In this document: piece after piece, positions 1 to 64,000 of the stretch | Position numbering within the stretch: position 1 is the first letter of the stretch | Layout of the letters: the number at the start of each line of letters is the position of its first letter | Source: Rhodospirillaceae bacterium | GTDB taxonomy: Bacteria > Pseudomonadota > Alphaproteobacteria > Dongiales > Dongiaceae | Direction: 5' to 3' | Length of the DNA stretch: 64,000 bases | Assembly: GCA_008012315.1 (NCBI GenBank) | Contig: SSEL01000002.1 | Span: 62,001 to 126,000, forward strand | Position numbers and translations under genes: made by a program | The notes under the pieces: generated by a model | The model's database searches: none | What the model was told of the DNA's origin: nothing | Seen by the model: only the letters and a program-made list of their open reading frames with translations

Positions 1-23
1 CTGCATCGAACTAATCGATGCAG
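1..23. terminator. Perfect 9-bp inverted repeat CTGCATCGA-actaa-TCGATGCAG followed by a T-rich stretch; terminator-like hairpin cut by window edge
   Basis: Read directly; arms are exact reverse complements with 5-nt loop. Confidence 0.5.
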
Positions 24-151
24 GCGCTTTGTTTATGCATTCTTCCAGGTGTGGAATTGACAGCCCAGATGCGGCAAGAGTCCGACGATTCAAGCTTCGC
101 CTGGTCTTCGTTTTGCCGAAAATATCTTCTGGAAATGGTCGCCGTTCGGTA

Positions 152-553
152 TCAAAGCGGCTTCTGACGGCGCGGAAGGAGAATCCGGCCCCAGATGCGT
201 TCGCTGCCCCACCAGAGAACAACCGTGCCAATGGCCGTTACCACACCAATAGTTGCCCAGCCCTCGTCGCCCAAGTGCACCAGACCGGCGCGGCAGGCGA
301 CCACTAGAAGGGCCATCAGCAAATAGAATGGCCCGGTGAAGCGGCAGTGCGTGCGCCCACATCGGCGTGCATTTACAAGACACGCACCACCCATCCAGAC
401 AAGTGCGGCTGACCAGACGACGGCGCGCAAGAAAGGCCCCAAGAGCAGAGCCGCCAGCATGACGAGAGCAGGCAGACCCCAGAGGATCGCGAGTGAGCGC
501 CCATGACCGGCCCAGTCATTGCGAGCCGGTCCCGTATCGGATCTGTCAGTCAT
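152..553 (-). CDS. Small membrane protein (RCGRTHCRFTGPFY motif) in mercury gene cluster
   Basis: ORF with several hydrophobic segments; 8-bp overlap with the next mer-cluster gene. Confidence 0.65.
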   Translation of the reverse strand: MTDRSDTGPARNDWAGHGRSLAILWGLPALVMLAALLLGPFLRAVVWSAALVWMGGACLVNARRCGRTHCRFTGPFYLLMALLVVACRAGLVHLGDEGWATIGVVTAIGTVVLWWGSERIWGRILLPRRQKPL

Positions 554-788
554 GACCGGCCGATCCGCAGCATGATGCGGCTGTTCGCTGCCCGGTTCGT
601 TCCTGCTGGATCGGCGGGCATGGCACCGACCCGAAGGAACAGAAGACGCAACAATCCCCGGCCTTCGGCTTCAGCAGGGTACCGCACCCGCCGCATTCAT
701 AGAAATACTGGCAAGAATCCGTCGGCATCGTTTCAGTGGTCTGGTGGCCGCATTCCGGGCAGGTAATGGTCGATTGCAACTCGGTCAT
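546..788 (-). CDS. Small Cys-rich 'GDCCVFCSFGSVPCPPIQ' protein, mer-cluster associated
   Basis: CxxC zinc-ribbon-like N-terminus plus GDCCVFCSFG motif; co-directional with merTP. Confidence 0.7.
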   Translation of the reverse strand: MTELQSTITCPECGHQTTETMPTDSCQYFYECGGCGTLLKPKAGDCCVFCSFGSVPCPPIQQERTGQRTAASCCGSAGHD

Positions 789-792
789 CTGT

Positions 793-1077
793 TCAATTTT
801 TAACTATGGCCGGATAACCAGCATTCTTGCTGGCGGAGGCGATGGCATCGACCGTTGTCTTCGTGTCGTCGAATGTAACAGTCGCGGTCTTGTCCTCGAA
901 TGACACCTCGACTTTCTCCACGCCACTGACTGCAGACATCGACTTCTGCACGATGTAGGGGCAAGCCGCACAGGTCATGTTCTGGATTGCCATTGTCACC
1001 GCGCGTTCGGCCGCCATTGCGCCGCCTGCATTTGCGGCGGTGGTCAGAACAAGGGCGACGGCGAGGAGCTTGATCAT
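793..1077 (-). CDS. merP: Periplasmic mercury-binding protein MerP
   Basis: Signal peptide plus HMA domain with NMTCAACP metal motif. Confidence 0.9.
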   Translation of the reverse strand: MIKLLAVALVLTTAANAGGAMAAERAVTMAIQNMTCAACPYIVQKSMSAVSGVEKVEVSFEDKTATVTFDDTKTTVDAIASASKNAGYPAIVKN

Positions 1078-1098
1078 TTTTGGAGTCTCCCTGTCGGT

Positions 1099-1548
1099 TC
1101 ATGCCGCTAACAGCAGCGGCGCGATGTAGTCAAAAGCGAAGGCGATGATGACCAGGACCGTGGCGATCCACAGGCTGAACTTCACGAGCCGGTTCGGCAG
1201 CGGCCGGGCGCAGGCCGCGTCGGCGGCGCAGGCGCGTTTTGCTTTCCAGTAGACGGCATAGAAGCCATAGCCCAGCAGTCCCGACGTAGCGGCCACAAAC
1301 AGCGGCTTGTAGGGTGCGAGCGCAGTGAGGTTGGCGATCCAGGCGCCACCGATGCCGAGGCTGAACAGCAAGAGCGGAATGACACAGCAGGACGACGCTG
1401 CAATGGCACCCAGAATGCCGCCAGCCGCAACAAGACGTTGGCGCTGCAGTTCGCCGCGCTCTGCCTGCCGCAGATCAACCACGGGCATGGACCGTTCGGC
1501 AATCTGATGAATTGGGGTGAGCATCTTGGCGTCGCCTCGCATTGTCAT
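1099..1548 (-). CDS. merT: Mercuric transport protein MerT
   Basis: Hydrophobic protein with SSCCVIPL motif, followed by merP. Confidence 0.88.
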   Translation of the reverse strand: MTMRGDAKMLTPIHQIAERSMPVVDLRQAERGELQRQRLVAAGGILGAIAASSCCVIPLLLFSLGIGGAWIANLTALAPYKPLFVAATSGLLGYGFYAVYWKAKRACAADAACARPLPNRLVKFSLWIATVLVIIAFAFDYIAPLLLAA

Positions 1549-1565
1549 AGAGATCCGATGAGCCT

Positions 1566-1596
1566 AGGCTAAGCCCTGTAGTAACTACAGGTGCAA
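1566..1596 (-). promoter_or_regulatory. MerR-type promoter/operator: TTGCAC - 19-nt spacer containing CTGTAGTTACTACAG - TAGCCT
   Basis: Dyad CCTGTAGTAACTACAGG between divergent merR and merT; spacer counted as 19 nt. Confidence 0.8.
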
Positions 1597-1609
1597 GAGG
1601 CAACTTCCT

Positions 1610-2023
1610 ATGTCTGGCAATATTGCGGCAAAGCCTTTGCAACGCGCGGAAATCGCTAAGCGGACCGGCTGCAACCTGGAGACCGTGCGGTATTATGAGA
1701 AGGTTGGCTTGCTGCCGGAACCCCCACGCACCGAGGGCGGTCATCGCGCCTATGACGCTAACCATGAGCGTCGGCTGCGATTCATCCTGAGGGCGCGGGA
1801 GCTTGGCTTCGCGTTGGATGAGGTAAGAACCTTGCTCAGACTTGTCGACGAGCGGGACGCCCCTTGCGGCGAAGTCCGCGACGTTGCCGCGGCTCACCTG
1901 CGAGACGTGCAAACAAAGATCGCTGACCTAAGGCGCATGGAGCGCGTGCTAAAAGAGACCGTTGCACAATGTGCTGACGGAGCGCGGCCCGAGTGCCCGC
2001 TGGTAGAAAGCTTGTTTCGGTAG
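1610..2023 (+). CDS. merR: MerR family mercury-responsive regulator
   Basis: Winged-HTH 'RTGCNLETVRYYEKVGLLPEP', Cys residues in C-terminal half, divergent from merTP. Confidence 0.88.
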   Translation: MSGNIAAKPLQRAEIAKRTGCNLETVRYYEKVGLLPEPPRTEGGHRAYDANHERRLRFILRARELGFALDEVRTLLRLVDERDAPCGEVRDVAAAHLRDVQTKIADLRRMERVLKETVAQCADGARPECPLVESLFR

Positions 2024-2342
2024 ATCGGAGCGCTTCCAGGGCTTCAATCTCACACTTCGGGCGGAATGTCTGGGTGCTTTGCCAAGGCATTGAAGGTGCC
2101 GCCTGAGCGTAGCCCAGTAAGCTCGTGCTGTCGCGGCATCGAAATGATACAGGAGCGGTAACTCATTCCTGAAGCGGCAGCCTCGATATTTGAGTCCTGC
2201 CAATGGTGCTTAAGTTCAACCGCCTTACTCGACGAAGAGATATCAAAGTAACGCCCCAGAACTTAGCGACGGGAAGCAAGAGACTCCCATCTCACTTGCT
2301 ACCCTTTATTCGTAAACCGTGTCACGACGGCACTGTTCGGTC

Positions 2343-4226
2343 TCACGGCATTTCAAAACGGCCACCTTCGATATTCGGATTGCGCCGTGACGGGTCGCGC
2401 CGCTGGCATTCGATCATGATGTCGCGGGCGATAGGTGCTGCAACGGCGGCTCCGCCGCCGCCATGTTCCACCACAACACAACAGGCATAACGCGGAGCAT
2501 GAACGGGCGCGAAGCAGACAAACAAAGCGTGATCTCTCTGGTGCCAAGGTAGGTCATCATTTTTCCGCACACCGTGGCTGCGTTCAGCCATGCTGATGCG
2601 CCGAACCTGGCTGCTGCCGGTCTTCCCTGCCAGTTCCATGCCGGGAATGGCGATACGGGCGCGGAATGCGGTTCCACGCTCCTCGTTCGACACCCGGTCC
2701 ATGCCGGTTCTGACGATCCGTAGGAAATCCGGGTCGACCTCGATGGGTGGGTAGGTACTTGGTCCCTCTGCCTTCGCTTGCTCATTCTCAGTGGCCAGTC
2801 GCACGAGGTGGGGTTTAACGGCATAGCCGCCATTGGCGATCCGTGCCGCCATCACGCAAAGCTGCAAGGGTGTTGCCTGGACGAAGCCCTGGCCGATTGC
2901 GTTCACCAGGGTTTCGCCTTGGTGCCAAGATTCCCCCATTGTCGCCTTCTTCCAGGCGCGGTCTGGAATGAGGCCACCTTTCTCGCCCGGCAGATCGATT
3001 CCGGCAGGCTCTCCGAGGCCAAAATCCCGCGCCATCGCCGCTATTGAATCAATCCCAATCCGGCGCCCCATCTCATAGAAATAGACATCGCAAGAGTTTT
3101 TCAGTGCGTCTGTCATGGCTTGGGTCCCATGACCCTCCTTGCGCCAGCAATGAAAACGGGCGTTGCCAAGCACAGTGACGCCGCTGCAGAAAACGGTCGC
3201 ACTTGGGTTGATCCCCGCCTTGAGCGCGGCAAGTGCGGTCATCAGCTTGAACGTAGATCCGGGGGGATACTGCCCCGCCGTAGCCTTGTTTGTAAGGGGT
3301 CCATAAATGTCCGCCGCCAGTTCCTGCCACTCGGCAGGCGTGAGGCCGCGATAGAAAGCAGCGGGATCGTAGGACGGCGTCGAGGCCATAGCGAGAACGT
3401 CGCCGGAGAAGATATCCATGACCACGGCCGCACCCGATAGCTCGCTTGACAGGCGTTGGTGAGCAAATTGCTGTAGACCGATATCGAGCGTTGTAACAAG
3501 ATCCGCGCCCGGAAGGCCTTCTTCGCGCGATAGCTCGCGAATAATACGTCCGACGGAATTGACTTCGAGCTGGCTTTCTCCCGCCTTGCCGCGCAAGGAG
3601 AGATCATATTGCTTTTCCAAGCCATTCCGGCCCAGGCGGAAGCCTGGCAGTTGTAAGAGAGGATCAGGATCTTGCGCTACATCGCTGTCCGAAGCGGCAG
3701 CAACATAGCCGATGATATGAGATGTGATCCCCCCGAAAGGGTAATAGCGCTTCTGATCGACATCGATGCTGATGCCGGGAAGATCCGGCAGGTTCAACTC
3801 GATCTCCGCCAATTGCTCCCAGTTGAGGTCCTGCTTGACGGCTATCGGTGTAAATGCGCGGCTCTGCGCAAGTAGCTTCGAGATTTTTCGCCTCTCGTGC
3901 TCCGAGATCGGCACCAGACGACCGAACGCACCCAACGTCTGATCGAGATCAGGCGACTGTTCGGCGATAAGCATCGCTTGATAATTCGGAAAATTGCCAG
4001 CCAATGGCAGGCCAAACCGGTCGAGGATGAGCCCACGGGGTGGGGGTAGCAGGCGGCGATTGATCCGATTCTCGTCGGAAAGCATGCGGTATTTATCGGC
4101 TTCGACCACCTGCAGGTAATACATACGGCCGAACAGCAGCGAGAGAAGCAGCACCTGCCCACCGCCGAGCATAAAAACACGACGCGAGAAGACTTTCTGG
4201 AGTGTTTGGGCCTGGTGTTTATTCAT
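2343..4226 (-). CDS. mrdA: Penicillin-binding protein 2 (class B transpeptidase) paralogue
   Basis: N-terminal TM, STFK, SCD and KTGSS transpeptidase motifs all present. Confidence 0.9.
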   Translation of the reverse strand: MNKHQAQTLQKVFSRRVFMLGGGQVLLLSLLFGRMYYLQVVEADKYRMLSDENRINRRLLPPPRGLILDRFGLPLAGNFPNYQAMLIAEQSPDLDQTLGAFGRLVPISEHERRKISKLLAQSRAFTPIAVKQDLNWEQLAEIELNLPDLPGISIDVDQKRYYPFGGITSHIIGYVAAASDSDVAQDPDPLLQLPGFRLGRNGLEKQYDLSLRGKAGESQLEVNSVGRIIRELSREEGLPGADLVTTLDIGLQQFAHQRLSSELSGAAVVMDIFSGDVLAMASTPSYDPAAFYRGLTPAEWQELAADIYGPLTNKATAGQYPPGSTFKLMTALAALKAGINPSATVFCSGVTVLGNARFHCWRKEGHGTQAMTDALKNSCDVYFYEMGRRIGIDSIAAMARDFGLGEPAGIDLPGEKGGLIPDRAWKKATMGESWHQGETLVNAIGQGFVQATPLQLCVMAARIANGGYAVKPHLVRLATENEQAKAEGPSTYPPIEVDPDFLRIVRTGMDRVSNEERGTAFRARIAIPGMELAGKTGSSQVRRISMAERSHGVRKNDDLPWHQRDHALFVCFAPVHAPRYACCVVVEHGGGGAAVAAPIARDIMIECQRRDPSRRNPNIEGGRFEMP

Positions 4227-4366
4227 GGGGAATGCCAGGGCAGCTAGCGTGGCAGCTCATGCTGCCCCATGATTCTGGGACAGTTCCATTCAACTCCTCT
4301 TGACCTTGCGACCATTGGAAGGTGCACAGTTTGAATCCTGACAAGGGCCAGGTCAGGAGGCGCTCA

Positions 4367-4585
4367 ATGATAAGGGTGAAGGTAGACGATTTAAGAAGCA
4401 GCCATACTGCGGCTGTTATCGCACGCGCGATCAGAAATATCGATGCAAGAGCACTCGTGGCGGTCGATGTGCGCACGAGGATGGTGTCAATTGCAAGCAA
4501 GCTCGATCCTTGCAGGTTTGTCGTTGCCATTCGCGAATCCGGGTACAAGCCTTACCTAGTCCCGGTGCGACGCAGTCACGCTTAG
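4367..4585 (+). CDS. Degenerate HMA-like protein lacking CxxC
   Basis: MIRVKVDDLRSSHTAAVIARAIRNIDARALVAVDVRTRMVSIAS...IRESGYKPYLV follows the HMA pattern with SSHT where CxxC is expected. Confidence 0.55.
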   Translation: MIRVKVDDLRSSHTAAVIARAIRNIDARALVAVDVRTRMVSIASKLDPCRFVVAIRESGYKPYLVPVRRSHA

Positions 4586-4662
4586 GGGTAACCCGAAGAC
4601 GAGTTGAGGTCCGGCGTCTTCAGCTCGGCGGAACCAAACCGAATTTCGCTCGACATCGCCAG

Positions 4663-5397
4663 TCATCCGATCCGCCCAAGAGCCGGAATGTTTTCCAGAA
4701 ACCAGTACGACAGTGCTGAAAGTTGGCCGGTGACCATCAATACGCCCATGGCCATCATCACCATCCCTGCCATCACCTGCAGCCATCGGCCTGTCCGGCG
4801 TAAGCGTGCCAAGGTTGCCGTGAGCGCGTCTGCCGAGCAGGCGACAATCACGAAAGGAAGCCCCAAACCCAGCGCATAAGTCGCCAAGTAGGCGATGCCA
4901 TGCGAAATGGTGGTTGAGACGGCGGTCAAAGTGAGAATCGTACCCAGTACCGGGCCAATGCATGGCGTCCATCCAAAGCCAAAAGCCAGACCGAGGATGA
5001 GAGCGCTGGCTGGGCGTCCGCCTGGGATCTGCGGATGGACCCTGAACTCGCTCATAAACCATCTCGGGCGCAATATGCCCATGGCGATGAGGCCGAAGGC
5101 AATGACGACGGCACCTGCGACAAAATTGAGTTCGTATCGATAGGATAGGAGGAGACGCCCGAGCACCGTGGCGCTCGCACCGAGGGCCATAAAGACGAGC
5201 GTAAATCCGGCAACGAAGCAGGCGCTCAACCAGAAGCTTCGCATTCGGCGCTGGGTTCGTGAAGTTGGATCTTGCACCGTGTGTCCGGCAATGAACGAGA
5301 CGTAGCCGGGCACCAAGGGAAGCACGCAAGGTGACAGGAAAGAAATAGCGCCAGCGACAAAGCTGGTCGTCAGTCCGAGATGTCCGTAATCAGCCAT
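4663..5397 (-). CDS. ccdA: CcdA family cytochrome c biogenesis / thiol-disulfide transmembrane protein
   Basis: 'FLSPCVLPLVPGYVSFIAG' motif; multiple TM segments; ATG at 5397. Confidence 0.9.
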   Translation of the reverse strand: MADYGHLGLTTSFVAGAISFLSPCVLPLVPGYVSFIAGHTVQDPTSRTQRRMRSFWLSACFVAGFTLVFMALGASATVLGRLLLSYRYELNFVAGAVVIAFGLIAMGILRPRWFMSEFRVHPQIPGGRPASALILGLAFGFGWTPCIGPVLGTILTLTAVSTTISHGIAYLATYALGLGLPFVIVACSADALTATLARLRRTGRWLQVMAGMVMMAMGVLMVTGQLSALSYWFLENIPALGRIG

Positions 5398-5417
5398 GGT
5401 CCTTTGTCCAAACGGAT

Positions 5418-5702
5418 TTAGTGGTCGGCGTCGTTCTTTTGATTGCCGCCATCGCCGCCACCTTTCTTTCCACCCATACAGAGACCGAGCGCACACATTG
5501 CGGCGCAAGGGAGTAGGCCGACGATTACTGGCGCTACACCGGCGGTAATGAGCCAGTCGCGCTTCATATAGAGCCCTACCGCGACGGCCACGATCCCGAT
5601 CATTAGAATGACGCGCCGATTTGCCAATGCAGCGCGCAACAGCGACGATAATTGGCTTTTGGGATTGATATTGGCTCCCATGCTCATGATTTTGCTCTCC
5701 AT
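5418..5702 (-). CDS. Small membrane protein with Cys/Gly-rich tail
   Basis: Two hydrophobic segments; position within operon. Confidence 0.55.
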   Translation of the reverse strand: MESKIMSMGANINPKSQLSSLLRAALANRRVILMIGIVAVAVGLYMKRDWLITAGVAPVIVGLLPCAAMCALGLCMGGKKGGGDGGNQKNDADH

Positions 5703-5722
5703 CGCCGTGCGCTATTTGGACC

Positions 5723-6244
5723 TCAGTTGGGTTGAATGTATTTTCTCAATAAGGTTTGCATATCGGCGCTATCCCACTCTGCTGGCCCAATCAGCCTTGC
5801 CAGTTCCTCGCCTCTCGGATCGATCAAGAGTGTCGTCGGGAGGCCGGATACGCCGAGATCTCCCGTAACCCGCGTGGTCGGATCGACATAGATCGGTAGA
5901 TGTTGGACATTGAGGTCGGCGAAGAACTTCTTCACCTTGTCCAGCCCTTCCGTATCGATTGAAAGGGTAATGACCTGGAATCGCTCGCTGCCCAGCGTTG
6001 CCTGCAGCCGATCCAAGGTGGGCATTTCCTTGCGGCAGGGCCAGCACCAGGTTGCCCATAGGTTGAGCAGAATGGTTTTGCCGCGAAATTCCTCTAGTTT
6101 GTGCGTTGCGCCAGCCTCATCCTGAAACGAGATGTTCGGCAATGATCGCGGCTTATCCTGAAAGACGAGGTTGCTGTCCTGCGCCTTTGCCGCGTTGCCC
6201 ATTGCCACCAAGACGGTCGCCATGATCAACAATCTCCTGATCAT
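5723..6244 (-). CDS. TlpA-like thiol-disulfide oxidoreductase
   Basis: Signal peptide; WATWCWPCRKEMP thioredoxin-like motif. Confidence 0.9.
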   Translation of the reverse strand: MIRRLLIMATVLVAMGNAAKAQDSNLVFQDKPRSLPNISFQDEAGATHKLEEFRGKTILLNLWATWCWPCRKEMPTLDRLQATLGSERFQVITLSIDTEGLDKVKKFFADLNVQHLPIYVDPTTRVTGDLGVSGLPTTLLIDPRGEELARLIGPAEWDSADMQTLLRKYIQPN

Positions 6245-6900
6245 GGCTTGGTGCCCCCGGTGGCCGCCCGGAGCTCTGTCACCATTGGCAGGATTTCCGC
6301 CGTTATGTCTTCATCGGTGAGGGGGCCGACGTGTCGCAATATGACTCGTCCATCTGCGCCGATGAGAAATGTCTCAGGCACACCGTAGATGCCCCAGTCT
6401 ATCGCGACGCGGCCGTTAAGGTCGGCTCCCGTCCTGGTATAGGGGTCTCCGTTTGTATCAAGCCAGGCAGCCGCATCGGCAGGCTTGTCCTTGTAATCGA
6501 TGCCGTGGATCGAGAGGACATGTTGGGCGGCCAGTTTCATCAGCACAGGATGCTCGGCCTTGCAGGCAACACACCAGGAGGCGAACACATTCACCAGTGA
6601 GACCTCGCCTGACAGATCCTTGCTTGCGAGGCCAAGCTCGCGGCCCTGGACGGGTGGCAAATCGAATTGCGGTACCTCTTTGCCGATCAGGGTCGAAGGT
6701 ATCTCCGACGGGTCCCGGCCCAGCCCGAAGAGAAAGACGGCCGCAAGGAAAAGAAAGGCGAGTAGCGGTGCTAGAAAGAGAGGGCGCCACCACCGGATTT
6801 TCCGTGCGGTTTCAGGGTGCTGTTGACCGCTAAGTGCCTCTGGCCCAACAGTCGGCTCTGTGCTGATCGCGGGCGCATCCTTTAGCATCTTCAAAACCAT
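6241..6900 (-). CDS. DsbE/CcmG-type thioredoxin-like protein
   Basis: TM anchor; FASWCVACKAEHP motif; GVPETFLIGADGRV. Confidence 0.88.
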   Translation of the reverse strand: MVLKMLKDAPAISTEPTVGPEALSGQQHPETARKIRWWRPLFLAPLLAFLFLAAVFLFGLGRDPSEIPSTLIGKEVPQFDLPPVQGRELGLASKDLSGEVSLVNVFASWCVACKAEHPVLMKLAAQHVLSIHGIDYKDKPADAAAWLDTNGDPYTRTGADLNGRVAIDWGIYGVPETFLIGADGRVILRHVGPLTDEDITAEILPMVTELRAATGGTKP

Positions 6901-7589
6901 GCTTTCAGCCTGTCCCAGAAGCTGGGCTCGCCATGCTCGTGTGGAACCTGAATGTGATTGGTGAGCGCATTGATGTAGACGACGAGATTCGCCGGGTCGA
7001 ATTGCAGGCCATGGAATCTGGCTCGTAATCGGCCGTCTTGATCGATGACATGGGTCACGACCCCATGCATTTGTACGTCGTTTGAATCTTCAGTGAATTT
7101 GAGTCCGTATGCCTCGGCAAGCTTCCGCGTGACATCTTCAGGCGCGTCCTTTGGCACCGTCAGAAATACCCAGTTGGCCGAACTGAGGCCATGTGCCTTG
7201 CCGTAGCTCCGGAGAACGTCTGCCGTGTCGCGCTTGGGATCGGTTGTGATGGTGATGAATTCCACCTTCTCTTTCATCGGTGTCTGATTGACCATCGATT
7301 GGATCTGCGCGATCCGTTCGGCATGCAAGGGGCAGACGTCGGGACAGTTCGTGTAGATGAAATGCAGGACGACCACCTTTCCTCGAAAGTCAGCCCAACG
7401 GACAAGATGTCCGTCCGCATCCTGCAAGGCGAAGTCTGGCGTCGCGCTATCGACAGGCTGAAAATATTGCTCTGCGCCTTTGAGTTCTTCATTGAGTTCC
7501 TGCAGCGAATGCGCATGCGCTGGCGGGATAGCCGCCAGCACCAGCGCAGACGCCAAGGCAATGGGTAAAAATGCTCTTACCTGGGTCAA
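6891..7589 (-). CDS. SCO1/SenC family copper chaperone
   Basis: FIYTNCPDVCPLH copper motif and distal MHGVVTHV His. Confidence 0.9.
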   Translation of the reverse strand: MTQVRAFLPIALASALVLAAIPPAHAHSLQELNEELKGAEQYFQPVDSATPDFALQDADGHLVRWADFRGKVVVLHFIYTNCPDVCPLHAERIAQIQSMVNQTPMKEKVEFITITTDPKRDTADVLRSYGKAHGLSSANWVFLTVPKDAPEDVTRKLAEAYGLKFTEDSNDVQMHGVVTHVIDQDGRLRARFHGLQFDPANLVVYINALTNHIQVPHEHGEPSFWDRLKAWF

Positions 7590-7594
7590 TTCCG

Positions 7595-8035
7595 TTACTC
7601 GACCGCGTAGACGGTGGGGTCCTTACCATCCTTGGTAAAGGCGTAGATCTTGAATGGCTCAGCTTTGGCACCCGGCATCCCAGGGGCACCCGTCGGCATT
7701 CCAGGCAAAGTAATGCCAGCGATGGCCGGGCGCTCCTTCAGGAGCTTCTGGACAACATCGATTGGGACGAGGCCGTCAATGACATAACCTTCCACAAACA
7801 TCGTGTGGCAACCTTCGAGATTTTCGGGGACTCCGGCATTTTGGCTGATCTGAGCCAGGTCATTGGTCGGCTTCAGCTCGACCTTGAATCCATTCTGCTC
7901 CAGATAGGCGGCGTAGCCCTCGCAGCAGGTGCATTGGGGATTTTTGTAGAGGACCGCCGGAATAACATCGGCCAAAGCGGGCAGAGGTGCCGTCAGCAAC
8001 GTTGCAAGGGCACCGAAGCGAATGATCTTCTTCAT
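7595..8035 (-). CDS. DUF411 domain metal-binding protein
   Basis: 'YKNPQCTCCEGYAAYLEQNGF' and 'CHTMFVEGYVIDGLVP' motifs. Confidence 0.85.
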   Translation of the reverse strand: MKKIIRFGALATLLTAPLPALADVIPAVLYKNPQCTCCEGYAAYLEQNGFKVELKPTNDLAQISQNAGVPENLEGCHTMFVEGYVIDGLVPIDVVQKLLKERPAIAGITLPGMPTGAPGMPGAKAEPFKIYAFTKDGKDPTVYAVE

Positions 8036-8067
8036 CTAAGTCTCCTTAGTTGGGCAAGGTTAGAGGG

Positions 8068-9525
8068 TTATGCGACGCGTAATACGGTCATCAGACCGGA
8101 CACCTGGTGATCCATGACATGGCAATGAAGCATCCAGTCGCCGGGGTTATCGGCAACGAAAGCGCAGTCCACGGTTTCTTTCGGCGGCACCAGAACGGTG
8201 TCGCTCCACTGATGGTGTGGCACGGCAACGCCGTTACGGCTCACTACCCGGAAGCTATGGCCATGGAGGTGCATGGGATGCCACCAGGCGGTCTGGTTCC
8301 GAATGGTCAGGATGTAGCTCTTGCCGCGCTGTAAGGTGAGGAGCGGTTGCATGCCGGACTGGCCATCGCCCGTCATCGACATGCCATTGATCGCCCAGAC
8401 CGCGCCGCCATCCATGCCGGGCATGGCCATGCCGTTCATACCGCCCATCCCAGTCATCATACCGCCGCCCATCATGCCGCCTTGCAATGTGATGTCGTGA
8501 TGCTCTGCGGCAACCAGGTCAGGCTCAGGCGTTGGATTGCGCGGTAACTGAAGTGGGGTTTCGAGAGGATGCGCCCGGACCGGCGCGTCCTCGCTATAGG
8601 ATAGATTTGTCAGGGTATAGGCGAGGTCCTGATAGAAATCGTCAGTCACCGCATAGCGCTGACCAGGGTCGCCCTGCATATCGATCATCACGTCGATGCG
8701 CATGGCTGGGCCTAGGAGCAGACGGCCGCCTTCCGGCTCATGCGGCTCGCAAGGCTGACCGTCAATCGCGACAATGACAGGGCGATGGCTGTCAAAGCGT
8801 AGCGCCATTATCCGGGCAAGCGCGGCATTGAGCAGTCGCAATCGGATACGCTCACCGGCTCGGACGGGCTGATCGGCCGGGACGGTGCCATTCAAGGTGA
8901 CGGTATTGCCGACACGGCCCGCCATTCCGGCGTCCATCATGTTGCCGAAGCCGGTCGCCAATTGCTTGTTTGGCTTAAGCCGCCAATCCGTCAGGACCCA
9001 GAGAATGTCCCGATCAACCGCTACCGGCTCTGGCTCCTCAATAATCAGAGCTCCCGCAAGACCCCTGCCGAGCTGCTGCAGGCTGTTAGCGTGGGGGTGA
9101 TACCAGAAGGTACCAGCATCTGGCGGCGTGAATTCATAGGTGAAGCTTTCGCCGGGTTTGATGGGCGGCTGCGTCAAGCCCGGAACGCCGTCCATGGCGT
9201 TAGGCAACCGGATGCCGTGCCAGTGCACTGTCGTGTCCTGATCGAGTTTATTCGAGACGACGACTTGCAGCGGCTCGCCTTGCCGCGCACGCAGGACCGG
9301 CCCAGGAATCTGTCCGTTATAATTCCAGACATCAGTAGGTTCTTGGCCGGGGCCAAACAGGTGCGCCTGTCCTGGAACTGGTGCGATCTGGTATTCCGTT
9401 GCGGCAGCCGCCAATACCTGGCGGCGCGATCCGGCCGCGGCCAAGACCATACCGCCACCAGCGCGAAGCACTGCCCGGCGCGAAATGAGAAAGCCGAATG
9501 CACGAGTCACAATTGGACCCTTCAA
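8068..9525 (-). CDS. Multicopper oxidase with Tat-like leader and Met-rich segment
   Basis: HWHGIRLPN, WYHPHAN, HPMHLHGHSFRV, HCHVMDHQ copper motifs; MMGGGMMTGMGGMNGMAM Met-rich loop. Confidence 0.92.
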   Translation of the reverse strand: MKGPIVTRAFGFLISRRAVLRAGGGMVLAAAGSRRQVLAAAATEYQIAPVPGQAHLFGPGQEPTDVWNYNGQIPGPVLRARQGEPLQVVVSNKLDQDTTVHWHGIRLPNAMDGVPGLTQPPIKPGESFTYEFTPPDAGTFWYHPHANSLQQLGRGLAGALIIEEPEPVAVDRDILWVLTDWRLKPNKQLATGFGNMMDAGMAGRVGNTVTLNGTVPADQPVRAGERIRLRLLNAALARIMALRFDSHRPVIVAIDGQPCEPHEPEGGRLLLGPAMRIDVMIDMQGDPGQRYAVTDDFYQDLAYTLTNLSYSEDAPVRAHPLETPLQLPRNPTPEPDLVAAEHHDITLQGGMMGGGMMTGMGGMNGMAMPGMDGGAVWAINGMSMTGDGQSGMQPLLTLQRGKSYILTIRNQTAWWHPMHLHGHSFRVVSRNGVAVPHHQWSDTVLVPPKETVDCAFVADNPGDWMLHCHVMDHQVSGLMTVLRVA

Positions 9526-9624
9526 AATGACGATAGGCCAGGGAACGCGGACCCTCTTTGGCTATAGCCACGAGGCGGCCTAACAAGGCGAGCGAAAGCT
9601 CACGCGCGTTCCGACGATCAGCGC

Positions 9625-9644
9625 ATAGCCGGTTTCTCGGCTAT
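9625..9644. repeat. Perfect 7-bp hairpin ATAGCCG-gtttct-CGGCTAT between multicopper oxidase and the upstream gene
   Basis: Read directly. Confidence 0.5.
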
Positions 9645-9651
9645 CACTGAG

Positions 9652-10023
9652 TCATGCAAGGTCGATGGATCTAGGTGGGAAAGGTTCCGGCGCCGTCAAA
9701 CGGCCCATGAGAAGTTGGGGCGTAGGAGGGGCAATCCGGTCAAGTGTGAAACTGAAGGCCATAGGCAGGCCTTCAGGCAGTAGGGCGGCAACGGAGGTGG
9801 CGCAAATCGAGCCACAGGTCATCATTTTGACGCCGCCCCCGTCCTTGCCGCAGGCATGGCAATCGCTGGTCCCGGCCGCACCCATATCGGATGCCATCGC
9901 CATGGTATCGGGCATCGCCTTGCCCGTCATACTGTCAGTTTGAAGTAACTGCAGGCTCATACCGAGAGCGACGAGCGCGCTCAGCACGAAAGAAAAAACC
10001 TGACGGACAGTTCTAGGCTTCAT
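9652..10023 (-). CDS. Small exported Cys-containing protein of copper cluster
   Basis: N-terminal hydrophobic leader; CHACGKDGGGVKMMTCGSIC. Confidence 0.6.
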   Translation of the reverse strand: MKPRTVRQVFSFVLSALVALGMSLQLLQTDSMTGKAMPDTMAMASDMGAAGTSDCHACGKDGGGVKMMTCGSICATSVAALLPEGLPMAFSFTLDRIAPPTPQLLMGRLTAPEPFPPRSIDLA

Positions 10024-10164
10024 GGCACTCTAGGATGGCCAGATTATGATCGGAATTCAAGTTCGAATGCTTGGTTGCGACCTTTGGGCGGTAATCCAAA
10101 CCCTCCCATGTGGCAAGCTTGGTCAGCCAATTCCTGCGACCTGTCGGCACCCTTCCCGTCAGCG

Positions 10165-11133
10165 CTATATGGCGCAGCCACGCTGACTCATCTGGATGTT
10201 CCTTGGCATGAATTCGGCCAGTTTGATTGTCGAATTAACGTTGCGTTGCCATCCGGTCAGGGTCGAAAACTCAGGCCCGAGTATCAGGCGAGGCTCGGTG
10301 TCTCGCCACATGACACCGTCAAACAGGGCCAAATGGAGCGCTGTCTTCGCATATTGCGCGGGGAACCAGTGACTGTTGGCAATAAGGGCAAGCCGGTAGA
10401 GGTCGTCCACAGATAGGCCCTGTGAAGCACCCAGTTCGAGCAAGCCGAGGAGAGCGGAGCCATGGTTGCAGTCCTGCAGAAGTGTTGAGTTGTCGCAGCA
10501 GGGGCGAAAGCTCGTGGACGCAACCTGTTTTACCCGCGCCTCCTGCTCATCGGTCAACAGAACTGCGGAGACCTTGTTGAAATAGGCTGCGCCATTCTCC
10601 TCGTGCCCCAATGTCCATCCGGCCGTGCTGGCGAGGTTCGGAAGATTTGAGGTATTCACTGGGCTGGTTTCGTTAAACTTGGTCTTCGTCGACAATCCAA
10701 TGGGCCAGAACAGATTCAAAAGATGAGGCGCCGTGTCGAGGCTAAAGACGATTGGTTCAAATGAGGGTTTGACTAATAGCCCTTCCAGCCAAGCTGGAAC
10801 GCTGCCATTCACCCCATAATTGGCTCGCAACTTGCCTGGGTCGAGGGCGCCAGCAGCAATCACCTTTTGTAGGGAATCACCGAAGGTTACCTGGGTGTTT
10901 ATCCCGCCAGTCGGTACCATCTCGCTGAGCACATCCTGATAGCGAATGAACGGGTCTGGAAGGAAACGCTGCCGGGCGTAAAAGGCTCCCGCAGCCACCA
11001 AACCACCGATGCCAAAGGAGGCCGTGAGCGCAAGGGCGAAGCGTCGGCGCGTGACGACAATGTTCTCGTCGTGGCGCCGAGGCTCAACTGCACTGCTACT
11101 CGGAAACGGATCTGCCATGCCTGATCCTAACAC
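10165..11133 (-). CDS. Tat-leader exported protein with CCDNSTLLQDCNHGSALLGLLELGASQG motif
   Basis: VTRRRFALALTASFGIGGLVAAGAF leader; Cys/His-rich central motif. Confidence 0.6.
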   Translation of the reverse strand: MLGSGMADPFPSSSAVEPRRHDENIVVTRRRFALALTASFGIGGLVAAGAFYARQRFLPDPFIRYQDVLSEMVPTGGINTQVTFGDSLQKVIAAGALDPGKLRANYGVNGSVPAWLEGLLVKPSFEPIVFSLDTAPHLLNLFWPIGLSTKTKFNETSPVNTSNLPNLASTAGWTLGHEENGAAYFNKVSAVLLTDEQEARVKQVASTSFRPCCDNSTLLQDCNHGSALLGLLELGASQGLSVDDLYRLALIANSHWFPAQYAKTALHLALFDGVMWRDTEPRLILGPEFSTLTGWQRNVNSTIKLAEFMPRNIQMSQRGCAI

Positions 11134-11415
11134 AAGATGAGAGACGTAACGACAACCTGTGGCTAGAGAACCCAGATAAATTTAGGATATTCTAACTTGC
11201 CTTGGCCCAGCTCTTTGAGGGCATGTCAATGCCACGAGTGCTCAAAGTCGCGTAAGCGCGTTGGATAACCAAATTGCCACGATGTCTGGAGCGAGTGTCT
11301 TTGAATTTGCGGCGTACCTACTTCATAATAATTCCTTTGAGAGTTTTCCGCCATTATGGCGCAAATCCGACCAGCAAAGGACATCAAAACAGGTCATCCT
11401 GAATTGAGCGTCAAT

Positions 11416-12183
11416 TCAGGGATTTGTCATGACCACCCGTTCAGAATCCAATGGCTCTTCGACGTCTTCAATCTCATCTAGGTTGACAGTCGCGGCCGTC
11501 CATTGATCAACGAAGGATGGTATGATGCCGCCGCGTGGTGCCGAATAGGTGTCCGGGTCATACTTCTCGTTCCACCACAAGCCGTGAACGGGAACGGCGG
11601 AAAGCGAAGGAAGCTGTTCCATCGCCCAAGCCATAATGACTGCATCTGTCGCATCACCGTCCTTCGGGCCGCGCGACCGCATGCCAGTCAGTTTTGCTAG
11701 TGCTCTTGAGCCAATAACCGCCGAAACAAGTTCGACAATAGGGCCGCCATCTGGCCCGTGCAATTTGTCAACAGTTAGGCCTTCTTCCCACTCATCCGAG
11801 GAGAAAACAGCATCCTTGTTGGCCTCTTCCTGCGTATCGAAGTCGGAACAGCGCCATTCCTCCGTTTCGAGGTCATAACGCCAGGCCCTCCAAAGCTGCT
11901 GCCGCTTAGCAAACTTCTCGCTAACGGCCCAGTCTACGATCACGGCGAGGAGATCGGTGTCGTTCTGGACCTCGTGGATGTCGAGGAAATGTGCCTCTGG
12001 CGATACCAGCTCATGGAGATCATGACCGCCCAGTTTGACGATCTGTTGCCAGGCATGCGGACACAGCGATACCGACAAACAGTTACCTTCCCAACTCGAC
12101 CGCCCAGAATTGCGACCAAGATTGACGGGGTCCATCGTCCCAAGATGTAGGACACGGTCGAGGCGGATGAGTGGCAACTGCAT
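11416..12183 (-). CDS. Hypothetical protein
   Basis: 255-aa ORF with ordinary composition, no recognised family. Confidence 0.55.
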   Translation of the reverse strand: MQLPLIRLDRVLHLGTMDPVNLGRNSGRSSWEGNCLSVSLCPHAWQQIVKLGGHDLHELVSPEAHFLDIHEVQNDTDLLAVIVDWAVSEKFAKRQQLWRAWRYDLETEEWRCSDFDTQEEANKDAVFSSDEWEEGLTVDKLHGPDGGPIVELVSAVIGSRALAKLTGMRSRGPKDGDATDAVIMAWAMEQLPSLSAVPVHGLWWNEKYDPDTYSAPRGGIIPSFVDQWTAATVNLDEIEDVEEPLDSERVVMTNP

Positions 12184-12327
12184 ACGTCTAGCACTTGGGA
12201 GAAATTGATCGAACTAGACAAAACGGTAGCTGATGGGCCTGCAAGAATGAACCGCTATCAAATAACTTGGATTAATAGCTTAGTGTAGATTTGGTCGGCT
12301 TTGCGCCTTAATGGCGGAGTTTTCCCC

Positions 12328-13878
12328 TTAGTGCCTACTCGACAGGGTATGCCGGGCATCAATGATCACCTCGACGAGCAGTCGAAGACTTCTCATAGAG
12401 CCACCAGACCAAGCCATATATAAAGCCTCCAATTCTTCCACATCCAGAGACCGTGCCCATCTTTCATCATACCCTTGCGCAACGAGTGTCTCCCTCAGAA
12501 TGGCGTTAGCAAGGACATGCATATGGATGTGGTTCGGTGGGGGAAACTGGATCGCTGTCATACGGTCAAGCAGGGTTGGGGGAATGCCTTCCCTGGAGTT
12601 AGCTGTCGCAATCCAAATCATATGTGATAGATCGATGGGCGCCTGGATATAGGGGTCTCGCCAGCACTTGGCCGATTGAGGCTCTAAGAGCGTGAGCAGG
12701 CAATCGAAGAGTGAGCCATTATGTCGGCTCGCACTTGCTTTTTCCAGTTCGTCCAAGATGACACCGGGTGAAGCCGTCCCGTACCGTCTGATCAGGGAAA
12801 GCGGCACAGACGGTTCGCCGGACGACCAGCGGCGCGCTGTGCCCATGAAGGCGCTGTCAGACGTCCCGCCGCAGGGAAATACCTCCGCAGGGACACCAAG
12901 CTCCTTCAGCAGCCGCTGCGAGTAGGTCGTCTTGCCTGACCCAGGCGGGCCGATCAGCAACAAGGGCTTGAGCCTGACATGGTTTGACCCAAAGAGACTG
13001 TTAACAATCCTGGTGGTGATTTGAGTAGCGTGAGGGAAGGTCTCGTTTAATCTTCTCTGCACCTGGGCCAGGTCCTCTACCGGACACAAAGGCAAATGTG
13101 CTCCGACAAGGGATTTGAACTCGCGCTGGACATCCTTGCCTTGATTCACATCAGCATTGCCAAGGGCCTCGATGACAACGACTGAAGTGTGCCTTTGATC
13201 GGTTACCCAGCTCGGGGTATCTGTGGGAGGAGCTTCCTTCGATGCCTCCTTTTCTTCCGGTGCCAAATGTGAGTTCTTGTGCTCAAGATATTTCCCTGCC
13301 TGGCGATCATGTTCCTGCAGCATCCGCACAAACAGATTGGAGCCAATTGCTTGTGCGTTACGATGACCGTTGATCGGCCGGGCGAAGCCCTGTTCAGCCA
13401 GGGATAGCCATCCGAGGGCAGCAAAGCTGAGTTCGAGGGCGACTTCTTCTGCACCAGTACAGCGCATAGTTTCGCTAACAGCGTGACCGGCCACCCGCAG
13501 CATCGAATCTTGATGACCTTTGCAAGCAGCATAATAGTCACAACGTCGTTTGGCGTCGTGTAGATAGACCTCAGGAAACTTCCGACTCTCAGGATGGGTG
13601 CCAAATGCCTCGCCAACATCTAGAAAATCCGACGTCTCAATGGAGACCGCCAGGATACGAAGAGCGGCGCCCAACGGTGTGTCGAGTAGGTTCTCGCGCT
13701 TCAGTCGCATCAGGACGCGGTTGGCGAACTCCTCACAATCCGCTCCCAGCCGCCCGCCAAACATGTCCATGCCTCGTAAAAGCTCGATGAAGTTCGGCAA
13801 ATGCACGCCTTCTCGAGCCGCACGTGCACGTCTGTCGAAGATGCGCGCTCGCTTGGCACGCGCTTTTTCGTCGTCCAT
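12328..13878 (-). CDS. AAA+ ATPase (Lon-like ATPase module)
   Basis: LLLIGPPGSGKTTYS Walker A, GVILDELEKAS Walker B, IATANSREGIPPTLLDRM sensor region; ATG at 13878. Confidence 0.85.
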   Translation of the reverse strand: MDDEKARAKRARIFDRRARAAREGVHLPNFIELLRGMDMFGGRLGADCEEFANRVLMRLKRENLLDTPLGAALRILAVSIETSDFLDVGEAFGTHPESRKFPEVYLHDAKRRCDYYAACKGHQDSMLRVAGHAVSETMRCTGAEEVALELSFAALGWLSLAEQGFARPINGHRNAQAIGSNLFVRMLQEHDRQAGKYLEHKNSHLAPEEKEASKEAPPTDTPSWVTDQRHTSVVVIEALGNADVNQGKDVQREFKSLVGAHLPLCPVEDLAQVQRRLNETFPHATQITTRIVNSLFGSNHVRLKPLLLIGPPGSGKTTYSQRLLKELGVPAEVFPCGGTSDSAFMGTARRWSSGEPSVPLSLIRRYGTASPGVILDELEKASASRHNGSLFDCLLTLLEPQSAKCWRDPYIQAPIDLSHMIWIATANSREGIPPTLLDRMTAIQFPPPNHIHMHVLANAILRETLVAQGYDERWARSLDVEELEALYMAWSGGSMRSLRLLVEVIIDARHTLSSRH

Positions 13879-13924
13879 GATCCCCTCCGCAAAAATGAAA
13901 GCTTCTGCTTGCCCTACAAGGCAA

Positions 13925-14290
13925 TCAGTTCGGAGGGGATTGCGTCTTAAGCCGACGTTCGAGTTCCTCTCGGAGATCCTTGAGGGAATCACCAAGGCGA
14001 TAGTAACGCGAGAACGTCCGAGCCCAGCCTTGCTGCTGATCGATAGCCCAAAGTTGACTGGTATGGATTTGGGTATTGCCGAGGATTGGGTGCCCGGTAA
14101 CCTGGCCGCTGAGGCAGAAGCTCAGATAGGGCTCCAACTGATAGCCATTTAACAATGGTGCGTGTTGAAGTTCAGCGTGTGTCGGACCAGTGCCACCTTT
14201 GATAGCCTTCAAGTCCTGCACTAAGTTTAAAAGAGTTGCGAGGGTATGCTCACCATCGGCGTCATCGCCGAGCCAGAAGCCTTCCATCAT
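13925..14290 (-). CDS. Hypothetical protein preceding the AAA+ gene
   Basis: 121-aa ORF, co-directional and 46 bp upstream of the AAA+ ATPase start. Confidence 0.6.
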   Translation of the reverse strand: MMEGFWLGDDADGEHTLATLLNLVQDLKAIKGGTGPTHAELQHAPLLNGYQLEPYLSFCLSGQVTGHPILGNTQIHTSQLWAIDQQQGWARTFSRYYRLGDSLKDLREELERRLKTQSPPN

Positions 14291-14294
14291 GGCA

Positions 14295-14353
14295 CATCAC
14301 CTGTCTGCATGTGACTGGATCGACGGCACACGCCGTCGGCGACACAGGTGATG
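14295..14353. promoter_or_regulatory. Nested dyad: CATCACCTGT ... [CGACGGC-acac-GCCGTCG] ... ACAGGTGATG
   Basis: Perfect 10-bp outer arms (14295-14304 / 14344-14353) enclosing a perfect 7-bp hairpin (14321-14338). Confidence 0.6.
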
Positions 14354-14544
14354 CAGCTAGATGTTCAGTAGACGGCAGCCACCACCTGTTCAAAGGCCGC
14401 TCGTATTCGGCCATCGATGATGGAGAGCTGATAACTGGCCACGGCCAGCTTGATGAGTGGAAGGTCTAAAATCACGGTCTTCACTCCGCACGAAATTGTC
14501 GTCGCGCCTTGAAGAGAACGTAAAGAGAACACATCTTCGCTCCC

Positions 14545-16626
14545 ATGTCAACTGTGAGGGCGAGCGTCATGGACCAAAACTATTTGGACCATCTGAATCC
14601 GCAGCAGCGAAAAGCGGTCATCTACGGCCTCAACCGGCCGGGGAAATTGCCGCCGCCGCTCCTGATCATCGCGGGCGCCGGTACTGGCAAGACGGCGACG
14701 TTGGCTCATCGTCTTGCGCACATCGTCGTTTGTGGTGGTGACCCGGCGAAGGTTCTCCTGATGACTTTCACGAGACGGGCAGCCACCGAGATGATTGAGC
14801 GAGCCACCCGGCTGGTCAGTAAGGTCCTCAAGCTCGACACTTCGATTGATTTGCCTTGGGCAGGGACATTCCATTCCATCGGTGCACGGCTACTGCGCGA
14901 ATATGCGACCACTATCGGACTCAGTCCGAATTTCACCGTGCACGACAGAAGTGATTCTACCGATCTGATGGACTTGGTTCGCCATGAGCTTGAGTTGACT
15001 CAATCGACGAAGCGTTTTCCCAAGGCAGCCACGTGCCTTGCGATCTACAGCATGATCGTCAATACACGAGGCAGGCTTGAGGAGGTGTTGTCTGCGGCGT
15101 TCCCATGGTGTGAACAGTGGACTGAAGAGTTGAGGACACTGTTCGCCGCTTACGTCAGAGCCAAGCAGCTTCAGCACATCTTGGACTTCGACGACCTACT
15201 CCTTTACTGGAGCCATATGATGAAGATTCCGACTATCGCGGAGGACGTTGCAGATCGTTTCGATTACGTGCTCATCGATGAATATCAAGACACCAACCTG
15301 ACCCAAAGCGATATCCTTCTCAATATGAAGCCAGGCGGGGAAGGGGTTACAGTCGTTGGTGACGACGCCCAATCAATCTATCGTTTCCGAGCTGCCCAAG
15401 TCGAAAACATCCTCACTTTCCCAACTGCCTATGACCCAGCAGCCAAGGTCATTGCGCTTGAGCAAAATTACCGCTCAAGCCAGCCTATCCTGGATGCCGC
15501 CAACGCGGTGATCGCGTTGGCTGAGAACCGGTACACGAAGAACCTGTGGTGTGCTCGCGCTGCCGGAGAAAAGCCTCGCCTGGTCGTCGTAAGGGATGAC
15601 GCGGATCAAGCGAGGCATGTCTCGGAGGCATTGCTCGCAAATCGGGAAGCAGGGGATAGTCTAAAACAACAAGCCGTTCTCTTTCGAGCATCACACCACA
15701 GTGGCCAGCTTGAGATCGAGCTTACTCGCCGTAACATTCCGTATGTCAAATATGGCGGATTGCGCTTTATGGACGCCGCCCACATCAAGGACGTCATTTG
15801 CATCCTGAGATGGGCCCAGAATATGCGCGACCGCGTCTCTGGCTTTCGTGTACTCAAGTTGCTTCCTGGGTTTGGACCAGTGAATGCGGGGTGGTTGGTT
15901 GACACGTTGGCGGCCTCTCAATCACCAATGGAAGAGATCCAGAAGTACACGCCGCCGCCGTCTGCAAAGGGTTGTTGGAAAGACTTCCTTATGCTGCTTG
16001 GGCGTCTCCGAGCGCCGATGCTTGGTTGGCCAGCGGACATGTCTCTTATCCGCGAGTGGTATACCCCGCTACTGGATGGGCTTCATGATGATCCCAAGGG
16101 GCGGACGGCCGATATTCTGCAGCTTGAGCAGATTGCCGCTACTTTTCCAACGCGCGACAAGTTCATCACCGAACTTACCTTGGATGCGCCCGATGCAGCC
16201 TCTAAGCAATCGGGAGATCCAAAGTACGACGAGGATTATGTCATCCTCTCGACTATTCACTCAGGGAAAGGGCTGGAGTTCTCTCGCGTTTTCATTCTGA
16301 GCTGTATCGATGGATGTTTCCCAAGTGATCTGGCGGCCGGGGAGAAGGAGGCTATTGAAGAGGAGCGTCGACTTCTCTATGTCGGGATGACACGGGCGAA
16401 GAACTCCCTGACGCTGCTTCTTCCCCAGAACTTCTATATCCATCGGCAACCGGCAAGGGGGGCGAGGCATATCATGACTTCGCGAACACGCTTCATCCCC
16501 GACAGCATCATTAACAAATTTGAATTGGCTGCTTGGCCGACAACTTCGCATACCCCCTCCAGATACAGCTCGTCTCCGGCCGTTGATATTGGTGCGATTG
16601 TAAATTCAGAATGGGTGCAAAAATAG
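14545..16626 (+). CDS. UvrD/Rep superfamily 1 DNA helicase
   Basis: IAGAGTGKTATL, LLMTFTRRAA, DEYQDTNLTQ, VVGDDAQSIYRFR, EQNYRSSQPIL, STIHSGKGLEF helicase motifs. Confidence 0.93.
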   Translation: MSTVRASVMDQNYLDHLNPQQRKAVIYGLNRPGKLPPPLLIIAGAGTGKTATLAHRLAHIVVCGGDPAKVLLMTFTRRAATEMIERATRLVSKVLKLDTSIDLPWAGTFHSIGARLLREYATTIGLSPNFTVHDRSDSTDLMDLVRHELELTQSTKRFPKAATCLAIYSMIVNTRGRLEEVLSAAFPWCEQWTEELRTLFAAYVRAKQLQHILDFDDLLLYWSHMMKIPTIAEDVADRFDYVLIDEYQDTNLTQSDILLNMKPGGEGVTVVGDDAQSIYRFRAAQVENILTFPTAYDPAAKVIALEQNYRSSQPILDAANAVIALAENRYTKNLWCARAAGEKPRLVVVRDDADQARHVSEALLANREAGDSLKQQAVLFRASHHSGQLEIELTRRNIPYVKYGGLRFMDAAHIKDVICILRWAQNMRDRVSGFRVLKLLPGFGPVNAGWLVDTLAASQSPMEEIQKYTPPPSAKGCWKDFLMLLGRLRAPMLGWPADMSLIREWYTPLLDGLHDDPKGRTADILQLEQIAATFPTRDKFITELTLDAPDAASKQSGDPKYDEDYVILSTIHSGKGLEFSRVFILSCIDGCFPSDLAAGEKEAIEEERRLLYVGMTRAKNSLTLLLPQNFYIHRQPARGARHIMTSRTRFIPDSIINKFELAAWPTTSHTPSRYSSSPAVDIGAIVNSEWVQK

Positions 16627-16717
16627 CCAAGGGGCTTCCTCATAACTCCGTTTGACGAGCTTCCACTTCGGCTCGCTTCGCATATTCTTGTCCGCGCGAC
16701 TATTGACGGAAGCGGTC

Positions 16718-17329
16718 TCACGAAGATCGCAGACGCTTGATCGATTCTTGTGCTGGATCTGTGGCTGTCGAATGCTGGACCTGTCCGGAATGACGCTGTT
16801 TCTGGAATTCGTTTCGGATCGAGCTAAATCTGGATTTATTCCGCGGATCGGCGAGCGTCGCCTGTAGCGATTCGGTGAAATTGTCCGTATCGATAACAGT
16901 GGCGCCGGTGGCTCGGAAATGGCCTACGTTTCGGGTGATCACGTAAAAGCATCTGATGTCGGCTGTCGCTGCAATGATTGCATCCGCAAGACCGATATCT
17001 CCGCCACACTGCCCAGCCTTTGCTCGCAGTTCTGCCGAACGAACAAGGACCCATTTATCGACAGGTAATATCCTGTCCGAGAACATTGACAGGAGTTGGG
17101 AGTTTAACCAGGCGTACTTCGTTGCTTTCAACCTATCCTCTACGGACTTTTTGATCGCAAGCCGTGCCACCCCAAATTCGAGTTCATGAATACTGATGGA
17201 TGAGACGAAACACAGATGTGCCTTATCGTCGAGCCACTTCAGCAGATCGGTCGGCTCTGGGTTGCGATTGATGATGTCACCGAGGACATTGGTGTCGAGC
17301 AGGAAACGCTGCACGGGCTCCCCTCCCAA
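16718..17329 (-). CDS. vapC: PIN-domain toxin, VapC family
   Basis: FLLDTNVLGDIIN, E in SIHELEFG, DIGLADAIIAATA, acidic PIN residues. Confidence 0.85.
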   Translation of the reverse strand: MGGEPVQRFLLDTNVLGDIINRNPEPTDLLKWLDDKAHLCFVSSISIHELEFGVARLAIKKSVEDRLKATKYAWLNSQLLSMFSDRILPVDKWVLVRSAELRAKAGQCGGDIGLADAIIAATADIRCFYVITRNVGHFRATGATVIDTDNFTESLQATLADPRNKSRFSSIRNEFQKQRHSGQVQHSTATDPAQESIKRLRSS

Positions 17330-17342
17330 GCGCAGAACTTCC

Positions 17343-17549
17343 TCAGCCTTTCGTCGCGATGGCTCTCATTTCGCGGATGACGTCGATAAGGGAAGGAACT
17401 CTGGCTTCGAGAGATTCCCACAGCCTCACGTCAATGACAACCACCTCGAGGTTGTCGTCCATACCTACGATAGCACCCCCAGAGAGGGCTGCATCGACTA
17501 AGGTCGCTTTGACTTCGTGGTCCCAATGCTTACCACTTATTCTCTTCAT
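17343..17549 (-). CDS. VapB-type antitoxin
   Basis: Small acidic ORF ending 13 bp upstream of vapC; ATG at 17549. Confidence 0.7.
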   Translation of the reverse strand: MKRISGKHWDHEVKATLVDAALSGGAIVGMDDNLEVVVIDVRLWESLEARVPSLIDVIREMRAIATKG

Positions 17550-17598
17550 CTGTTCCTCAGGCCAAGGCCATTTTGCTTGGCATAAGAGATGGAATTGC

Positions 17599-17622
17599 AA
17601 GCAAAACGATTCTGTTTTGCTT
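17599..17622. promoter_or_regulatory. Operator candidate AAGCAAAAC-gattct-GTTTTGCTT upstream of vapB
   Basis: Perfect 9-bp arms, 6-nt spacer, 50 bp upstream of the antitoxin start. Confidence 0.65.
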
Positions 17623-17849
17623 CATCAATCCTTACGGCCCAAGAAAAACGTCCAACTATCCTTCAGATCCAGATAACGCCGTGCAATATGGGCTCGGTGG
17701 TGATGTCCACAGAGTATAGCACCATTCGTTAAGCAGGAAACATTGAGAAGCGATGAGCTGATGAAGGGTGTCACAACTTCCGCAAGATCACGCGAGACAA
17801 GTCACATTTTTGTGCTCGCCAGTGATGGCCTTGATCGTCTTGGGTTGCG

Positions 17850-18521
17850 TCATTCTGTCCTGAGTGTGCGGGCAATTATCCTGCCGGTCAGAGGAACGAT
17901 GATCTCGAAGTGCGAGCCCGTCGTGACGTCTAGGATATCTTTCGGAATATAGGCGGCAAGATTGATTCCTCCTTTGTGACGAACGCTGTCGTAAAGGATG
18001 CCACCTTTGCCAGTAGCTCTGACCTTTTCGCCAAAAACCTGCGAGGCCTCATAATCAGCAGGGTCGTAAAGCTCGGGGTGATGGGCCTGATGACCGCAGA
18101 CATCGATGAAGTCACCGCGGTGACCGCTCAGATATTCGCGGTATTGCAGTCTCATTTCATCTCGACGGCTAAGGATAGCTTCTCGACGCAAATGATGCGC
18201 AACTTCGGCGATAGCCGTCCGCAACTCATACGCTGCATACCAGGCTCCTAGCTCGCCATTGTTGAACCGCATCCCGGTGGGTGAAGCATGGAGAAAAGAA
18301 GCCAACACAATGCTGGCGTTCTTCTCGCCGAAGATCCATTGCTCACGCGGTAACCTACTGACACGCTCTAGCACCAGCCTGTCGTTGGTCCATCCCTCCA
18401 ACTCCATGACCGCAGCCGCATCCTCTGCACTGGCGACATCTTCGAATGCAGCGATAGGTGGGAAGCGAGACGGAATGAGCCGGTGCGTGCGGCGGTCAAT
18501 TTGAACGATTTTGAAATCCAT
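17850..18521 (-). CDS. RES-domain toxin
   Basis: Arg/Glu/Ser-type motifs: GMRFNNGELGAWYAAYELRTAIAEV, GKGGILYDSVRHKGG. Confidence 0.85.
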   Translation of the reverse strand: MDFKIVQIDRRTHRLIPSRFPPIAAFEDVASAEDAAAVMELEGWTNDRLVLERVSRLPREQWIFGEKNASIVLASFLHASPTGMRFNNGELGAWYAAYELRTAIAEVAHHLRREAILSRRDEMRLQYREYLSGHRGDFIDVCGHQAHHPELYDPADYEASQVFGEKVRATGKGGILYDSVRHKGGINLAAYIPKDILDVTTGSHFEIIVPLTGRIIARTLRTE

Positions 18522-18526
18522 GCGGC

Positions 18527-19051
18527 TCAGACGATCACGATGTCTTCGTCGGATAAGGGAGGCGTCTTATCTGCCGCATTCGGGGCAGCGAACGTGCCGC
18601 CACGGAACGCATCAAGATAGCGGCGAACGAGCATGATGCCGTCCGGCGAACCGCTGGTGATCAGCACCATTGGAGCCTGGCCGCCGAAGGTCGGCGCATC
18701 ATGAGGGCTTCGGAGCCAGCGCAGCTCTTCATTTGCATCGTTGAAGAGGATGCGAAGCGATTTATGGATGCCAAGCATCGCCGAGATCCGCAGAAGGGTA
18801 TCGACCGGTAACAGAAGCTCCTGGTCCTTCCGCGCTTTGGAGACCCAGTTGAAATAGGTCGCTCTGGCCGGAAAGCCTAAGATCCGGAGCCGGTCCTCTT
18901 CTGAAAGATGCCAGGCCTCGGCGATGTTCAGAAACGTTCGCATGCCTGGCCCGCCGAGCCGACGGCGCTTGTCCGGCTCGAACCGGTTCTGAGGTAGGGG
19001 GGCTGGCCCACCCTCAATCATGGATACTGGGCCTAGTTCTCGACGTGCCAC
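18527..19051 (-). CDS. Xre/MbcA/ParS-type antitoxin of RES module
   Basis: HTH-like N-terminus, C-terminal 'DGIMLVRRYLDAFRGG' region; 5 bp upstream of RES gene. Confidence 0.82.
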   Translation of the reverse strand: MARRELGPVSMIEGGPAPLPQNRFEPDKRRRLGGPGMRTFLNIAEAWHLSEEDRLRILGFPARATYFNWVSKARKDQELLLPVDTLLRISAMLGIHKSLRILFNDANEELRWLRSPHDAPTFGGQAPMVLITSGSPDGIMLVRRYLDAFRGGTFAAPNAADKTPPLSDEDIVIV

Positions 19052-19077
19052 ATGACACCTCTATATCTAAAATAAGA

Positions 19078-19101
19078 CCATATAGTCTAAATATGGACTA
19101 T
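19078..19101. promoter_or_regulatory. Overlapping inverted repeats CCATAT-n7-ATATGG and ATAGTC-n8-GACTAT
   Basis: Perfect 6-bp arms each; 27 bp upstream of the Xre antitoxin start. Confidence 0.6.
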
Positions 19102-19390
19102 TCAATATGGATCTGCCCATGGCGTTAGATTGCATGCCTACCAGGTAGCACCATCCCCATTATAGTCTTTGGGATTTTGCAATTAACGGACGTTGCAAAG
19201 AATCCAGGAACGGGCTTTAAACCTATCTAACCCTGGTCTTGAACTCAGCCTGCGGAGAACGCTGTGCCAAAAAGCGAAACCCCAGGAGGGGCCAAGGCCT
19301 GTCCTGGGGCTCTATCTGATGCCAGGGGCGCATGCCATTGGATGGCAGAGGGGCCGCACTGACTGCTTGTTCGCGTATAATGGATATCCG

Positions 19391-20530
19391 ATGGCTGAAC
19401 GTCAAGAAGAGTTCGCGTATACTCCTAACCTATTAAATTCTCTAGAAAAATCTCTGTCGGCGCCAAGGTTCGGGTCATATGTGGTTCGGGGTGGAGGGAA
19501 TGACAAAGTCTATGCCCTTGACCTATATCTTTTTAACGCGCGCCTCGCTAAAGCCCTGCTTTTTCCACTGCACGTCGCCGAAGTCACCGTCAGAAATGCA
19601 GGGAACGAGATATTGGTCAAAGATTTTGGATCTGATTGGCCAGGCCCGGCTGCCGCCTTCAGGACAAACCTACCTGCACCGCATCCCGCAACCGCAATCG
19701 ACAAAGCTGTTGAGCGACTGCAGACGGACGGCGTCCTTCAGCCCACCACTGATCAAATCGTGGCGACACTGACATTTGATTTTTGGTCCAATCTCTTTCG
19801 CTCCGACTATGATCGATACATCTGGCAGACAAACATCCACGCGGCTTTTCCAAATCTGCCGCAAATCGAAGGACGGCCAGAAGTTCAGAAACTCGCGAGA
19901 AGTGTGAATCGTCTTCGAAATAAGGTCGCTCACCATGAGAGCCTCCTAGACGTTCAGCGGCTGCCAGATGAGCTCGACATACCAGGGCAACTGAGCCAAA
20001 TCCTCAAATTGATCGCGTTGAGGTGCAAAGAGACGGCTAAGTGGACGAAAGCTCATAGCACAGTCGGACGCGTGCTGCGTGATCGACCGACCAAGCATGT
20101 AGGTCGAACGGGCCAACCCGCTATAGACCGCGCCATTCGCAAGTTCGAGACCTTGAAAGAGAGCGATAAGGTCGGCGATGCCCTCGAAAAAATCATCAAG
20201 CATCAAGAAGCAATTGCTGTCGTAGAGCTCACGGAGCAAGAAGCTCCGTTCGCGCTGCTCAGTAGTGAGGACGTTGCAAGATGGCTCTCATCAAGCCACT
20301 TGGATGGTTACGTCTGCCTCAGCGACGGAACAATTAAAGATGTGCTGCAAGCGTCGCGGCCTCGATCAATATTGATCAAGGATAAGCAGGTTACTGTACC
20401 GGAAATAACGCAGCTAATGTACGAACCTGGGAAGAGTAGCAAAGAACGCCCATCAGCAGTCATCATAACCGAGGGTATCCCGCCGACACCTGTTGGCATC
20501 ATCTTGCGGCCTCATACGAGGCTGACATGA
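19391..20530 (+). CDS. Abi-like HEPN protein with C-terminal CBS-pair-like region
   Basis: Abi signature 'IVATLTFDFWSNLFRSDYDRYIWQTNIHAAFPNLP'; RNKVAH = RX4H HEPN motif; C-terminal repeats resembling CBS motifs. Confidence 0.75.
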   Translation: MAERQEEFAYTPNLLNSLEKSLSAPRFGSYVVRGGGNDKVYALDLYLFNARLAKALLFPLHVAEVTVRNAGNEILVKDFGSDWPGPAAAFRTNLPAPHPATAIDKAVERLQTDGVLQPTTDQIVATLTFDFWSNLFRSDYDRYIWQTNIHAAFPNLPQIEGRPEVQKLARSVNRLRNKVAHHESLLDVQRLPDELDIPGQLSQILKLIALRCKETAKWTKAHSTVGRVLRDRPTKHVGRTGQPAIDRAIRKFETLKESDKVGDALEKIIKHQEAIAVVELTEQEAPFALLSSEDVARWLSSSHLDGYVCLSDGTIKDVLQASRPRSILIKDKQVTVPEITQLMYEPGKSSKERPSAVIITEGIPPTPVGIILRPHTRLT

Positions 20531-20847
20531 TTACACAGTGCAAGAAGACAAATGGCAGCGGCTAAAGCATGGGAGTTCCGAGCTGGCTGTTTGGCAAAAA
20601 GCAGGAGCACTGCCCGGTCAATGCGTCTGAGGCTCGGTCGCAGTTCGACTGATTTCAGAGCGGCCGATACCTCAAGCCCTAACGCTGCTTTCTCCATCCG
20701 TCCAATCCGACGTAAGGCGTTAGCTGACAATAAACGCGCTTTAGCCGCGAACAAGACAAGCAGCACAGCTTTCGTGGTGACACTTCCTTAACGAATCGGC
20801 CCTAGGAACTTTCTCTGACCTAAGAAAAGAGTCTTCAGAGGTGCCAA

Positions 20848-21756
20848 GTGCCGGATCTAGCCAGAAATAAGCAAACTCGGGACATTCATTCTGCCGCGGA
20901 ACTACGAGTGGTCGAAGAGCTGCGGGATGCGACGTGGGAGTGCCCCGATTGTGCCGTAGAAATGCATGCAGCCGCTGTTGATCCGGACAGGGAGTTCAAG
21001 AAGGCTCCCTACTTCACTTCCAAAGCTAAGCATATGGACGATTGTCGCGGAGATGGCATCTGGGAAGACGTGGCACCAGGACCTCGACGCCGGGCGAATG
21101 ATCAAATGCTGGCTGCCGCACGTATTCCCGTAGGGCTCCGCTTGGCGCAACAACGTCTGCGTGTCAATCGGGTGGAAGGGGAAGAAGTAGCGGCTCCGCA
21201 ACCCCAAAATCGGAATTACATCCGACCGGCGCCCGACGGCAATGATCGGCAACGGGATTTAATTGCAGGAACGATCCATCGGATTGCCGAAGCGTACGCA
21301 ACGTTTGATATCGACGAATTGCCGCTTGAAATAGCGGGCTGTGTCGGCAACACCTACGGTACCTGCTTTGAGCGGTTAGGCAACATATGGCGGCCCCAAC
21401 AATATCCCCGCAAAATTTATTACGCGGAACTGGCGTTCCAGCGTTTCGTCACTAATGCAAACAGCATCCAAGTGTTCCTGTATCCGGCTCTCATGCCTCA
21501 GGGCCCAAGAGGGGAGGGAAATCAGCTTCAGCGGCTTTCCGTCACTTTCGACATGAATGATTGGACAGATCGTCGAAGAAACGGATTTCAAGATGACTTA
21601 GAAACTTATCGCCGAGAGCAAATGAGGCTTCGGAATGAAAATGCGGATACCCTCGTACATTTGTTCTTCCTTGGGGATCAAGACCCAGGGAACCTTCTAA
21701 ACTTCGTCGTCAACGATCCTCGGTTGGCGGCATTTATCAGAATGCCACCTGCCTAA
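20848..21756 (+). CDS. Hypothetical protein with N-terminal zinc-ribbon/CoiA-like segment
   Basis: WECPDCAVEMHAAAVDP..KAPYFTSKAKHMDDC; GTG start. Confidence 0.55.
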   Translation: MPDLARNKQTRDIHSAAELRVVEELRDATWECPDCAVEMHAAAVDPDREFKKAPYFTSKAKHMDDCRGDGIWEDVAPGPRRRANDQMLAAARIPVGLRLAQQRLRVNRVEGEEVAAPQPQNRNYIRPAPDGNDRQRDLIAGTIHRIAEAYATFDIDELPLEIAGCVGNTYGTCFERLGNIWRPQQYPRKIYYAELAFQRFVTNANSIQVFLYPALMPQGPRGEGNQLQRLSVTFDMNDWTDRRRNGFQDDLETYRREQMRLRNENADTLVHLFFLGDQDPGNLLNFVVNDPRLAAFIRMPPA

Positions 21757-22259
21757 GCTGCTACTGAAGGCGAATGAAAAGCTGCCTGGGAAGATACGTT
21801 TGCTAGCCGCCTTAGACTGCGAGCAGCGAGGATATGGAATATATCGACGCCTGCTTCCTGCTGGATGCCAGTGAGTAAGGTGCCTGCAAGGTCGTAGCTA
21901 AGGACCGATCCGTGGTCCCTCTGGGTTTTGCAAAATTCGATGATGACCGATCCCCATATGGCAGATGAATGAGCCTCGACGAATTCACTCGTCACGCGAC
22001 TGACCCAGTCCGAACGGTCAATACTTCTCCACAAATTTCCACGGTCATGTAGGTATATGCCGAAGTGATCCGCGCCCCGGCGTGCTGCCGGTGCCAGCGA
22101 ATTCCACCAGGCGCAGAGGTAATGAACGCCCTCGACCCCTCCGATGGCTTGAGCCTTGTTAAGTGTCGGGGCAGGCAAAAGGGGAAGCTGAATTGTATCA
22201 GTCAGGGTTTCAGACACAATTTTGGGCAAGCTTTCGTGGACCATAATGTCGACCTCCAA
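21753..22259 (-). CDS. Hypothetical protein downstream of the cyclase operon
   Basis: 168-aa ORF, 4-bp convergent overlap with 20848..21756; same strand as cyclase operon. Confidence 0.5.
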   Translation of the reverse strand: MEVDIMVHESLPKIVSETLTDTIQLPLLPAPTLNKAQAIGGVEGVHYLCAWWNSLAPAARRGADHFGIYLHDRGNLWRSIDRSDWVSRVTSEFVEAHSSAIWGSVIIEFCKTQRDHGSVLSYDLAGTLLTGIQQEAGVDIFHILAARSLRRLANVSSQAAFHSPSVAA

Positions 22260-22401
22260 ATGGCAGAATCACCAGGCCAACACGCAAACTTGCAAGAGAC
22301 CATAGTTTTTTACGCGAAGAGAGGATAACGAAATCGACCTCAAAGAAAGCGCTCTAAGGCGGCTTCGAGATCGTCGTCGGGCCTCTTAGGGAGGATAGAC
22401 C

Positions 22402-23196
22402 CTAGCTTTTTCGCCTCAGCGGACAGTCATGCATTGTGCCGCAGCATGCGCGTTTCTTATGCGAGCGCCAAAAGTCCGCCTCTGCTGCCTGCCAATTAGC
22501 CTCGGTGAGCACCAGGCAGATCTTCTTCTTTTTGCGGCACTCACGCCGGAGGTATGGACGGCCACGTCTACCTTTGTACCCGCATAGGCACGGGAGTCTC
22601 CCGTTGAGCAAACGTTTCCGGTCCGGGTTCACCAGCCATTGATTGTCGACGATCCAGCCTCGACCTGATCGCGCCTGAAGAAGATCCGCCTCTTTGCCAA
22701 GGATCTGGGCAGCCGTCTCAGCCGCGAACTGATAAATAGCCGCATCACCATGTGCCAACTCAGCATAGCGGGGCCAGAATCCACTCTCCGCCGCAGTGTC
22801 TTGGCACAACAGGTAAAGCTCAACCTTTTGCCACCAAGAGATCGCATTCTCGGGTGTGGAAATGCCAATCTCGGCTCGATAACCAAGGCAAAATGACTGG
22901 TCAGAATTGATGTGGCGTTGGGGACAGAACGTCGGAAGCTGACCATATCCGTCCTCTCTGACCTCGATCTCCTCTGCATCAGTCTCTTCGATCAAAAGAT
23001 TGTAGGACCGGCCTTCAACGCCTCCGGCACCCATGGGGCGCGCCGAAACGGACAATCTATTTACCCGGTATTTGCGGATAAATACCCAAGCTGGGACATG
23101 GCGGGCAATAAGCTGTAACGCTGTTGGAGAACTCATTGCCGCGCCGGTACCGCCAAAATTACCTGTCGGAATACGAACGTGCTGACGGTTGCTCAC
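22402..23196 (-). CDS. Cys/His-rich protein resembling E2-associated cysteine-rich proteins
   Basis: FCPQRHINSDQSFCLGYRAEI ... LPCLCGYKGRRGRPYLRRECRKKKK ... RACCGTMHDCPL; GTG start at 23196, alternative ATG at 23136. Confidence 0.6.
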   Translation of the reverse strand: MSNRQHVRIPTGNFGGTGAAMSSPTALQLIARHVPAWVFIRKYRVNRLSVSARPMGAGGVEGRSYNLLIEETDAEEIEVREDGYGQLPTFCPQRHINSDQSFCLGYRAEIGISTPENAISWWQKVELYLLCQDTAAESGFWPRYAELAHGDAAIYQFAAETAAQILGKEADLLQARSGRGWIVDNQWLVNPDRKRLLNGRLPCLCGYKGRRGRPYLRRECRKKKKICLVLTEANWQAAEADFWRSHKKRACCGTMHDCPLRRKS

Positions 23197-24646
23197 TCAC
23201 GATTTTGACAACCGGCGACGTCGGCAATCCGAGAAGGTTTGCCGCCACCGGGTATTCATGAAGGACACCGCTGGAGAAATACTTCCGTACATTGTCATTC
23301 GCGTGTCGATGAGCTTCAGGACCCATGCTGAAGCCACCGCCTTCGATGCCCTGCTGCTGGAGCTCAGAGACAACAACGGCGAGACCGGCCGCACACCGGA
23401 TGCTCTCTTCACCAGGGTGACCGATCCGGGTCAATGGAATTGGACCATACTCGATCCCAATCGCGAGATCCAACGGGGCCAGACCTTCGACAATCGTGGT
23501 GCACAGCTTAAATGACGACTTCATCGCCGTCGCACATTCTACCGCGTCTTGCACTGTGCCTTTCGGGTCGTCTTTTTCCTGTCCTTCCGCCATCAAGCCG
23601 TGAATGCAATCACCAATGAAGCGGACGCGTTTGCCCTTGAAGTCTTCTTTGAGAACGTCATTCAGCTCTTCGCGGATGGTATGAATTCCAACCACTGCAC
23701 GCCGGATAGCCTCAATTCCTTCCCTCATCGCGTTGTCGACAAACTTGGTATATCCGTCGATATCGGCAAAAAGAGATACCATTCCCCGGCGGATAGTGCG
23801 TGACGGCACCAGGTCGTCAAAGTCCACTGACGACAGAGGAAGGGTAGGACGAACGAACGTGAAGTTCGGGCGCTGCAAGGCTGCCTGAACCACCTTTTGG
23901 GTCGCTGCATCAATAGAGGTGAAAGTAAAGGACTTACGGAGTTCCTCAAGCAGCCGCTGTGGCGCGGCTACACCTGTCTTCCAGGGATCAGACGGACGAT
24001 CATTGAGGATGCTGTCGGCATGGTCGGTCAAGTGAACGCCAGGACCGTCCTTTTCCTTTGCCGCCAACTTTGCAGCATGATTGGCCGGACGCCCAAGGAA
24101 CAACGTATCAGTGTCATGGGAGCGACCGGCAGTCATGGCAAGGCAGTTGCCGTGATCAATGCCAAAGCGAAATGTGGCAGGAATGTTGTAGGCAGCAGCG
24201 ATCTGTCGCATTGCCTCATTCAACTTGTCAGCTAGCGCCACCGCCTTACGCACCTGTTCTTGCGGCTTGCCTTTAGGTTCGACAACGATGGCATGCAGTC
24301 TCGGGCCATGGAAATCCACGCGAATGGCATCTTCGCCGTCCACGATGGAGTCCCACACCTGGTAGTATGCATTGAGAAACGTCAGAATCCGACGATGACT
24401 TGCCTCGGTCTCGGTTCTATCTTGATCGAGAACGATTTCATTGAAGTTCATCATCTGGCCATATAGATGCGCACCCTCAACCAATAGGGCCACACCATTC
24501 GGGAACGATTTGGTTGCAGATTTCTGAAGCGCTTCCGCCTTCATGATATTGCGGTGCTCAAGAAGGCTGAGTTTCGGGTCGACCTTCGGCGCACGCACCA
24601 TGTGCTGCTTGATCCTGGCCGTAGCGCGTTGCTTATCCCAAGCCAT
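23159..24646 (-). CDS. Protein with two tandem class III nucleotidyl cyclase-like domains
   Basis: C-terminal domain SLFADIDGYTKF ... VRFIGDCIHGLM; N-terminal domain RFGIDHGNCLAM ... FLGRPANHAAKLAA. Confidence 0.82.
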   Translation of the reverse strand: MAWDKQRATARIKQHMVRAPKVDPKLSLLEHRNIMKAEALQKSATKSFPNGVALLVEGAHLYGQMMNFNEIVLDQDRTETEASHRRILTFLNAYYQVWDSIVDGEDAIRVDFHGPRLHAIVVEPKGKPQEQVRKAVALADKLNEAMRQIAAAYNIPATFRFGIDHGNCLAMTAGRSHDTDTLFLGRPANHAAKLAAKEKDGPGVHLTDHADSILNDRPSDPWKTGVAAPQRLLEELRKSFTFTSIDAATQKVVQAALQRPNFTFVRPTLPLSSVDFDDLVPSRTIRRGMVSLFADIDGYTKFVDNAMREGIEAIRRAVVGIHTIREELNDVLKEDFKGKRVRFIGDCIHGLMAEGQEKDDPKGTVQDAVECATAMKSSFKLCTTIVEGLAPLDLAIGIEYGPIPLTRIGHPGEESIRCAAGLAVVVSELQQQGIEGGGFSMGPEAHRHANDNVRKYFSSGVLHEYPVAANLLGLPTSPVVKIVSEQPSARSYSDR

Positions 24647-24655
24647 TCATATCTC

Positions 24656-25828
24656 CTAAGACCAATAGACGATCAAATCGGTATTCTTTACGCGGGCATT
24701 GAAGGGGCCATGAAGGATGATTTCGTTGGCGTCGTCCTGCTGCCTCATGAAGTCAAAAAATTCTTGGCTGACGCGGATGGCACCAACCGCATCGGGATCG
24801 GAAGCAGGCAACTGATCAGCTTTGCGCCCGACATCTGAGGCGCGCATTTGCTCGAAGCGGGCGCCGCGGTTAACCGTTTCTCCGATTAGCGTAACGGCTA
24901 TGCGATTGTCGGTGCCGAAATCACCGAAACAAGCGGGGCCGTAATGCAAGCCAATGCGAAGAGACAATTCCGAGGTGCCGAGTTCTTGAATCCGCTGGGC
25001 GAAGTCGCTCACAACTTGTGACGCCGCAGCATAAGCTCGCAATGCGACATCTTGTTGATAGTGACCTTCACAGAACCAATAGGCCATCAAGCCGTCACCC
25101 ATCAGTTTGTCTATCTCTCCTTTGAACAACGCGATGGTCTGCATCTGTAGACCCATAAGAGCTGCCACAACCTCGGCCACGCGTTCAGGAGTTTGTCGAT
25201 TGGCCCAGGTGCTGAAACCGGCGATGTCGCTGAACCAGACGATCACTTCCCGTCTCCTTATGGGAAGTGTTTCTCCAGATAGGGCGGTCCGTACGAAACC
25301 GAGCGCCGTATGGTCGCAGAATCTCGACAGCAGGCGACTCTGTGCGCCGATCTCACCATGCAGCCCCGCACGCTGGGTGCTCGCTTGTTCAAGCTTCTCG
25401 TTTACGACATTTGCCAGCAGCGAGAAGATTTGAGCGCGCTGTTCAGAAGGCACTCTTTCAATGAGCCCGGCATCGAACTCCAGCAACGTAGTGTCTCCAT
25501 GGCATTTCATGTCTGCCGTTCGACCCGTTGCACGCCCCTTCCTAATTGCCGAGGGCGTTTGCGCCGACAGAAAAGCCATCTCACCGATTAGTTCTCCGGC
25601 AGCACGTTCTTGAAAGAACGTACCGTCGGCATAGTAGATATCGACCTGTCCCTCGACGATCAGCCAGAAGCAGGTGGCGACGTCACCTGTCCGACAAAGG
25701 ACATGGTCGTGGCGATACTTTTGGATGGTATGGAAAGCAGAATCCGTCAGCAGCGTGAAAAGGGAATCGGCCGCCTCCGAATAATCGGAGAGAAAATTGC
25801 GCAGCACGTTCGGCCATTCTTGCATCAA
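24656..25828 (-). CDS. Cyclic-nucleotide-binding (CNB) domain fused to class III adenylate cyclase
   Basis: CNB: FWLIVEGQVDIYYADGTFFQERAAGELIGEMAFLS; cyclase: FSDIAGFSTW, DKLMGDGLMAYW, RIGLHYGPACFGDFG, TLIGETVNRGARFEQ. Confidence 0.88.
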   Translation of the reverse strand: MMQEWPNVLRNFLSDYSEAADSLFTLLTDSAFHTIQKYRHDHVLCRTGDVATCFWLIVEGQVDIYYADGTFFQERAAGELIGEMAFLSAQTPSAIRKGRATGRTADMKCHGDTTLLEFDAGLIERVPSEQRAQIFSLLANVVNEKLEQASTQRAGLHGEIGAQSRLLSRFCDHTALGFVRTALSGETLPIRRREVIVWFSDIAGFSTWANRQTPERVAEVVAALMGLQMQTIALFKGEIDKLMGDGLMAYWFCEGHYQQDVALRAYAAASQVVSDFAQRIQELGTSELSLRIGLHYGPACFGDFGTDNRIAVTLIGETVNRGARFEQMRASDVGRKADQLPASDPDAVGAIRVSQEFFDFMRQQDDANEIILHGPFNARVKNTDLIVYWS

Positions 25829-26097
25829 TCACCGTCACACGAAGATGTGTCTTTCCCAGAAAATAGAGATAGGGCGCGGCGAAATGTCTTCAACCAAAAT
25901 TATGTACGGTTAACTAATTTTTAACGCTTGACGCGAGTCGATTTGAGGATCGCCGCTTGTTGCCGAGTCGCCTGGCCGCAGCAACCATTGATGCCTGCGG
26001 TGGCCTTTACCCAAGCCGTGCAGTGGCCGTCATGCTGGACTAGGTGGTGGCAGTGATGAGGTAGGCCTTGACCACCGTAACCCACGGGTATTTAAAT

Positions 26098-26158
26098 ATT
26101 GCCACAAAGCAATTAATAAACACATAAGTAATTATCGGTTGCTATAAAGCAACTGATA
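26098..26158. promoter_or_regulatory. Two tandem dyads upstream of MNT gene: ATTGC-n6-GCAAT and TATCgGTTGCT-ataa-AGCAACtGATA
   Basis: Second dyad 26133-26158 (10/11 arm matches), both containing AAAGCAA; 16 bp upstream of ATG. Confidence 0.65.
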
Positions 26159-26173
26159 AGCGACGAGGCGACT

Positions 26174-26824
26174 ATGAGGCCATCCCAACACCAAAGTGCA
26201 TTGCGTTGTCCGCTCAATGACATTCTCGGCTCAGAGGCTGGTGTGCGTCTCATCCGAGAACTAGTTCGGCATGGAGGAGCCTTGAGCACCGCCAGGCTCG
26301 CGCATGCCGCCGGAATGACCCGATTTGGTGTAGGCAAGACCCTTACGTTGCTTGCCGCAATCGGTGTCATCGAGAAAATTGGAAGCGGCAAATCGATCCT
26401 TTATCGCGTCGAAGCACAGCATCCATTGATTCCTGCCATCGGTGCCTTATTCCGTGCCGAAGATGAACGCGTCGACGGGATAATCGATGCCATCGCTAAG
26501 GCGACCAACGATCCGGAGATTGTTGGTGCCTGGATCTATGGCAGCTTTGCCAGGGGCGAGGATACTATCGATAGCGATCTCGATATCGCCATTGCAACCA
26601 CTACCCGAAACATACAGCTCGCCGACAATGTCCGCTCTGCTCTCGATCAAGCTGCCGAAAAACTCTTCTTCTCTCCATCCGTCGTCGACATCGATTTAGC
26701 AGATGTAGAGCGATTGAGTACCGGCGATCCCTGGTGGACGAACCTCGTCAAGGAGGCCATCGTGGTCAAGGGAGAGAGGCCGGAAATCGTGGCCAAGCAC
26801 CGCAGGGTCAAAGCTCATGGTTAG
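26174..26824 (+). CDS. HTH-MNT minimal nucleotidyltransferase (antitoxin of HEPN-MNT module)
   Basis: GSFARGEDTIDSDLD = GSX10DXD; N-terminal winged-HTH-like region. Confidence 0.85.
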   Translation: MRPSQHQSALRCPLNDILGSEAGVRLIRELVRHGGALSTARLAHAAGMTRFGVGKTLTLLAAIGVIEKIGSGKSILYRVEAQHPLIPAIGALFRAEDERVDGIIDAIAKATNDPEIVGAWIYGSFARGEDTIDSDLDIAIATTTRNIQLADNVRSALDQAAEKLFFSPSVVDIDLADVERLSTGDPWWTNLVKEAIVVKGERPEIVAKHRRVKAHG

Positions 26825-27278
26825 GACGGGTCCCACCAAGACAGTGTCGTCCTCGCATGTACTTGGCCGTCTTCGGAAAGCCCGCAAATTCATGGATATC
26901 GCCCGCAATGAGATGGAGCTTGCCGACAAGAGCGATGAAACTGATCCGATAGTGTCAAACATGATTCTTGGCGCTATCGCCTATGCGGATTCACTGACCG
27001 CAGCGACCATTGGCGAGGTGAATCAAGGGGATCACGCCGGAGTAATAAAGGTCGTCCGCAAGGCCCTCGGTGATAGATTCCCAAAAGCTCAAGAAGGGCA
27101 TCTCAAAGCATTGCTGCAGAGAAAGGACCAGTCACAGTACGGCAGTGCCTTCGGTCCCTATCAGGCCGCGGAAAGCCTGTTAAAACACGCGAAAGAATTC
27201 TCTGCATGGGCCGAGCTCGAGCTGAAACGTATCCAACCAGGACTGGAGAGTACCAGTCACGATAAAAAGAAAGAATGA
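26817..27278 (+). CDS. HEPN-like partner of MNT
   Basis: 8-bp overlap with MNT gene; all-helical composition; no canonical RX4-6H seen. Confidence 0.6.
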   Translation: MVRTGPTKTVSSSHVLGRLRKARKFMDIARNEMELADKSDETDPIVSNMILGAIAYADSLTAATIGEVNQGDHAGVIKVVRKALGDRFPKAQEGHLKALLQRKDQSQYGSAFGPYQAAESLLKHAKEFSAWAELELKRIQPGLESTSHDKKKE

Positions 27279-27425
27279 CGGCGCAGAGTGATCACGGACT
27301 ACCTTTTAGAGGGGATCGGTCCGGCGTCTATTGATTAAGACAAAGCTGCCCGATCAAAGATTGGCGCGGCGCTTAACTGCAACGAAGCCCAAGTGCCCCT
27401 GCCTGTCGACCCGCTAAAGAGCCCT

Positions 27426-28682
27426 TTACTGGTAAGCTTTAGCATCTTCATGGTCTGCAAGAGAAAAAGCAGGGGCGAGCTTCTCAATGTCAACGTCAGA
27501 AACCCCGCCCTCCTGCATGAAGTTGCGCCACGACCTGACGGCCGGAATAACTTTCTTCACGATTGCTTTCGCGTCATCTGATGTGACACCCAATTGGGCA
27601 TGAGATTGCATAGCATCTGCAATGCTTGCATCAAAAGACGTTGCAAATCGCAGCACGTGCTTTTTGTCACCTTTAGGCTGCGGCACAAGGTCGAATGCAG
27701 GCGACAGAGTCCATTCGCCCGATGGCTTCCGAATGACGGCATGATTGCGCAGATGGTCATCGTTGTTGCCGATCAGCGCATTGAATAAGAGCCGCCTAAA
27801 AATTTCCGCACCGGCTGGCTCGCCAATTCTTCGGACTGCCGCCGCCATGTCAGCATAGCTCTTGCCAGCATAGAATCTCGTCGGCTCAACCGCCAGTAAG
27901 GTTTGCAAGGACAAGAACCCCAAGCGCTGTTCTTGGCCGTCAATCATAGGTCTGTCGAAGCGGCGAACAAGTAGGACAGTATGGTTTCCGACCTCGGTAA
28001 CCATGTGCTCCGGCACATCGATGCCGCAAGCTCTTGCCAACGAAAGTACGGCGCCTTCCGCTCGTGGTTCGTTATACTCATCGCCGCTCATTGAGAACTT
28101 TGCCACCCAAAGCTGCCCATCGTGGTCGCGAAAGGATGCCTTCGCCCTAGCACCACCCGGCGAGCCGCCGAAATTCAGATATGGCGCAAGCTTTGGAGGG
28201 ATCTCGGCTCCCTTTTCAAAAAGCATTGCTGCTTCCTGCAGCACCTCTAGGGGCATCGGCGCATCCGGGTCTTCAAACAACGTGCCATCAGGGGCTACAC
28301 ATCCCGTGGCGCCCTTGGGATCAATGCCAATACCAAGCATCCCAACACGATGATCACCTGCAGCAGATAGATAGTCGAAGTCGCCCAAGCGCGTACCCTG
28401 GAAGCGCTTATCAATGATCCGCTGCCCCCAGCCGTCCGGAGCTGCGTCTCTAAAAATGCCATGGAGCTGGTGCCCGTCGGGCGCACCCTGCCAGGTTTCG
28501 ATTAGGGGCAACCGCTCAGGGTCGAGTGGAAACGCATCGCTACGGGCTAGCCAACTCTTGGCGTAAATAAATCTGGATGAGCGACCAGCCGGAATCTGAT
28601 CACCAGCAATGCGTTCCAGGCGACCGCAAGGAACGAAACCACCATCGTGCCAGCAAAAGATGATCCGGGACGGCTCAGACAT
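27426..28682 (-). CDS. hipA: HipA family serine/threonine kinase toxin
   Basis: GNNDDHLRNHAVI and SPAFDLVP motifs; ATGA overlap with hipB. Confidence 0.9.
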   Translation of the reverse strand: MSEPSRIIFCWHDGGFVPCGRLERIAGDQIPAGRSSRFIYAKSWLARSDAFPLDPERLPLIETWQGAPDGHQLHGIFRDAAPDGWGQRIIDKRFQGTRLGDFDYLSAAGDHRVGMLGIGIDPKGATGCVAPDGTLFEDPDAPMPLEVLQEAAMLFEKGAEIPPKLAPYLNFGGSPGGARAKASFRDHDGQLWVAKFSMSGDEYNEPRAEGAVLSLARACGIDVPEHMVTEVGNHTVLLVRRFDRPMIDGQEQRLGFLSLQTLLAVEPTRFYAGKSYADMAAAVRRIGEPAGAEIFRRLLFNALIGNNDDHLRNHAVIRKPSGEWTLSPAFDLVPQPKGDKKHVLRFATSFDASIADAMQSHAQLGVTSDDAKAIVKKVIPAVRSWRNFMQEGGVSDVDIEKLAPAFSLADHEDAKAYQ

Positions 28683-29014
28683 CAGAAGTCAGCCGCAGCC
28701 GTATCGTCCCTGCGAGCGATCTTCGGACGCCGTTGAGCCTCTAGGGACTCCCCAACGATATCCTCGCGCAAAAGGGTTCCTAAGCGCTGCTCCATCCCTA
28801 GCGCCCATAGAGCTGCTGCGAGAGGACCAATGCCCACGGAAGGGTCGCCCTGTTCGACCTTTCGCAACGTCGGCACGCTCACAACGCACTTTTGAGCCAT
28901 GTCCGCCATAGGGAGACGCCTCCGAATGCGTGCACGCCGAACGTCTCGGCCCAGTTGCTGAAGCGCCTCATGAACCGAACTAGGCAGTGCAGTTATGTTC
29001 ATCGATTTAGACAT
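28682..29014 (-). CDS. hipB: HipB-like HTH antitoxin
   Basis: HTH 'MADMAQKCVVSVPTLRKVEQGDPSVGI'; directly upstream of hipA. Confidence 0.82.
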   Translation of the reverse strand: MSKSMNITALPSSVHEALQQLGRDVRRARIRRRLPMADMAQKCVVSVPTLRKVEQGDPSVGIGPLAAALWALGMEQRLGTLLREDIVGESLEAQRRPKIARRDDTAAADF

Positions 29015-29443
29015 AGCAACTATACTTTCTGTATTCTCAGGAAAGAGAAAATAAGATTTCTGATATGTGAAATATAAGGAAAGTGGCCCCAAGCTTCAAC
29101 AGGAAAGCAAAGGTAAGGTTTTGTTCATAAAATACAATCGGTTAGGTGGAATTCCCTCGGACCAGCAACCGGAATCCATCCCAGGCTCCCGGTTGCCGAT
29201 CAGGACGACCCAAACGGCATCAATCACGGGGACCCGTCGGCTGCGAATCTATCTTGCTGCCCAATGACGCCAACGCAGGGTGCTGGCGGGGCCCGTCTCG
29301 AATGGGGCCTAGACCTCAAACTTGGCAGGATGCCCCGAGCGCTATCAAAGCTCTTTAAGTAGGGCTCCATCCCGGAGACCATGAGCGCGCGAGGGAGGAG
29401 GCTATAGGCCTCCGTTGGGATAAAACCACTGGGTGCAGAGAGC

Positions 29444-29956
29444 TCATCCCAGCCTGTACCCAGGCTGATATCGGCGCAAAAGAAGCCGCCCGCCTAGATG
29501 ATCCCGAGGATCGAGTTCTAAAAGATGCTCAGCACAGTCCTTGGCCTCGTCTTCATACGCATCGTTCAAACCAAATAATCTCGCCGCGTCGTACATCGCC
29601 CGAAGCGTCGAGCGGGTGCCGACATCACCCCACCAATGGAGTTCGTGCTCCTTCTCATACTTTCGGAAAGCCATCGTTCCCGATAACGCAGCTTGCCTTA
29701 AATTGATCGCCTTCGAACTCGATGATGTCGCAGCCTCCGCAGCCAAAAGCCAGATGCCAGGGCAATACGGATCGGTCTCGTAAGCCAGGTCATGAATGTC
29801 CTGGCGGGTGTCGGCGCAGATCTCGTTCATGATCAACGGAAGAAAACGGTCCGCAGGACTCACCAGAGTGGGGCCAATGGCCGTCAGCTTTACCGTCGTC
29901 CGGCTTGGGATCTCCACGGCATTGTCACCCCTCGCAACCCAGCTTCTAACTCTCAT
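29444..29956 (-). CDS. Hypothetical protein
   Basis: 170-aa reading from ATG at 29956 with SD-like GGAGAA 5 nt upstream of it. Confidence 0.6.
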   Translation of the reverse strand: MRVRSWVARGDNAVEIPSRTTVKLTAIGPTLVSPADRFLPLIMNEICADTRQDIHDLAYETDPYCPGIWLLAAEAATSSSSKAINLRQAALSGTMAFRKYEKEHELHWWGDVGTRSTLRAMYDAARLFGLNDAYEDEAKDCAEHLLELDPRDHLGGRLLLRRYQPGYRLG

Positions 29957-29958
29957 GG

Positions 29959-29981
29959 CATTTCTCCTTATAGGAGAAATG
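29959..29981 (-). promoter_or_regulatory. Shine-Dalgarno-sequestering hairpin CATTTCTCC-tataa-GGAGAAATG
   Basis: Perfect 9-bp arms, 5-nt loop, 2 nt before the ATG; GGAGAA lies in the 3' arm. Confidence 0.6.
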
Positions 29982-30111
29982 TTCGGGCAGTCCCTTGCAT
30001 GGGACAAGCTATGGTGAACTGCCGCAGCACTTGAAGGGCTTGAACCTGCGACCTACTGATTACGCATGGTCGCCAAATTCAGCAGGGGGAGGGGGAGGCC
30101 AAATAAGGGAA

Positions 30112-30142
30112 CGCCCCGGAAATCCTGGGATTTACCGGGGCG
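30112..30142. terminator. GC-rich hairpin CGCCCCGGaaat...attaCCGGGGCG
   Basis: Read directly; 8-bp GC arms plus partly paired AAAT/ATTT. Confidence 0.5.
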
Positions 30143-30144
30143 TC

Positions 30145-30162
30145 AATCGCTAGCTAGCGATT
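30145..30162. repeat. Perfect 18-bp palindrome AATCGCTAGCTAGCGATT
   Basis: Read directly. Confidence 0.85.
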
Positions 30163-30238
30163 TGTTGCGTCTGACTCGGGTACTTTGTGGCCCTCAATAG
30201 GCATCTGTTGAGTCTGGTTACACCCGCTCAGCGTCGAT

Positions 30239-31354
30239 ATGTTCCGCTACATGGCCGGCTGGGCGACCAAGATCACGGGTGAAACACTTTCCATTTCGAC
30301 CCCAGGCAATTTCCACGCTTTCACCTTGCGCGAGCCCGTTGGTGTCGTCGGCCAGATCATCCCCTGGAATGCGCCGCTTCTGATGGCGGCCTGGAAGCTC
30401 GCACCGGCGCTCACCACCGGTTGCACCGTCGTCCTCAAGCCCGCCGAGCAGACGCCCCTTGCCGCGCTGCGCCTTGGCGAGCTGATCCAGGAGGCCGGTT
30501 TTCCCGATGGTGTCGTCAATATCGTGACAGGCTTCGGCCCGACGGCGGGTGCGGCCATTGCCGCTCACCCGGATGTCGATAAAGTTGCATTCACCGGATC
30601 GACCGAGACGGGCCGCCATATCGTCAATGCCGCCACGGGGAATTTCAAGAAAGTGTCCCTGGAGCTGGGTGGCAAATCGCCGGTGATTGTCTTCCCCGAT
30701 GCCGACATGTCCGTTGCCATACCTGGTGCGGCGCAGGCGATCTTCGCCAATTCGGGCCAGGTGTGCTCGGCCGGTTCGCGCCTCTTCGTGCATAAGAAAG
30801 CTTTCGACCGCATGATTGAGGGGTTGACGCAGGAAGCCGGGAAGATCCGGGTCGGTCACGGCCTCACGGAAGGCACGCAGATGGGCCCCGTCATCTCGCA
30901 AGTGCAGCTCGAACGCATCACGGGCTATATCGATCAGGGCAAGGCGGCCGGCGCCACGGTCGCGGCCGGCGGCGCACGCGTCGGCAACGAAGGTTATTTC
31001 ATCGCCCCCACCATCCTGACCGATACCAAACCCGACATGTCGGTGATGCAGGAAGAGATCTTCGGCCCGGTGCTCTGCGCCGTGAGTTTTGATGACGACG
31101 ACCTCGAGCGCATCGCCAAGCAAGCGAATGAGTCGATCTATGGCCTTGCCGGCAGCATCTGGACCCGCGATCTGAGCACGGCGCATAAGATGATGCGGCG
31201 CATCCGCGCCGGCCGCATCGGCATCAATGTCCACGGCTCAGTCGACGCAGCCATTCCGACCGGTGGCTTCAAGCAATCCGGCTGGGGGCGCGAAAAGGGC
31301 CATGAAGGCTTACACCTCTACACCGAAGTCAAGTCGGTCATCGTGTCGCTATAG
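30239..31354 (+). pseudogene. Aldehyde dehydrogenase, N-terminally truncated (about 110-120 residues missing)
   Basis: Starts at FRYMAGWATKITGETL, an internal ALDH segment; LELGGKSP, GQVCSAGSR catalytic region intact; in-frame TGA at 30209-30211. Confidence 0.8.
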
Positions 31355-31509
31355 GCGATATCGAGCCAGTTGCGGTGGGCGGCAAAGGCCTGCCCACCGC
31401 ATTGGCTTGGTTCATTCGAAGCCATTCCCGCCCTCTACTTTATTGAATAGAGACGGATCCAGCTCATACGTGCAATCACTCCAGCGATTCCACTGATGAG
31501 CATCCGGCT

Positions 31510-32571
31510 CTAGGGGATCAATCGATCCGAACGAAGCTGCTCAAAGAGCCGGATGAATGCATCATCCGTCGGCTGATAGGCTGTGAAGCCGAGGCGCCGG
31601 CTCTTTGACATATCGGTGACGACCTCGATCGGCCGTCCGAGATCGACATCGGTGTGCCATGGCGAAGCCAGGCGAGCCAGGTCGGGCTCAACCAGCCCTT
31701 CCCGCTCCGCAATCCGTTTCCAAACATCGGCATCGCCGGACATCTGCTCTTCGAGTGGCTGGATGCTGCCGGCGAATGGCGCCGGCTCAAGGCCAAACCA
31801 AGCTGCAATCCGTCCCCACATCCAGCTCCACCGGAAAACATCGCCATTGACGACATTGAATGCCTGATTGGCTGCGGCAGGGGTTTCAGCCGCCCAAAGA
31901 AGATGGCGCGCGAGGAGCGTGGCATCCGTCATGTCCGTGAGGCCATTCCATTGCACCGATGAGCCGGGGAAGCGGAATGGCCGTCCAATTTCGCGACAGA
32001 TACTGGCATAGACGGCCAAAGTGGTCCCCATATTCATGGCGTTGCCCACAGCCTTTCCAATCACCGTGTGCGGGCGATGCACGCTCCAGGAAAATCCGTC
32101 CCGATGGGCAGCGGCAAAAACCTCGTCCTCCTGCGCGTAATAGAAATTCTCGATATCCAGCCGCTCCTGTTCCTCGCGGAACGGGGTCTGCGGCAAAGCG
32201 CCCTTGCCATAGCTCTCAAACGGCCCGAGGTAATGTTTGAGCCCCGTCACCAATGCGACATGGCGTGGTGTTCCACGCGATGCGCGCAATCCGTCCAGCA
32301 AGTTGCGAACCATGGCCGAATTGACCCGGATATTCTCCGCCTCACTATCTTGCCGAAGCCAGGTGGTGATAAAGACCGCGTCGGGGCGCGCAGTTGCCAG
32401 TGCCGCCGATACCCCGCCTGCATCCTGAAGATCGGCCACGATCGGTTCGACCCCGGATTGCTGTACCGGACGGCGTGCGAGACCTTTCACCGCCCATCCT
32501 TGTTCGCCGAGAAGCGCCGCTATCGCGCTTCCGACGATTCCACTCGCCCCAACTACCAATGCAGTACCGGC
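31510..32571 (-). CDS. SDR family oxidoreductase, PRISE (progesterone 5-beta-reductase/iridoid synthase)-like
   Basis: ALVVGASGIVGSAIAALL; NFYYAQED; WSVHRPHTVIG. Confidence 0.82.
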   Translation of the reverse strand, partial: AGTALVVGASGIVGSAIAALLGEQGWAVKGLARRPVQQSGVEPIVADLQDAGGVSAALATARPDAVFITTWLRQDSEAENIRVNSAMVRNLLDGLRASRGTPRHVALVTGLKHYLGPFESYGKGALPQTPFREEQERLDIENFYYAQEDEVFAAAHRDGFSWSVHRPHTVIGKAVGNAMNMGTTLAVYASICREIGRPFRFPGSSVQWNGLTDMTDATLLARHLLWAAETPAAANQAFNVVNGDVFRWSWMWGRIAAWFGLEPAPFAGSIQPLEEQMSGDADVWKRIAEREGLVEPDLARLASPWHTDVDLGRPIEVVTDMSKSRRLGFTAYQPTDDAFIRLFEQLRSDRLIP

Positions 32572-32835
32572 CATCTTGAAGCTCCTGTTGATCGCGCATT
32601 TGAGGACAATTGTCATAGGGTACGCTTACCACGAGCCGACCGCAAAATCGGGTTCAATTTGGATACGCTCGTCGGAAAGACCTTAGTCAGGAACCTGAAC
32701 ATAAAGGCTCGAACTTCCTCGATCCGCAGTTGAAAAACTTGGGCGGAGGCTGAATTCAAGATAGGCGAGGCATAGCTTCCCATGTCACATTGCTGGCGAT
32801 AGCCTTTCATGACCTATGACGCCGCGACATAACCA

Positions 32836-34281
32836 ATGAGTATCGAAGAGCTTAAGGATACCGGCTCGGCCTTTCCCCTCTCCGCCAGCACTCTTTTCTT
32901 TCTTCCCCTGGCAGTCGCTTGCGGGAATTTCATGGTCAATCTTGACCAGAATATCGTTGTCACCGCCTTGCCCGGAATCGGCCTGACCTTGGGGCGTGCG
33001 CCAAGCCAGCTGGGACTGGTTATCACCGTCTATGTTCTCAGCCTGATTGTGTCGATGCCCCTCGGCGGCTGGCTCACCGACCGCTTCGGCACAAGAGCCT
33101 GCTATTGCGGAGCCCTGGCGTCTTTCGCGGCTGCCTCCATTGCCTGTGGTCTGGCGACGAGCCTCTGGGCGCTGGTGCTCGCACGCGCACTGCAAGGCTT
33201 CGGCGGCGCCCTCATGGGAACGGTGGGCCAGGTCGCAATCCTGCGTGCCTTTCCCCGTTCGAAAATACTGAAGATCAACATCTATATGTCATTGGCCTCG
33301 CAACTCGGGCCGCTGGTCGGACCGCTCGTCGGCGGTGCGCTCACAACCTATTTGTCCTGGCACTGGATCTTCTTCATCAATGTGCCCCTGGCGCTCGCCG
33401 CCGCCGCCTTGGCGATCTCGTATTTTCCGCCCAAGAGACCCGGACGGGTGCCAAGGCTGGATGTTGTCGGCTTCATGCTCATGAGCGCCGGGATGACGCT
33501 GCTGGTGTTCAGCATGGATTCATTGGGCGACCGCAGCTATTCCGGTTGGGCAGCGACGGGCTTGCTGACGCTATCCTTGCTGGCTCTCGGAGCGGCGGTT
33601 TTCTATCTGTGCCAGGCCCGCAATCCTCTGCTCGATCTGCGGCTGTTGAATATCCGCACCATCCGCATTTCATTATTGACCGGCGGAGGGCTGGATACGA
33701 TCGGCCTGACCTCCGTCACCCTGCTTCTACCGATGATGTTCCAGGTCGGCTTCGGCATGACGGCCGTGGAATCCGGATCCTGGACATTCGTCATCGGCAT
33801 CGGCTCGATCATGTCGCGCTTTTTTCTTCCGCACCTCCTGAAGCGATGGGGATTTCGGCGGATCCTGGTTTGGAATACGCCCATCGTCGCGGCCCTGGTT
33901 GGCGGCTTCGCGCTTTTCCAAGCCACGACCCCGATGTGGCTCGGCCTGACCTATATCTTCGTCTTCGGTCTTTTCCGGTCGGTGCAGTGGGGAACCGCCA
34001 GCAACCTCTCCTACGCGGATGTCGGCGCGGAGCAATTGGCCGATTTCAGTGCGCTGTTCTACATCTTCTGGCGGTTGGCTGTCTCCATCAGCATGGGCAC
34101 CGCCTCGGCCTTGCTGTCTCTCTGGGCATCCACCGATGGCGTATCTTCCCCTGGCGATTTCCGGGTGATCTTCATCACAGAGGCGTTGATTACACTCTGC
34201 GCGTTCCTTGCCTATCGCCGATTGACCGTCGATGATGGTGCCGCCGTCTCGGGCTATCGTTCGGATTTGGCAAGCGACTGA
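32836..34281 (+). CDS. MFS transporter, DHA2/EmrB-QacA type
   Basis: 14-TM-like; VNLDQNIVVTALPGIG and GGWLTDRFGTR motifs. Confidence 0.88.
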   Translation: MSIEELKDTGSAFPLSASTLFFLPLAVACGNFMVNLDQNIVVTALPGIGLTLGRAPSQLGLVITVYVLSLIVSMPLGGWLTDRFGTRACYCGALASFAAASIACGLATSLWALVLARALQGFGGALMGTVGQVAILRAFPRSKILKINIYMSLASQLGPLVGPLVGGALTTYLSWHWIFFINVPLALAAAALAISYFPPKRPGRVPRLDVVGFMLMSAGMTLLVFSMDSLGDRSYSGWAATGLLTLSLLALGAAVFYLCQARNPLLDLRLLNIRTIRISLLTGGGLDTIGLTSVTLLLPMMFQVGFGMTAVESGSWTFVIGIGSIMSRFFLPHLLKRWGFRRILVWNTPIVAALVGGFALFQATTPMWLGLTYIFVFGLFRSVQWGTASNLSYADVGAEQLADFSALFYIFWRLAVSISMGTASALLSLWASTDGVSSPGDFRVIFITEALITLCAFLAYRRLTVDDGAAVSGYRSDLASD

Positions 34282-34964
34282 TGCAGTGGCAGAGCCGGCC
34301 GCCGCAATGCTGAATGAGCGGTGTTGGAGCTGAGGTGCCCATATAGCGATACTTGTGACGATCGAGAGTTTTACTCGATCTCTTCAAGCGCCGATGACGG
34401 CTAGCTTCGCTTAGCAAATAGCGGTCGCGACCTGACCAATCGCAAGCCTTATCGATATCCACGGCTTGTCATCGGCCGGATCGGTATGGGGCTGGATCGG
34501 TAGGGGGCCACCTTGGCCAAGCATGTGGATCGTCTCGAATTAAAATGGTTAAGATGCAGGGCCCTTTATTTCTTTTGACACCCCCCATCGATCCGCTCTT
34601 CATGAGTCAGTCCCTCGGAAGTGCTTGCTTTCTCGGGGCGCTCATCTGCCTTTGGCAATATCATTGCCACGGCGATCTCCAACTTTATCGCCTTGCCGCC
34701 CCTCTGATCCTGGGCTCCACATGTGCCGGCAGCCTCGTCCTTCATCTCACCGCGGCGACCTAGCGAAACCGCCGTGGCTGCCTGCACCGGCATCGCCATT
34801 GCTGGATTTCTGCAGCGCCGGACATGCAAGGCAAAGGACATGGATCGGAACAAAGCCGTATCTCTTAAGACAGTTAAGGATTTTTCCTACAATGGCCTTG
34901 ACGCTACCGCCTCGCTGACATCTGATTATAACCGGTCGTAAAGAACCGGAAGGGGGGAGCGACC

Positions 34965-35945
34965 GTGGGGAAAGGTTTCTCGGTTCTCCGTGCCGATCAG
35001 GAACGTATTGTCCTGATCATTGCCGCGGTCCTGTTTTTGGCTGCAGCGATTTTCCTGCCCGGCTTTCTTGAGCCGTCGAATTTGATCGCGATCATCCGCA
35101 GCATATCCGTTCTCGGTATTCTCGCGGCGGGAATGGCGATCGTCATCATCGGGCGCGGCATCGACCTGTCCGCAGTCGCCGTGATGGCAATGTCGGTCGC
35201 CTGGTACCTGCAAATGCTTGGCACCCGATCCCCCGATTGGATGGCATTGCTATATGCCGTGGCCGCGGTCTTGGCGATCGGGCTTATCAATGGCTTTCTC
35301 GTCGCCTATGCGGATGTTCCCGCCATCTTCGTCACCCTCGCCAGCGGTTCTTTCGTCTTCGGCTTCGTCCGCTCGCAATTGATTAACCAGGATGCCATCG
35401 CGGTTCCCCCGGAGCATTGGATCGAGCGGCTCGGGCGCCTACGGATCGAGGGCATTCCCAGCGAGGTTTTCATTTTCTTCGGCATTACCTGTATCGCCTT
35501 TATTTTCCTGCGCTACACCAAATGGGGGCGCTATGTCTATTACGCGGGGGACAATCCCGTAACGGCCCGCAACAGCGGCATCCCGGTTCGCCCCATGCTG
35601 GTGCTGCGCTATATCATCTCCGCTTTGACGGCTTTCATCGCGGGCCTGCTGACGGCCTCAAGCCTGCTCTCCATCAACACGCGCGTCGTTAATTCCACGC
35701 TGCTCTATGACATCATCCTGGTCGTGGTGATTGGCGGCATCGGCCTTTCCGGCGGCAAGGGCAGCATGCGCAATGTCATTGTCGGTGCCTTGCTGATCGG
35801 CATCATGCTCAATGTGATGACCATCCTCGACATTCCCAACATTTATCAGAACCTGATCAAATCGACGATCTTGCTCATCGCCATCATTATCGATGGCTTG
35901 ATGAATCCGCGGGACGAGCAGACCGCGCAGCAGGGCGATATCTAG
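34965..35945 (+). CDS. ABC transporter permease, ribose/sugar type
   Basis: GMAIVIIGRGIDLSAVAVMA; GGIGLSGGKGSMRNVIVGALL. Confidence 0.88.
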   Translation: MGKGFSVLRADQERIVLIIAAVLFLAAAIFLPGFLEPSNLIAIIRSISVLGILAAGMAIVIIGRGIDLSAVAVMAMSVAWYLQMLGTRSPDWMALLYAVAAVLAIGLINGFLVAYADVPAIFVTLASGSFVFGFVRSQLINQDAIAVPPEHWIERLGRLRIEGIPSEVFIFFGITCIAFIFLRYTKWGRYVYYAGDNPVTARNSGIPVRPMLVLRYIISALTAFIAGLLTASSLLSINTRVVNSTLLYDIILVVVIGGIGLSGGKGSMRNVIVGALLIGIMLNVMTILDIPNIYQNLIKSTILLIAIIIDGLMNPRDEQTAQQGDI

Positions 35946-35987
35946 ATGCTCCACATGAGGTTACGTTTCATCATATGAAGAGGTACG

Positions 35988-37004
35988 ATGTTCGGGATTG
36001 CAAAGAGCATCGCAGCGGCTGCCTTGGTGGCAGCGCTCGCTTTCACCTCAACCGCCCAGGCCCAGGAAGATCCGGGCCCTGCCGCCTATGATGCCGCGCT
36101 CAAAGGGAAGCGCGTCATCCTGGTACCGATGGCCATGGGCTTCGATCTGGCCCAGGGTTGGGCGACCTACATAAAACGTGAAGTCGAAGGTTTCGGTGGC
36201 GTATTCGAAACACGCGACCCGAATTGGAGCGCCGAGGCCGGTGCCCAGGCCATCACCGAGGCGATTTCCTCCAGTGCGAGACCCGACGTTCTGGTGGTGC
36301 ATTCGCCGGATTTGAACTCATACGCCAAAATCCTGAAGAAGGCGCAAAAGGCCGGCATTTACGTCATTCTGATCGACAATCCGGCGAACTTCGCCGCCGA
36401 TGCGTTTATCGGCAGCGACTGGGACCGGCTGGGCCAGCTCGAAGCCGAAGCCGTGATCAAAGGTTGCGGCGAGAATTCATCGAAAAAGATCGGCCTTGTG
36501 CAGGGTGACCAGGTCAATGCATCGAGCCTTTATCAATATGCCGGGATCATGAAGATCCTCGACAAGCATCCGGACTTCAAAGTGGTCGCCAAGCCCGATT
36601 CGAATTGGGATGCCACGACCTCCCGCAACGTAACCACGACGATGCTGCAACAGCATCCCGATATTTGCGGCATCATCGATTTCTGGGACGGCGACGCAAC
36701 CGGCGCCGCCGCCGCAATCCGCGATGCAGGCAAGCAGGATGCGATCTATCTGGTGACCACGGGTGGCGGGGAAAAAGTCGATTGCGACAATCTCGAATCC
36801 GGCGTCTTCGATGCGGTCGTTACGACCGAGTTGCATAACCAGTCGCGTGACATCAACGCGATCATCAAATTCCTGCTGCAGAGCGGTCAACCCCCCGGAA
36901 CCTCGAAGACCTATATCTACACGCTTGAGAAGGCGACCACGAAGGCGGATCTCACGCCGAATTCCTGCTGGGACCTGAAAGCATTGCAGAGCGCGTCGAA
37001 ATAG
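35988..37004 (+). CDS. Sugar-type periplasmic substrate-binding protein
   Basis: Signal peptide; periplasmic binding protein fold pattern (RBP type). Confidence 0.85.
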   Translation: MFGIAKSIAAAALVAALAFTSTAQAQEDPGPAAYDAALKGKRVILVPMAMGFDLAQGWATYIKREVEGFGGVFETRDPNWSAEAGAQAITEAISSSARPDVLVVHSPDLNSYAKILKKAQKAGIYVILIDNPANFAADAFIGSDWDRLGQLEAEAVIKGCGENSSKKIGLVQGDQVNASSLYQYAGIMKILDKHPDFKVVAKPDSNWDATTSRNVTTTMLQQHPDICGIIDFWDGDATGAAAAIRDAGKQDAIYLVTTGGGEKVDCDNLESGVFDAVVTTELHNQSRDINAIIKFLLQSGQPPGTSKTYIYTLEKATTKADLTPNSCWDLKALQSASK

Positions 37005-37087
37005 ATCCTTCCCGTTGGCAAACCATCCTGGGCTGGCCCGGTTGCGATATGGGGCCAGCCCATTCTTGATCAACTTCGGATTTCTTT

Positions 37088-39211
37088 ATGCCTGTTCGAG
37101 ACCTGCTGCTTCGGTGCCGCTACAATCTCATTCCCGAACATCTGATCGGTGAAGTTCTGACCAAACGCTGGACGGATAATGCGATCCCGTTTCTGGCCCT
37201 GGTCATTACCATCGTCGGATTCGGCACGGCAATTCCGGGTTTTTTCCAATTGCAATCGCTGAGTGATTCCACGCGGCAACTGGGCGAATTCTCCATCGTT
37301 GTCACCGGCCTGACCATTGTCATGCTGGGTGGTGGCATCGATCTCTCCGTCGGATCGATATTTGCGCTCTCAGCATTTGCCGCGGTCTCCGCGTTCTTCA
37401 TCTTTGAACAGCCCACCTGGATCGCCTTGCTTGCCGCCCTGATTGTTGGGGGCGCTTTCGGCGCATTCAACGGATTTCTCGTCGGTTATGCCGGGCTCCG
37501 TGCCTTTCTAACAACGCTCGTCACCTTCATCATCGGCCGCGCGATCTACGATATTCTCGTGGTGAACTACGCGGCGAAAATCCAGCTATCGATGATGTCG
37601 TCGGATGTCTGGGATTTCATCGGCGATGGAACTGTCTTCGGTCTTGCCATCAGCGTTCTCGCAGCGATCATGCTCGCCCTCGTCGCTCATATCATGCTCA
37701 GCCGTTCTCGCCCCGGCTGGCATATCCTTGCGGTCGGTGGTTCCAGGCGATCGGCGCATAATGCCGGGATACGCGTTCGCCGCGCTGTTTTCGCCACCTA
37801 TGTCATTTCCGGGCTTTGCTGCGGCATCGCCGGTTTCCTCCTGGCCTGCCGGCTCAGCGGGACCGGGCCTGGCACCGGGCTCAATCTGGAGATCATGGCG
37901 CTGACCGCCGCCGTCGTCGGCGGAAATTCGCTGGGCGGCGGGCGCGGCTCGATCATGAAGGGCATCATGGGAGCCGTCATCGTGCTGGTGACGACGAACG
38001 GATTGATCCGCCTGGGCTATGGGACCGGAACCAATCAGATGGTTCTGGGGCTGATGCTGGCGGCGGCCGTCATCCTGGACATACGCTGGCTGAAGAACCG
38101 TCATAAGGTCCTCAACGAACTTTATGTCGCGCCCATCCACCATCGGATGGGAGAAACCCAATCGGCCGAGCCGCAAGCAGATTCTCCTTACGCGCTCAAT
38201 GACCGGCTGTCCCAGGCAACGCCGATCGGCCTAGGTGACCTGGAAGGACCGGAAGACGTCATCCTGGATCACGACGATCACCTTTATTGCGGCACGCGTC
38301 ACGGCGAGATCATCAGGTTCTTTGCGCCGGATTATCGCCGCTCCGAGGTCTTTGCCCATACCGGCGGCTTCCCCCTGGGGCTTGCTTTCGATCGCGCCGG
38401 CAATCTCATCTCTTGCGTCGGTGCGATGGGGCTCTATTCCATCGCACCCGACGGCATCGTGACGAAATTGACGGCCGAAACCAGCCGCTCGCTCACATCC
38501 GTCGTGGATGATGCCAGGTTGCGGGATCCGAATGACTGCGATGTGGCGCCTGATGGCCGTATCTTTTTCACCGATTCCACCAAGCGATACGATGCGCATG
38601 ATTGGGCCCTGGATTCCATCGAGGGCCGCCCGACGGGCCGCCTGCTTTGCTATCACCCAGCGACCGAGAAAACCGAAACCTTGCTCGACCGCTATCGCTA
38701 TGCCAATGGCGTCTGCATCGCCCATGACGGCCAGTCATTGTTCTTCGCCGAATCCTGGGCCTGCCGTGTTCATCGCTACTGGTTCGACGGCCCCAAGGTC
38801 GGCACGGTAGAATGCGTCATCAAGGACATGCCCGGCTATCCGGACAATATCAACCGGGCCTCGGACGGTACCTACTGGATGGCCTGGCTCGGGATGCGCA
38901 CACCCAGTTTCGATCTGTCGCTGCGACATCCCGGCATGCGCAAGCGAATGACGCGGCGCCTGCCGCAGGATGACTGGCTCTTTCCCAATATCAATACCGG
39001 CGGGGTGGTGAAATTCGATGAGAACGGCCGGGTCATCGAGACATTGGGTGACCTCGCCGGCGCCGCGCATCCGATGGTGACCTCGATGCGAGAGCATAAA
39101 GGCGAGCTTTTCATCGGCGGCATATTGAACAACCGCATCGGCCGCTACGTCATCCCAGGCGCCAATCAACGCTGGACCGGGTTGCGATCATACTGGGGAG
39201 AGGACAGATGA
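37088..39211 (+). CDS. Fusion: sugar ABC permease + SMP-30/strictosidine-synthase-like beta-propeller
   Basis: N-half GGGIDLSVGSIFA...GGNSLGGGRGSIMKGI; C-half PEDVILDHDDHLYCG...RDPNDCDVAPDGRIFFTDST. Confidence 0.88.
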   Translation: MPVRDLLLRCRYNLIPEHLIGEVLTKRWTDNAIPFLALVITIVGFGTAIPGFFQLQSLSDSTRQLGEFSIVVTGLTIVMLGGGIDLSVGSIFALSAFAAVSAFFIFEQPTWIALLAALIVGGAFGAFNGFLVGYAGLRAFLTTLVTFIIGRAIYDILVVNYAAKIQLSMMSSDVWDFIGDGTVFGLAISVLAAIMLALVAHIMLSRSRPGWHILAVGGSRRSAHNAGIRVRRAVFATYVISGLCCGIAGFLLACRLSGTGPGTGLNLEIMALTAAVVGGNSLGGGRGSIMKGIMGAVIVLVTTNGLIRLGYGTGTNQMVLGLMLAAAVILDIRWLKNRHKVLNELYVAPIHHRMGETQSAEPQADSPYALNDRLSQATPIGLGDLEGPEDVILDHDDHLYCGTRHGEIIRFFAPDYRRSEVFAHTGGFPLGLAFDRAGNLISCVGAMGLYSIAPDGIVTKLTAETSRSLTSVVDDARLRDPNDCDVAPDGRIFFTDSTKRYDAHDWALDSIEGRPTGRLLCYHPATEKTETLLDRYRYANGVCIAHDGQSLFFAESWACRVHRYWFDGPKVGTVECVIKDMPGYPDNINRASDGTYWMAWLGMRTPSFDLSLRHPGMRKRMTRRLPQDDWLFPNINTGGVVKFDENGRVIETLGDLAGAAHPMVTSMREHKGELFIGGILNNRIGRYVIPGANQRWTGLRSYWGEDR

Positions 39212-40272
39212 TCTTCGACCCTATCCTGAATCTGTTTCGTGGCCGCGCCATCACGATCCCGCCCTACGACGGCGCTTTTCGGCCGAACACGGCACTCGAG
39301 ACCGCCGAAATCCTGCATGAGGTGGCTGCGCCGGATAATCTCTGCCAGACGAAAGATCGGATTCTTTTAACCAGCGGCTGCGACCTTCTCCAGATCGACC
39401 CGGCAGGCGCCGCCTGCATGTCGCTGGCGGTTTATCCGGCGCCGATTACCAGCCTGGCCATCTCCCCAGACGGGAAACAGGCGCTTTCCTTGGCCGATGG
39501 CCGGCTCCTGATCGATGGCGAGACGATCCAATTATCGCCGGAAATCCGCTGTATCACCGCCCTCTCCTTCGATGCGGATGACCATCTTTATCTCTGCAAT
39601 GGCAGCGACAGTCGCCCGACCACGGATTGGGCCGTTGACCTGATGGAAAAAGGCTGCCGGGGTTCGGTCTGGCAGATCTCGCCCGATGGCCGGCAACCCA
39701 ATTGCCTCGCGCGAAACCTGGCTTGGCCCAGCGGCATTCTGGTCCAGCAGGAGCGACTGGTAGTCAGCGAAGGTTGGCGGCACCGGCTGTTCAGCATGGC
39801 AAAATCCGGCGGACAGCCGGTGCCGATGCTCGATAAAATACCGGGCTATCCAGGCCGCCTCACGCCGTCGCGCTTCGGCGGCGCTTGGCTTGCCATCTTC
39901 GCGCCACGCAATCGGTTGGTGGAATTCATCTTGCAAGAAGATGATTATCGCCGCGACATGATGCGGGAAATTCCCCGCTCCCAATGGATCGCGCCGTCCC
40001 TTGTGCCAAGCAATAGCTTCCTCGATCCGCTGCAATGCGGCGCCATTAAGACCATGGGCGTTCGGAAGCCCTGGGCACCCGGCCGATCCTATGGGCTCGC
40101 CGTCCGTCTCGATGCCGAACTGCAACCGATTGCCAGCTATCACAGCCGTGCGGATGGCACACATCACGGCATCACCTCCATTGCGGAAATCGACGGACAT
40201 ATCTGGGTCGCCGCCTGCGGCGGCAATCGCCTGCTTGATCTCGGGGCGGTACACGAGCTGGGAGCGGTATGA
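39208..40272 (+). CDS. Strictosidine-synthase/SMP-30-like beta-propeller protein
   Basis: Overlaps preceding fusion gene by 4 bp; propeller repeats, NLAWPSGILV, KIPGYPGRLTPS. Confidence 0.78.
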   Translation: MIFDPILNLFRGRAITIPPYDGAFRPNTALETAEILHEVAAPDNLCQTKDRILLTSGCDLLQIDPAGAACMSLAVYPAPITSLAISPDGKQALSLADGRLLIDGETIQLSPEIRCITALSFDADDHLYLCNGSDSRPTTDWAVDLMEKGCRGSVWQISPDGRQPNCLARNLAWPSGILVQQERLVVSEGWRHRLFSMAKSGGQPVPMLDKIPGYPGRLTPSRFGGAWLAIFAPRNRLVEFILQEDDYRRDMMREIPRSQWIAPSLVPSNSFLDPLQCGAIKTMGVRKPWAPGRSYGLAVRLDAELQPIASYHSRADGTHHGITSIAEIDGHIWVAACGGNRLLDLGAVHELGAV

Positions 40273-41771
40273 TGGAGCCGATCATCCGAATGCAAAAGGT
40301 CACCAAGACCTATCGCGGGGTCGCCGCCATCCGCGACATCGATTTCGATCTGCAGCCGGGAGAGATCCATGCGCTATTGGGCGAAAATGGCGCCGGCAAA
40401 TCGACCCTGACGAAAATCATGGCGGGCGCGGTCGAGGCTACCAGCGGCGCCATGACCTATCTCGGCAGGAAAGTCTCTTTTACCTCGCCGAATGAAGCGC
40501 TTCTTGCCGGGATCGCCATGGTCTTCCAGGAAACCAGCCTGATCCCGTCCATGACGGTTGCGCAGAATATCTATCTTGGCGAAGAAAAATTCCTCAACCG
40601 GCTGCGCGGCATCTATATCAGCGCCCAGCAATTTCTCCAGTCCCTGAATTTTTCCGTCGAGCCGACCGCCTTGGTGGAGACGCTTGGCGCCGCAAAACGG
40701 CAGATGGTCGAAATTGCCCGCGCCGTGCATCACGATGCCAAGGTCATCATTTTCGATGAACCGACGGCGACCTTGACCCCCGAGGAGAAACGGCATTTCT
40801 TCGCCTTGCTTGCCAGATTGAAGAAACGCGGCGTCTCGATCGTCTTTATCTCTCATGCGCTCGAAGAGGCGCTCACTCACGCCGACCGCATCACGATCAT
40901 GCGGGATGGTGCCCATGTCCTGACCGCCCCTGCCGGGGAGCTCAACCGCGATCTCGTCATCCGCTCCATGGTCGGACGTACGCTATCCGATACCATTTAC
41001 AACAGAAACCGTGTGGCCGCGGATTTACGAAAACCCGGCGAGAAAATCCTCTCGGTCGAGGATATCTCGATGGGCAGCATGGTTCGCAACAACTCCTTCT
41101 CCATCTTTACCGGCCAGATCACCGGCGTTTTCGGCCTGATCGGATCGGGGCGCACCGAAACCTTCAAGATCGTGTCCGGCATCTACAAGCGCAATTTCCT
41201 GCGTGGCGGCGAGATCCGACTTGGCGAGCGCCAGATTCGCTATTACGTGCCGCGTGAGGCGGTTCAGGACGGCATCGTCTATGTGACCGAAGACCGGAAA
41301 AGCGAAGGCTTCTTCGAGACAATGTCGATCGCCGAAAATCTGATGTCCGGCCTGCTGGCGGCCGATAGAAGCGGGAAGATCGGTATCAATATGCGGGACA
41401 TGCGGAAGCTCGCCGCCGGCTGGACGAGTCGCCTGAATATCCGCGCCATCAATGAAAATGCCCGTGTCGTCGAGCTCTCCGGCGGCAACCAACAGAAAGT
41501 CGTGATCGGCAAAGGGCTCATTCAGCAACCGCGCATCGTCATCTTCGACGAACCGACGCGCGGCGTCGATGTCGGCGCCATCGCCGAAATTCATCAGCTC
41601 ATGACTGAGCTGGCGGATCAGGGGCTGGCTGTCGTGATGATATCTTCCTACCTGCCGGAAATCATGAGCCTGTCGGACCGAATTCTGGTTTGCCGCCAGG
41701 GCCGGATCGTCGAAGAATTCTCACCCGTCGATGCGACGGAAGAAAAGATCATGTACGCCGCCGTCCACTAG
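40269..41771 (+). CDS. Sugar ABC transporter ATP-binding protein (two ABC cassettes)
   Basis: LLGENGAGKSTLTK; VELSGGNQQKVVIGKGL; FDEPTRGVDVGA. Confidence 0.92.
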   Translation: MMEPIIRMQKVTKTYRGVAAIRDIDFDLQPGEIHALLGENGAGKSTLTKIMAGAVEATSGAMTYLGRKVSFTSPNEALLAGIAMVFQETSLIPSMTVAQNIYLGEEKFLNRLRGIYISAQQFLQSLNFSVEPTALVETLGAAKRQMVEIARAVHHDAKVIIFDEPTATLTPEEKRHFFALLARLKKRGVSIVFISHALEEALTHADRITIMRDGAHVLTAPAGELNRDLVIRSMVGRTLSDTIYNRNRVAADLRKPGEKILSVEDISMGSMVRNNSFSIFTGQITGVFGLIGSGRTETFKIVSGIYKRNFLRGGEIRLGERQIRYYVPREAVQDGIVYVTEDRKSEGFFETMSIAENLMSGLLAADRSGKIGINMRDMRKLAAGWTSRLNIRAINENARVVELSGGNQQKVVIGKGLIQQPRIVIFDEPTRGVDVGAIAEIHQLMTELADQGLAVVMISSYLPEIMSLSDRILVCRQGRIVEEFSPVDATEEKIMYAAVH

Positions 41772-41812
41772 CGCCTATCATGGTCGAACGCTTATTCAAG
41801 GAGACCTGATCG

Positions 41813-42220
41813 ATGGCCACTGTGAAGCTCCCTTCAATCGAAGAAGCCGAACGCAATCCCACCGTGAAAGCCGTCTATGACGATATCCGCGCCACGCGGA
41901 AGTCGGATTTCATCAACAATATCTGGCGCGCGCTTGCCTTCGATCCGCCTGTGCTGCAGCGAACCTGGGCCCAGATCAAATCCGTCATGGCCGTTGAAGG
42001 TACGCTTGATCCCCTGACGCGGGAGCTGATTTACATTGCCGTCTCGACCGCCAATTCATGCAGTTACTGCGTCCACTCCCATACGGCCGCCGCGCGCGCA
42101 AAGGGCATGACGGATGCCCAGCATGCCGAGCTGATGGCCATTATCGGCCTCGCCGCTCAGACCAATCACCTGGTGAACGCCATGCAATTGCCGATCGATC
42201 CGGAATTTGAGGTCAAATGA
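41813..42220 (+). CDS. Carboxymuconolactone decarboxylase/AhpD family protein
   Basis: SCSYCVHSHTAAARAKGMT CxxC..H motif. Confidence 0.85.
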   Translation: MATVKLPSIEEAERNPTVKAVYDDIRATRKSDFINNIWRALAFDPPVLQRTWAQIKSVMAVEGTLDPLTRELIYIAVSTANSCSYCVHSHTAAARAKGMTDAQHAELMAIIGLAAQTNHLVNAMQLPIDPEFEVK

Positions 42221-42414
42221 TCCGAAGGCGCTCCATAGCCGGGTCTTAGGTCGCTGCCGATCCACCTTCGCCTGCCCATCTCGCCATGTCCTTCATTTTC
42301 CGTTTGATTTCGAAATGGAAAACTGGGACTGACATGTCGTGGTTAGACTGCTGGCCCTCGTTCCGTTCCTGAAAGGGAACACCTTCGGGCATCGGTGGGC
42401 GGGTGAGGGCTTTG

Positions 42415-43695
42415 ATGGACGACGAAAAGCGCCGGCTGGGCTATGTTCTTTTCCTGATTGCCGGTTCCGGGCTGATCGCCATTGCGCGGGCGATGTCCCT
42501 GACCTTTGTCGCCATCAAATTGCAGCAATCATTCGGCCTGAACCCCGCCGCGGTCGGCGCGATCCTCGGCATCGGTCCACTCCTGGGCGCCATTACCGCA
42601 CCTTTCGCGGGTTCATTCTCCGACAAGGTCGGCCGCAAATCCGTCCTTGCCATCACCCTGTTATCGATGGCCATCGCCCTGGTCGGCATGGGGATCGCTC
42701 AATCGGTGATGGCCTTCTGCCTGGCCCAGGTCGTTTCCGCTGTCGCCATTGCCGTCTATGAGCCGATCTCCCGGGCCTTGATGAGCGATGTCTGTCCCGA
42801 AAGGCTGCGATTAAAATATTTTTCATGGCGCTATACGGCGTCGAATGTGGGCTGGGCAATCGGCCCGCTGATCGGGGCCGCTGCCGGCGCTGCCTCCGGC
42901 AAGCTGTTCATCATCTCGGGATTCGTCTATGCCGCGATTGCCCTCGCCGTCCATTTCCGGCCGGCTCCCATTGCCCAGATCACCGATAGCGGCATGCCCC
43001 GCGAAGCCGTCTCGCTGCTGAAAAGCATTAAGGCAGCAGCCCTCGATCCGCGGCTGGCATTCTTCATCGGCGGCGGAACGTTGCTGATCGCACTCTATGG
43101 CCAATGGTCGGCGACGATTGGCACCTATCTCGCCGGCAATGTCAAAGATGGCGTTCAGATCTATGCTTATCTGTCGTCGATCAATGGTGCGGTCGTTCTG
43201 CTCGGCAATCCCTTCGCTCGCCGTTTCATCGAACGTGCCGGCGCGCTGCCGGCCCTTGTCGTCGGCTGCCTCTTTTTCCTCGTCAGCGAAATCAGCTTTC
43301 TGCATGCGACGGCCTTCATCGGCTTCGCGATTTCGATGGTCATCTTCACGCTTGGCGAGATACTTGTCGTCCCTTCGGAATATCTGCTGATCGACCGCAT
43401 CTCGACCGCGCATAACAGAGGCAGCTATTTCGGCGCGCATTCCTTCTCAACGATCGGAAATTCCCTCGGGCCGATGCTGGGCGGGCTGATGCTCTTTGCC
43501 TATGGCGGTGTCGGGATGTTCTCCCTGTTTGTCGCCTTCGCCGCGGCAAGCGCGACATTCTTTATCATCGGCACGCATATGCCCCCGCCACCGCTCCGGA
43601 AAGACGACCGCAGCATGCAACCGGGCGACCGGCCTCATGATGCTTTGTCGGTTGACTTCGGCGTTCAGACGGCCTACCGCGGAACAGCCGTGTAG
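42415..43695 (+). CDS. MFS transporter
   Basis: 12-TM-like; FAGSFSDKVGRKSVL motif. Confidence 0.85.
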   Translation: MDDEKRRLGYVLFLIAGSGLIAIARAMSLTFVAIKLQQSFGLNPAAVGAILGIGPLLGAITAPFAGSFSDKVGRKSVLAITLLSMAIALVGMGIAQSVMAFCLAQVVSAVAIAVYEPISRALMSDVCPERLRLKYFSWRYTASNVGWAIGPLIGAAAGAASGKLFIISGFVYAAIALAVHFRPAPIAQITDSGMPREAVSLLKSIKAAALDPRLAFFIGGGTLLIALYGQWSATIGTYLAGNVKDGVQIYAYLSSINGAVVLLGNPFARRFIERAGALPALVVGCLFFLVSEISFLHATAFIGFAISMVIFTLGEILVVPSEYLLIDRISTAHNRGSYFGAHSFSTIGNSLGPMLGGLMLFAYGGVGMFSLFVAFAAASATFFIIGTHMPPPPLRKDDRSMQPGDRPHDALSVDFGVQTAYRGTAV

Positions 43696-43702
43696 GGGAT
43701 AC

Positions 43703-44590
43703 TTAACGAGACGATGCCGAGAGGACGCCCTGCTCTTCTCGATATCGGTCGAGCCCGTCCGTCACGGACAAGCAGGTATCGCGCCACAATTTCGCTTCCC
43801 GTGTAGCGGTTTCGCCTTCAGCCAGTTGCCGATGACTGCATTTGTCGGCGGCACGGTTCAATGCCCTGCCGATATCCTGCTCAATTGCCTGGAAAATATT
43901 GGTGAAAGCCGTCACGCTCTGCCGACTGTACGGATCCTCTGCACCGTGGGTGGTGAGCACCTTGCGATTCGCTTCGATCCCGCCGAGATAATCGTCGAGA
44001 TTGGCGAGAAGGTCCGTTACCTGCTGGGAGAAAGCGATTGTGGCATCGGCCACATGCGCCTTCTTTTCCGCGCTGCATTGGCATCCCTCGCCGCCTTCGA
44101 TGCCTTTTTTCTCCAGCTCTTCCAGGAGTGACGCGTTTCGCTGTGCGGCCGGGTGGGATTGCGATACCGGCAGATGCGCCAGAACCTTCAGATAGGTAAC
44201 ATCACTCCCTGGCAGAAGACGTGAAGCCGGCGCTGTCGCCCCGTCCGCCTCGCCGCTCTGTAGTGCAAGGCCGCTTTCCTGCCAACGGGCCGTCAGAACG
44301 ATGGGCAACTTGAGTATGCCCTGTGGCGTCAGGTAAAGCGTCACGACATCGTCACGCTCGACACCCCGGATATCCGCCTGGCCGCCTTTCTCGCGTCCGG
44401 CGGAATTGATCCAGGTCTGCTCGATCATGCCGGCAATGGTATTGTCAGCTGTCTTATGCAGCGTGAGTTTGACTGCCGACTTGCCGAACATGCCGACAAA
44501 CTGGCCCGGCATCTGCTCGGACGCATGCGCCCCGCCCGCTAAAAGGAGAAATCCGAGGCACCATGCAGATAGCTGCCATTGTCTGGCCAT
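43703..44590 (-). CDS. Exported hypothetical protein
   Basis: Signal peptide LSAWCLGFLLLAGGAHA; ordinary composition. Confidence 0.6.
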   Translation of the reverse strand: MARQWQLSAWCLGFLLLAGGAHASEQMPGQFVGMFGKSAVKLTLHKTADNTIAGMIEQTWINSAGREKGGQADIRGVERDDVVTLYLTPQGILKLPIVLTARWQESGLALQSGEADGATAPASRLLPGSDVTYLKVLAHLPVSQSHPAAQRNASLLEELEKKGIEGGEGCQCSAEKKAHVADATIAFSQQVTDLLANLDDYLGGIEANRKVLTTHGAEDPYSRQSVTAFTNIFQAIEQDIGRALNRAADKCSHRQLAEGETATREAKLWRDTCLSVTDGLDRYREEQGVLSASSR

Positions 44591-44637
44591 GACGTCTCCT
44601 GTCTCGTAGGCCTCTGCGGTTGTGTCGTCCTCTGCTG

Positions 44638-45747
44638 CTACGACGACGCTGCATTCAGCAGGACCGCCGAAGTGGGGCTCCAGCTTAACCAGATATCCTT
44701 GCCCACCAGATGGTCGACCTGGCCTTCGCGGATCATATTTTGGCGGGCAACGGCCATTGGCACCAGATTATGCACCGTTTCGACATAATAATGATTCCGG
44801 TCACCGAGATAAGCCCTGGCGGCCAATCGGCCTTTGACGACATTTTCTTGCGAGGACGGGAACGGCGTCTCGCTCAAGGTGATCTTCTCCGGCCGAACGG
44901 CGATGGTGACATTGCCATGCAAGACCTGACCTTCCTTGGCCGTCACTCGCAATTGACCGAAGGGGCCCGCATCCACCACATGATCGCCATGTGAGGTCGA
45001 CAGCAAGCGGCCATCGATGAAGTTCATCGATCCGATGAAGCCCGCAACCTCTCGGCAATTCGGTTCTTCGTAAAGCTGTTGCGCTGTATCGATCTGCAGC
45101 ACCCGCCCTTTCGACATGACCGCGATGCGGTCGGACATCGTCAGCGCCTCCTCCTGGTCATGGGTGACGAAGACGAAGGTGATGCCGACCGATTGCTGCA
45201 ATTGACGCAGCTCGAGCTGCATCTCCTCGCGCAACTTCTTATCCAGGGCACCTAGCGGTTCGTCCAGCAACAGCACTTTCGGCTGGCAGACCAGAGCACG
45301 TGCCAATGCCACGCGTTGGCGTTGCCCGCCGGAGAGCTGATGTGGCTTGCGATGGCCGTAGCTCGGCATCTTGATCAGATGAAGCGCCTTGTCGACCGCA
45401 TCATCGATGGCCGCCTTCGTCATCTGACGATTGCGGAGGCCATAGGCGATATTCTGGCGCACATCCAGATGCGGAAAGATCGCGTAATTCTGGAACACCA
45501 TGTTGGTCGCCCTGCTGTTCGGCGCCACGCCCGACATTGGCTGTCCGTCGATATAGATTTCGCCCTCGGTGGGGTACTCGAAACCGGCCAGCATCCGTAG
45601 CAACGTCGTCTTTCCACAACCGGACGGGCCGAGCAGGGAAAAGAATTCACCTTCACGGATAGTGAAGCTGATATCGTCGACCGCCCGCAGCGAACCGAAG
45701 AGTTTCGAGACGGACTTGATGTAGATGAAGCCGTCTTGTGCTGTCAT
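44638..45747 (-). CDS. potA: ABC ATP-binding protein, PotA type
   Basis: LLGPSGCGKTTLLRMLAGFE; HQLSGGQRQRVALARAL; C-terminal TOBE-like region. Confidence 0.9.
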   Translation of the reverse strand: MTAQDGFIYIKSVSKLFGSLRAVDDISFTIREGEFFSLLGPSGCGKTTLLRMLAGFEYPTEGEIYIDGQPMSGVAPNSRATNMVFQNYAIFPHLDVRQNIAYGLRNRQMTKAAIDDAVDKALHLIKMPSYGHRKPHQLSGGQRQRVALARALVCQPKVLLLDEPLGALDKKLREEMQLELRQLQQSVGITFVFVTHDQEEALTMSDRIAVMSKGRVLQIDTAQQLYEEPNCREVAGFIGSMNFIDGRLLSTSHGDHVVDAGPFGQLRVTAKEGQVLHGNVTIAVRPEKITLSETPFPSSQENVVKGRLAARAYLGDRNHYYVETVHNLVPMAVARQNMIREGQVDHLVGKDIWLSWSPTSAVLLNAASS

Positions 45748-46562
45748 GATACCAGGGCTCCTGACTCTTTAACGGGACCGCCGCGGCGGCGGACCACTTC
45801 CGCGAGCGTCACCAGAATGACCGACCCCACCAGAATGCAGCTACCCAAGGCAAGGACACCGGGCAGGTTCTGGGGGAATCTGAGTTGGCTGAAGATGAAA
45901 ACCGGCAAGGTGCCATCCGATCCGCTTAGGAAAGCGGCGATCAGATATTCATCGAAGGAAGCGGTGAAGCAAAGCAGCAGACTGGACACGATGGCCGGCC
46001 AAACCAGCGGCAGCGTCACCCGCACCAGCACTTTCAGGGCCGAATCGCCGAGATCATAGGCGGCTTCCTCCAGGTTCCTGTCGAAACCCTCAAGGCGGGA
46101 GATGAGGATGAGCATGGAGAACGGCACGCAGAGCATCACATGCCCGGCCGCGACCGTCATCAGAGATAGCTCAAAGCCGAGGATCTTCCGCAACACGACC
46201 AGCAGTGCCAAGGCCAGGACCAGCGACGGGATGATCAGCGGCAGCATGATGAAGCCGACGAACAGGGCCCGTCCCGGCAAAGCGAACCGCGTCACCGCCT
46301 TCGCTGCGATGAAGCCCAATGTGGTGGCGATCACGGAGACGCTTGCCGCGACCTTCAGGCTGGCCTTGAGCGCATTGATCATCTGATCATTCTGGCTCAT
46401 CTGCTGATACCAGTTGAAGGTGAATCCCTTCAGCGGAAAGGTGATGTAGATGCTGTCATTCACCGAAAAGAGCGGCAGCAGCAGGACCGGCCCATAAAGG
46501 AAGATCAGGAAAAGGACTGCATAGGTGCCGAGTGCGCTTGGTCGAAGCCGAGATCCCATCAT
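45744..46562 (-). CDS. ABC permease, PotC type
   Basis: EEAAYDLGDSALKVLVRVTLPLVWPAI (EAA motif). Confidence 0.88.
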   Translation of the reverse strand: MMGSRLRPSALGTYAVLFLIFLYGPVLLLPLFSVNDSIYITFPLKGFTFNWYQQMSQNDQMINALKASLKVAASVSVIATTLGFIAAKAVTRFALPGRALFVGFIMLPLIIPSLVLALALLVVLRKILGFELSLMTVAAGHVMLCVPFSMLILISRLEGFDRNLEEAAYDLGDSALKVLVRVTLPLVWPAIVSSLLLCFTASFDEYLIAAFLSGSDGTLPVFIFSQLRFPQNLPGVLALGSCILVGSVILVTLAEVVRRRGGPVKESGALVS

Positions 46563-46563
46563 G

Positions 46564-47544
46564 TCACTCCCGCACCAGTCTGCGTTGCTGCCCGGTCGTC
46601 CAGAGGAACAGACAGACAATCAAGGTTACGACCAGCATCATGACGATAGAAACCGCCGCGCCCATCGGGGCGTTGTCGGACCGGGTGACAAGCGACTGGA
46701 TCACATTGCCCAGCATCATGCCGGACGTACCGCCGACCAGTGCCGGTGTCACGTAATCGCCGACCGTCGGAATAAAGACCAGCAGGGTCGATGCCAAAGT
46801 GCCCGGCATCGACAAAGGCAAGGTGACGCGCAGGAAGCGCTTGAGCGGACTGTCGCCAAGATCGGTCGCAGCTTCCAATAGCGAGCGGTCGATCTTTTCC
46901 AGCGAGACATAGATCGGCAGGATGGCATAGGCCGCCCATGCATGGCTGAGCGTGATGGTGACGGCGACCGGATTATAGAGCAGGAATTCCAGCGGCTTGG
47001 AAATGAGACCCAATCCCATCAGGCTGGAATTGATGACGCCATCGAAACCCAGGATGACTTTCCAGGCGAAGATGCGCAGAAGGTAGCTGATCCAGAACGG
47101 TACCGTGATCAGGACGATCCAGATCAGTTTGTGCTGGCGGATGCGGAAGGCCAGGAAATAGGCCATGGGATAAGAAAGCAGCAAGATCGCCGTCGTGGCG
47201 ATTGCCGACATGCAAACTGATCGGATCAGCAGGTTTATGTAAAGTGGCGATTCGTCATAGGCAAAAAACTGCCGATAGTTCTCCAGCGTGAAGGTCCGGT
47301 CGAAAACGATACCGTCCTGTGTCCAGAAACTGAGGACAACGAGCATGACCAGCGGAATACCGAGCAGCGCGACCATGACCAGCAAGGTCGGCGACAACAG
47401 GAGATAGCCCCTGACCGCCTCCGACCTTAGCCACAAGCGCCGCAACGTCCAACCGAGCGAGTAGGAAGGACTTGCGGATGCCATGGAATTTGTCGAGGAG
47501 CGGATCGATCCGATTGCCGACTCCTCCTGTTTTGCAACACTCAT
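46564..47544 (-). CDS. ABC permease, PotB type
   Basis: LEAATDLGDSPLKRFLRVTLPLSMPG (EAA motif). Confidence 0.88.
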   Translation of the reverse strand: MSVAKQEESAIGSIRSSTNSMASASPSYSLGWTLRRLWLRSEAVRGYLLLSPTLLVMVALLGIPLVMLVVLSFWTQDGIVFDRTFTLENYRQFFAYDESPLYINLLIRSVCMSAIATTAILLLSYPMAYFLAFRIRQHKLIWIVLITVPFWISYLLRIFAWKVILGFDGVINSSLMGLGLISKPLEFLLYNPVAVTITLSHAWAAYAILPIYVSLEKIDRSLLEAATDLGDSPLKRFLRVTLPLSMPGTLASTLLVFIPTVGDYVTPALVGGTSGMMLGNVIQSLVTRSDNAPMGAAVSIVMMLVVTLIVCLFLWTTGQQRRLVRE

Positions 47545-47626
47545 TTAAATGTCGGCTTCCCTCTGTTCATCTCCGGAACGGACAGGCCAAGCTTGCGGCA
47601 GCCACAAGCTTGGCCGATCGATGATC

Positions 47627-48742
47627 TCAGCCGCCGGCCTTGATCGTATTGAACAGGCTGACATATTTCTTCCGACGGTCTTCCGGCACCGCACGGAGGA
47701 ATACCGTGCGGCCCATCATTTCCGTCGGATTGCTGATCCCCAGTTCGTCAAGCACCTTGGGATCGACGAGGTCGAAAGCCTTCTTGTTGGCATGCCCCGT
47801 GCCGAGCGCCTCGACCAGATATTTGCCGGCTTCGGGGGAAGTGAAGGCATTGATGAAGTCATAAGCGAGATCCTCATGCTCAACATCCTTCATGAGGACC
47901 AGGCCGCAGACCCAGGTCCGCATGCCTTCCTTGGGATTCATATAGGCGACGGGCAATCCCTGCTTCTTCAGCCGCGCCACGGCGTCATTCCAGGCATAAG
48001 CGGCGACGAGTTCGCCGGAGGCCAGCCCCTGCTCGGCGGCCGACTGGTCCGACCAATAGAAGCGGATGTTATCGCGCTGATGCCGAAGCAGCTTCGCACA
48101 TTCCTTAAGCTGGTCATCGGGAATATCGAAGATATCGGGATAGCCGAGAATCGCGGCAGCGATTTCGACATTGGGCGGCCCGGAATCGTAGCTTGAAATC
48201 TGGCCCTTATACCGATCATCCGTGAACAGCAGCGACCAGGACGGATCGCCTTCGATCTTCACCTTGTCCGTGCGGTAGAGGATCGAGGTATTGCCCCAAT
48301 CGAACGGGACGAACCACCGCTTGCCGGCCTCGTCCACCGTTGCCGGCAGCTTCTGGATTTCCGGCCAGAAATCTTTGGCATGGGCCAGCTTGCTGTCGTC
48401 GAAAGCCTTGATCATCCCTGACTTTCGCCACCGCGCCATGTCATCGGCGCAGGGATGGGCGATATCGACCTTATAGCCGCCGGCAAGCTTGCTGAAGGCC
48501 TCATCCGTGTCGCCAAAGAAGCTGACATTCGGCGTGCCGTGCTTACTGACGTAATCAGGGAACAGCTTGGGGTCGTTGTAATTCGTCCAGGTATAGACGG
48601 AAACCTGATCGGCGGCGAAAGCCCGGCCGCGTGTTGCACTCATCACAGCAACGCCGAGACCGACCGAGGCCAACGCCTTGAGCATCGACCGTCGATCCAT
48701 CGGCTTTTGCCGGAGCTGCTTTTCGATGTGACACCACTCCAT
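47627..48742 (-). CDS. Spermidine/putrescine-type substrate-binding protein
   Basis: VSVYTWTNYNDPKLFPDYVSKHG; Tat-like leader; operon with PotABC-like genes. Confidence 0.85.
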   Translation of the reverse strand: MEWCHIEKQLRQKPMDRRSMLKALASVGLGVAVMSATRGRAFAADQVSVYTWTNYNDPKLFPDYVSKHGTPNVSFFGDTDEAFSKLAGGYKVDIAHPCADDMARWRKSGMIKAFDDSKLAHAKDFWPEIQKLPATVDEAGKRWFVPFDWGNTSILYRTDKVKIEGDPSWSLLFTDDRYKGQISSYDSGPPNVEIAAAILGYPDIFDIPDDQLKECAKLLRHQRDNIRFYWSDQSAAEQGLASGELVAAYAWNDAVARLKKQGLPVAYMNPKEGMRTWVCGLVLMKDVEHEDLAYDFINAFTSPEAGKYLVEALGTGHANKKAFDLVDPKVLDELGISNPTEMMGRTVFLRAVPEDRRKKYVSLFNTIKAGG

Positions 48743-48954
48743 CTTTTCCTCCCATAATTTTTGTTGATTAAATTGTTTTAGTCGAATAAAAGATTACTGG
48801 AGTTTTTCGGCAGTCGTCAAGGGAGAGAAAGCTCCGGCCTTTGTTTTTTCGCAGAATCAAGACCTAGGGCTCCCTGCCTCGCAAATGGCCTCAAACATGG
48901 ATTGCCGAAGGACGACCCGTCAGCCGAGCATCGGGAGGAATCGGGGTATTTTCA

Positions 48955-49773
48955 ATGAACGAAGCGGGGCGACGGAAAGCGAAACAATCCACGAAAGAGG
49001 CAGACGCATTGCAAAGGAGCCGTGCGTCGCAAAAGGGCACCGTGCCGGCGAAAGATGCGCCGCTGCGTGACCGCAAGAAAGCAACGCAGCGCACCAACCT
49101 GTTGCGTATCGCTTATGAGCTGTTTCTCAAGCGAGGCTTCGATCAGGTCCGCCTCGAGGACATTGCCTTTCATGCCAATGTCTCCGTGCCCACGTTCTAC
49201 AATTACTTCAGCAACAAGCGGGACCTGCTGATCGCGATCCTGATGCAGGACCGCAAGGACGGCGCACCATCCTATGAGAAGGTTTTGGCCAATCCGCCGG
49301 CCGATCCGGGCGATGCTATCGCCGAGCTCATTTATGCCAATGTGTTCATCATCCGCAGCCCCTCGGATAAACGCCTGTGGCGTGAAATCTTCGCCGCCGT
49401 GGCGCTCAGCCACGATCGCGAGCAGGATGCCTTCAATCGCAACCACCAATCCTTCAAAACCTATATCAAGCGGTTGCGGCAACACTTCGTCGAGAAGCAG
49501 ACCCTGCCAGCGGACTATCCGCTGGATCTGGCCTCGGATCTGATCTTCGCGCTGAATGCACAGAACTTGCGGCGTCTCGCCGCCAGCAAATGCTGCACAC
49601 CGGAAGATATCCGCGAGATCACCCGTCGGCAGATGCGCCTGCTGCTGCAGCGCAACAGTGATGCCATCACGGATGCTCGTCCGCCATCCATGCCGAAACC
49701 CGGCATATCTAACCATCCAGTCAAGAAACGCTCACGTCCGGAAAGACCAGTTCATGTTCAAAACAAGGCCTGA
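48955..49773 (+). CDS. TetR family regulator (paralogue 1)
   Basis: RIAYELFLKRGFDQVRLEDIAFHANVSVPTFYNYFSNKRDLL HTH. Confidence 0.9.
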   Translation: MNEAGRRKAKQSTKEADALQRSRASQKGTVPAKDAPLRDRKKATQRTNLLRIAYELFLKRGFDQVRLEDIAFHANVSVPTFYNYFSNKRDLLIAILMQDRKDGAPSYEKVLANPPADPGDAIAELIYANVFIIRSPSDKRLWREIFAAVALSHDREQDAFNRNHQSFKTYIKRLRQHFVEKQTLPADYPLDLASDLIFALNAQNLRRLAASKCCTPEDIREITRRQMRLLLQRNSDAITDARPPSMPKPGISNHPVKKRSRPERPVHVQNKA

Positions 49774-51547
49774 AGTAAACGGAACCTTTGGTGTTGTGAC
49801 CTCGACGCATTGGCTGGCCACCGCTGCGGGTATGTCGATCCTGGAAAAAGGTGGCAACGCCTTCGATGCCGCCGTCGCCACCGGTACCTCGCTTCATGTT
49901 GCCGAGCCGCATCAGAACGGGCCGGGAGGTGAAATGCCGCTCGTTCTTTATGCTGCAGCGACAGGCAAGGTCGAGGTGATCTGCGGCCAGGGCGTCGCAC
50001 CAAAAGCGGCGACCGTGGGAAAGTTCAAGGAGCTCGGCATCGATATCATTCCCGGCAATGGCCTGCTGCCCGCCGTGGTGCCCGGCTCGTTCGGCGCCTG
50101 GATGCTGCTGTTGTCGGAATATGGCACGATGAGCCTGCGGGATGTGCTGACGCCGGCGATCACCTATGCCCGTGACGGCTTCTACCTTCTGGAAAATACC
50201 GCCGCCATCATTCGCAATGTCGAGCATCTGTTTCGCAACGAATGGCCGGCCTCCGCGGAGGTCTGGCTGCCCGGCGGCAATCTTCCCCAGGCCGGAAAGC
50301 TGTTCCGCCGGCCGCATCTCGCCGCCACATTCGAACGGATTATCCGCGAAGCCGAATCCGCCAGCGGCAGCCGCACGGGCCAGATCGAAGCCGCGCGGCG
50401 CTGCTGGTATGAAGGTTTCGTCGCCGAAACGGTGGATCGCTTCTTCCGGACCAGTCAGTTGCAGGACACCACCGGCGAGCGGCATGGTGGCCTCCTGACC
50501 GGGGACGACATGGCGGCCTGGCGCGCCACGCTCGAAACGCCCGTCTCCTATGATTATGAGAACTACACCGTCCACAAAGCAGGGCCTTGGAGCCAAGGGC
50601 CGGTCTTCCTGCAGCAACTTGCCCTTCTGAAAGGCTTCGACCTGAAGAAGATGGGCAGCGACAGTGCGGAATTCGTACATACCGTCACCGAATGCGCGAA
50701 GCTCGCCTTCGCCGATCGCGATGCCTATTACGGCGACCCGGATTTCGTCGACGTGCCGATCCGGCAGTTGCTCGACGATGCATATAATCTTGGGCGGCGG
50801 AATCTGGTCGGCGGCAATGCCTCGCTGGAACTGCGTCCCGGCACGATCCCCGGTTATACGCCGCATGTCGTCATCAGGCCGAAGGGATCGACGGTCATCG
50901 CGACACCGGAATCGCTCGATTTCAACTATCCGCGGCCGAAGGAAGACCTGCCGGACTCGGTCGCGACTGGCGATACCACGCATTTCGACATCATCGACCG
51001 CTTCGGCAACATGATCTCGGGCACGCCGAGCGGATCGTCCCTGCATATGGCGCCGGTGGTGGCCGGCCTTGGCTTCGGCATGCCGGCCCGGGCACAGATG
51101 TTCTGGCTGGAAGACGGCGTGCCGGGCACCCTGCTTCCCTGCAAGCGGCCTCGTACCACGCTGACGCCGACGATCGCCATGCGGGACGGCAAGCCCTATA
51201 TGGCCTTCGGCACGCCCGGTGGCGATTGCCAGGACCAATGGGCGCTGCAAGCCTTCCTGCGGCATGTGCATTTCGGTCTCGATCTGCAGGCCGCGATCGA
51301 TGCCCCCACTTTCCACACCTATCATCTGGTCGATTCCTTCTTCCCCCGTGAATACGATCCCGGCCATCTCGCCATCGAGGGACGTTTCAGCAAGCAGGTG
51401 CAGGAAGACCTGCGCAAGCGTGGCCATCGCCTCGAAGTCTATGACGACTACACGCTGGGCTACGTGACCGCCGCGGCGACGGATGATGGATTGCTGAAAG
51501 CCGGTGCCAGCCCACGGGAAGCCCAGTGCTATGCCGCCGGCCGATGA
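49754..51547 (+). CDS. Gamma-glutamyltransferase family Ntn-hydrolase, paralogue 1, no signal peptide
   Basis: GGNAFDAAVATGTSLHVAEPHQNGPGG; GDTTHFDIIDRFGNMISGTPS catalytic Thr. Confidence 0.92.
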   Translation: MFKTRPEVNGTFGVVTSTHWLATAAGMSILEKGGNAFDAAVATGTSLHVAEPHQNGPGGEMPLVLYAAATGKVEVICGQGVAPKAATVGKFKELGIDIIPGNGLLPAVVPGSFGAWMLLLSEYGTMSLRDVLTPAITYARDGFYLLENTAAIIRNVEHLFRNEWPASAEVWLPGGNLPQAGKLFRRPHLAATFERIIREAESASGSRTGQIEAARRCWYEGFVAETVDRFFRTSQLQDTTGERHGGLLTGDDMAAWRATLETPVSYDYENYTVHKAGPWSQGPVFLQQLALLKGFDLKKMGSDSAEFVHTVTECAKLAFADRDAYYGDPDFVDVPIRQLLDDAYNLGRRNLVGGNASLELRPGTIPGYTPHVVIRPKGSTVIATPESLDFNYPRPKEDLPDSVATGDTTHFDIIDRFGNMISGTPSGSSLHMAPVVAGLGFGMPARAQMFWLEDGVPGTLLPCKRPRTTLTPTIAMRDGKPYMAFGTPGGDCQDQWALQAFLRHVHFGLDLQAAIDAPTFHTYHLVDSFFPREYDPGHLAIEGRFSKQVQEDLRKRGHRLEVYDDYTLGYVTAAATDDGLLKAGASPREAQCYAAGR

Positions 51548-51557
51548 CTGAACCTAC

Positions 51558-51577
51558 CGGCCGGACGTCCGTCCGGC
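51558..51577. repeat. Hairpin GGCCGGAC-gtcc-GTCCGGCC between the two GGT genes
   Basis: Perfect 8-bp arms. Confidence 0.7.
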
Positions 51578-51646
51578 CTCACCGCCCCCGAACGACCTGT
51601 CACTGAACCAACTGCAACTGAACGATTTGAGATTCTGGATATCATC

Positions 51647-53461
51647 ATGGTTACATCAAGACCGGAAATCGTCGGAACCTATGGCGTCGTCGCCACCACC
51701 CACTGGCTTTCGACCACTGTCGGCATGACCATCCTGGAACGCGGCGGTAATGCCTTCGATGCCGCCGTCGCTGCCGGCTGCGTGTTGCATATTGTCGAGC
51801 CGGAACAGAACGGACCGGGTGGCGACGTCCCCATCGTCCTCTGGTCCGCTGCAAAAAAGCAGGTTGACGTCATCTGCGGCCAGGGCGTGGCCCCCGCCGC
51901 CGCGAGTGTCGGCAAGATCAAGGAGCTCGGCCTCGATATCATGCCCGGCATCGGCCACATACCGGCGGTGGTTCCCGGCTCCTTCGGCGCCTGGATGCTG
52001 CTGTTGCAGGAATACGGCACGATGAGCGTGCGCGACGTGCTGAGCCCGGCCATCGAGATCGCCCGCAACGGCTTCCATGTGAAGCCGGAAGTCTCATCGA
52101 TCCTGAAGAACCTCGCTCCCTTCTTCAAAAAGCATTGGCCAAGTTCAGCGGCGGTCTTCCTGCCCGGCGGCAAGGCGCCGGAAGCCGATAGCCTGATGGC
52201 GCTGCCCGCCCAGGCGGAGACCTATGTGCGCATCATCGCCGAAGCGGAAGCCGCCGGCGGCAACCGCGAACACCAGATCGAGGCGGCCCGACGTGCCTGG
52301 TATGAAGGCTTTGTCGCGGAAGCGGTCGACAAATTCTTCCGCCAGCCGGTGATGGATACCTCGGGCGAGGCCCATGCTGGCTTCATGACCGGCCAGGATC
52401 TCTCCAATTGGCGCGCCACCATCGAAGAACCGATTTCCACGACCTATCATGAATACGAGGTCTTCAAGCCGGGTCCCTGGGCGCAGAGCCCGGTCATGCT
52501 GCAGCAACTGGCGCTGCTGCGCGGCTTCGACCTCGCTTCCATGGATCCGACCGGGCCGGATTTCGTCCATACGGTCCAGGAATGCGCCAAGCTCGCTTTC
52601 GCCGATCGCGATTCCTTCTACGGCGATCCGAAATTCGCCGATGTGCCGCTGCGTGTCCTGTTGGGCGAAGAATACAATATCGAACGGCGCAAACTCGTCG
52701 GCGGGGAAGCCTCGCTCGACCTCCGGCCGGGCACGATCGGCAATTTCGGCGGCGGCATTCCGCAGCGCGCCTCGGGCTCGACCAAGGTCGCCCATCGCGA
52801 AGCCATCGTCGATGCCGAATCCGAGCGGACCAAGAGCTATGCCGAATATCTCGCCAGCAAGCATGGCGATACCTGCCATCTCGATATCATCGATCGCTGG
52901 GGCAATATGATTTCGGCAACGCCCAGCGGCGGCTGGCTCAGCGGCTCGCCGGTGGTGCCGGGGATCGGCTTCAGCATCTCCGTGCGTGGCCAGATGTTCT
53001 GGCTCGATGAAGGCCATCCCAACAGCCTCGAACCTGGCAAACGGCCCCGCACCACCTTGACCCCCAGCCTGGCAACCCGGCATGGCGACCCTTACATCGC
53101 CTTCGGGACGCCCGGCGGCGATCAGCAGGACCAATGGGCCTTGCATGCTTTCTTGCGCCATGTACATCACGGCCTCAATCTCCAGGCGGCGATCGATGCG
53201 CCGAGCTTCTATACCCAGCATTTGCCAAGCTCGTTCTATCCGCGCGAATGGCTGCCGGGTCATCTGGCCGTCGAATCGGCTTTCCCGGATGAGACCCTGG
53301 CCGAACTGAACCGGCGCGGGCACCGTCTGGAAGTCTTCGGGCAATGGGAGCACTACAACTCGGTCACCATGGCAACGCGCGCCATCGCACCGCAAGCCGG
53401 CCATGTTCTGAGGGCTGGTGCAAGTCCCAGGCGTATGCAATCCTACGCCATCGGTAGATAG
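51647..53461 (+). CDS. Gamma-glutamyltransferase family Ntn-hydrolase, paralogue 2, no signal peptide
   Basis: GGNAFDAAVAAGCVLHIVEPEQNGPGG; GDTCHLDIIDRWGNMISATPS. Confidence 0.92.
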   Translation: MVTSRPEIVGTYGVVATTHWLSTTVGMTILERGGNAFDAAVAAGCVLHIVEPEQNGPGGDVPIVLWSAAKKQVDVICGQGVAPAAASVGKIKELGLDIMPGIGHIPAVVPGSFGAWMLLLQEYGTMSVRDVLSPAIEIARNGFHVKPEVSSILKNLAPFFKKHWPSSAAVFLPGGKAPEADSLMALPAQAETYVRIIAEAEAAGGNREHQIEAARRAWYEGFVAEAVDKFFRQPVMDTSGEAHAGFMTGQDLSNWRATIEEPISTTYHEYEVFKPGPWAQSPVMLQQLALLRGFDLASMDPTGPDFVHTVQECAKLAFADRDSFYGDPKFADVPLRVLLGEEYNIERRKLVGGEASLDLRPGTIGNFGGGIPQRASGSTKVAHREAIVDAESERTKSYAEYLASKHGDTCHLDIIDRWGNMISATPSGGWLSGSPVVPGIGFSISVRGQMFWLDEGHPNSLEPGKRPRTTLTPSLATRHGDPYIAFGTPGGDQQDQWALHAFLRHVHHGLNLQAAIDAPSFYTQHLPSSFYPREWLPGHLAVESAFPDETLAELNRRGHRLEVFGQWEHYNSVTMATRAIAPQAGHVLRAGASPRRMQSYAIGR

Positions 53462-53467
53462 CTCGGT

Positions 53468-53491
53468 TGTGGCCCCCCGACGGGGGCCACA
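53468..53491. terminator. Strong hairpin TGTGGCCCCC-cgac-GGGGGCCACA downstream of GGT2
   Basis: Perfect 10-bp arms, no clear U-tract. Confidence 0.55.
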
Positions 53492-53531
53492 GGCGGCTGT
53501 CTTATTGTTCAGACCGTCTGGAGATCCGTAG

Positions 53532-55060
<1,529 letters not shown>

Positions 55061-55064
<4 letters not shown>

Positions 55065-56038
55065 AGATCGCAATTGTCGGAGCGGGGGCGATTGGCGGCC
55101 TCCTCGGTGGCCATCTCGCCCGGATCGGCGTCGATGTGACACTGATCGCGCGCGGTCCCCATCTCGCCGCCATCAAGCAGAACGGCTTGCGGGTGACGGG
55201 TGCCGGATCGGATTTCACCGTCCATCCGAAAGCGGTGGAGGATCCGGCCGAAGCCGGTGCGCAGGATTATGTCATCGTCAGCCTGAAATCGCCCGCCGTG
55301 GCGAACATGGCGAAAAAGATGGTGCCGCTGCTGAAGGACGACACCGCCGTGGTCATGGCGGTGAATGGCCTGCCCTGGTGGTACTTCCATGGCCTTGAAG
55401 GCCCATTGCAGGGCCGCAAGCTCACCAGTCTCGATCCCGAAGGACTGCAATGGGATTTCATCGGACCGCAGCGCGTCCTCGGCTGCGTCGTCTATCCGGC
55501 TGCCGAAGTCTCCGATCCCGGCGTCATTACCCATGTCTCCGGTGATCGCTTCAGCCTTGGTGAACCGGGCAAGGAAGTCACCGACCGGGTCCGCACGCTC
55601 AGCAAGCTGCTGATCGATGCCGGATTGAAAGCGCCGGTGAAGAAGGACATCCGGGAAGAAATCTGGGTCAAGCTTTGGGGCAATGTCGCCTTCAATCCGC
55701 TCAGCGCCCTGACCGGCGGGACACTGGCGCAGATCTGCGGCAATGCGGAGACGCGGGCCGTGGCCAAGGCGATGATGACCGAAGCGGAAAATGTCGCCAA
55801 TGCCGTCGGCGTCAAGATGCCGATCGATATCGAGAAGCGCATTGCCGGCGCCGCCGCCATCGGCGAGCACAAGACCTCGATGCTGCAGGATTTGGAACGT
55901 GGCCGGCAGATGGAGATCGATGCCATCATCGGCAGCGTTGCCGAGCTGGCACGGCTTGTCGAGGTTGCCACGCCAACGATCGACGCCATTCTCGCCCTTG
56001 TGCGGCAGAGGGCGTCTCTACTCGGCCTCTATCCATAA
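55061..56038 (+). CDS. Ketopantoate reductase (PanE/ApbA) family protein
   Basis: IAIVGAGAIGGLLGGHLARIG; KLWGNVAFNPLSALTGGT. Confidence 0.88.
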
Positions 56039-56177
56039 CGGGACGGCCCAGGTGAGATTGATCTTTCTAATCGCCTGGACCGCGCGCCTGGCTCTGCTCA
56101 GAAAGTTGGAATGACGGCGATCGCTGCTTCATCAACACAGCGATTGACTCAACTGAGCATGACAACAGGTGACTATC

Positions 56178-57521
56178 ATGGCCAAATCATCTTGGTTTAA
56201 GGAACGCGGCATTCAAAATATCGAATGCATCATTCCTGACATCAATGGCGTGCCGCGCGGCAAAGTGTTGCCGGCCGATAAAGTTTCCGATAACGGCGAG
56301 TGCCCGGGGCTTAAATTCCCCATGAGTGTCTTCGCCGTCACCGTCATGGGTGATTATACCGGTGTCGTCCGAGGCGACGAAGCCTATCGGGATGTCGATC
56401 TCAGCCTTCAGCTCGACATGAAGAGCCTGCGCCGGGCGCCGGGCGGCAGTTCGCCCACGGCCTATGTCTTTGCCGATCCGCATGGCAAGGACGGCGCACC
56501 TTGGAAGCTCTCGCCCCGCGATGTGCTGAAATCGATCCTCGATCTCTATCGGCAAAAAAACTGGCGCCCTGTCATCGCCCCGGAGCTGGAATTCTACCTG
56601 ACCGCACCGAATACCGATCCGAACCAGCCTCTGTCGCCGCCCATGGGGCGGTCGGGCCGGCCCGAATTTTCCGCCGAGCCCTATGGTTTGGAAGCGATCG
56701 AGGAATTCCAGCCGATCATCGATCAGATCTACGAGGCCGGGAAGATCGCCGGCCTCGATCTCGATACGCTGATACATGAATCCGGCCGCGCCCAGCTCGA
56801 GATCAATTTCAAGCATGGCGATCCCTTGGGCCTGGCCGATCAGGTGATCCTCTTCAAGCGTATCGTCCGCCAAGTCGCATTGGCCCATGGCTGCTACGCG
56901 ACCTTCATGGCGAAGCCGATCGAGGGTCAGCCCGGCAGCTCCATGCATCTACATGTCTCGGTCGTCGACCATGCCAGCGGCAAGAACGTCTTCGCCGATG
57001 CCGGCGGCGAGGATAGCGCACTGTTCCTCAATTTCGTCGGTGGTCTGCAGACCTATCTGCCCCAGGTCATGCCCCTCTTTGCGCCATTCGTGAATTCTTT
57101 CCGGCGTCTCATTCCCGGTTACAGCGCGCCAATCAATGTGCATTGGGGACTTGAGAACCGCACCTGCGGTCTACGCGTGCCGGAATCGGATGGAAGCAAC
57201 CGGCGTATCGAAAACCGGCTGCCGGGTGCGGACGCCAATCCCTATCTCGCCATGGCGGCGACCCTGCTGGCCGGCTATCTCGGCATGACGGAAAAGCTGA
57301 CGCCCTCGCCGCAAGCCTTGGAAAATGCCTATCGGCACGAACATGCCTTGCCGAAGACGATGAATGAGGCTCTGGCCAAGATGGAAGCTTGCGAGCCGAT
57401 CCTGAAGGTATTGGATGCCGGCTTCGTCTATGCCTATTGCAATGTCAAGAAGGCGGAGTTGCGCGAATTCCAGTCCGTCATCACGCCGTGGGAACGGCAA
57501 CATCTGCTGTTGAAGGTTTGA
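56178..57521 (+). CDS. Glutamine synthetase family, gamma-glutamylpolyamine synthetase (PuuA)-like
   Basis: APELEFYL; QLEINFKHGD; SSMHLHVSV; VHWGLENRTCGLRVP. Confidence 0.88.
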   Translation: MAKSSWFKERGIQNIECIIPDINGVPRGKVLPADKVSDNGECPGLKFPMSVFAVTVMGDYTGVVRGDEAYRDVDLSLQLDMKSLRRAPGGSSPTAYVFADPHGKDGAPWKLSPRDVLKSILDLYRQKNWRPVIAPELEFYLTAPNTDPNQPLSPPMGRSGRPEFSAEPYGLEAIEEFQPIIDQIYEAGKIAGLDLDTLIHESGRAQLEINFKHGDPLGLADQVILFKRIVRQVALAHGCYATFMAKPIEGQPGSSMHLHVSVVDHASGKNVFADAGGEDSALFLNFVGGLQTYLPQVMPLFAPFVNSFRRLIPGYSAPINVHWGLENRTCGLRVPESDGSNRRIENRLPGADANPYLAMAATLLAGYLGMTEKLTPSPQALENAYRHEHALPKTMNEALAKMEACEPILKVLDAGFVYAYCNVKKAELREFQSVITPWERQHLLLKV

Positions 57522-58817
57522 TTGCGGGGCATGATCATGGGATTCAACGATACACTCAATATCGAGCGTTCTTATTACGTCGCTACCGCCAACCGTAAAA
57601 CGGATCATCCACGCCTCACCGATGCGATCGAAGCCGATCTTGTCGTGGTCGGTGCCGGCTGTACCGGCCTGTCGGCCGCCCTCCATGCCGCCCAACGTGG
57701 GCTGAAGGTCGTCGTCCTGGAAGGCGGCAATGTGGGATGGGGCGCATCCGGCCGCAATGGCGGCCAGATGAGTCCCGGCCTGCGCAAAGGCGCCTTCGGT
57801 CTGGTCAAGCAATACGGCGAGGAACGTGGCCGCATCATCTACGAGACAGCCTTCGCTGCCCGGCAGCTCGTTCTGGACATCATCGCGAAGCACAATATCC
57901 AATGCGATCTCAAGCTGACCGGCCATGTCAGCGGCATCATCAAGAAATCCGATATCGCCCATTATGAGGCTGAAGCGGCGTGCCTGCGGCGCGTGATGGG
58001 CGTGGATCACCTATCGATCCTGTCATCGAGCGAAACCCGCAAGCTGGTCGACACGCATTATGAAGCCGGCACCTTCAGCACGGTGGCCGGCCATATGCAT
58101 CCGCTGAACTATACGCTGGGCCTCGCCCAGGCGGCGGTCGATGCCGGCGTGACGATCTTCGAGAACTCGGCGGCGATCGCGCTGCAGCGGAAGCCGCGCA
58201 TCCGCGTCTCGACTGCATCGGGCGCCGTCACCGCGCGTCATGCCATTCTGGCAGGCGATGCCCTGCTGCGCGGCTTGGAGCCCGAGGTCAATAACCGTAT
58301 CATGCCGGTCGGCAATTATATCGTTGCCACCAATCCCCTGCCGAATGCCCATGAACTCATTCCCAGCGATGCGGCGATTTCGGATTCGCGTTTCGTGGTG
58401 AATTACTACCGCCTCTCCGCCGATGGGCGCCTGCTCTTCGGTGGCGGCGAGAAATATACGCCGAGGCCGCCGAAGGATATCGCGGCTTTCGTCCGGCCTT
58501 ATGTGGAAGAGACCTTCCCGCAATTGCGCGGCTGCAAGATCGATTATGCCTGGGGCGGGCTCGTTTCGATCACGACCTCCCGGTTGCCGCATATTGGTCG
58601 CCGGGGCGATGTGCTGTTCGCCCATGGCTATTCCGGCCTCGGCGTTCTGCTCTCGACCCTGGGCGGCAAAATCCTGGCCGAGTCGCTGGTGCAGAACACG
58701 CCGGAATTCGAGACCTTCGCCGCCTTGCGGCCACAGGCTTTTCCCGGTGGAACCGCCCTGCGCTCACCACTCTATGTCCTTGCAATGCTTTGGTATGCCA
58801 TGCGGGACCGGCTATAG
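57522..58817 (+). CDS. FAD-dependent oxidoreductase, gamma-glutamylputrescine oxidase (PuuB)-like
   Basis: DLVVVGAGCTGLSAALHAAQRG; NVGWGASGRNGGQMSPG. Confidence 0.88.
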   Translation: MRGMIMGFNDTLNIERSYYVATANRKTDHPRLTDAIEADLVVVGAGCTGLSAALHAAQRGLKVVVLEGGNVGWGASGRNGGQMSPGLRKGAFGLVKQYGEERGRIIYETAFAARQLVLDIIAKHNIQCDLKLTGHVSGIIKKSDIAHYEAEAACLRRVMGVDHLSILSSSETRKLVDTHYEAGTFSTVAGHMHPLNYTLGLAQAAVDAGVTIFENSAAIALQRKPRIRVSTASGAVTARHAILAGDALLRGLEPEVNNRIMPVGNYIVATNPLPNAHELIPSDAAISDSRFVVNYYRLSADGRLLFGGGEKYTPRPPKDIAAFVRPYVEETFPQLRGCKIDYAWGGLVSITTSRLPHIGRRGDVLFAHGYSGLGVLLSTLGGKILAESLVQNTPEFETFAALRPQAFPGGTALRSPLYVLAMLWYAMRDRL

Positions 58818-58926
58818 GGAGGCGTGATCGTTTGACCCGCTTTTTTGGGTGACCTAAAGTATTTTTCGATATTCGTATCGGCCTGGTGTAAAGCTGGGAA
58901 AAATAGGTCAACAAAGATAGCGATAT

Positions 58927-59661
58927 ATGCCGAGAGTAAAATCCGCTCCCCAAGCGGGGAAATCGTTGTTTCAGCGGGACGATTTGTCGGAGCTGAGTCA
59001 CCGTGATCGAAAGAAGGCGCGGCAGCGTGCGGAACTGCTGCGCATTTCTTTGGAACTCTTCAAGGAAAAGGGCTTCGACAGCACCCGCATGGAAGACATC
59101 GCGCTGCAAGCCGATGTGTCGACACCGACGGTCTACAATTATTTCCAGACCAAGCTCGATGTGCTGGTCGAAATCCTGAAACAGGATCGCGAAGACACCA
59201 AGCAGGCGTTTGACGAAATCGTCGAGAACCCGGCCGCGGAGCCGGAAGAAGCGCTTGCCACCCTGGTCCAGGCCAATATGAACAATGTCCGCGAGCCGGG
59301 CGATAAAAGGCTCTGGCGTGAGATTTTGGCCGCCGTTGCCCGCAGCCACGATAAGGAAGATGATTCCTTCGAGAAGAATCACGAGGTCTTCCGGCGCTAT
59401 ATAAAGCGCCTTCTCACGCATTTCATCGACGCCGGCAAGCTCTCGAAAGCGATTCCATTGGATATCGCGGCCGATATCATTTTCGCCATCAATTCGCATA
59501 ATCTGCGCTACATCGCCTCATCCGAGCGCTGCACGCCGGAGCGCATCCGGGATATCTCGCGGCAGCAATTCAAGCTGCTGATGAGCAACTGGCGCACCGA
59601 TGCAAAGACCGCTTCAAGCAAGCCGCGAACCGCCCGCAAATCCGCGAAGAAAAGCAAATAG
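58927..59661 (+). CDS. TetR family regulator (paralogue 2)
   Basis: RISLELFKEKGFDSTRMEDIALQADVSTPTVYNYFQTKLDVL HTH. Confidence 0.9.
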   Translation: MPRVKSAPQAGKSLFQRDDLSELSHRDRKKARQRAELLRISLELFKEKGFDSTRMEDIALQADVSTPTVYNYFQTKLDVLVEILKQDREDTKQAFDEIVENPAAEPEEALATLVQANMNNVREPGDKRLWREILAAVARSHDKEDDSFEKNHEVFRRYIKRLLTHFIDAGKLSKAIPLDIAADIIFAINSHNLRYIASSERCTPERIRDISRQQFKLLMSNWRTDAKTASSKPRTARKSAKKSK

Positions 59662-59676
59662 GCTCCTCCTGGAGCA

Positions 59677-60108
59677 CTATGGCGTGAGCGGTTGCGGCGC
59701 CGTGCAGACCGCATGCTCGCCGAGCTTGCAACGTGTCTCGCTCGCGGCTTCGGCCTTCTCGCGCAAGGGCAGCAGCGGCACATCGCCGATGCTTTCCCAC
59801 CAGCCGGTCGTGCGGCCGCAGGCGATCCGCTCGATCATCATGTGCCGGCCATCGAAACGCGGCACATAGAGCGCGCCATCTTTCGCCGCCCGCATAATTT
59901 TGACGTCACCGGACCGACCTGGCGCGATATCGGCGATGTCCGACGTTACCCAATGGCCGAAGAGAATGACGCATTTCAGCGGCTCGCCGCCGTCATTGCG
60001 AATTGTCAGGCTCGTTTGCAGATCGGCCGTCGCGAAAGCCGGCTTTACCGGTGCAGTCAGGCAACACACCAACAGAATGGGGGCTAGCCGAGACCAGGGC
60101 ATCATCAT
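59677..60108 (-). CDS. Exported hypothetical protein
   Basis: Signal peptide; ATGA-type overlap with upstream GMC gene. Confidence 0.6.
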   Translation of the reverse strand: MMMPWSRLAPILLVCCLTAPVKPAFATADLQTSLTIRNDGGEPLKCVILFGHWVTSDIADIAPGRSGDVKIMRAAKDGALYVPRFDGRHMMIERIACGRTTGWWESIGDVPLLPLREKAEAASETRCKLGEHAVCTAPQPLTP

Positions 60109-61727
60109 GCCGATATCTCCATCAAGGCTGCGTCACGCGATGTCATGGGCTCTTGGCCACGCAGCAGATCGCTGGCCCGCTCGGCAATGGCGATGATGGC
60201 CGCATTGACCGGCCCGGTGGTGATGCTTGGCATGACCGAAGCATCAATCACATAAAGCCCCTCAACTCCATGAACGCGGAGATCCGGCCCCACCACGGCA
60301 TCTGCATCGACGCCCATCCTGCAGGTGCCGACCGGGTGATGATGGGTAAAGGCCGCCTGCTGCAGGAACATCAGCCGGTCGGCTTTGCTCTCGCGGGCCG
60401 GACCGGGCAGGATTTCGCTGTCGCGCCAATCGGCGAGCGCATCGCTATGTCCCAATTGGCGTGCCATTTCCAGCGCCTCAAGATAAACCTCGCGATCATA
60501 GGCTTCGGCGAGATAATTCGGATCGATCAACGGCGCCGCACCGGGATCGGCCGACGCCAGACGTATCGTGCCACGGCTCCTGGGATGGGTGAAGCCATAC
60601 ATGAGCGTATAGGCTTCACCCATGGCAGGGCGCAAAAAGCATTCGGTGACGACCGGCAGGACAACGCAAGCCAGGACCAGTTCGGGCGCTTTTGCGCCGT
60701 CCCCGCTCATCCGCGGCAAATACATTAGGGATTCGGAATGTTGATAGCGCGATGGCGGCACAGATCGCCGCGCGCGATAGACATTCCCGCCCGCCAGCAG
60801 ATGATCGTGCAGATTGTGCCCCACACCCGGCAGGTCATGGCGGACCACGATGCCGACGTCACGGAGTTCCTGCGCCGGACCGATACCGGCCTGCAGCAGC
60901 AGGCAAGCAGAACCGATCGTCCCCGCCGCGAGGATGACGCCGCGCTCCGCCTGTAGTTGCCGCGTGCCACCATCATGCGCAAGGCTTACGCCGCGACATC
61001 GGTTCCGGCCGTCGAAATCGAGCGCGGCGACCCGGTGTCCCGGCAACACGGTCAGATTGGCGCGCCCCAAAGCCGGTGTCAGATAGGCATCGGCTGCTGT
61101 CTGCCGGCGGCCGTCCCGGATCGTCAGCGTATTAACCGTCGGCCCCACCATCTGGCCGCCGTTATGTTCGGGAATTGGTGCGAAGCCGGCCGCCACACCC
61201 GCCGCCATGTAACTCCGGGTGATCGGATGCGGATCGTCGGGCTGGATCAGGCTGAGCGGTCCCTGATTGCCATGCAGCGCCGAGGGGCCGAAAGCCGAGG
61301 TCTCGGAGCGAATGAAGTAAGGCAACAGATCGCGATAGCCCCAGCCGTCACAGCCGGCTGCGGCCCAGGCGTCGAAATCAGCCGGATGGCCCCGTATATG
61401 GGCCATGGCGTTGATCGCCGTCGATCCGCCGATGACCCGGCCACGCGGCCAATCGTGTACCCGGCCGGCCGTATGAACCTGCGGCACCGTCCGATAGCCC
61501 CAATCGACGGCACTTCCTTGCAGGAAGGGCCATTGCAGCGGATCTGCGATGGCGGGATCGCTCGCCCCGCTGCCCGCTTCGACCAGCGCAATTTTCAGGT
61601 CGGCGGATTCGCTCAGCCGCGCCGCCAGGACGGAGCCGGCAGCACCCGAACCAATAATGATGAAATCAAACCAATTTTCCCCCGATGCCACGCTGCCTCC
61701 CAGAACCAATGCAGATGACTGGTGCAT
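60105..61727 (-). CDS. GMC family FAD oxidoreductase; candidate pyridoxine 4-oxidase by context
   Basis: FIIIGSGAAGSVLAARLSE; GRVIGGSTAINAMAHIRGHPADFDAWA; HHHPVGTCRMG. Confidence 0.85.
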   Translation of the reverse strand: MHQSSALVLGGSVASGENWFDFIIIGSGAAGSVLAARLSESADLKIALVEAGSGASDPAIADPLQWPFLQGSAVDWGYRTVPQVHTAGRVHDWPRGRVIGGSTAINAMAHIRGHPADFDAWAAAGCDGWGYRDLLPYFIRSETSAFGPSALHGNQGPLSLIQPDDPHPITRSYMAAGVAAGFAPIPEHNGGQMVGPTVNTLTIRDGRRQTAADAYLTPALGRANLTVLPGHRVAALDFDGRNRCRGVSLAHDGGTRQLQAERGVILAAGTIGSACLLLQAGIGPAQELRDVGIVVRHDLPGVGHNLHDHLLAGGNVYRARRSVPPSRYQHSESLMYLPRMSGDGAKAPELVLACVVLPVVTECFLRPAMGEAYTLMYGFTHPRSRGTIRLASADPGAAPLIDPNYLAEAYDREVYLEALEMARQLGHSDALADWRDSEILPGPARESKADRLMFLQQAAFTHHHPVGTCRMGVDADAVVGPDLRVHGVEGLYVIDASVMPSITTGPVNAAIIAIAERASDLLRGQEPMTSRDAALMEISA

Positions 61728-61794
61728 ATCGATTTCACTTTTTGGTCCGGGAGTCTATCATGCCGTGAACCAAAAGAACGGGGAGACAAACGCC

Positions 61795-62979
61795 ATGAAC
61801 CATATCCATGAAAAAGAGCCGATTTTCACGCTGTCCGCGGGCCCCGTTGCAGCTTATCCGCGTGTCCTGCGCGCGCTGTCGAGCCCGATCCAATATGACT
61901 ACGACGCTTATTTCCAGGCTTTTTACGAATCGGTCGCGCGGAAATGCAGCACGGCTTTGCGGATCAAGGAGCCGGCCCTGATCCTGCATTACGAACCGGC
62001 GGCGGCCATCGAGGCGGCCGCTGCCTCGTTGATTGGTCCCGATGACGTGGTGCTCAATCTGGCTTCCGGCGTCTATGGCAAGGGTTTCGGCTACTGGTCC
62101 GCGCGCTACAACAAGGAACTGGTCGAGATCGAGGTCCCCTATAACGAGGCGATCGATCCGCAGCAGGTCGAGGATGCGTTCCGCCGCCGTCCTGATATCG
62201 GCATCGTCTCCCTGGTGCATCACGACACCCCTTCAGGCACCATCAATCCGGCCCGGGAAATCGGCGCCATCGTCCGCAAGCATGGCGCGCTGTTGTTGGT
62301 GGATGCAGTTTCCTCCTTCGGCGGCATGGACATCCATCCCGGCGATTGCGATGCCGATATCTTCATCACCGGCCCCGGCAAATGTCTGGGCGGCGCGCCG
62401 GGCGTCACCGTCGTGGCGGTCAGCGACCGTGCCTGGGAACACATGGCCGCCAATCCGAAGGCGCCCCGCGCCTCGGTCCTCTCCTATCTCGACTGGCGCG
62501 ATGCCTGGAGCAGGGAAAAGCCTTTCCCCTTCACGCCATCTGTTGCCGAGGTCAACGGCCTCAATGCCGTGCTCGACCAGTATCTCGATGAAGGTGCTGA
62601 ACATGTCTGGCAACGCCATGCGCTGACCGCCAAGGCCTGCCGCGCCGGTATGCAGGCCATGGGCGTCAAGCTCTGGGCCAAGACCGAAGAGATCGCCTCA
62701 CCCACCACCACCGCCGTGCGGGTGCCCGAGGGCCTGAGCGACAGCGCGATCCTCGCCGCCGCCAAAAGCCTCTATGGCGTCGCCTTCTCGGCAGGGCGCA
62801 ACGAGACCTTGGGTAAGCTGATCCGAATCGGCCATATGGGGCCCGTCGCCGAGCCGTTCTATGCGATGATCGCCGTTTCCGCCTTCGGCGGTGCGCTGCG
62901 CCATCTCGGCCAGAAGATCGATCTCCCCGCCGGGATCGAGGCCGCCATGGCCATCATCGATGCGGCAAAGGCGAAGTGA
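61795..62979 (+). CDS. ppaT: Class V aminotransferase, pyridoxamine-pyruvate aminotransferase-like
   Basis: VVLNLASGVYGKGFGYW, HHDTPSGTINP, VDAVSSFGGMDIHPGDCDADIFITGPGKCLG strongly resemble remembered Mesorhizobium loti PPAT. Confidence 0.82.
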   Translation: MNHIHEKEPIFTLSAGPVAAYPRVLRALSSPIQYDYDAYFQAFYESVARKCSTALRIKEPALILHYEPAAAIEAAAASLIGPDDVVLNLASGVYGKGFGYWSARYNKELVEIEVPYNEAIDPQQVEDAFRRRPDIGIVSLVHHDTPSGTINPAREIGAIVRKHGALLLVDAVSSFGGMDIHPGDCDADIFITGPGKCLGGAPGVTVVAVSDRAWEHMAANPKAPRASVLSYLDWRDAWSREKPFPFTPSVAEVNGLNAVLDQYLDEGAEHVWQRHALTAKACRAGMQAMGVKLWAKTEEIASPTTTAVRVPEGLSDSAILAAAKSLYGVAFSAGRNETLGKLIRIGHMGPVAEPFYAMIAVSAFGGALRHLGQKIDLPAGIEAAMAIIDAAKAK

Positions 62980-63010
62980 CAATCAACGAACATCCAACGG
63001 GAGGAAGAAA

Positions 63011-63751
63011 ATGCAAAGATTTACCGGCCGCGTGGCCATCGTAACGGGTGCCGCCCAGGGGATCGGCCGCGCCATTGCCGAACGCCTCGGCAAAGAGGGG
63101 GCCCAGGTCTTCGCGGTCGATCTCAACGGTGAAGGCGCGGCGGTCACGGCCACAGCGATCGGCGGCAATTCCACCGGCCTGCAATGCGATATCGGCGAAC
63201 CGGATTCCGTCGCGAAGCTGTACGCCGATATCGAGAAAGCCGCCGGCAAGCTCGACATCCTCGTCAATGCCGCCGGCATCGTCCCCTTCGTGCCCTGGGA
63301 CCAGGTGACATTCGAGGAATGGCGCCGGGTTATGCGCGTCAATCTCGACGGCCTTTTCCTGATGTGCCGTGCCGGATCGGATCTGATGCGGAAAAAGAAC
63401 TATGGCCGCATCGTCAATATAAGCTCGAATTCCATCTTCGCCGGCACGCCCAACATGGCCCATTACGTCGCCTCGAAGGGTGGCGTGCTGACCTTCGGCC
63501 GTGCCCTGGCGACCGAGCTCGGCGCCTACAAGATCACCGTCAACACCATCTGCCCCGGTCTTACCGATACCGAGACGGTACAGAAGACGCCCCATAAGGA
63601 TGCCTTCGATTTCGTCGAGATGCTGCAGGCAATCAAGGGGCATGGCAAACCCCAGGACATCGTGCCCGCCGTCGCCTTCTTCGCCTCGGAAGAAGCCCAT
63701 TGGATCACCGGCCAGGCCTTGTCGGTCGATGCCGGCATGATCCGCTGGTAA
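63011..63751 (+). CDS. SDR dehydrogenase, pyridoxal 4-dehydrogenase-like
   Basis: VAIVTGAAQGIGRAIA; GTPNMAHYVASKGGVLTFGRALATELG; DFVEMLQAIKGHGKPQ..WITGQALSVDAGM. Confidence 0.82.
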   Translation: MQRFTGRVAIVTGAAQGIGRAIAERLGKEGAQVFAVDLNGEGAAVTATAIGGNSTGLQCDIGEPDSVAKLYADIEKAAGKLDILVNAAGIVPFVPWDQVTFEEWRRVMRVNLDGLFLMCRAGSDLMRKKNYGRIVNISSNSIFAGTPNMAHYVASKGGVLTFGRALATELGAYKITVNTICPGLTDTETVQKTPHKDAFDFVEMLQAIKGHGKPQDIVPAVAFFASEEAHWITGQALSVDAGMIRW

Positions 63752-63772
63752 CAAGAGCACCTCACGAACAAA

Positions 63773-63802
63773 AAAAGGGTTCGCCTTTCGGCGGACCCTT
63801 TT
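63773..63802. terminator. Bidirectional terminator hairpin AAAAGGGTTCGCC-tttc-GGCGGACCCTTTT
   Basis: 13-bp stem with one mismatch, A/T flanks, between convergent genes. Confidence 0.8.
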
Positions 63803-63820
63803 CTTCATGCCGTAAGAAAA

Positions 63821-64000
63821 TCAGGAATAGTAAGCGGCATCCTTCTGGTAGCCGACAAAGCTTTCTGGATCATGCGAATAAAAGAGCTCGGCATCGTGCT
63901 TTTCCGCCAGCTCCTTCAGCCGCTTCATCGAATTCAGGCTGGCGACCGGATCGAGATGGAAGCTGGAAATGCACATCATATCCATATTCTTCTGGCTATA
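63821..64000 (-). CDS. Partial MBL-fold lactonase C-terminus, 4-pyridoxolactonase-like
   Basis: Minus-strand translation ...YSQKNMDMMCISSFHLDPVASLNSMKRLKELAEKHDAELFYSHDPESFVGYQKDAAYYS*, open at window edge. Confidence 0.75.
   Translation of the reverse strand, partial: YSQKNMDMMCISSFHLDPVASLNSMKRLKELAEKHDAELFYSHDPESFVGYQKDAAYYS

Follow-up and report, generated by a model that had tools for sequence, protein, structure and literature searches.

A candidate E2-regulated Pycsar operon with a second class III cyclase as putative effector in a Rhodospirillaceae bacterium

Three minus-strand genes of a Rhodospirillaceae bacterium can be read as an anti-phage Pycsar operon that is regulated by an E2 enzyme and uses a second cyclase as its effector; the probability of this reading was estimated at about one half. 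The genes lie in a 64,000-nucleotide stretch of contig SSEL01000002.1 (assembly GCA_008012315.1, positions 62,001 to 126,000 of the forward strand), which is called the window here. They form one tight operon in the order CNB-cyclase, double cyclase (PycC) and E2-Crich protein. The same gene order recurs in other genomes and plasmids, and the arrangement is therefore not due to chance. The earlier proposal that the three genes form one Pycsar-related unit with two functionally different cyclases was borne out.

Three adjoining genes inside a defence island

The open reading frames of the three genes were located where the first-pass annotation had placed them, and 9 bp separate the end of the CNB-cyclase (24656) from the start of the double cyclase (24646). 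The CNB-cyclase (24656..25825, minus strand) more likely starts at ATG 25825 than at TTG 25828. For the E2-Crich gene (22402..23136, minus strand), ATG 23136 is a more likely start than GTG 23196, because the low confidence in the AlphaFold model falls on residues 1-20 of the longer form, and both Pfam domains stay whole without them. The gap between PycC and E2-Crich would thus be 22 bp; of the earlier description the reading frames stand, whereas its GTG start with a 38-bp overlap is less likely.

The operon sits inside a defence island. Its surroundings include an Xre/RES pair, a PIN protein, a PD-Lambda-4_B-like protein and HipA (Pfam and PADLOC), as well as a nucleotidyltransferase of the MntA/PDC-M05A kind and an Abi_2 match below the Pfam cut-off, which confirms the TA/Abi neighbourhood noted before. 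The PycC gene was not found in the 40 relatives searched, and the operon is therefore accessory. The gene at 21753..22259, once suggested as a possible effector, is an orphan with no Pfam family and no homologue in relatives, and it was dropped as a member of the system. NCBIfam contained nothing specific for any of the three proteins.

The double cyclase (23159..24646, minus strand) has two PF00211 stretches above the Pfam cut-offs. It matches the PADLOC model PDLC00762 (469 bits) and PDB 6yii (E=2.9e-66 across residues 18-458). The 6YII structure is PaPycC of clade A, whose members consist of two consecutive cyclase domains (PMC11224242). Judged from these matches and the alignments, the double cyclase belongs to the clade A PycCs (PycC being the Pycsar uridylate cyclase) and has one composite active site. 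The metal aspartates are lost from the N-terminal half, where Asn189/Lys193 persist along with D111, H113 and R116 of the pocket, and the metal pair D295/D346 is kept in the C-terminal half. All these retained residues are invariant across the clade A alignment, their division between the halves matches PaPycC, and R116 aligns with the base-selecting R97 of BcPycC. The PycCs of clades A-D produce cUMP (PMC11224242), as does PaPycC (PMC12489823); homology to PaPycC and the active-site residues suggest that cUMP is also the product of the window enzyme. The first-pass annotation was right about the cyclase domains; it was incomplete in that the protein is itself of a known kind. No PycC homologue was found in phage records, and a search of viral contigs gave merely four matches, weak and partial.

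The first gene combines PF00027 (CNB) and PF00211 (cyclase), both above the Pfam cut-offs. In its AlphaFold model (pLDDT 86) a long dimerisation-type helix (residues 128-168) joins the two domains, and the nearest folds in Foldseek are those of light-regulated adenylyl cyclases and of the adenylyl cyclases CyaB and CyaC. The class III cyclase domain (24659..25258, minus strand) has the metal residues Asp201/Asp245, Asn320/Arg324 and the pair Lys241/Thr313, all kept in 17/17 CNB-cyclases. A Lys/Thr adenine pair is a mark of class IIIb adenylate cyclases, and we take Lys241/Thr313 to be this pair. When the CNB-cyclases were aligned with BcPycC, the pyrimidine-selecting residues of the latter were absent. 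The protein is therefore predicted to be an adenylate-type class IIIb cyclase that converts ATP to cAMP. It also matches the PADLOC model PDLC00734 (‘PycC’) over its full length with 319 bits; given the adenylate-type residues and the position in the effector slot (see below), this label is probably misleading.

The ligand of the CNB domain (25469..25723, minus strand) is less clear from its residues. The ribose/phosphate residues G82, E83 and R103 are present, and they are invariant in the 16/16 sequences that cover them. The base-reading position differs: Ser150 stands at the C-helix place of PycTIR N143, where 16 of the 17 CNB-cyclases have Ser or Thr and 0/17 have Asn; the C-helix register is uncertain, since the profile and MAFFT alignments are one turn apart, but Asn is absent either way. 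In PycTIR, N143 reads uracil and occupies the place of CRP Ser128, and the N143A or N143S exchange abolished the response to cUMP (PMC11224242). A cUMP-type CNB domain like that of PycTIR is thus unsupported by the residues.

The Cys-rich protein carries the Pfam domains E2-ntca (PF20298) and E2-Crich (PF20272), both over the cut-offs and intact in the ATG 23136 form. Nearly all Foldseek matches of its AlphaFold model (pLDDT 88) in the PDB are E2 enzymes, including the Serratia CdnG-E2, and none of the matches reaches E=0.001. Cys103 (codon 22888..22890, minus strand; numbered from GTG 23196), which follows H95-I-N97, lies at the position of the E2 catalytic cysteine. This residue, His95 and three tail cysteines are invariant in 31 homologues. 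By its sequence families and model, the protein is a prokaryotic E2 conjugating enzyme with a cysteine-rich tail. No E1 domain and no JAB protease were found in the window operon.

Conjugation genes and the PycC C-terminus

Relatives were gathered with PycC as bait, and E2 was never used as bait; plasmids and one genome per species were covered, and the figures refer to the loci listed. The sample comprised at least 75 clade A PycC genes, corresponding to at least 55 clusters at 85% identity. Among the loci listed, a conjugation gene follows directly 3' of PycC on the same strand in 74/75 cases (60 E2-Crich and 14 E2-E1 fusions). The sole exception is L104, which has a truncated PycC and neither E2-Crich nor E2-E1. 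A JAB-type protease is added in eight of the 14 E2-E1 loci listed; that of L076, a locus with both E1 and JAB, carries the motif EWHSHP. Full-length matches to the PADLOC E1-E2 and JAB models were obtained for the E2-E1 and JAB relatives. In the reference locus of P. aeruginosa (L001), too, pycC is followed immediately by an E2-Crich reading frame (6533-7306; Pfam 134 and 113 bits). The L001 gene table, which is incomplete, shows no gene at this place.

Two further observations tie the E2 to clade A PycC. In loci that combine a clade A PycC with an adjacent single-domain PycC and the PycTIR belonging to the latter, the sole conjugation gene sits after the clade A PycC, and the tree distances of E2-Crich and PycC correlate (r=0.82). 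PycC and E2 are thus regular neighbours, as the idea of a system had called for. The E2 accompanies practically every clade A PycC, and it is therefore more likely a cyclase regulator than an effector. The earlier suggestion that the Cys-rich protein acts as the effector is disfavoured by this linkage, and also by the E2 identity from Pfam and Foldseek.

The C-terminal tail of PycC (23162..23266, minus strand) ends in ...SARSYSDR; its terminal residue is Arg, not Gly or Ala, and it has the motif RSY (23171-23179) where E2-paired relatives have R-A-H. Tails of the relatives end in GFA beside the JAB-associated type of E2-E1 fusion and in RHA beside the other type. The JAB gene was seen in five of the six GFA clusters, and the sixth stops at a contig edge. 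Among the loci listed, a terminal Ala occurs in 9/9 E2-E1 clusters versus 2/45 E2-only clusters (Fisher p=1e-8), and [RK]x[HY] near the C-terminus occurs in 37/44 E2-only clusters versus 9.1 expected from shuffled tails. The tail type tracks the class of conjugating enzyme and not the effector. In CBASS, the cyclases accompanied by Cap2 and Cap3 have a conserved C-terminal Gly/Ala, which marks those conjugated by Cap2, whereas those without them show no conservation (Jenson et al., PMC10097602). All GFA members fall into a single clade of the PycC tree, and the RHA members occur in two places, with E2-only members between; these are only about three enzyme switches, and shared ancestry therefore explains part of the tail pattern. 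Locus L048 was considered as a window-like PycC that had switched to a GFA tail, and was rejected because it consists of two adjacent cassettes. The near-perfect linkage and the matching of tail class to enzyme class suggest that E2-Crich may act on PycC.

A cyclase in the effector slot and possible mechanisms

The window operon contains no TIR or TM gene, and so neither of the known effector types PycTIR and PycTM. Among the loci listed, a CNB-cyclase lies directly upstream of PycC in 10/55 clusters (window included), together with E2 or E2-E1. Its spacing from PycC is -14 to +15 bp on the same strand, and it takes the position of PycTIR in P. aeruginosa. The arrangement, which the first-pass annotation did not recognise as a described system, is not unique, and PADLOC has models for all three proteins. 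No listed cluster carries a CNB-cyclase together with another receptor, and 40 carry PycTIR, PycTM or another CNB protein. The CNB-cyclase never occurs with these receptors, and therefore it seems to fill the effector slot. The tree distances of CNB-cyclase and PycC correlate strongly (r=0.95, permutation p=0.0002), and, with the exception of L101, the operonic CNB-cyclases make up a clade to themselves.

This adjacency holds for the operonic clade; CNB-cyclases more remote from it are found by themselves. An unbiased sample of 398 genomes from a single order (that of genome G361, presumably Rhizobiales) contained five CNB-cyclases, four of which stand alone without PycC; the fifth is again the Pycsar-linked locus of the L046 type. 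The four stand-alone proteins and the orphan of genome G079 form a separate clade. The proposal that every CNB-cyclase is Pycsar-linked was rejected by this sample. On the R. leguminosarum plasmid pRLN3, a CNB-cyclase is paired with a degenerate single-domain cyclase.

The proposed mechanism has three steps. Infection would be sensed by the clade A PycC, which would make cUMP. The E2-Crich protein might act on PycC through its C-terminal tail and prime or restrain the cyclase, like Cap2 or the stand-alone E2 in CBASS; for type II-short CBASS, conjugation of cyclase to cyclase has been proposed, according to a work cited in PMC11153139. The CNB domain would then read the messenger, the long helix would reorient, and two catalytic domains would pair and convert ATP to cAMP; the flooding with cAMP and the drain of ATP could thereupon stop the cell. 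The reading of cUMP by the CNB domain is the least certain step, and the replacement of Asn by Ser/Thr of the CRP type is a direct residue-level objection to a relay from cUMP to cAMP. The first-pass idea that the CNB-cyclase senses or amplifies the signal of the other cyclase still leads on the strength of the gene order, even though the uracil-reading Asn is missing from the domain. The fuller version, which joins a relay from the E2-controlled PycC to the second cyclase with a ‘type II Pycsar’ whose ubiquitin-like machinery would modify a class III cyclase at its C-terminus by conjugation, an independent counterpart of the action of Cap2 on CD-NTases, is tentative, at clearly less than even odds.

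Taken overall, the gene order is best explained by the relay; the main rival, a cAMP-autoregulated switch, is possible but rather unlikely. In such a switch the CNB domain would read its own product cAMP in a bistable positive (or a negative) feedback, and PycC and E2 would trip it in another way, or the cUMP receptor would lie outside the operon. Ser/Thr at the place where CRP has Ser128, and the adenylate-type catalytic pair, found in 16-17 of the 17 members, operonic and stand-alone alike, agree with this, and the stand-alone relatives without PycC would make cAMP sensing ancestral. However, the conserved PycC would then be left without a receptor in the 10 clusters that lack TIR, TM and any other CNB protein, and the CNB-cyclase co-diversifies with PycC. 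The same co-diversification bears on another account, in which the neighbouring CNB-cyclase is unrelated, a regulatory adenylate cyclase, and PycC plus E2 work together with an unlinked effector. Such an account fits the 4/5 CNB-cyclases that stand alone in the unbiased sample; it is highly improbable for the operonic ones, with their own clade (L101 apart), their tight same-strand spacing, their agreement with the PycC tree and their exclusion of other effectors.

Other roles are conceivable for the E2 and for the nucleotides. In a Bil-like scheme, the effector step would be the attachment, by E2-Crich, of PycC or some other protein to a target in phage or host, and E2-Crich would not regulate PycC. 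The E2 active-site cysteine is invariant, and Bil systems turn E1/E2 on phage particles (PMC12948488). This scheme is unlikely nonetheless: no ubiquitin-like protein was recognised in the PycC operons compared, the E2 occurs with every kind of PycC-linked effector, and PycC's own tails match the class of conjugating enzyme. A guard of the Panoptes type, in which a nucleotide is produced constitutively by one of the cyclases and its removal by phage sponges or phosphodiesterases fires the system, has a precedent in the decoy-nucleotide guarding of OptSE; the authors of the OptSE work expect that versions which guard Pycsar exist as well (PMC12657218). The operon has no membrane or TIR toxin for the nucleotide to hold off, however, which leaves such a guard very unlikely.

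If the E2 (or E2-E1 with JAB) acts on PycC, cyclase conjugation would be a control principle that serves an unrelated cyclase fold too, and the best-known Pycsar, that of P. aeruginosa, would have a third gene, E2-Crich. As an immune effector, the CNB-cyclase would produce a second messenger and would not destroy NAD+ or membranes; if the relay is true, one immune second messenger would be converted into another.

Comparison with known systems

Pycsar has been described as a two-gene system. No paper linking it to ubiquitin-like conjugation (E2/E1/JAB) was found in the literature searched, which excluded Tal 2021, Burroughs 2015/2020 and Ledvina 2023. PADLOC has models for every protein and for the E1-E2 and JAB relatives, and some of the components were therefore catalogued by 2023.

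The window operon shares with type II and II-short CBASS the linkage of a nucleotide cyclase to a gene for E2 (in the relatives also to genes for E2-E1 and JAB) and an E2 with a predicted catalytic cysteine. The Ala C-terminus where E1-E2 is present is a feature of the relatives and not of the window, and WYL-domain regulators, as in CBASS, adjoin some of the relatives. The window E2 differs in belonging to the E2-ntca/E2-Crich family, and full type II CBASS has Cap2 (E1-E2) and Cap3 (JAB), both of which the window operon lacks. Both window cyclases are of class III; a CD-NTase is absent, and the operon is therefore classed as a Pycsar variant and not as CBASS. The CNB domain has the ribose- and phosphate-binding Gly-Glu and Arg in common with receptors of the CRP and PycTIR types, whereas the base-reading Ser/Thr is as in CRP, and PycTIR has Asn. 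Compared with PaPycC and PycTIR of P. aeruginosa, the putative effector differs in that a class III cyclase takes the place of TIR and is attached to a CNB domain without the uracil-reading Asn; the double-domain PycC and its composite active site are the same, and both loci have a gene with a CNB domain, in the window a putative receptor, directly upstream of PycC and an E2-Crich reading frame after it.

Genes flanking the window operon

Several other genes lie around the three-gene operon. An Abi_2/PD-T4-5-like gene occupies 19193-20530. A PD-Lambda-4_B-like protein (92 bits) is encoded on the plus strand at 20848-21756, and no A partner was recognised adjoining it. Also on the plus strand, an HTH-nucleotidyltransferase (MntA/PDC-M05A-like) and then a weak HEPN-like ORF (26174-27278) probably constitute a toxin-antitoxin pair.

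Cyclic-nucleotide-binding proteins and possible effectors

The PADLOC model PDLC00734 is named PycC, yet the proteins that it matches, among them the product of window 24656-25825, are CNB-cyclases that occupy the effector slot and carry residues of the adenylate type; this label may misdirect automatic annotation. On R. leguminosarum pRLN3 (L044 5204-7101), a CNB-cyclase is paired with a single-domain cyclase lacking the catalytic Asn, and no E2 was found close to the pair.

Upstream of PycC at loci L008, L012, L060, L063, L068, L070, L074 and L080, mostly from marine Alphaproteobacteria, there is a divergent pair of a ~300-aa CNB protein and a WYL-domain regulator. The L008 CNB protein matched the PycTIR models, although Pfam detected no TIR domain in it. 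Downstream of E2-Crich at two Bradyrhizobium plasmid loci (L002 3039-4325 and L010 8062-9333) is a Tle1-like phospholipase (DUF2235) gene, a possible additional effector.

E2-associated cassettes and the reference Pycsar locus

Bradyrhizobium sp. CSA207 carries two adjoining Pycsar cassettes (L048 1602-10205), first PycC(GFA)-E2/E1-JAB and after it CNB-cyclase-PycC-E2-Crich. The gene order in Burkholderia cepacia LK29 (L076 9578-15370) is PycC, E2/E1 fusion, JAB, PycTIR and a 207-aa degenerate cyclase. This cassette adjoins a single-domain PycC with its own PycTIR, and because of its residues Y50/D94/R97 this neighbour is apparently BcPycC. The gene table consulted for the reference P. aeruginosa Pycsar locus (L001, NZ_CP115292.1) has no entry for the ORF at 6533-7306, which lies immediately 3' of pycC and encodes an E2-Crich protein.
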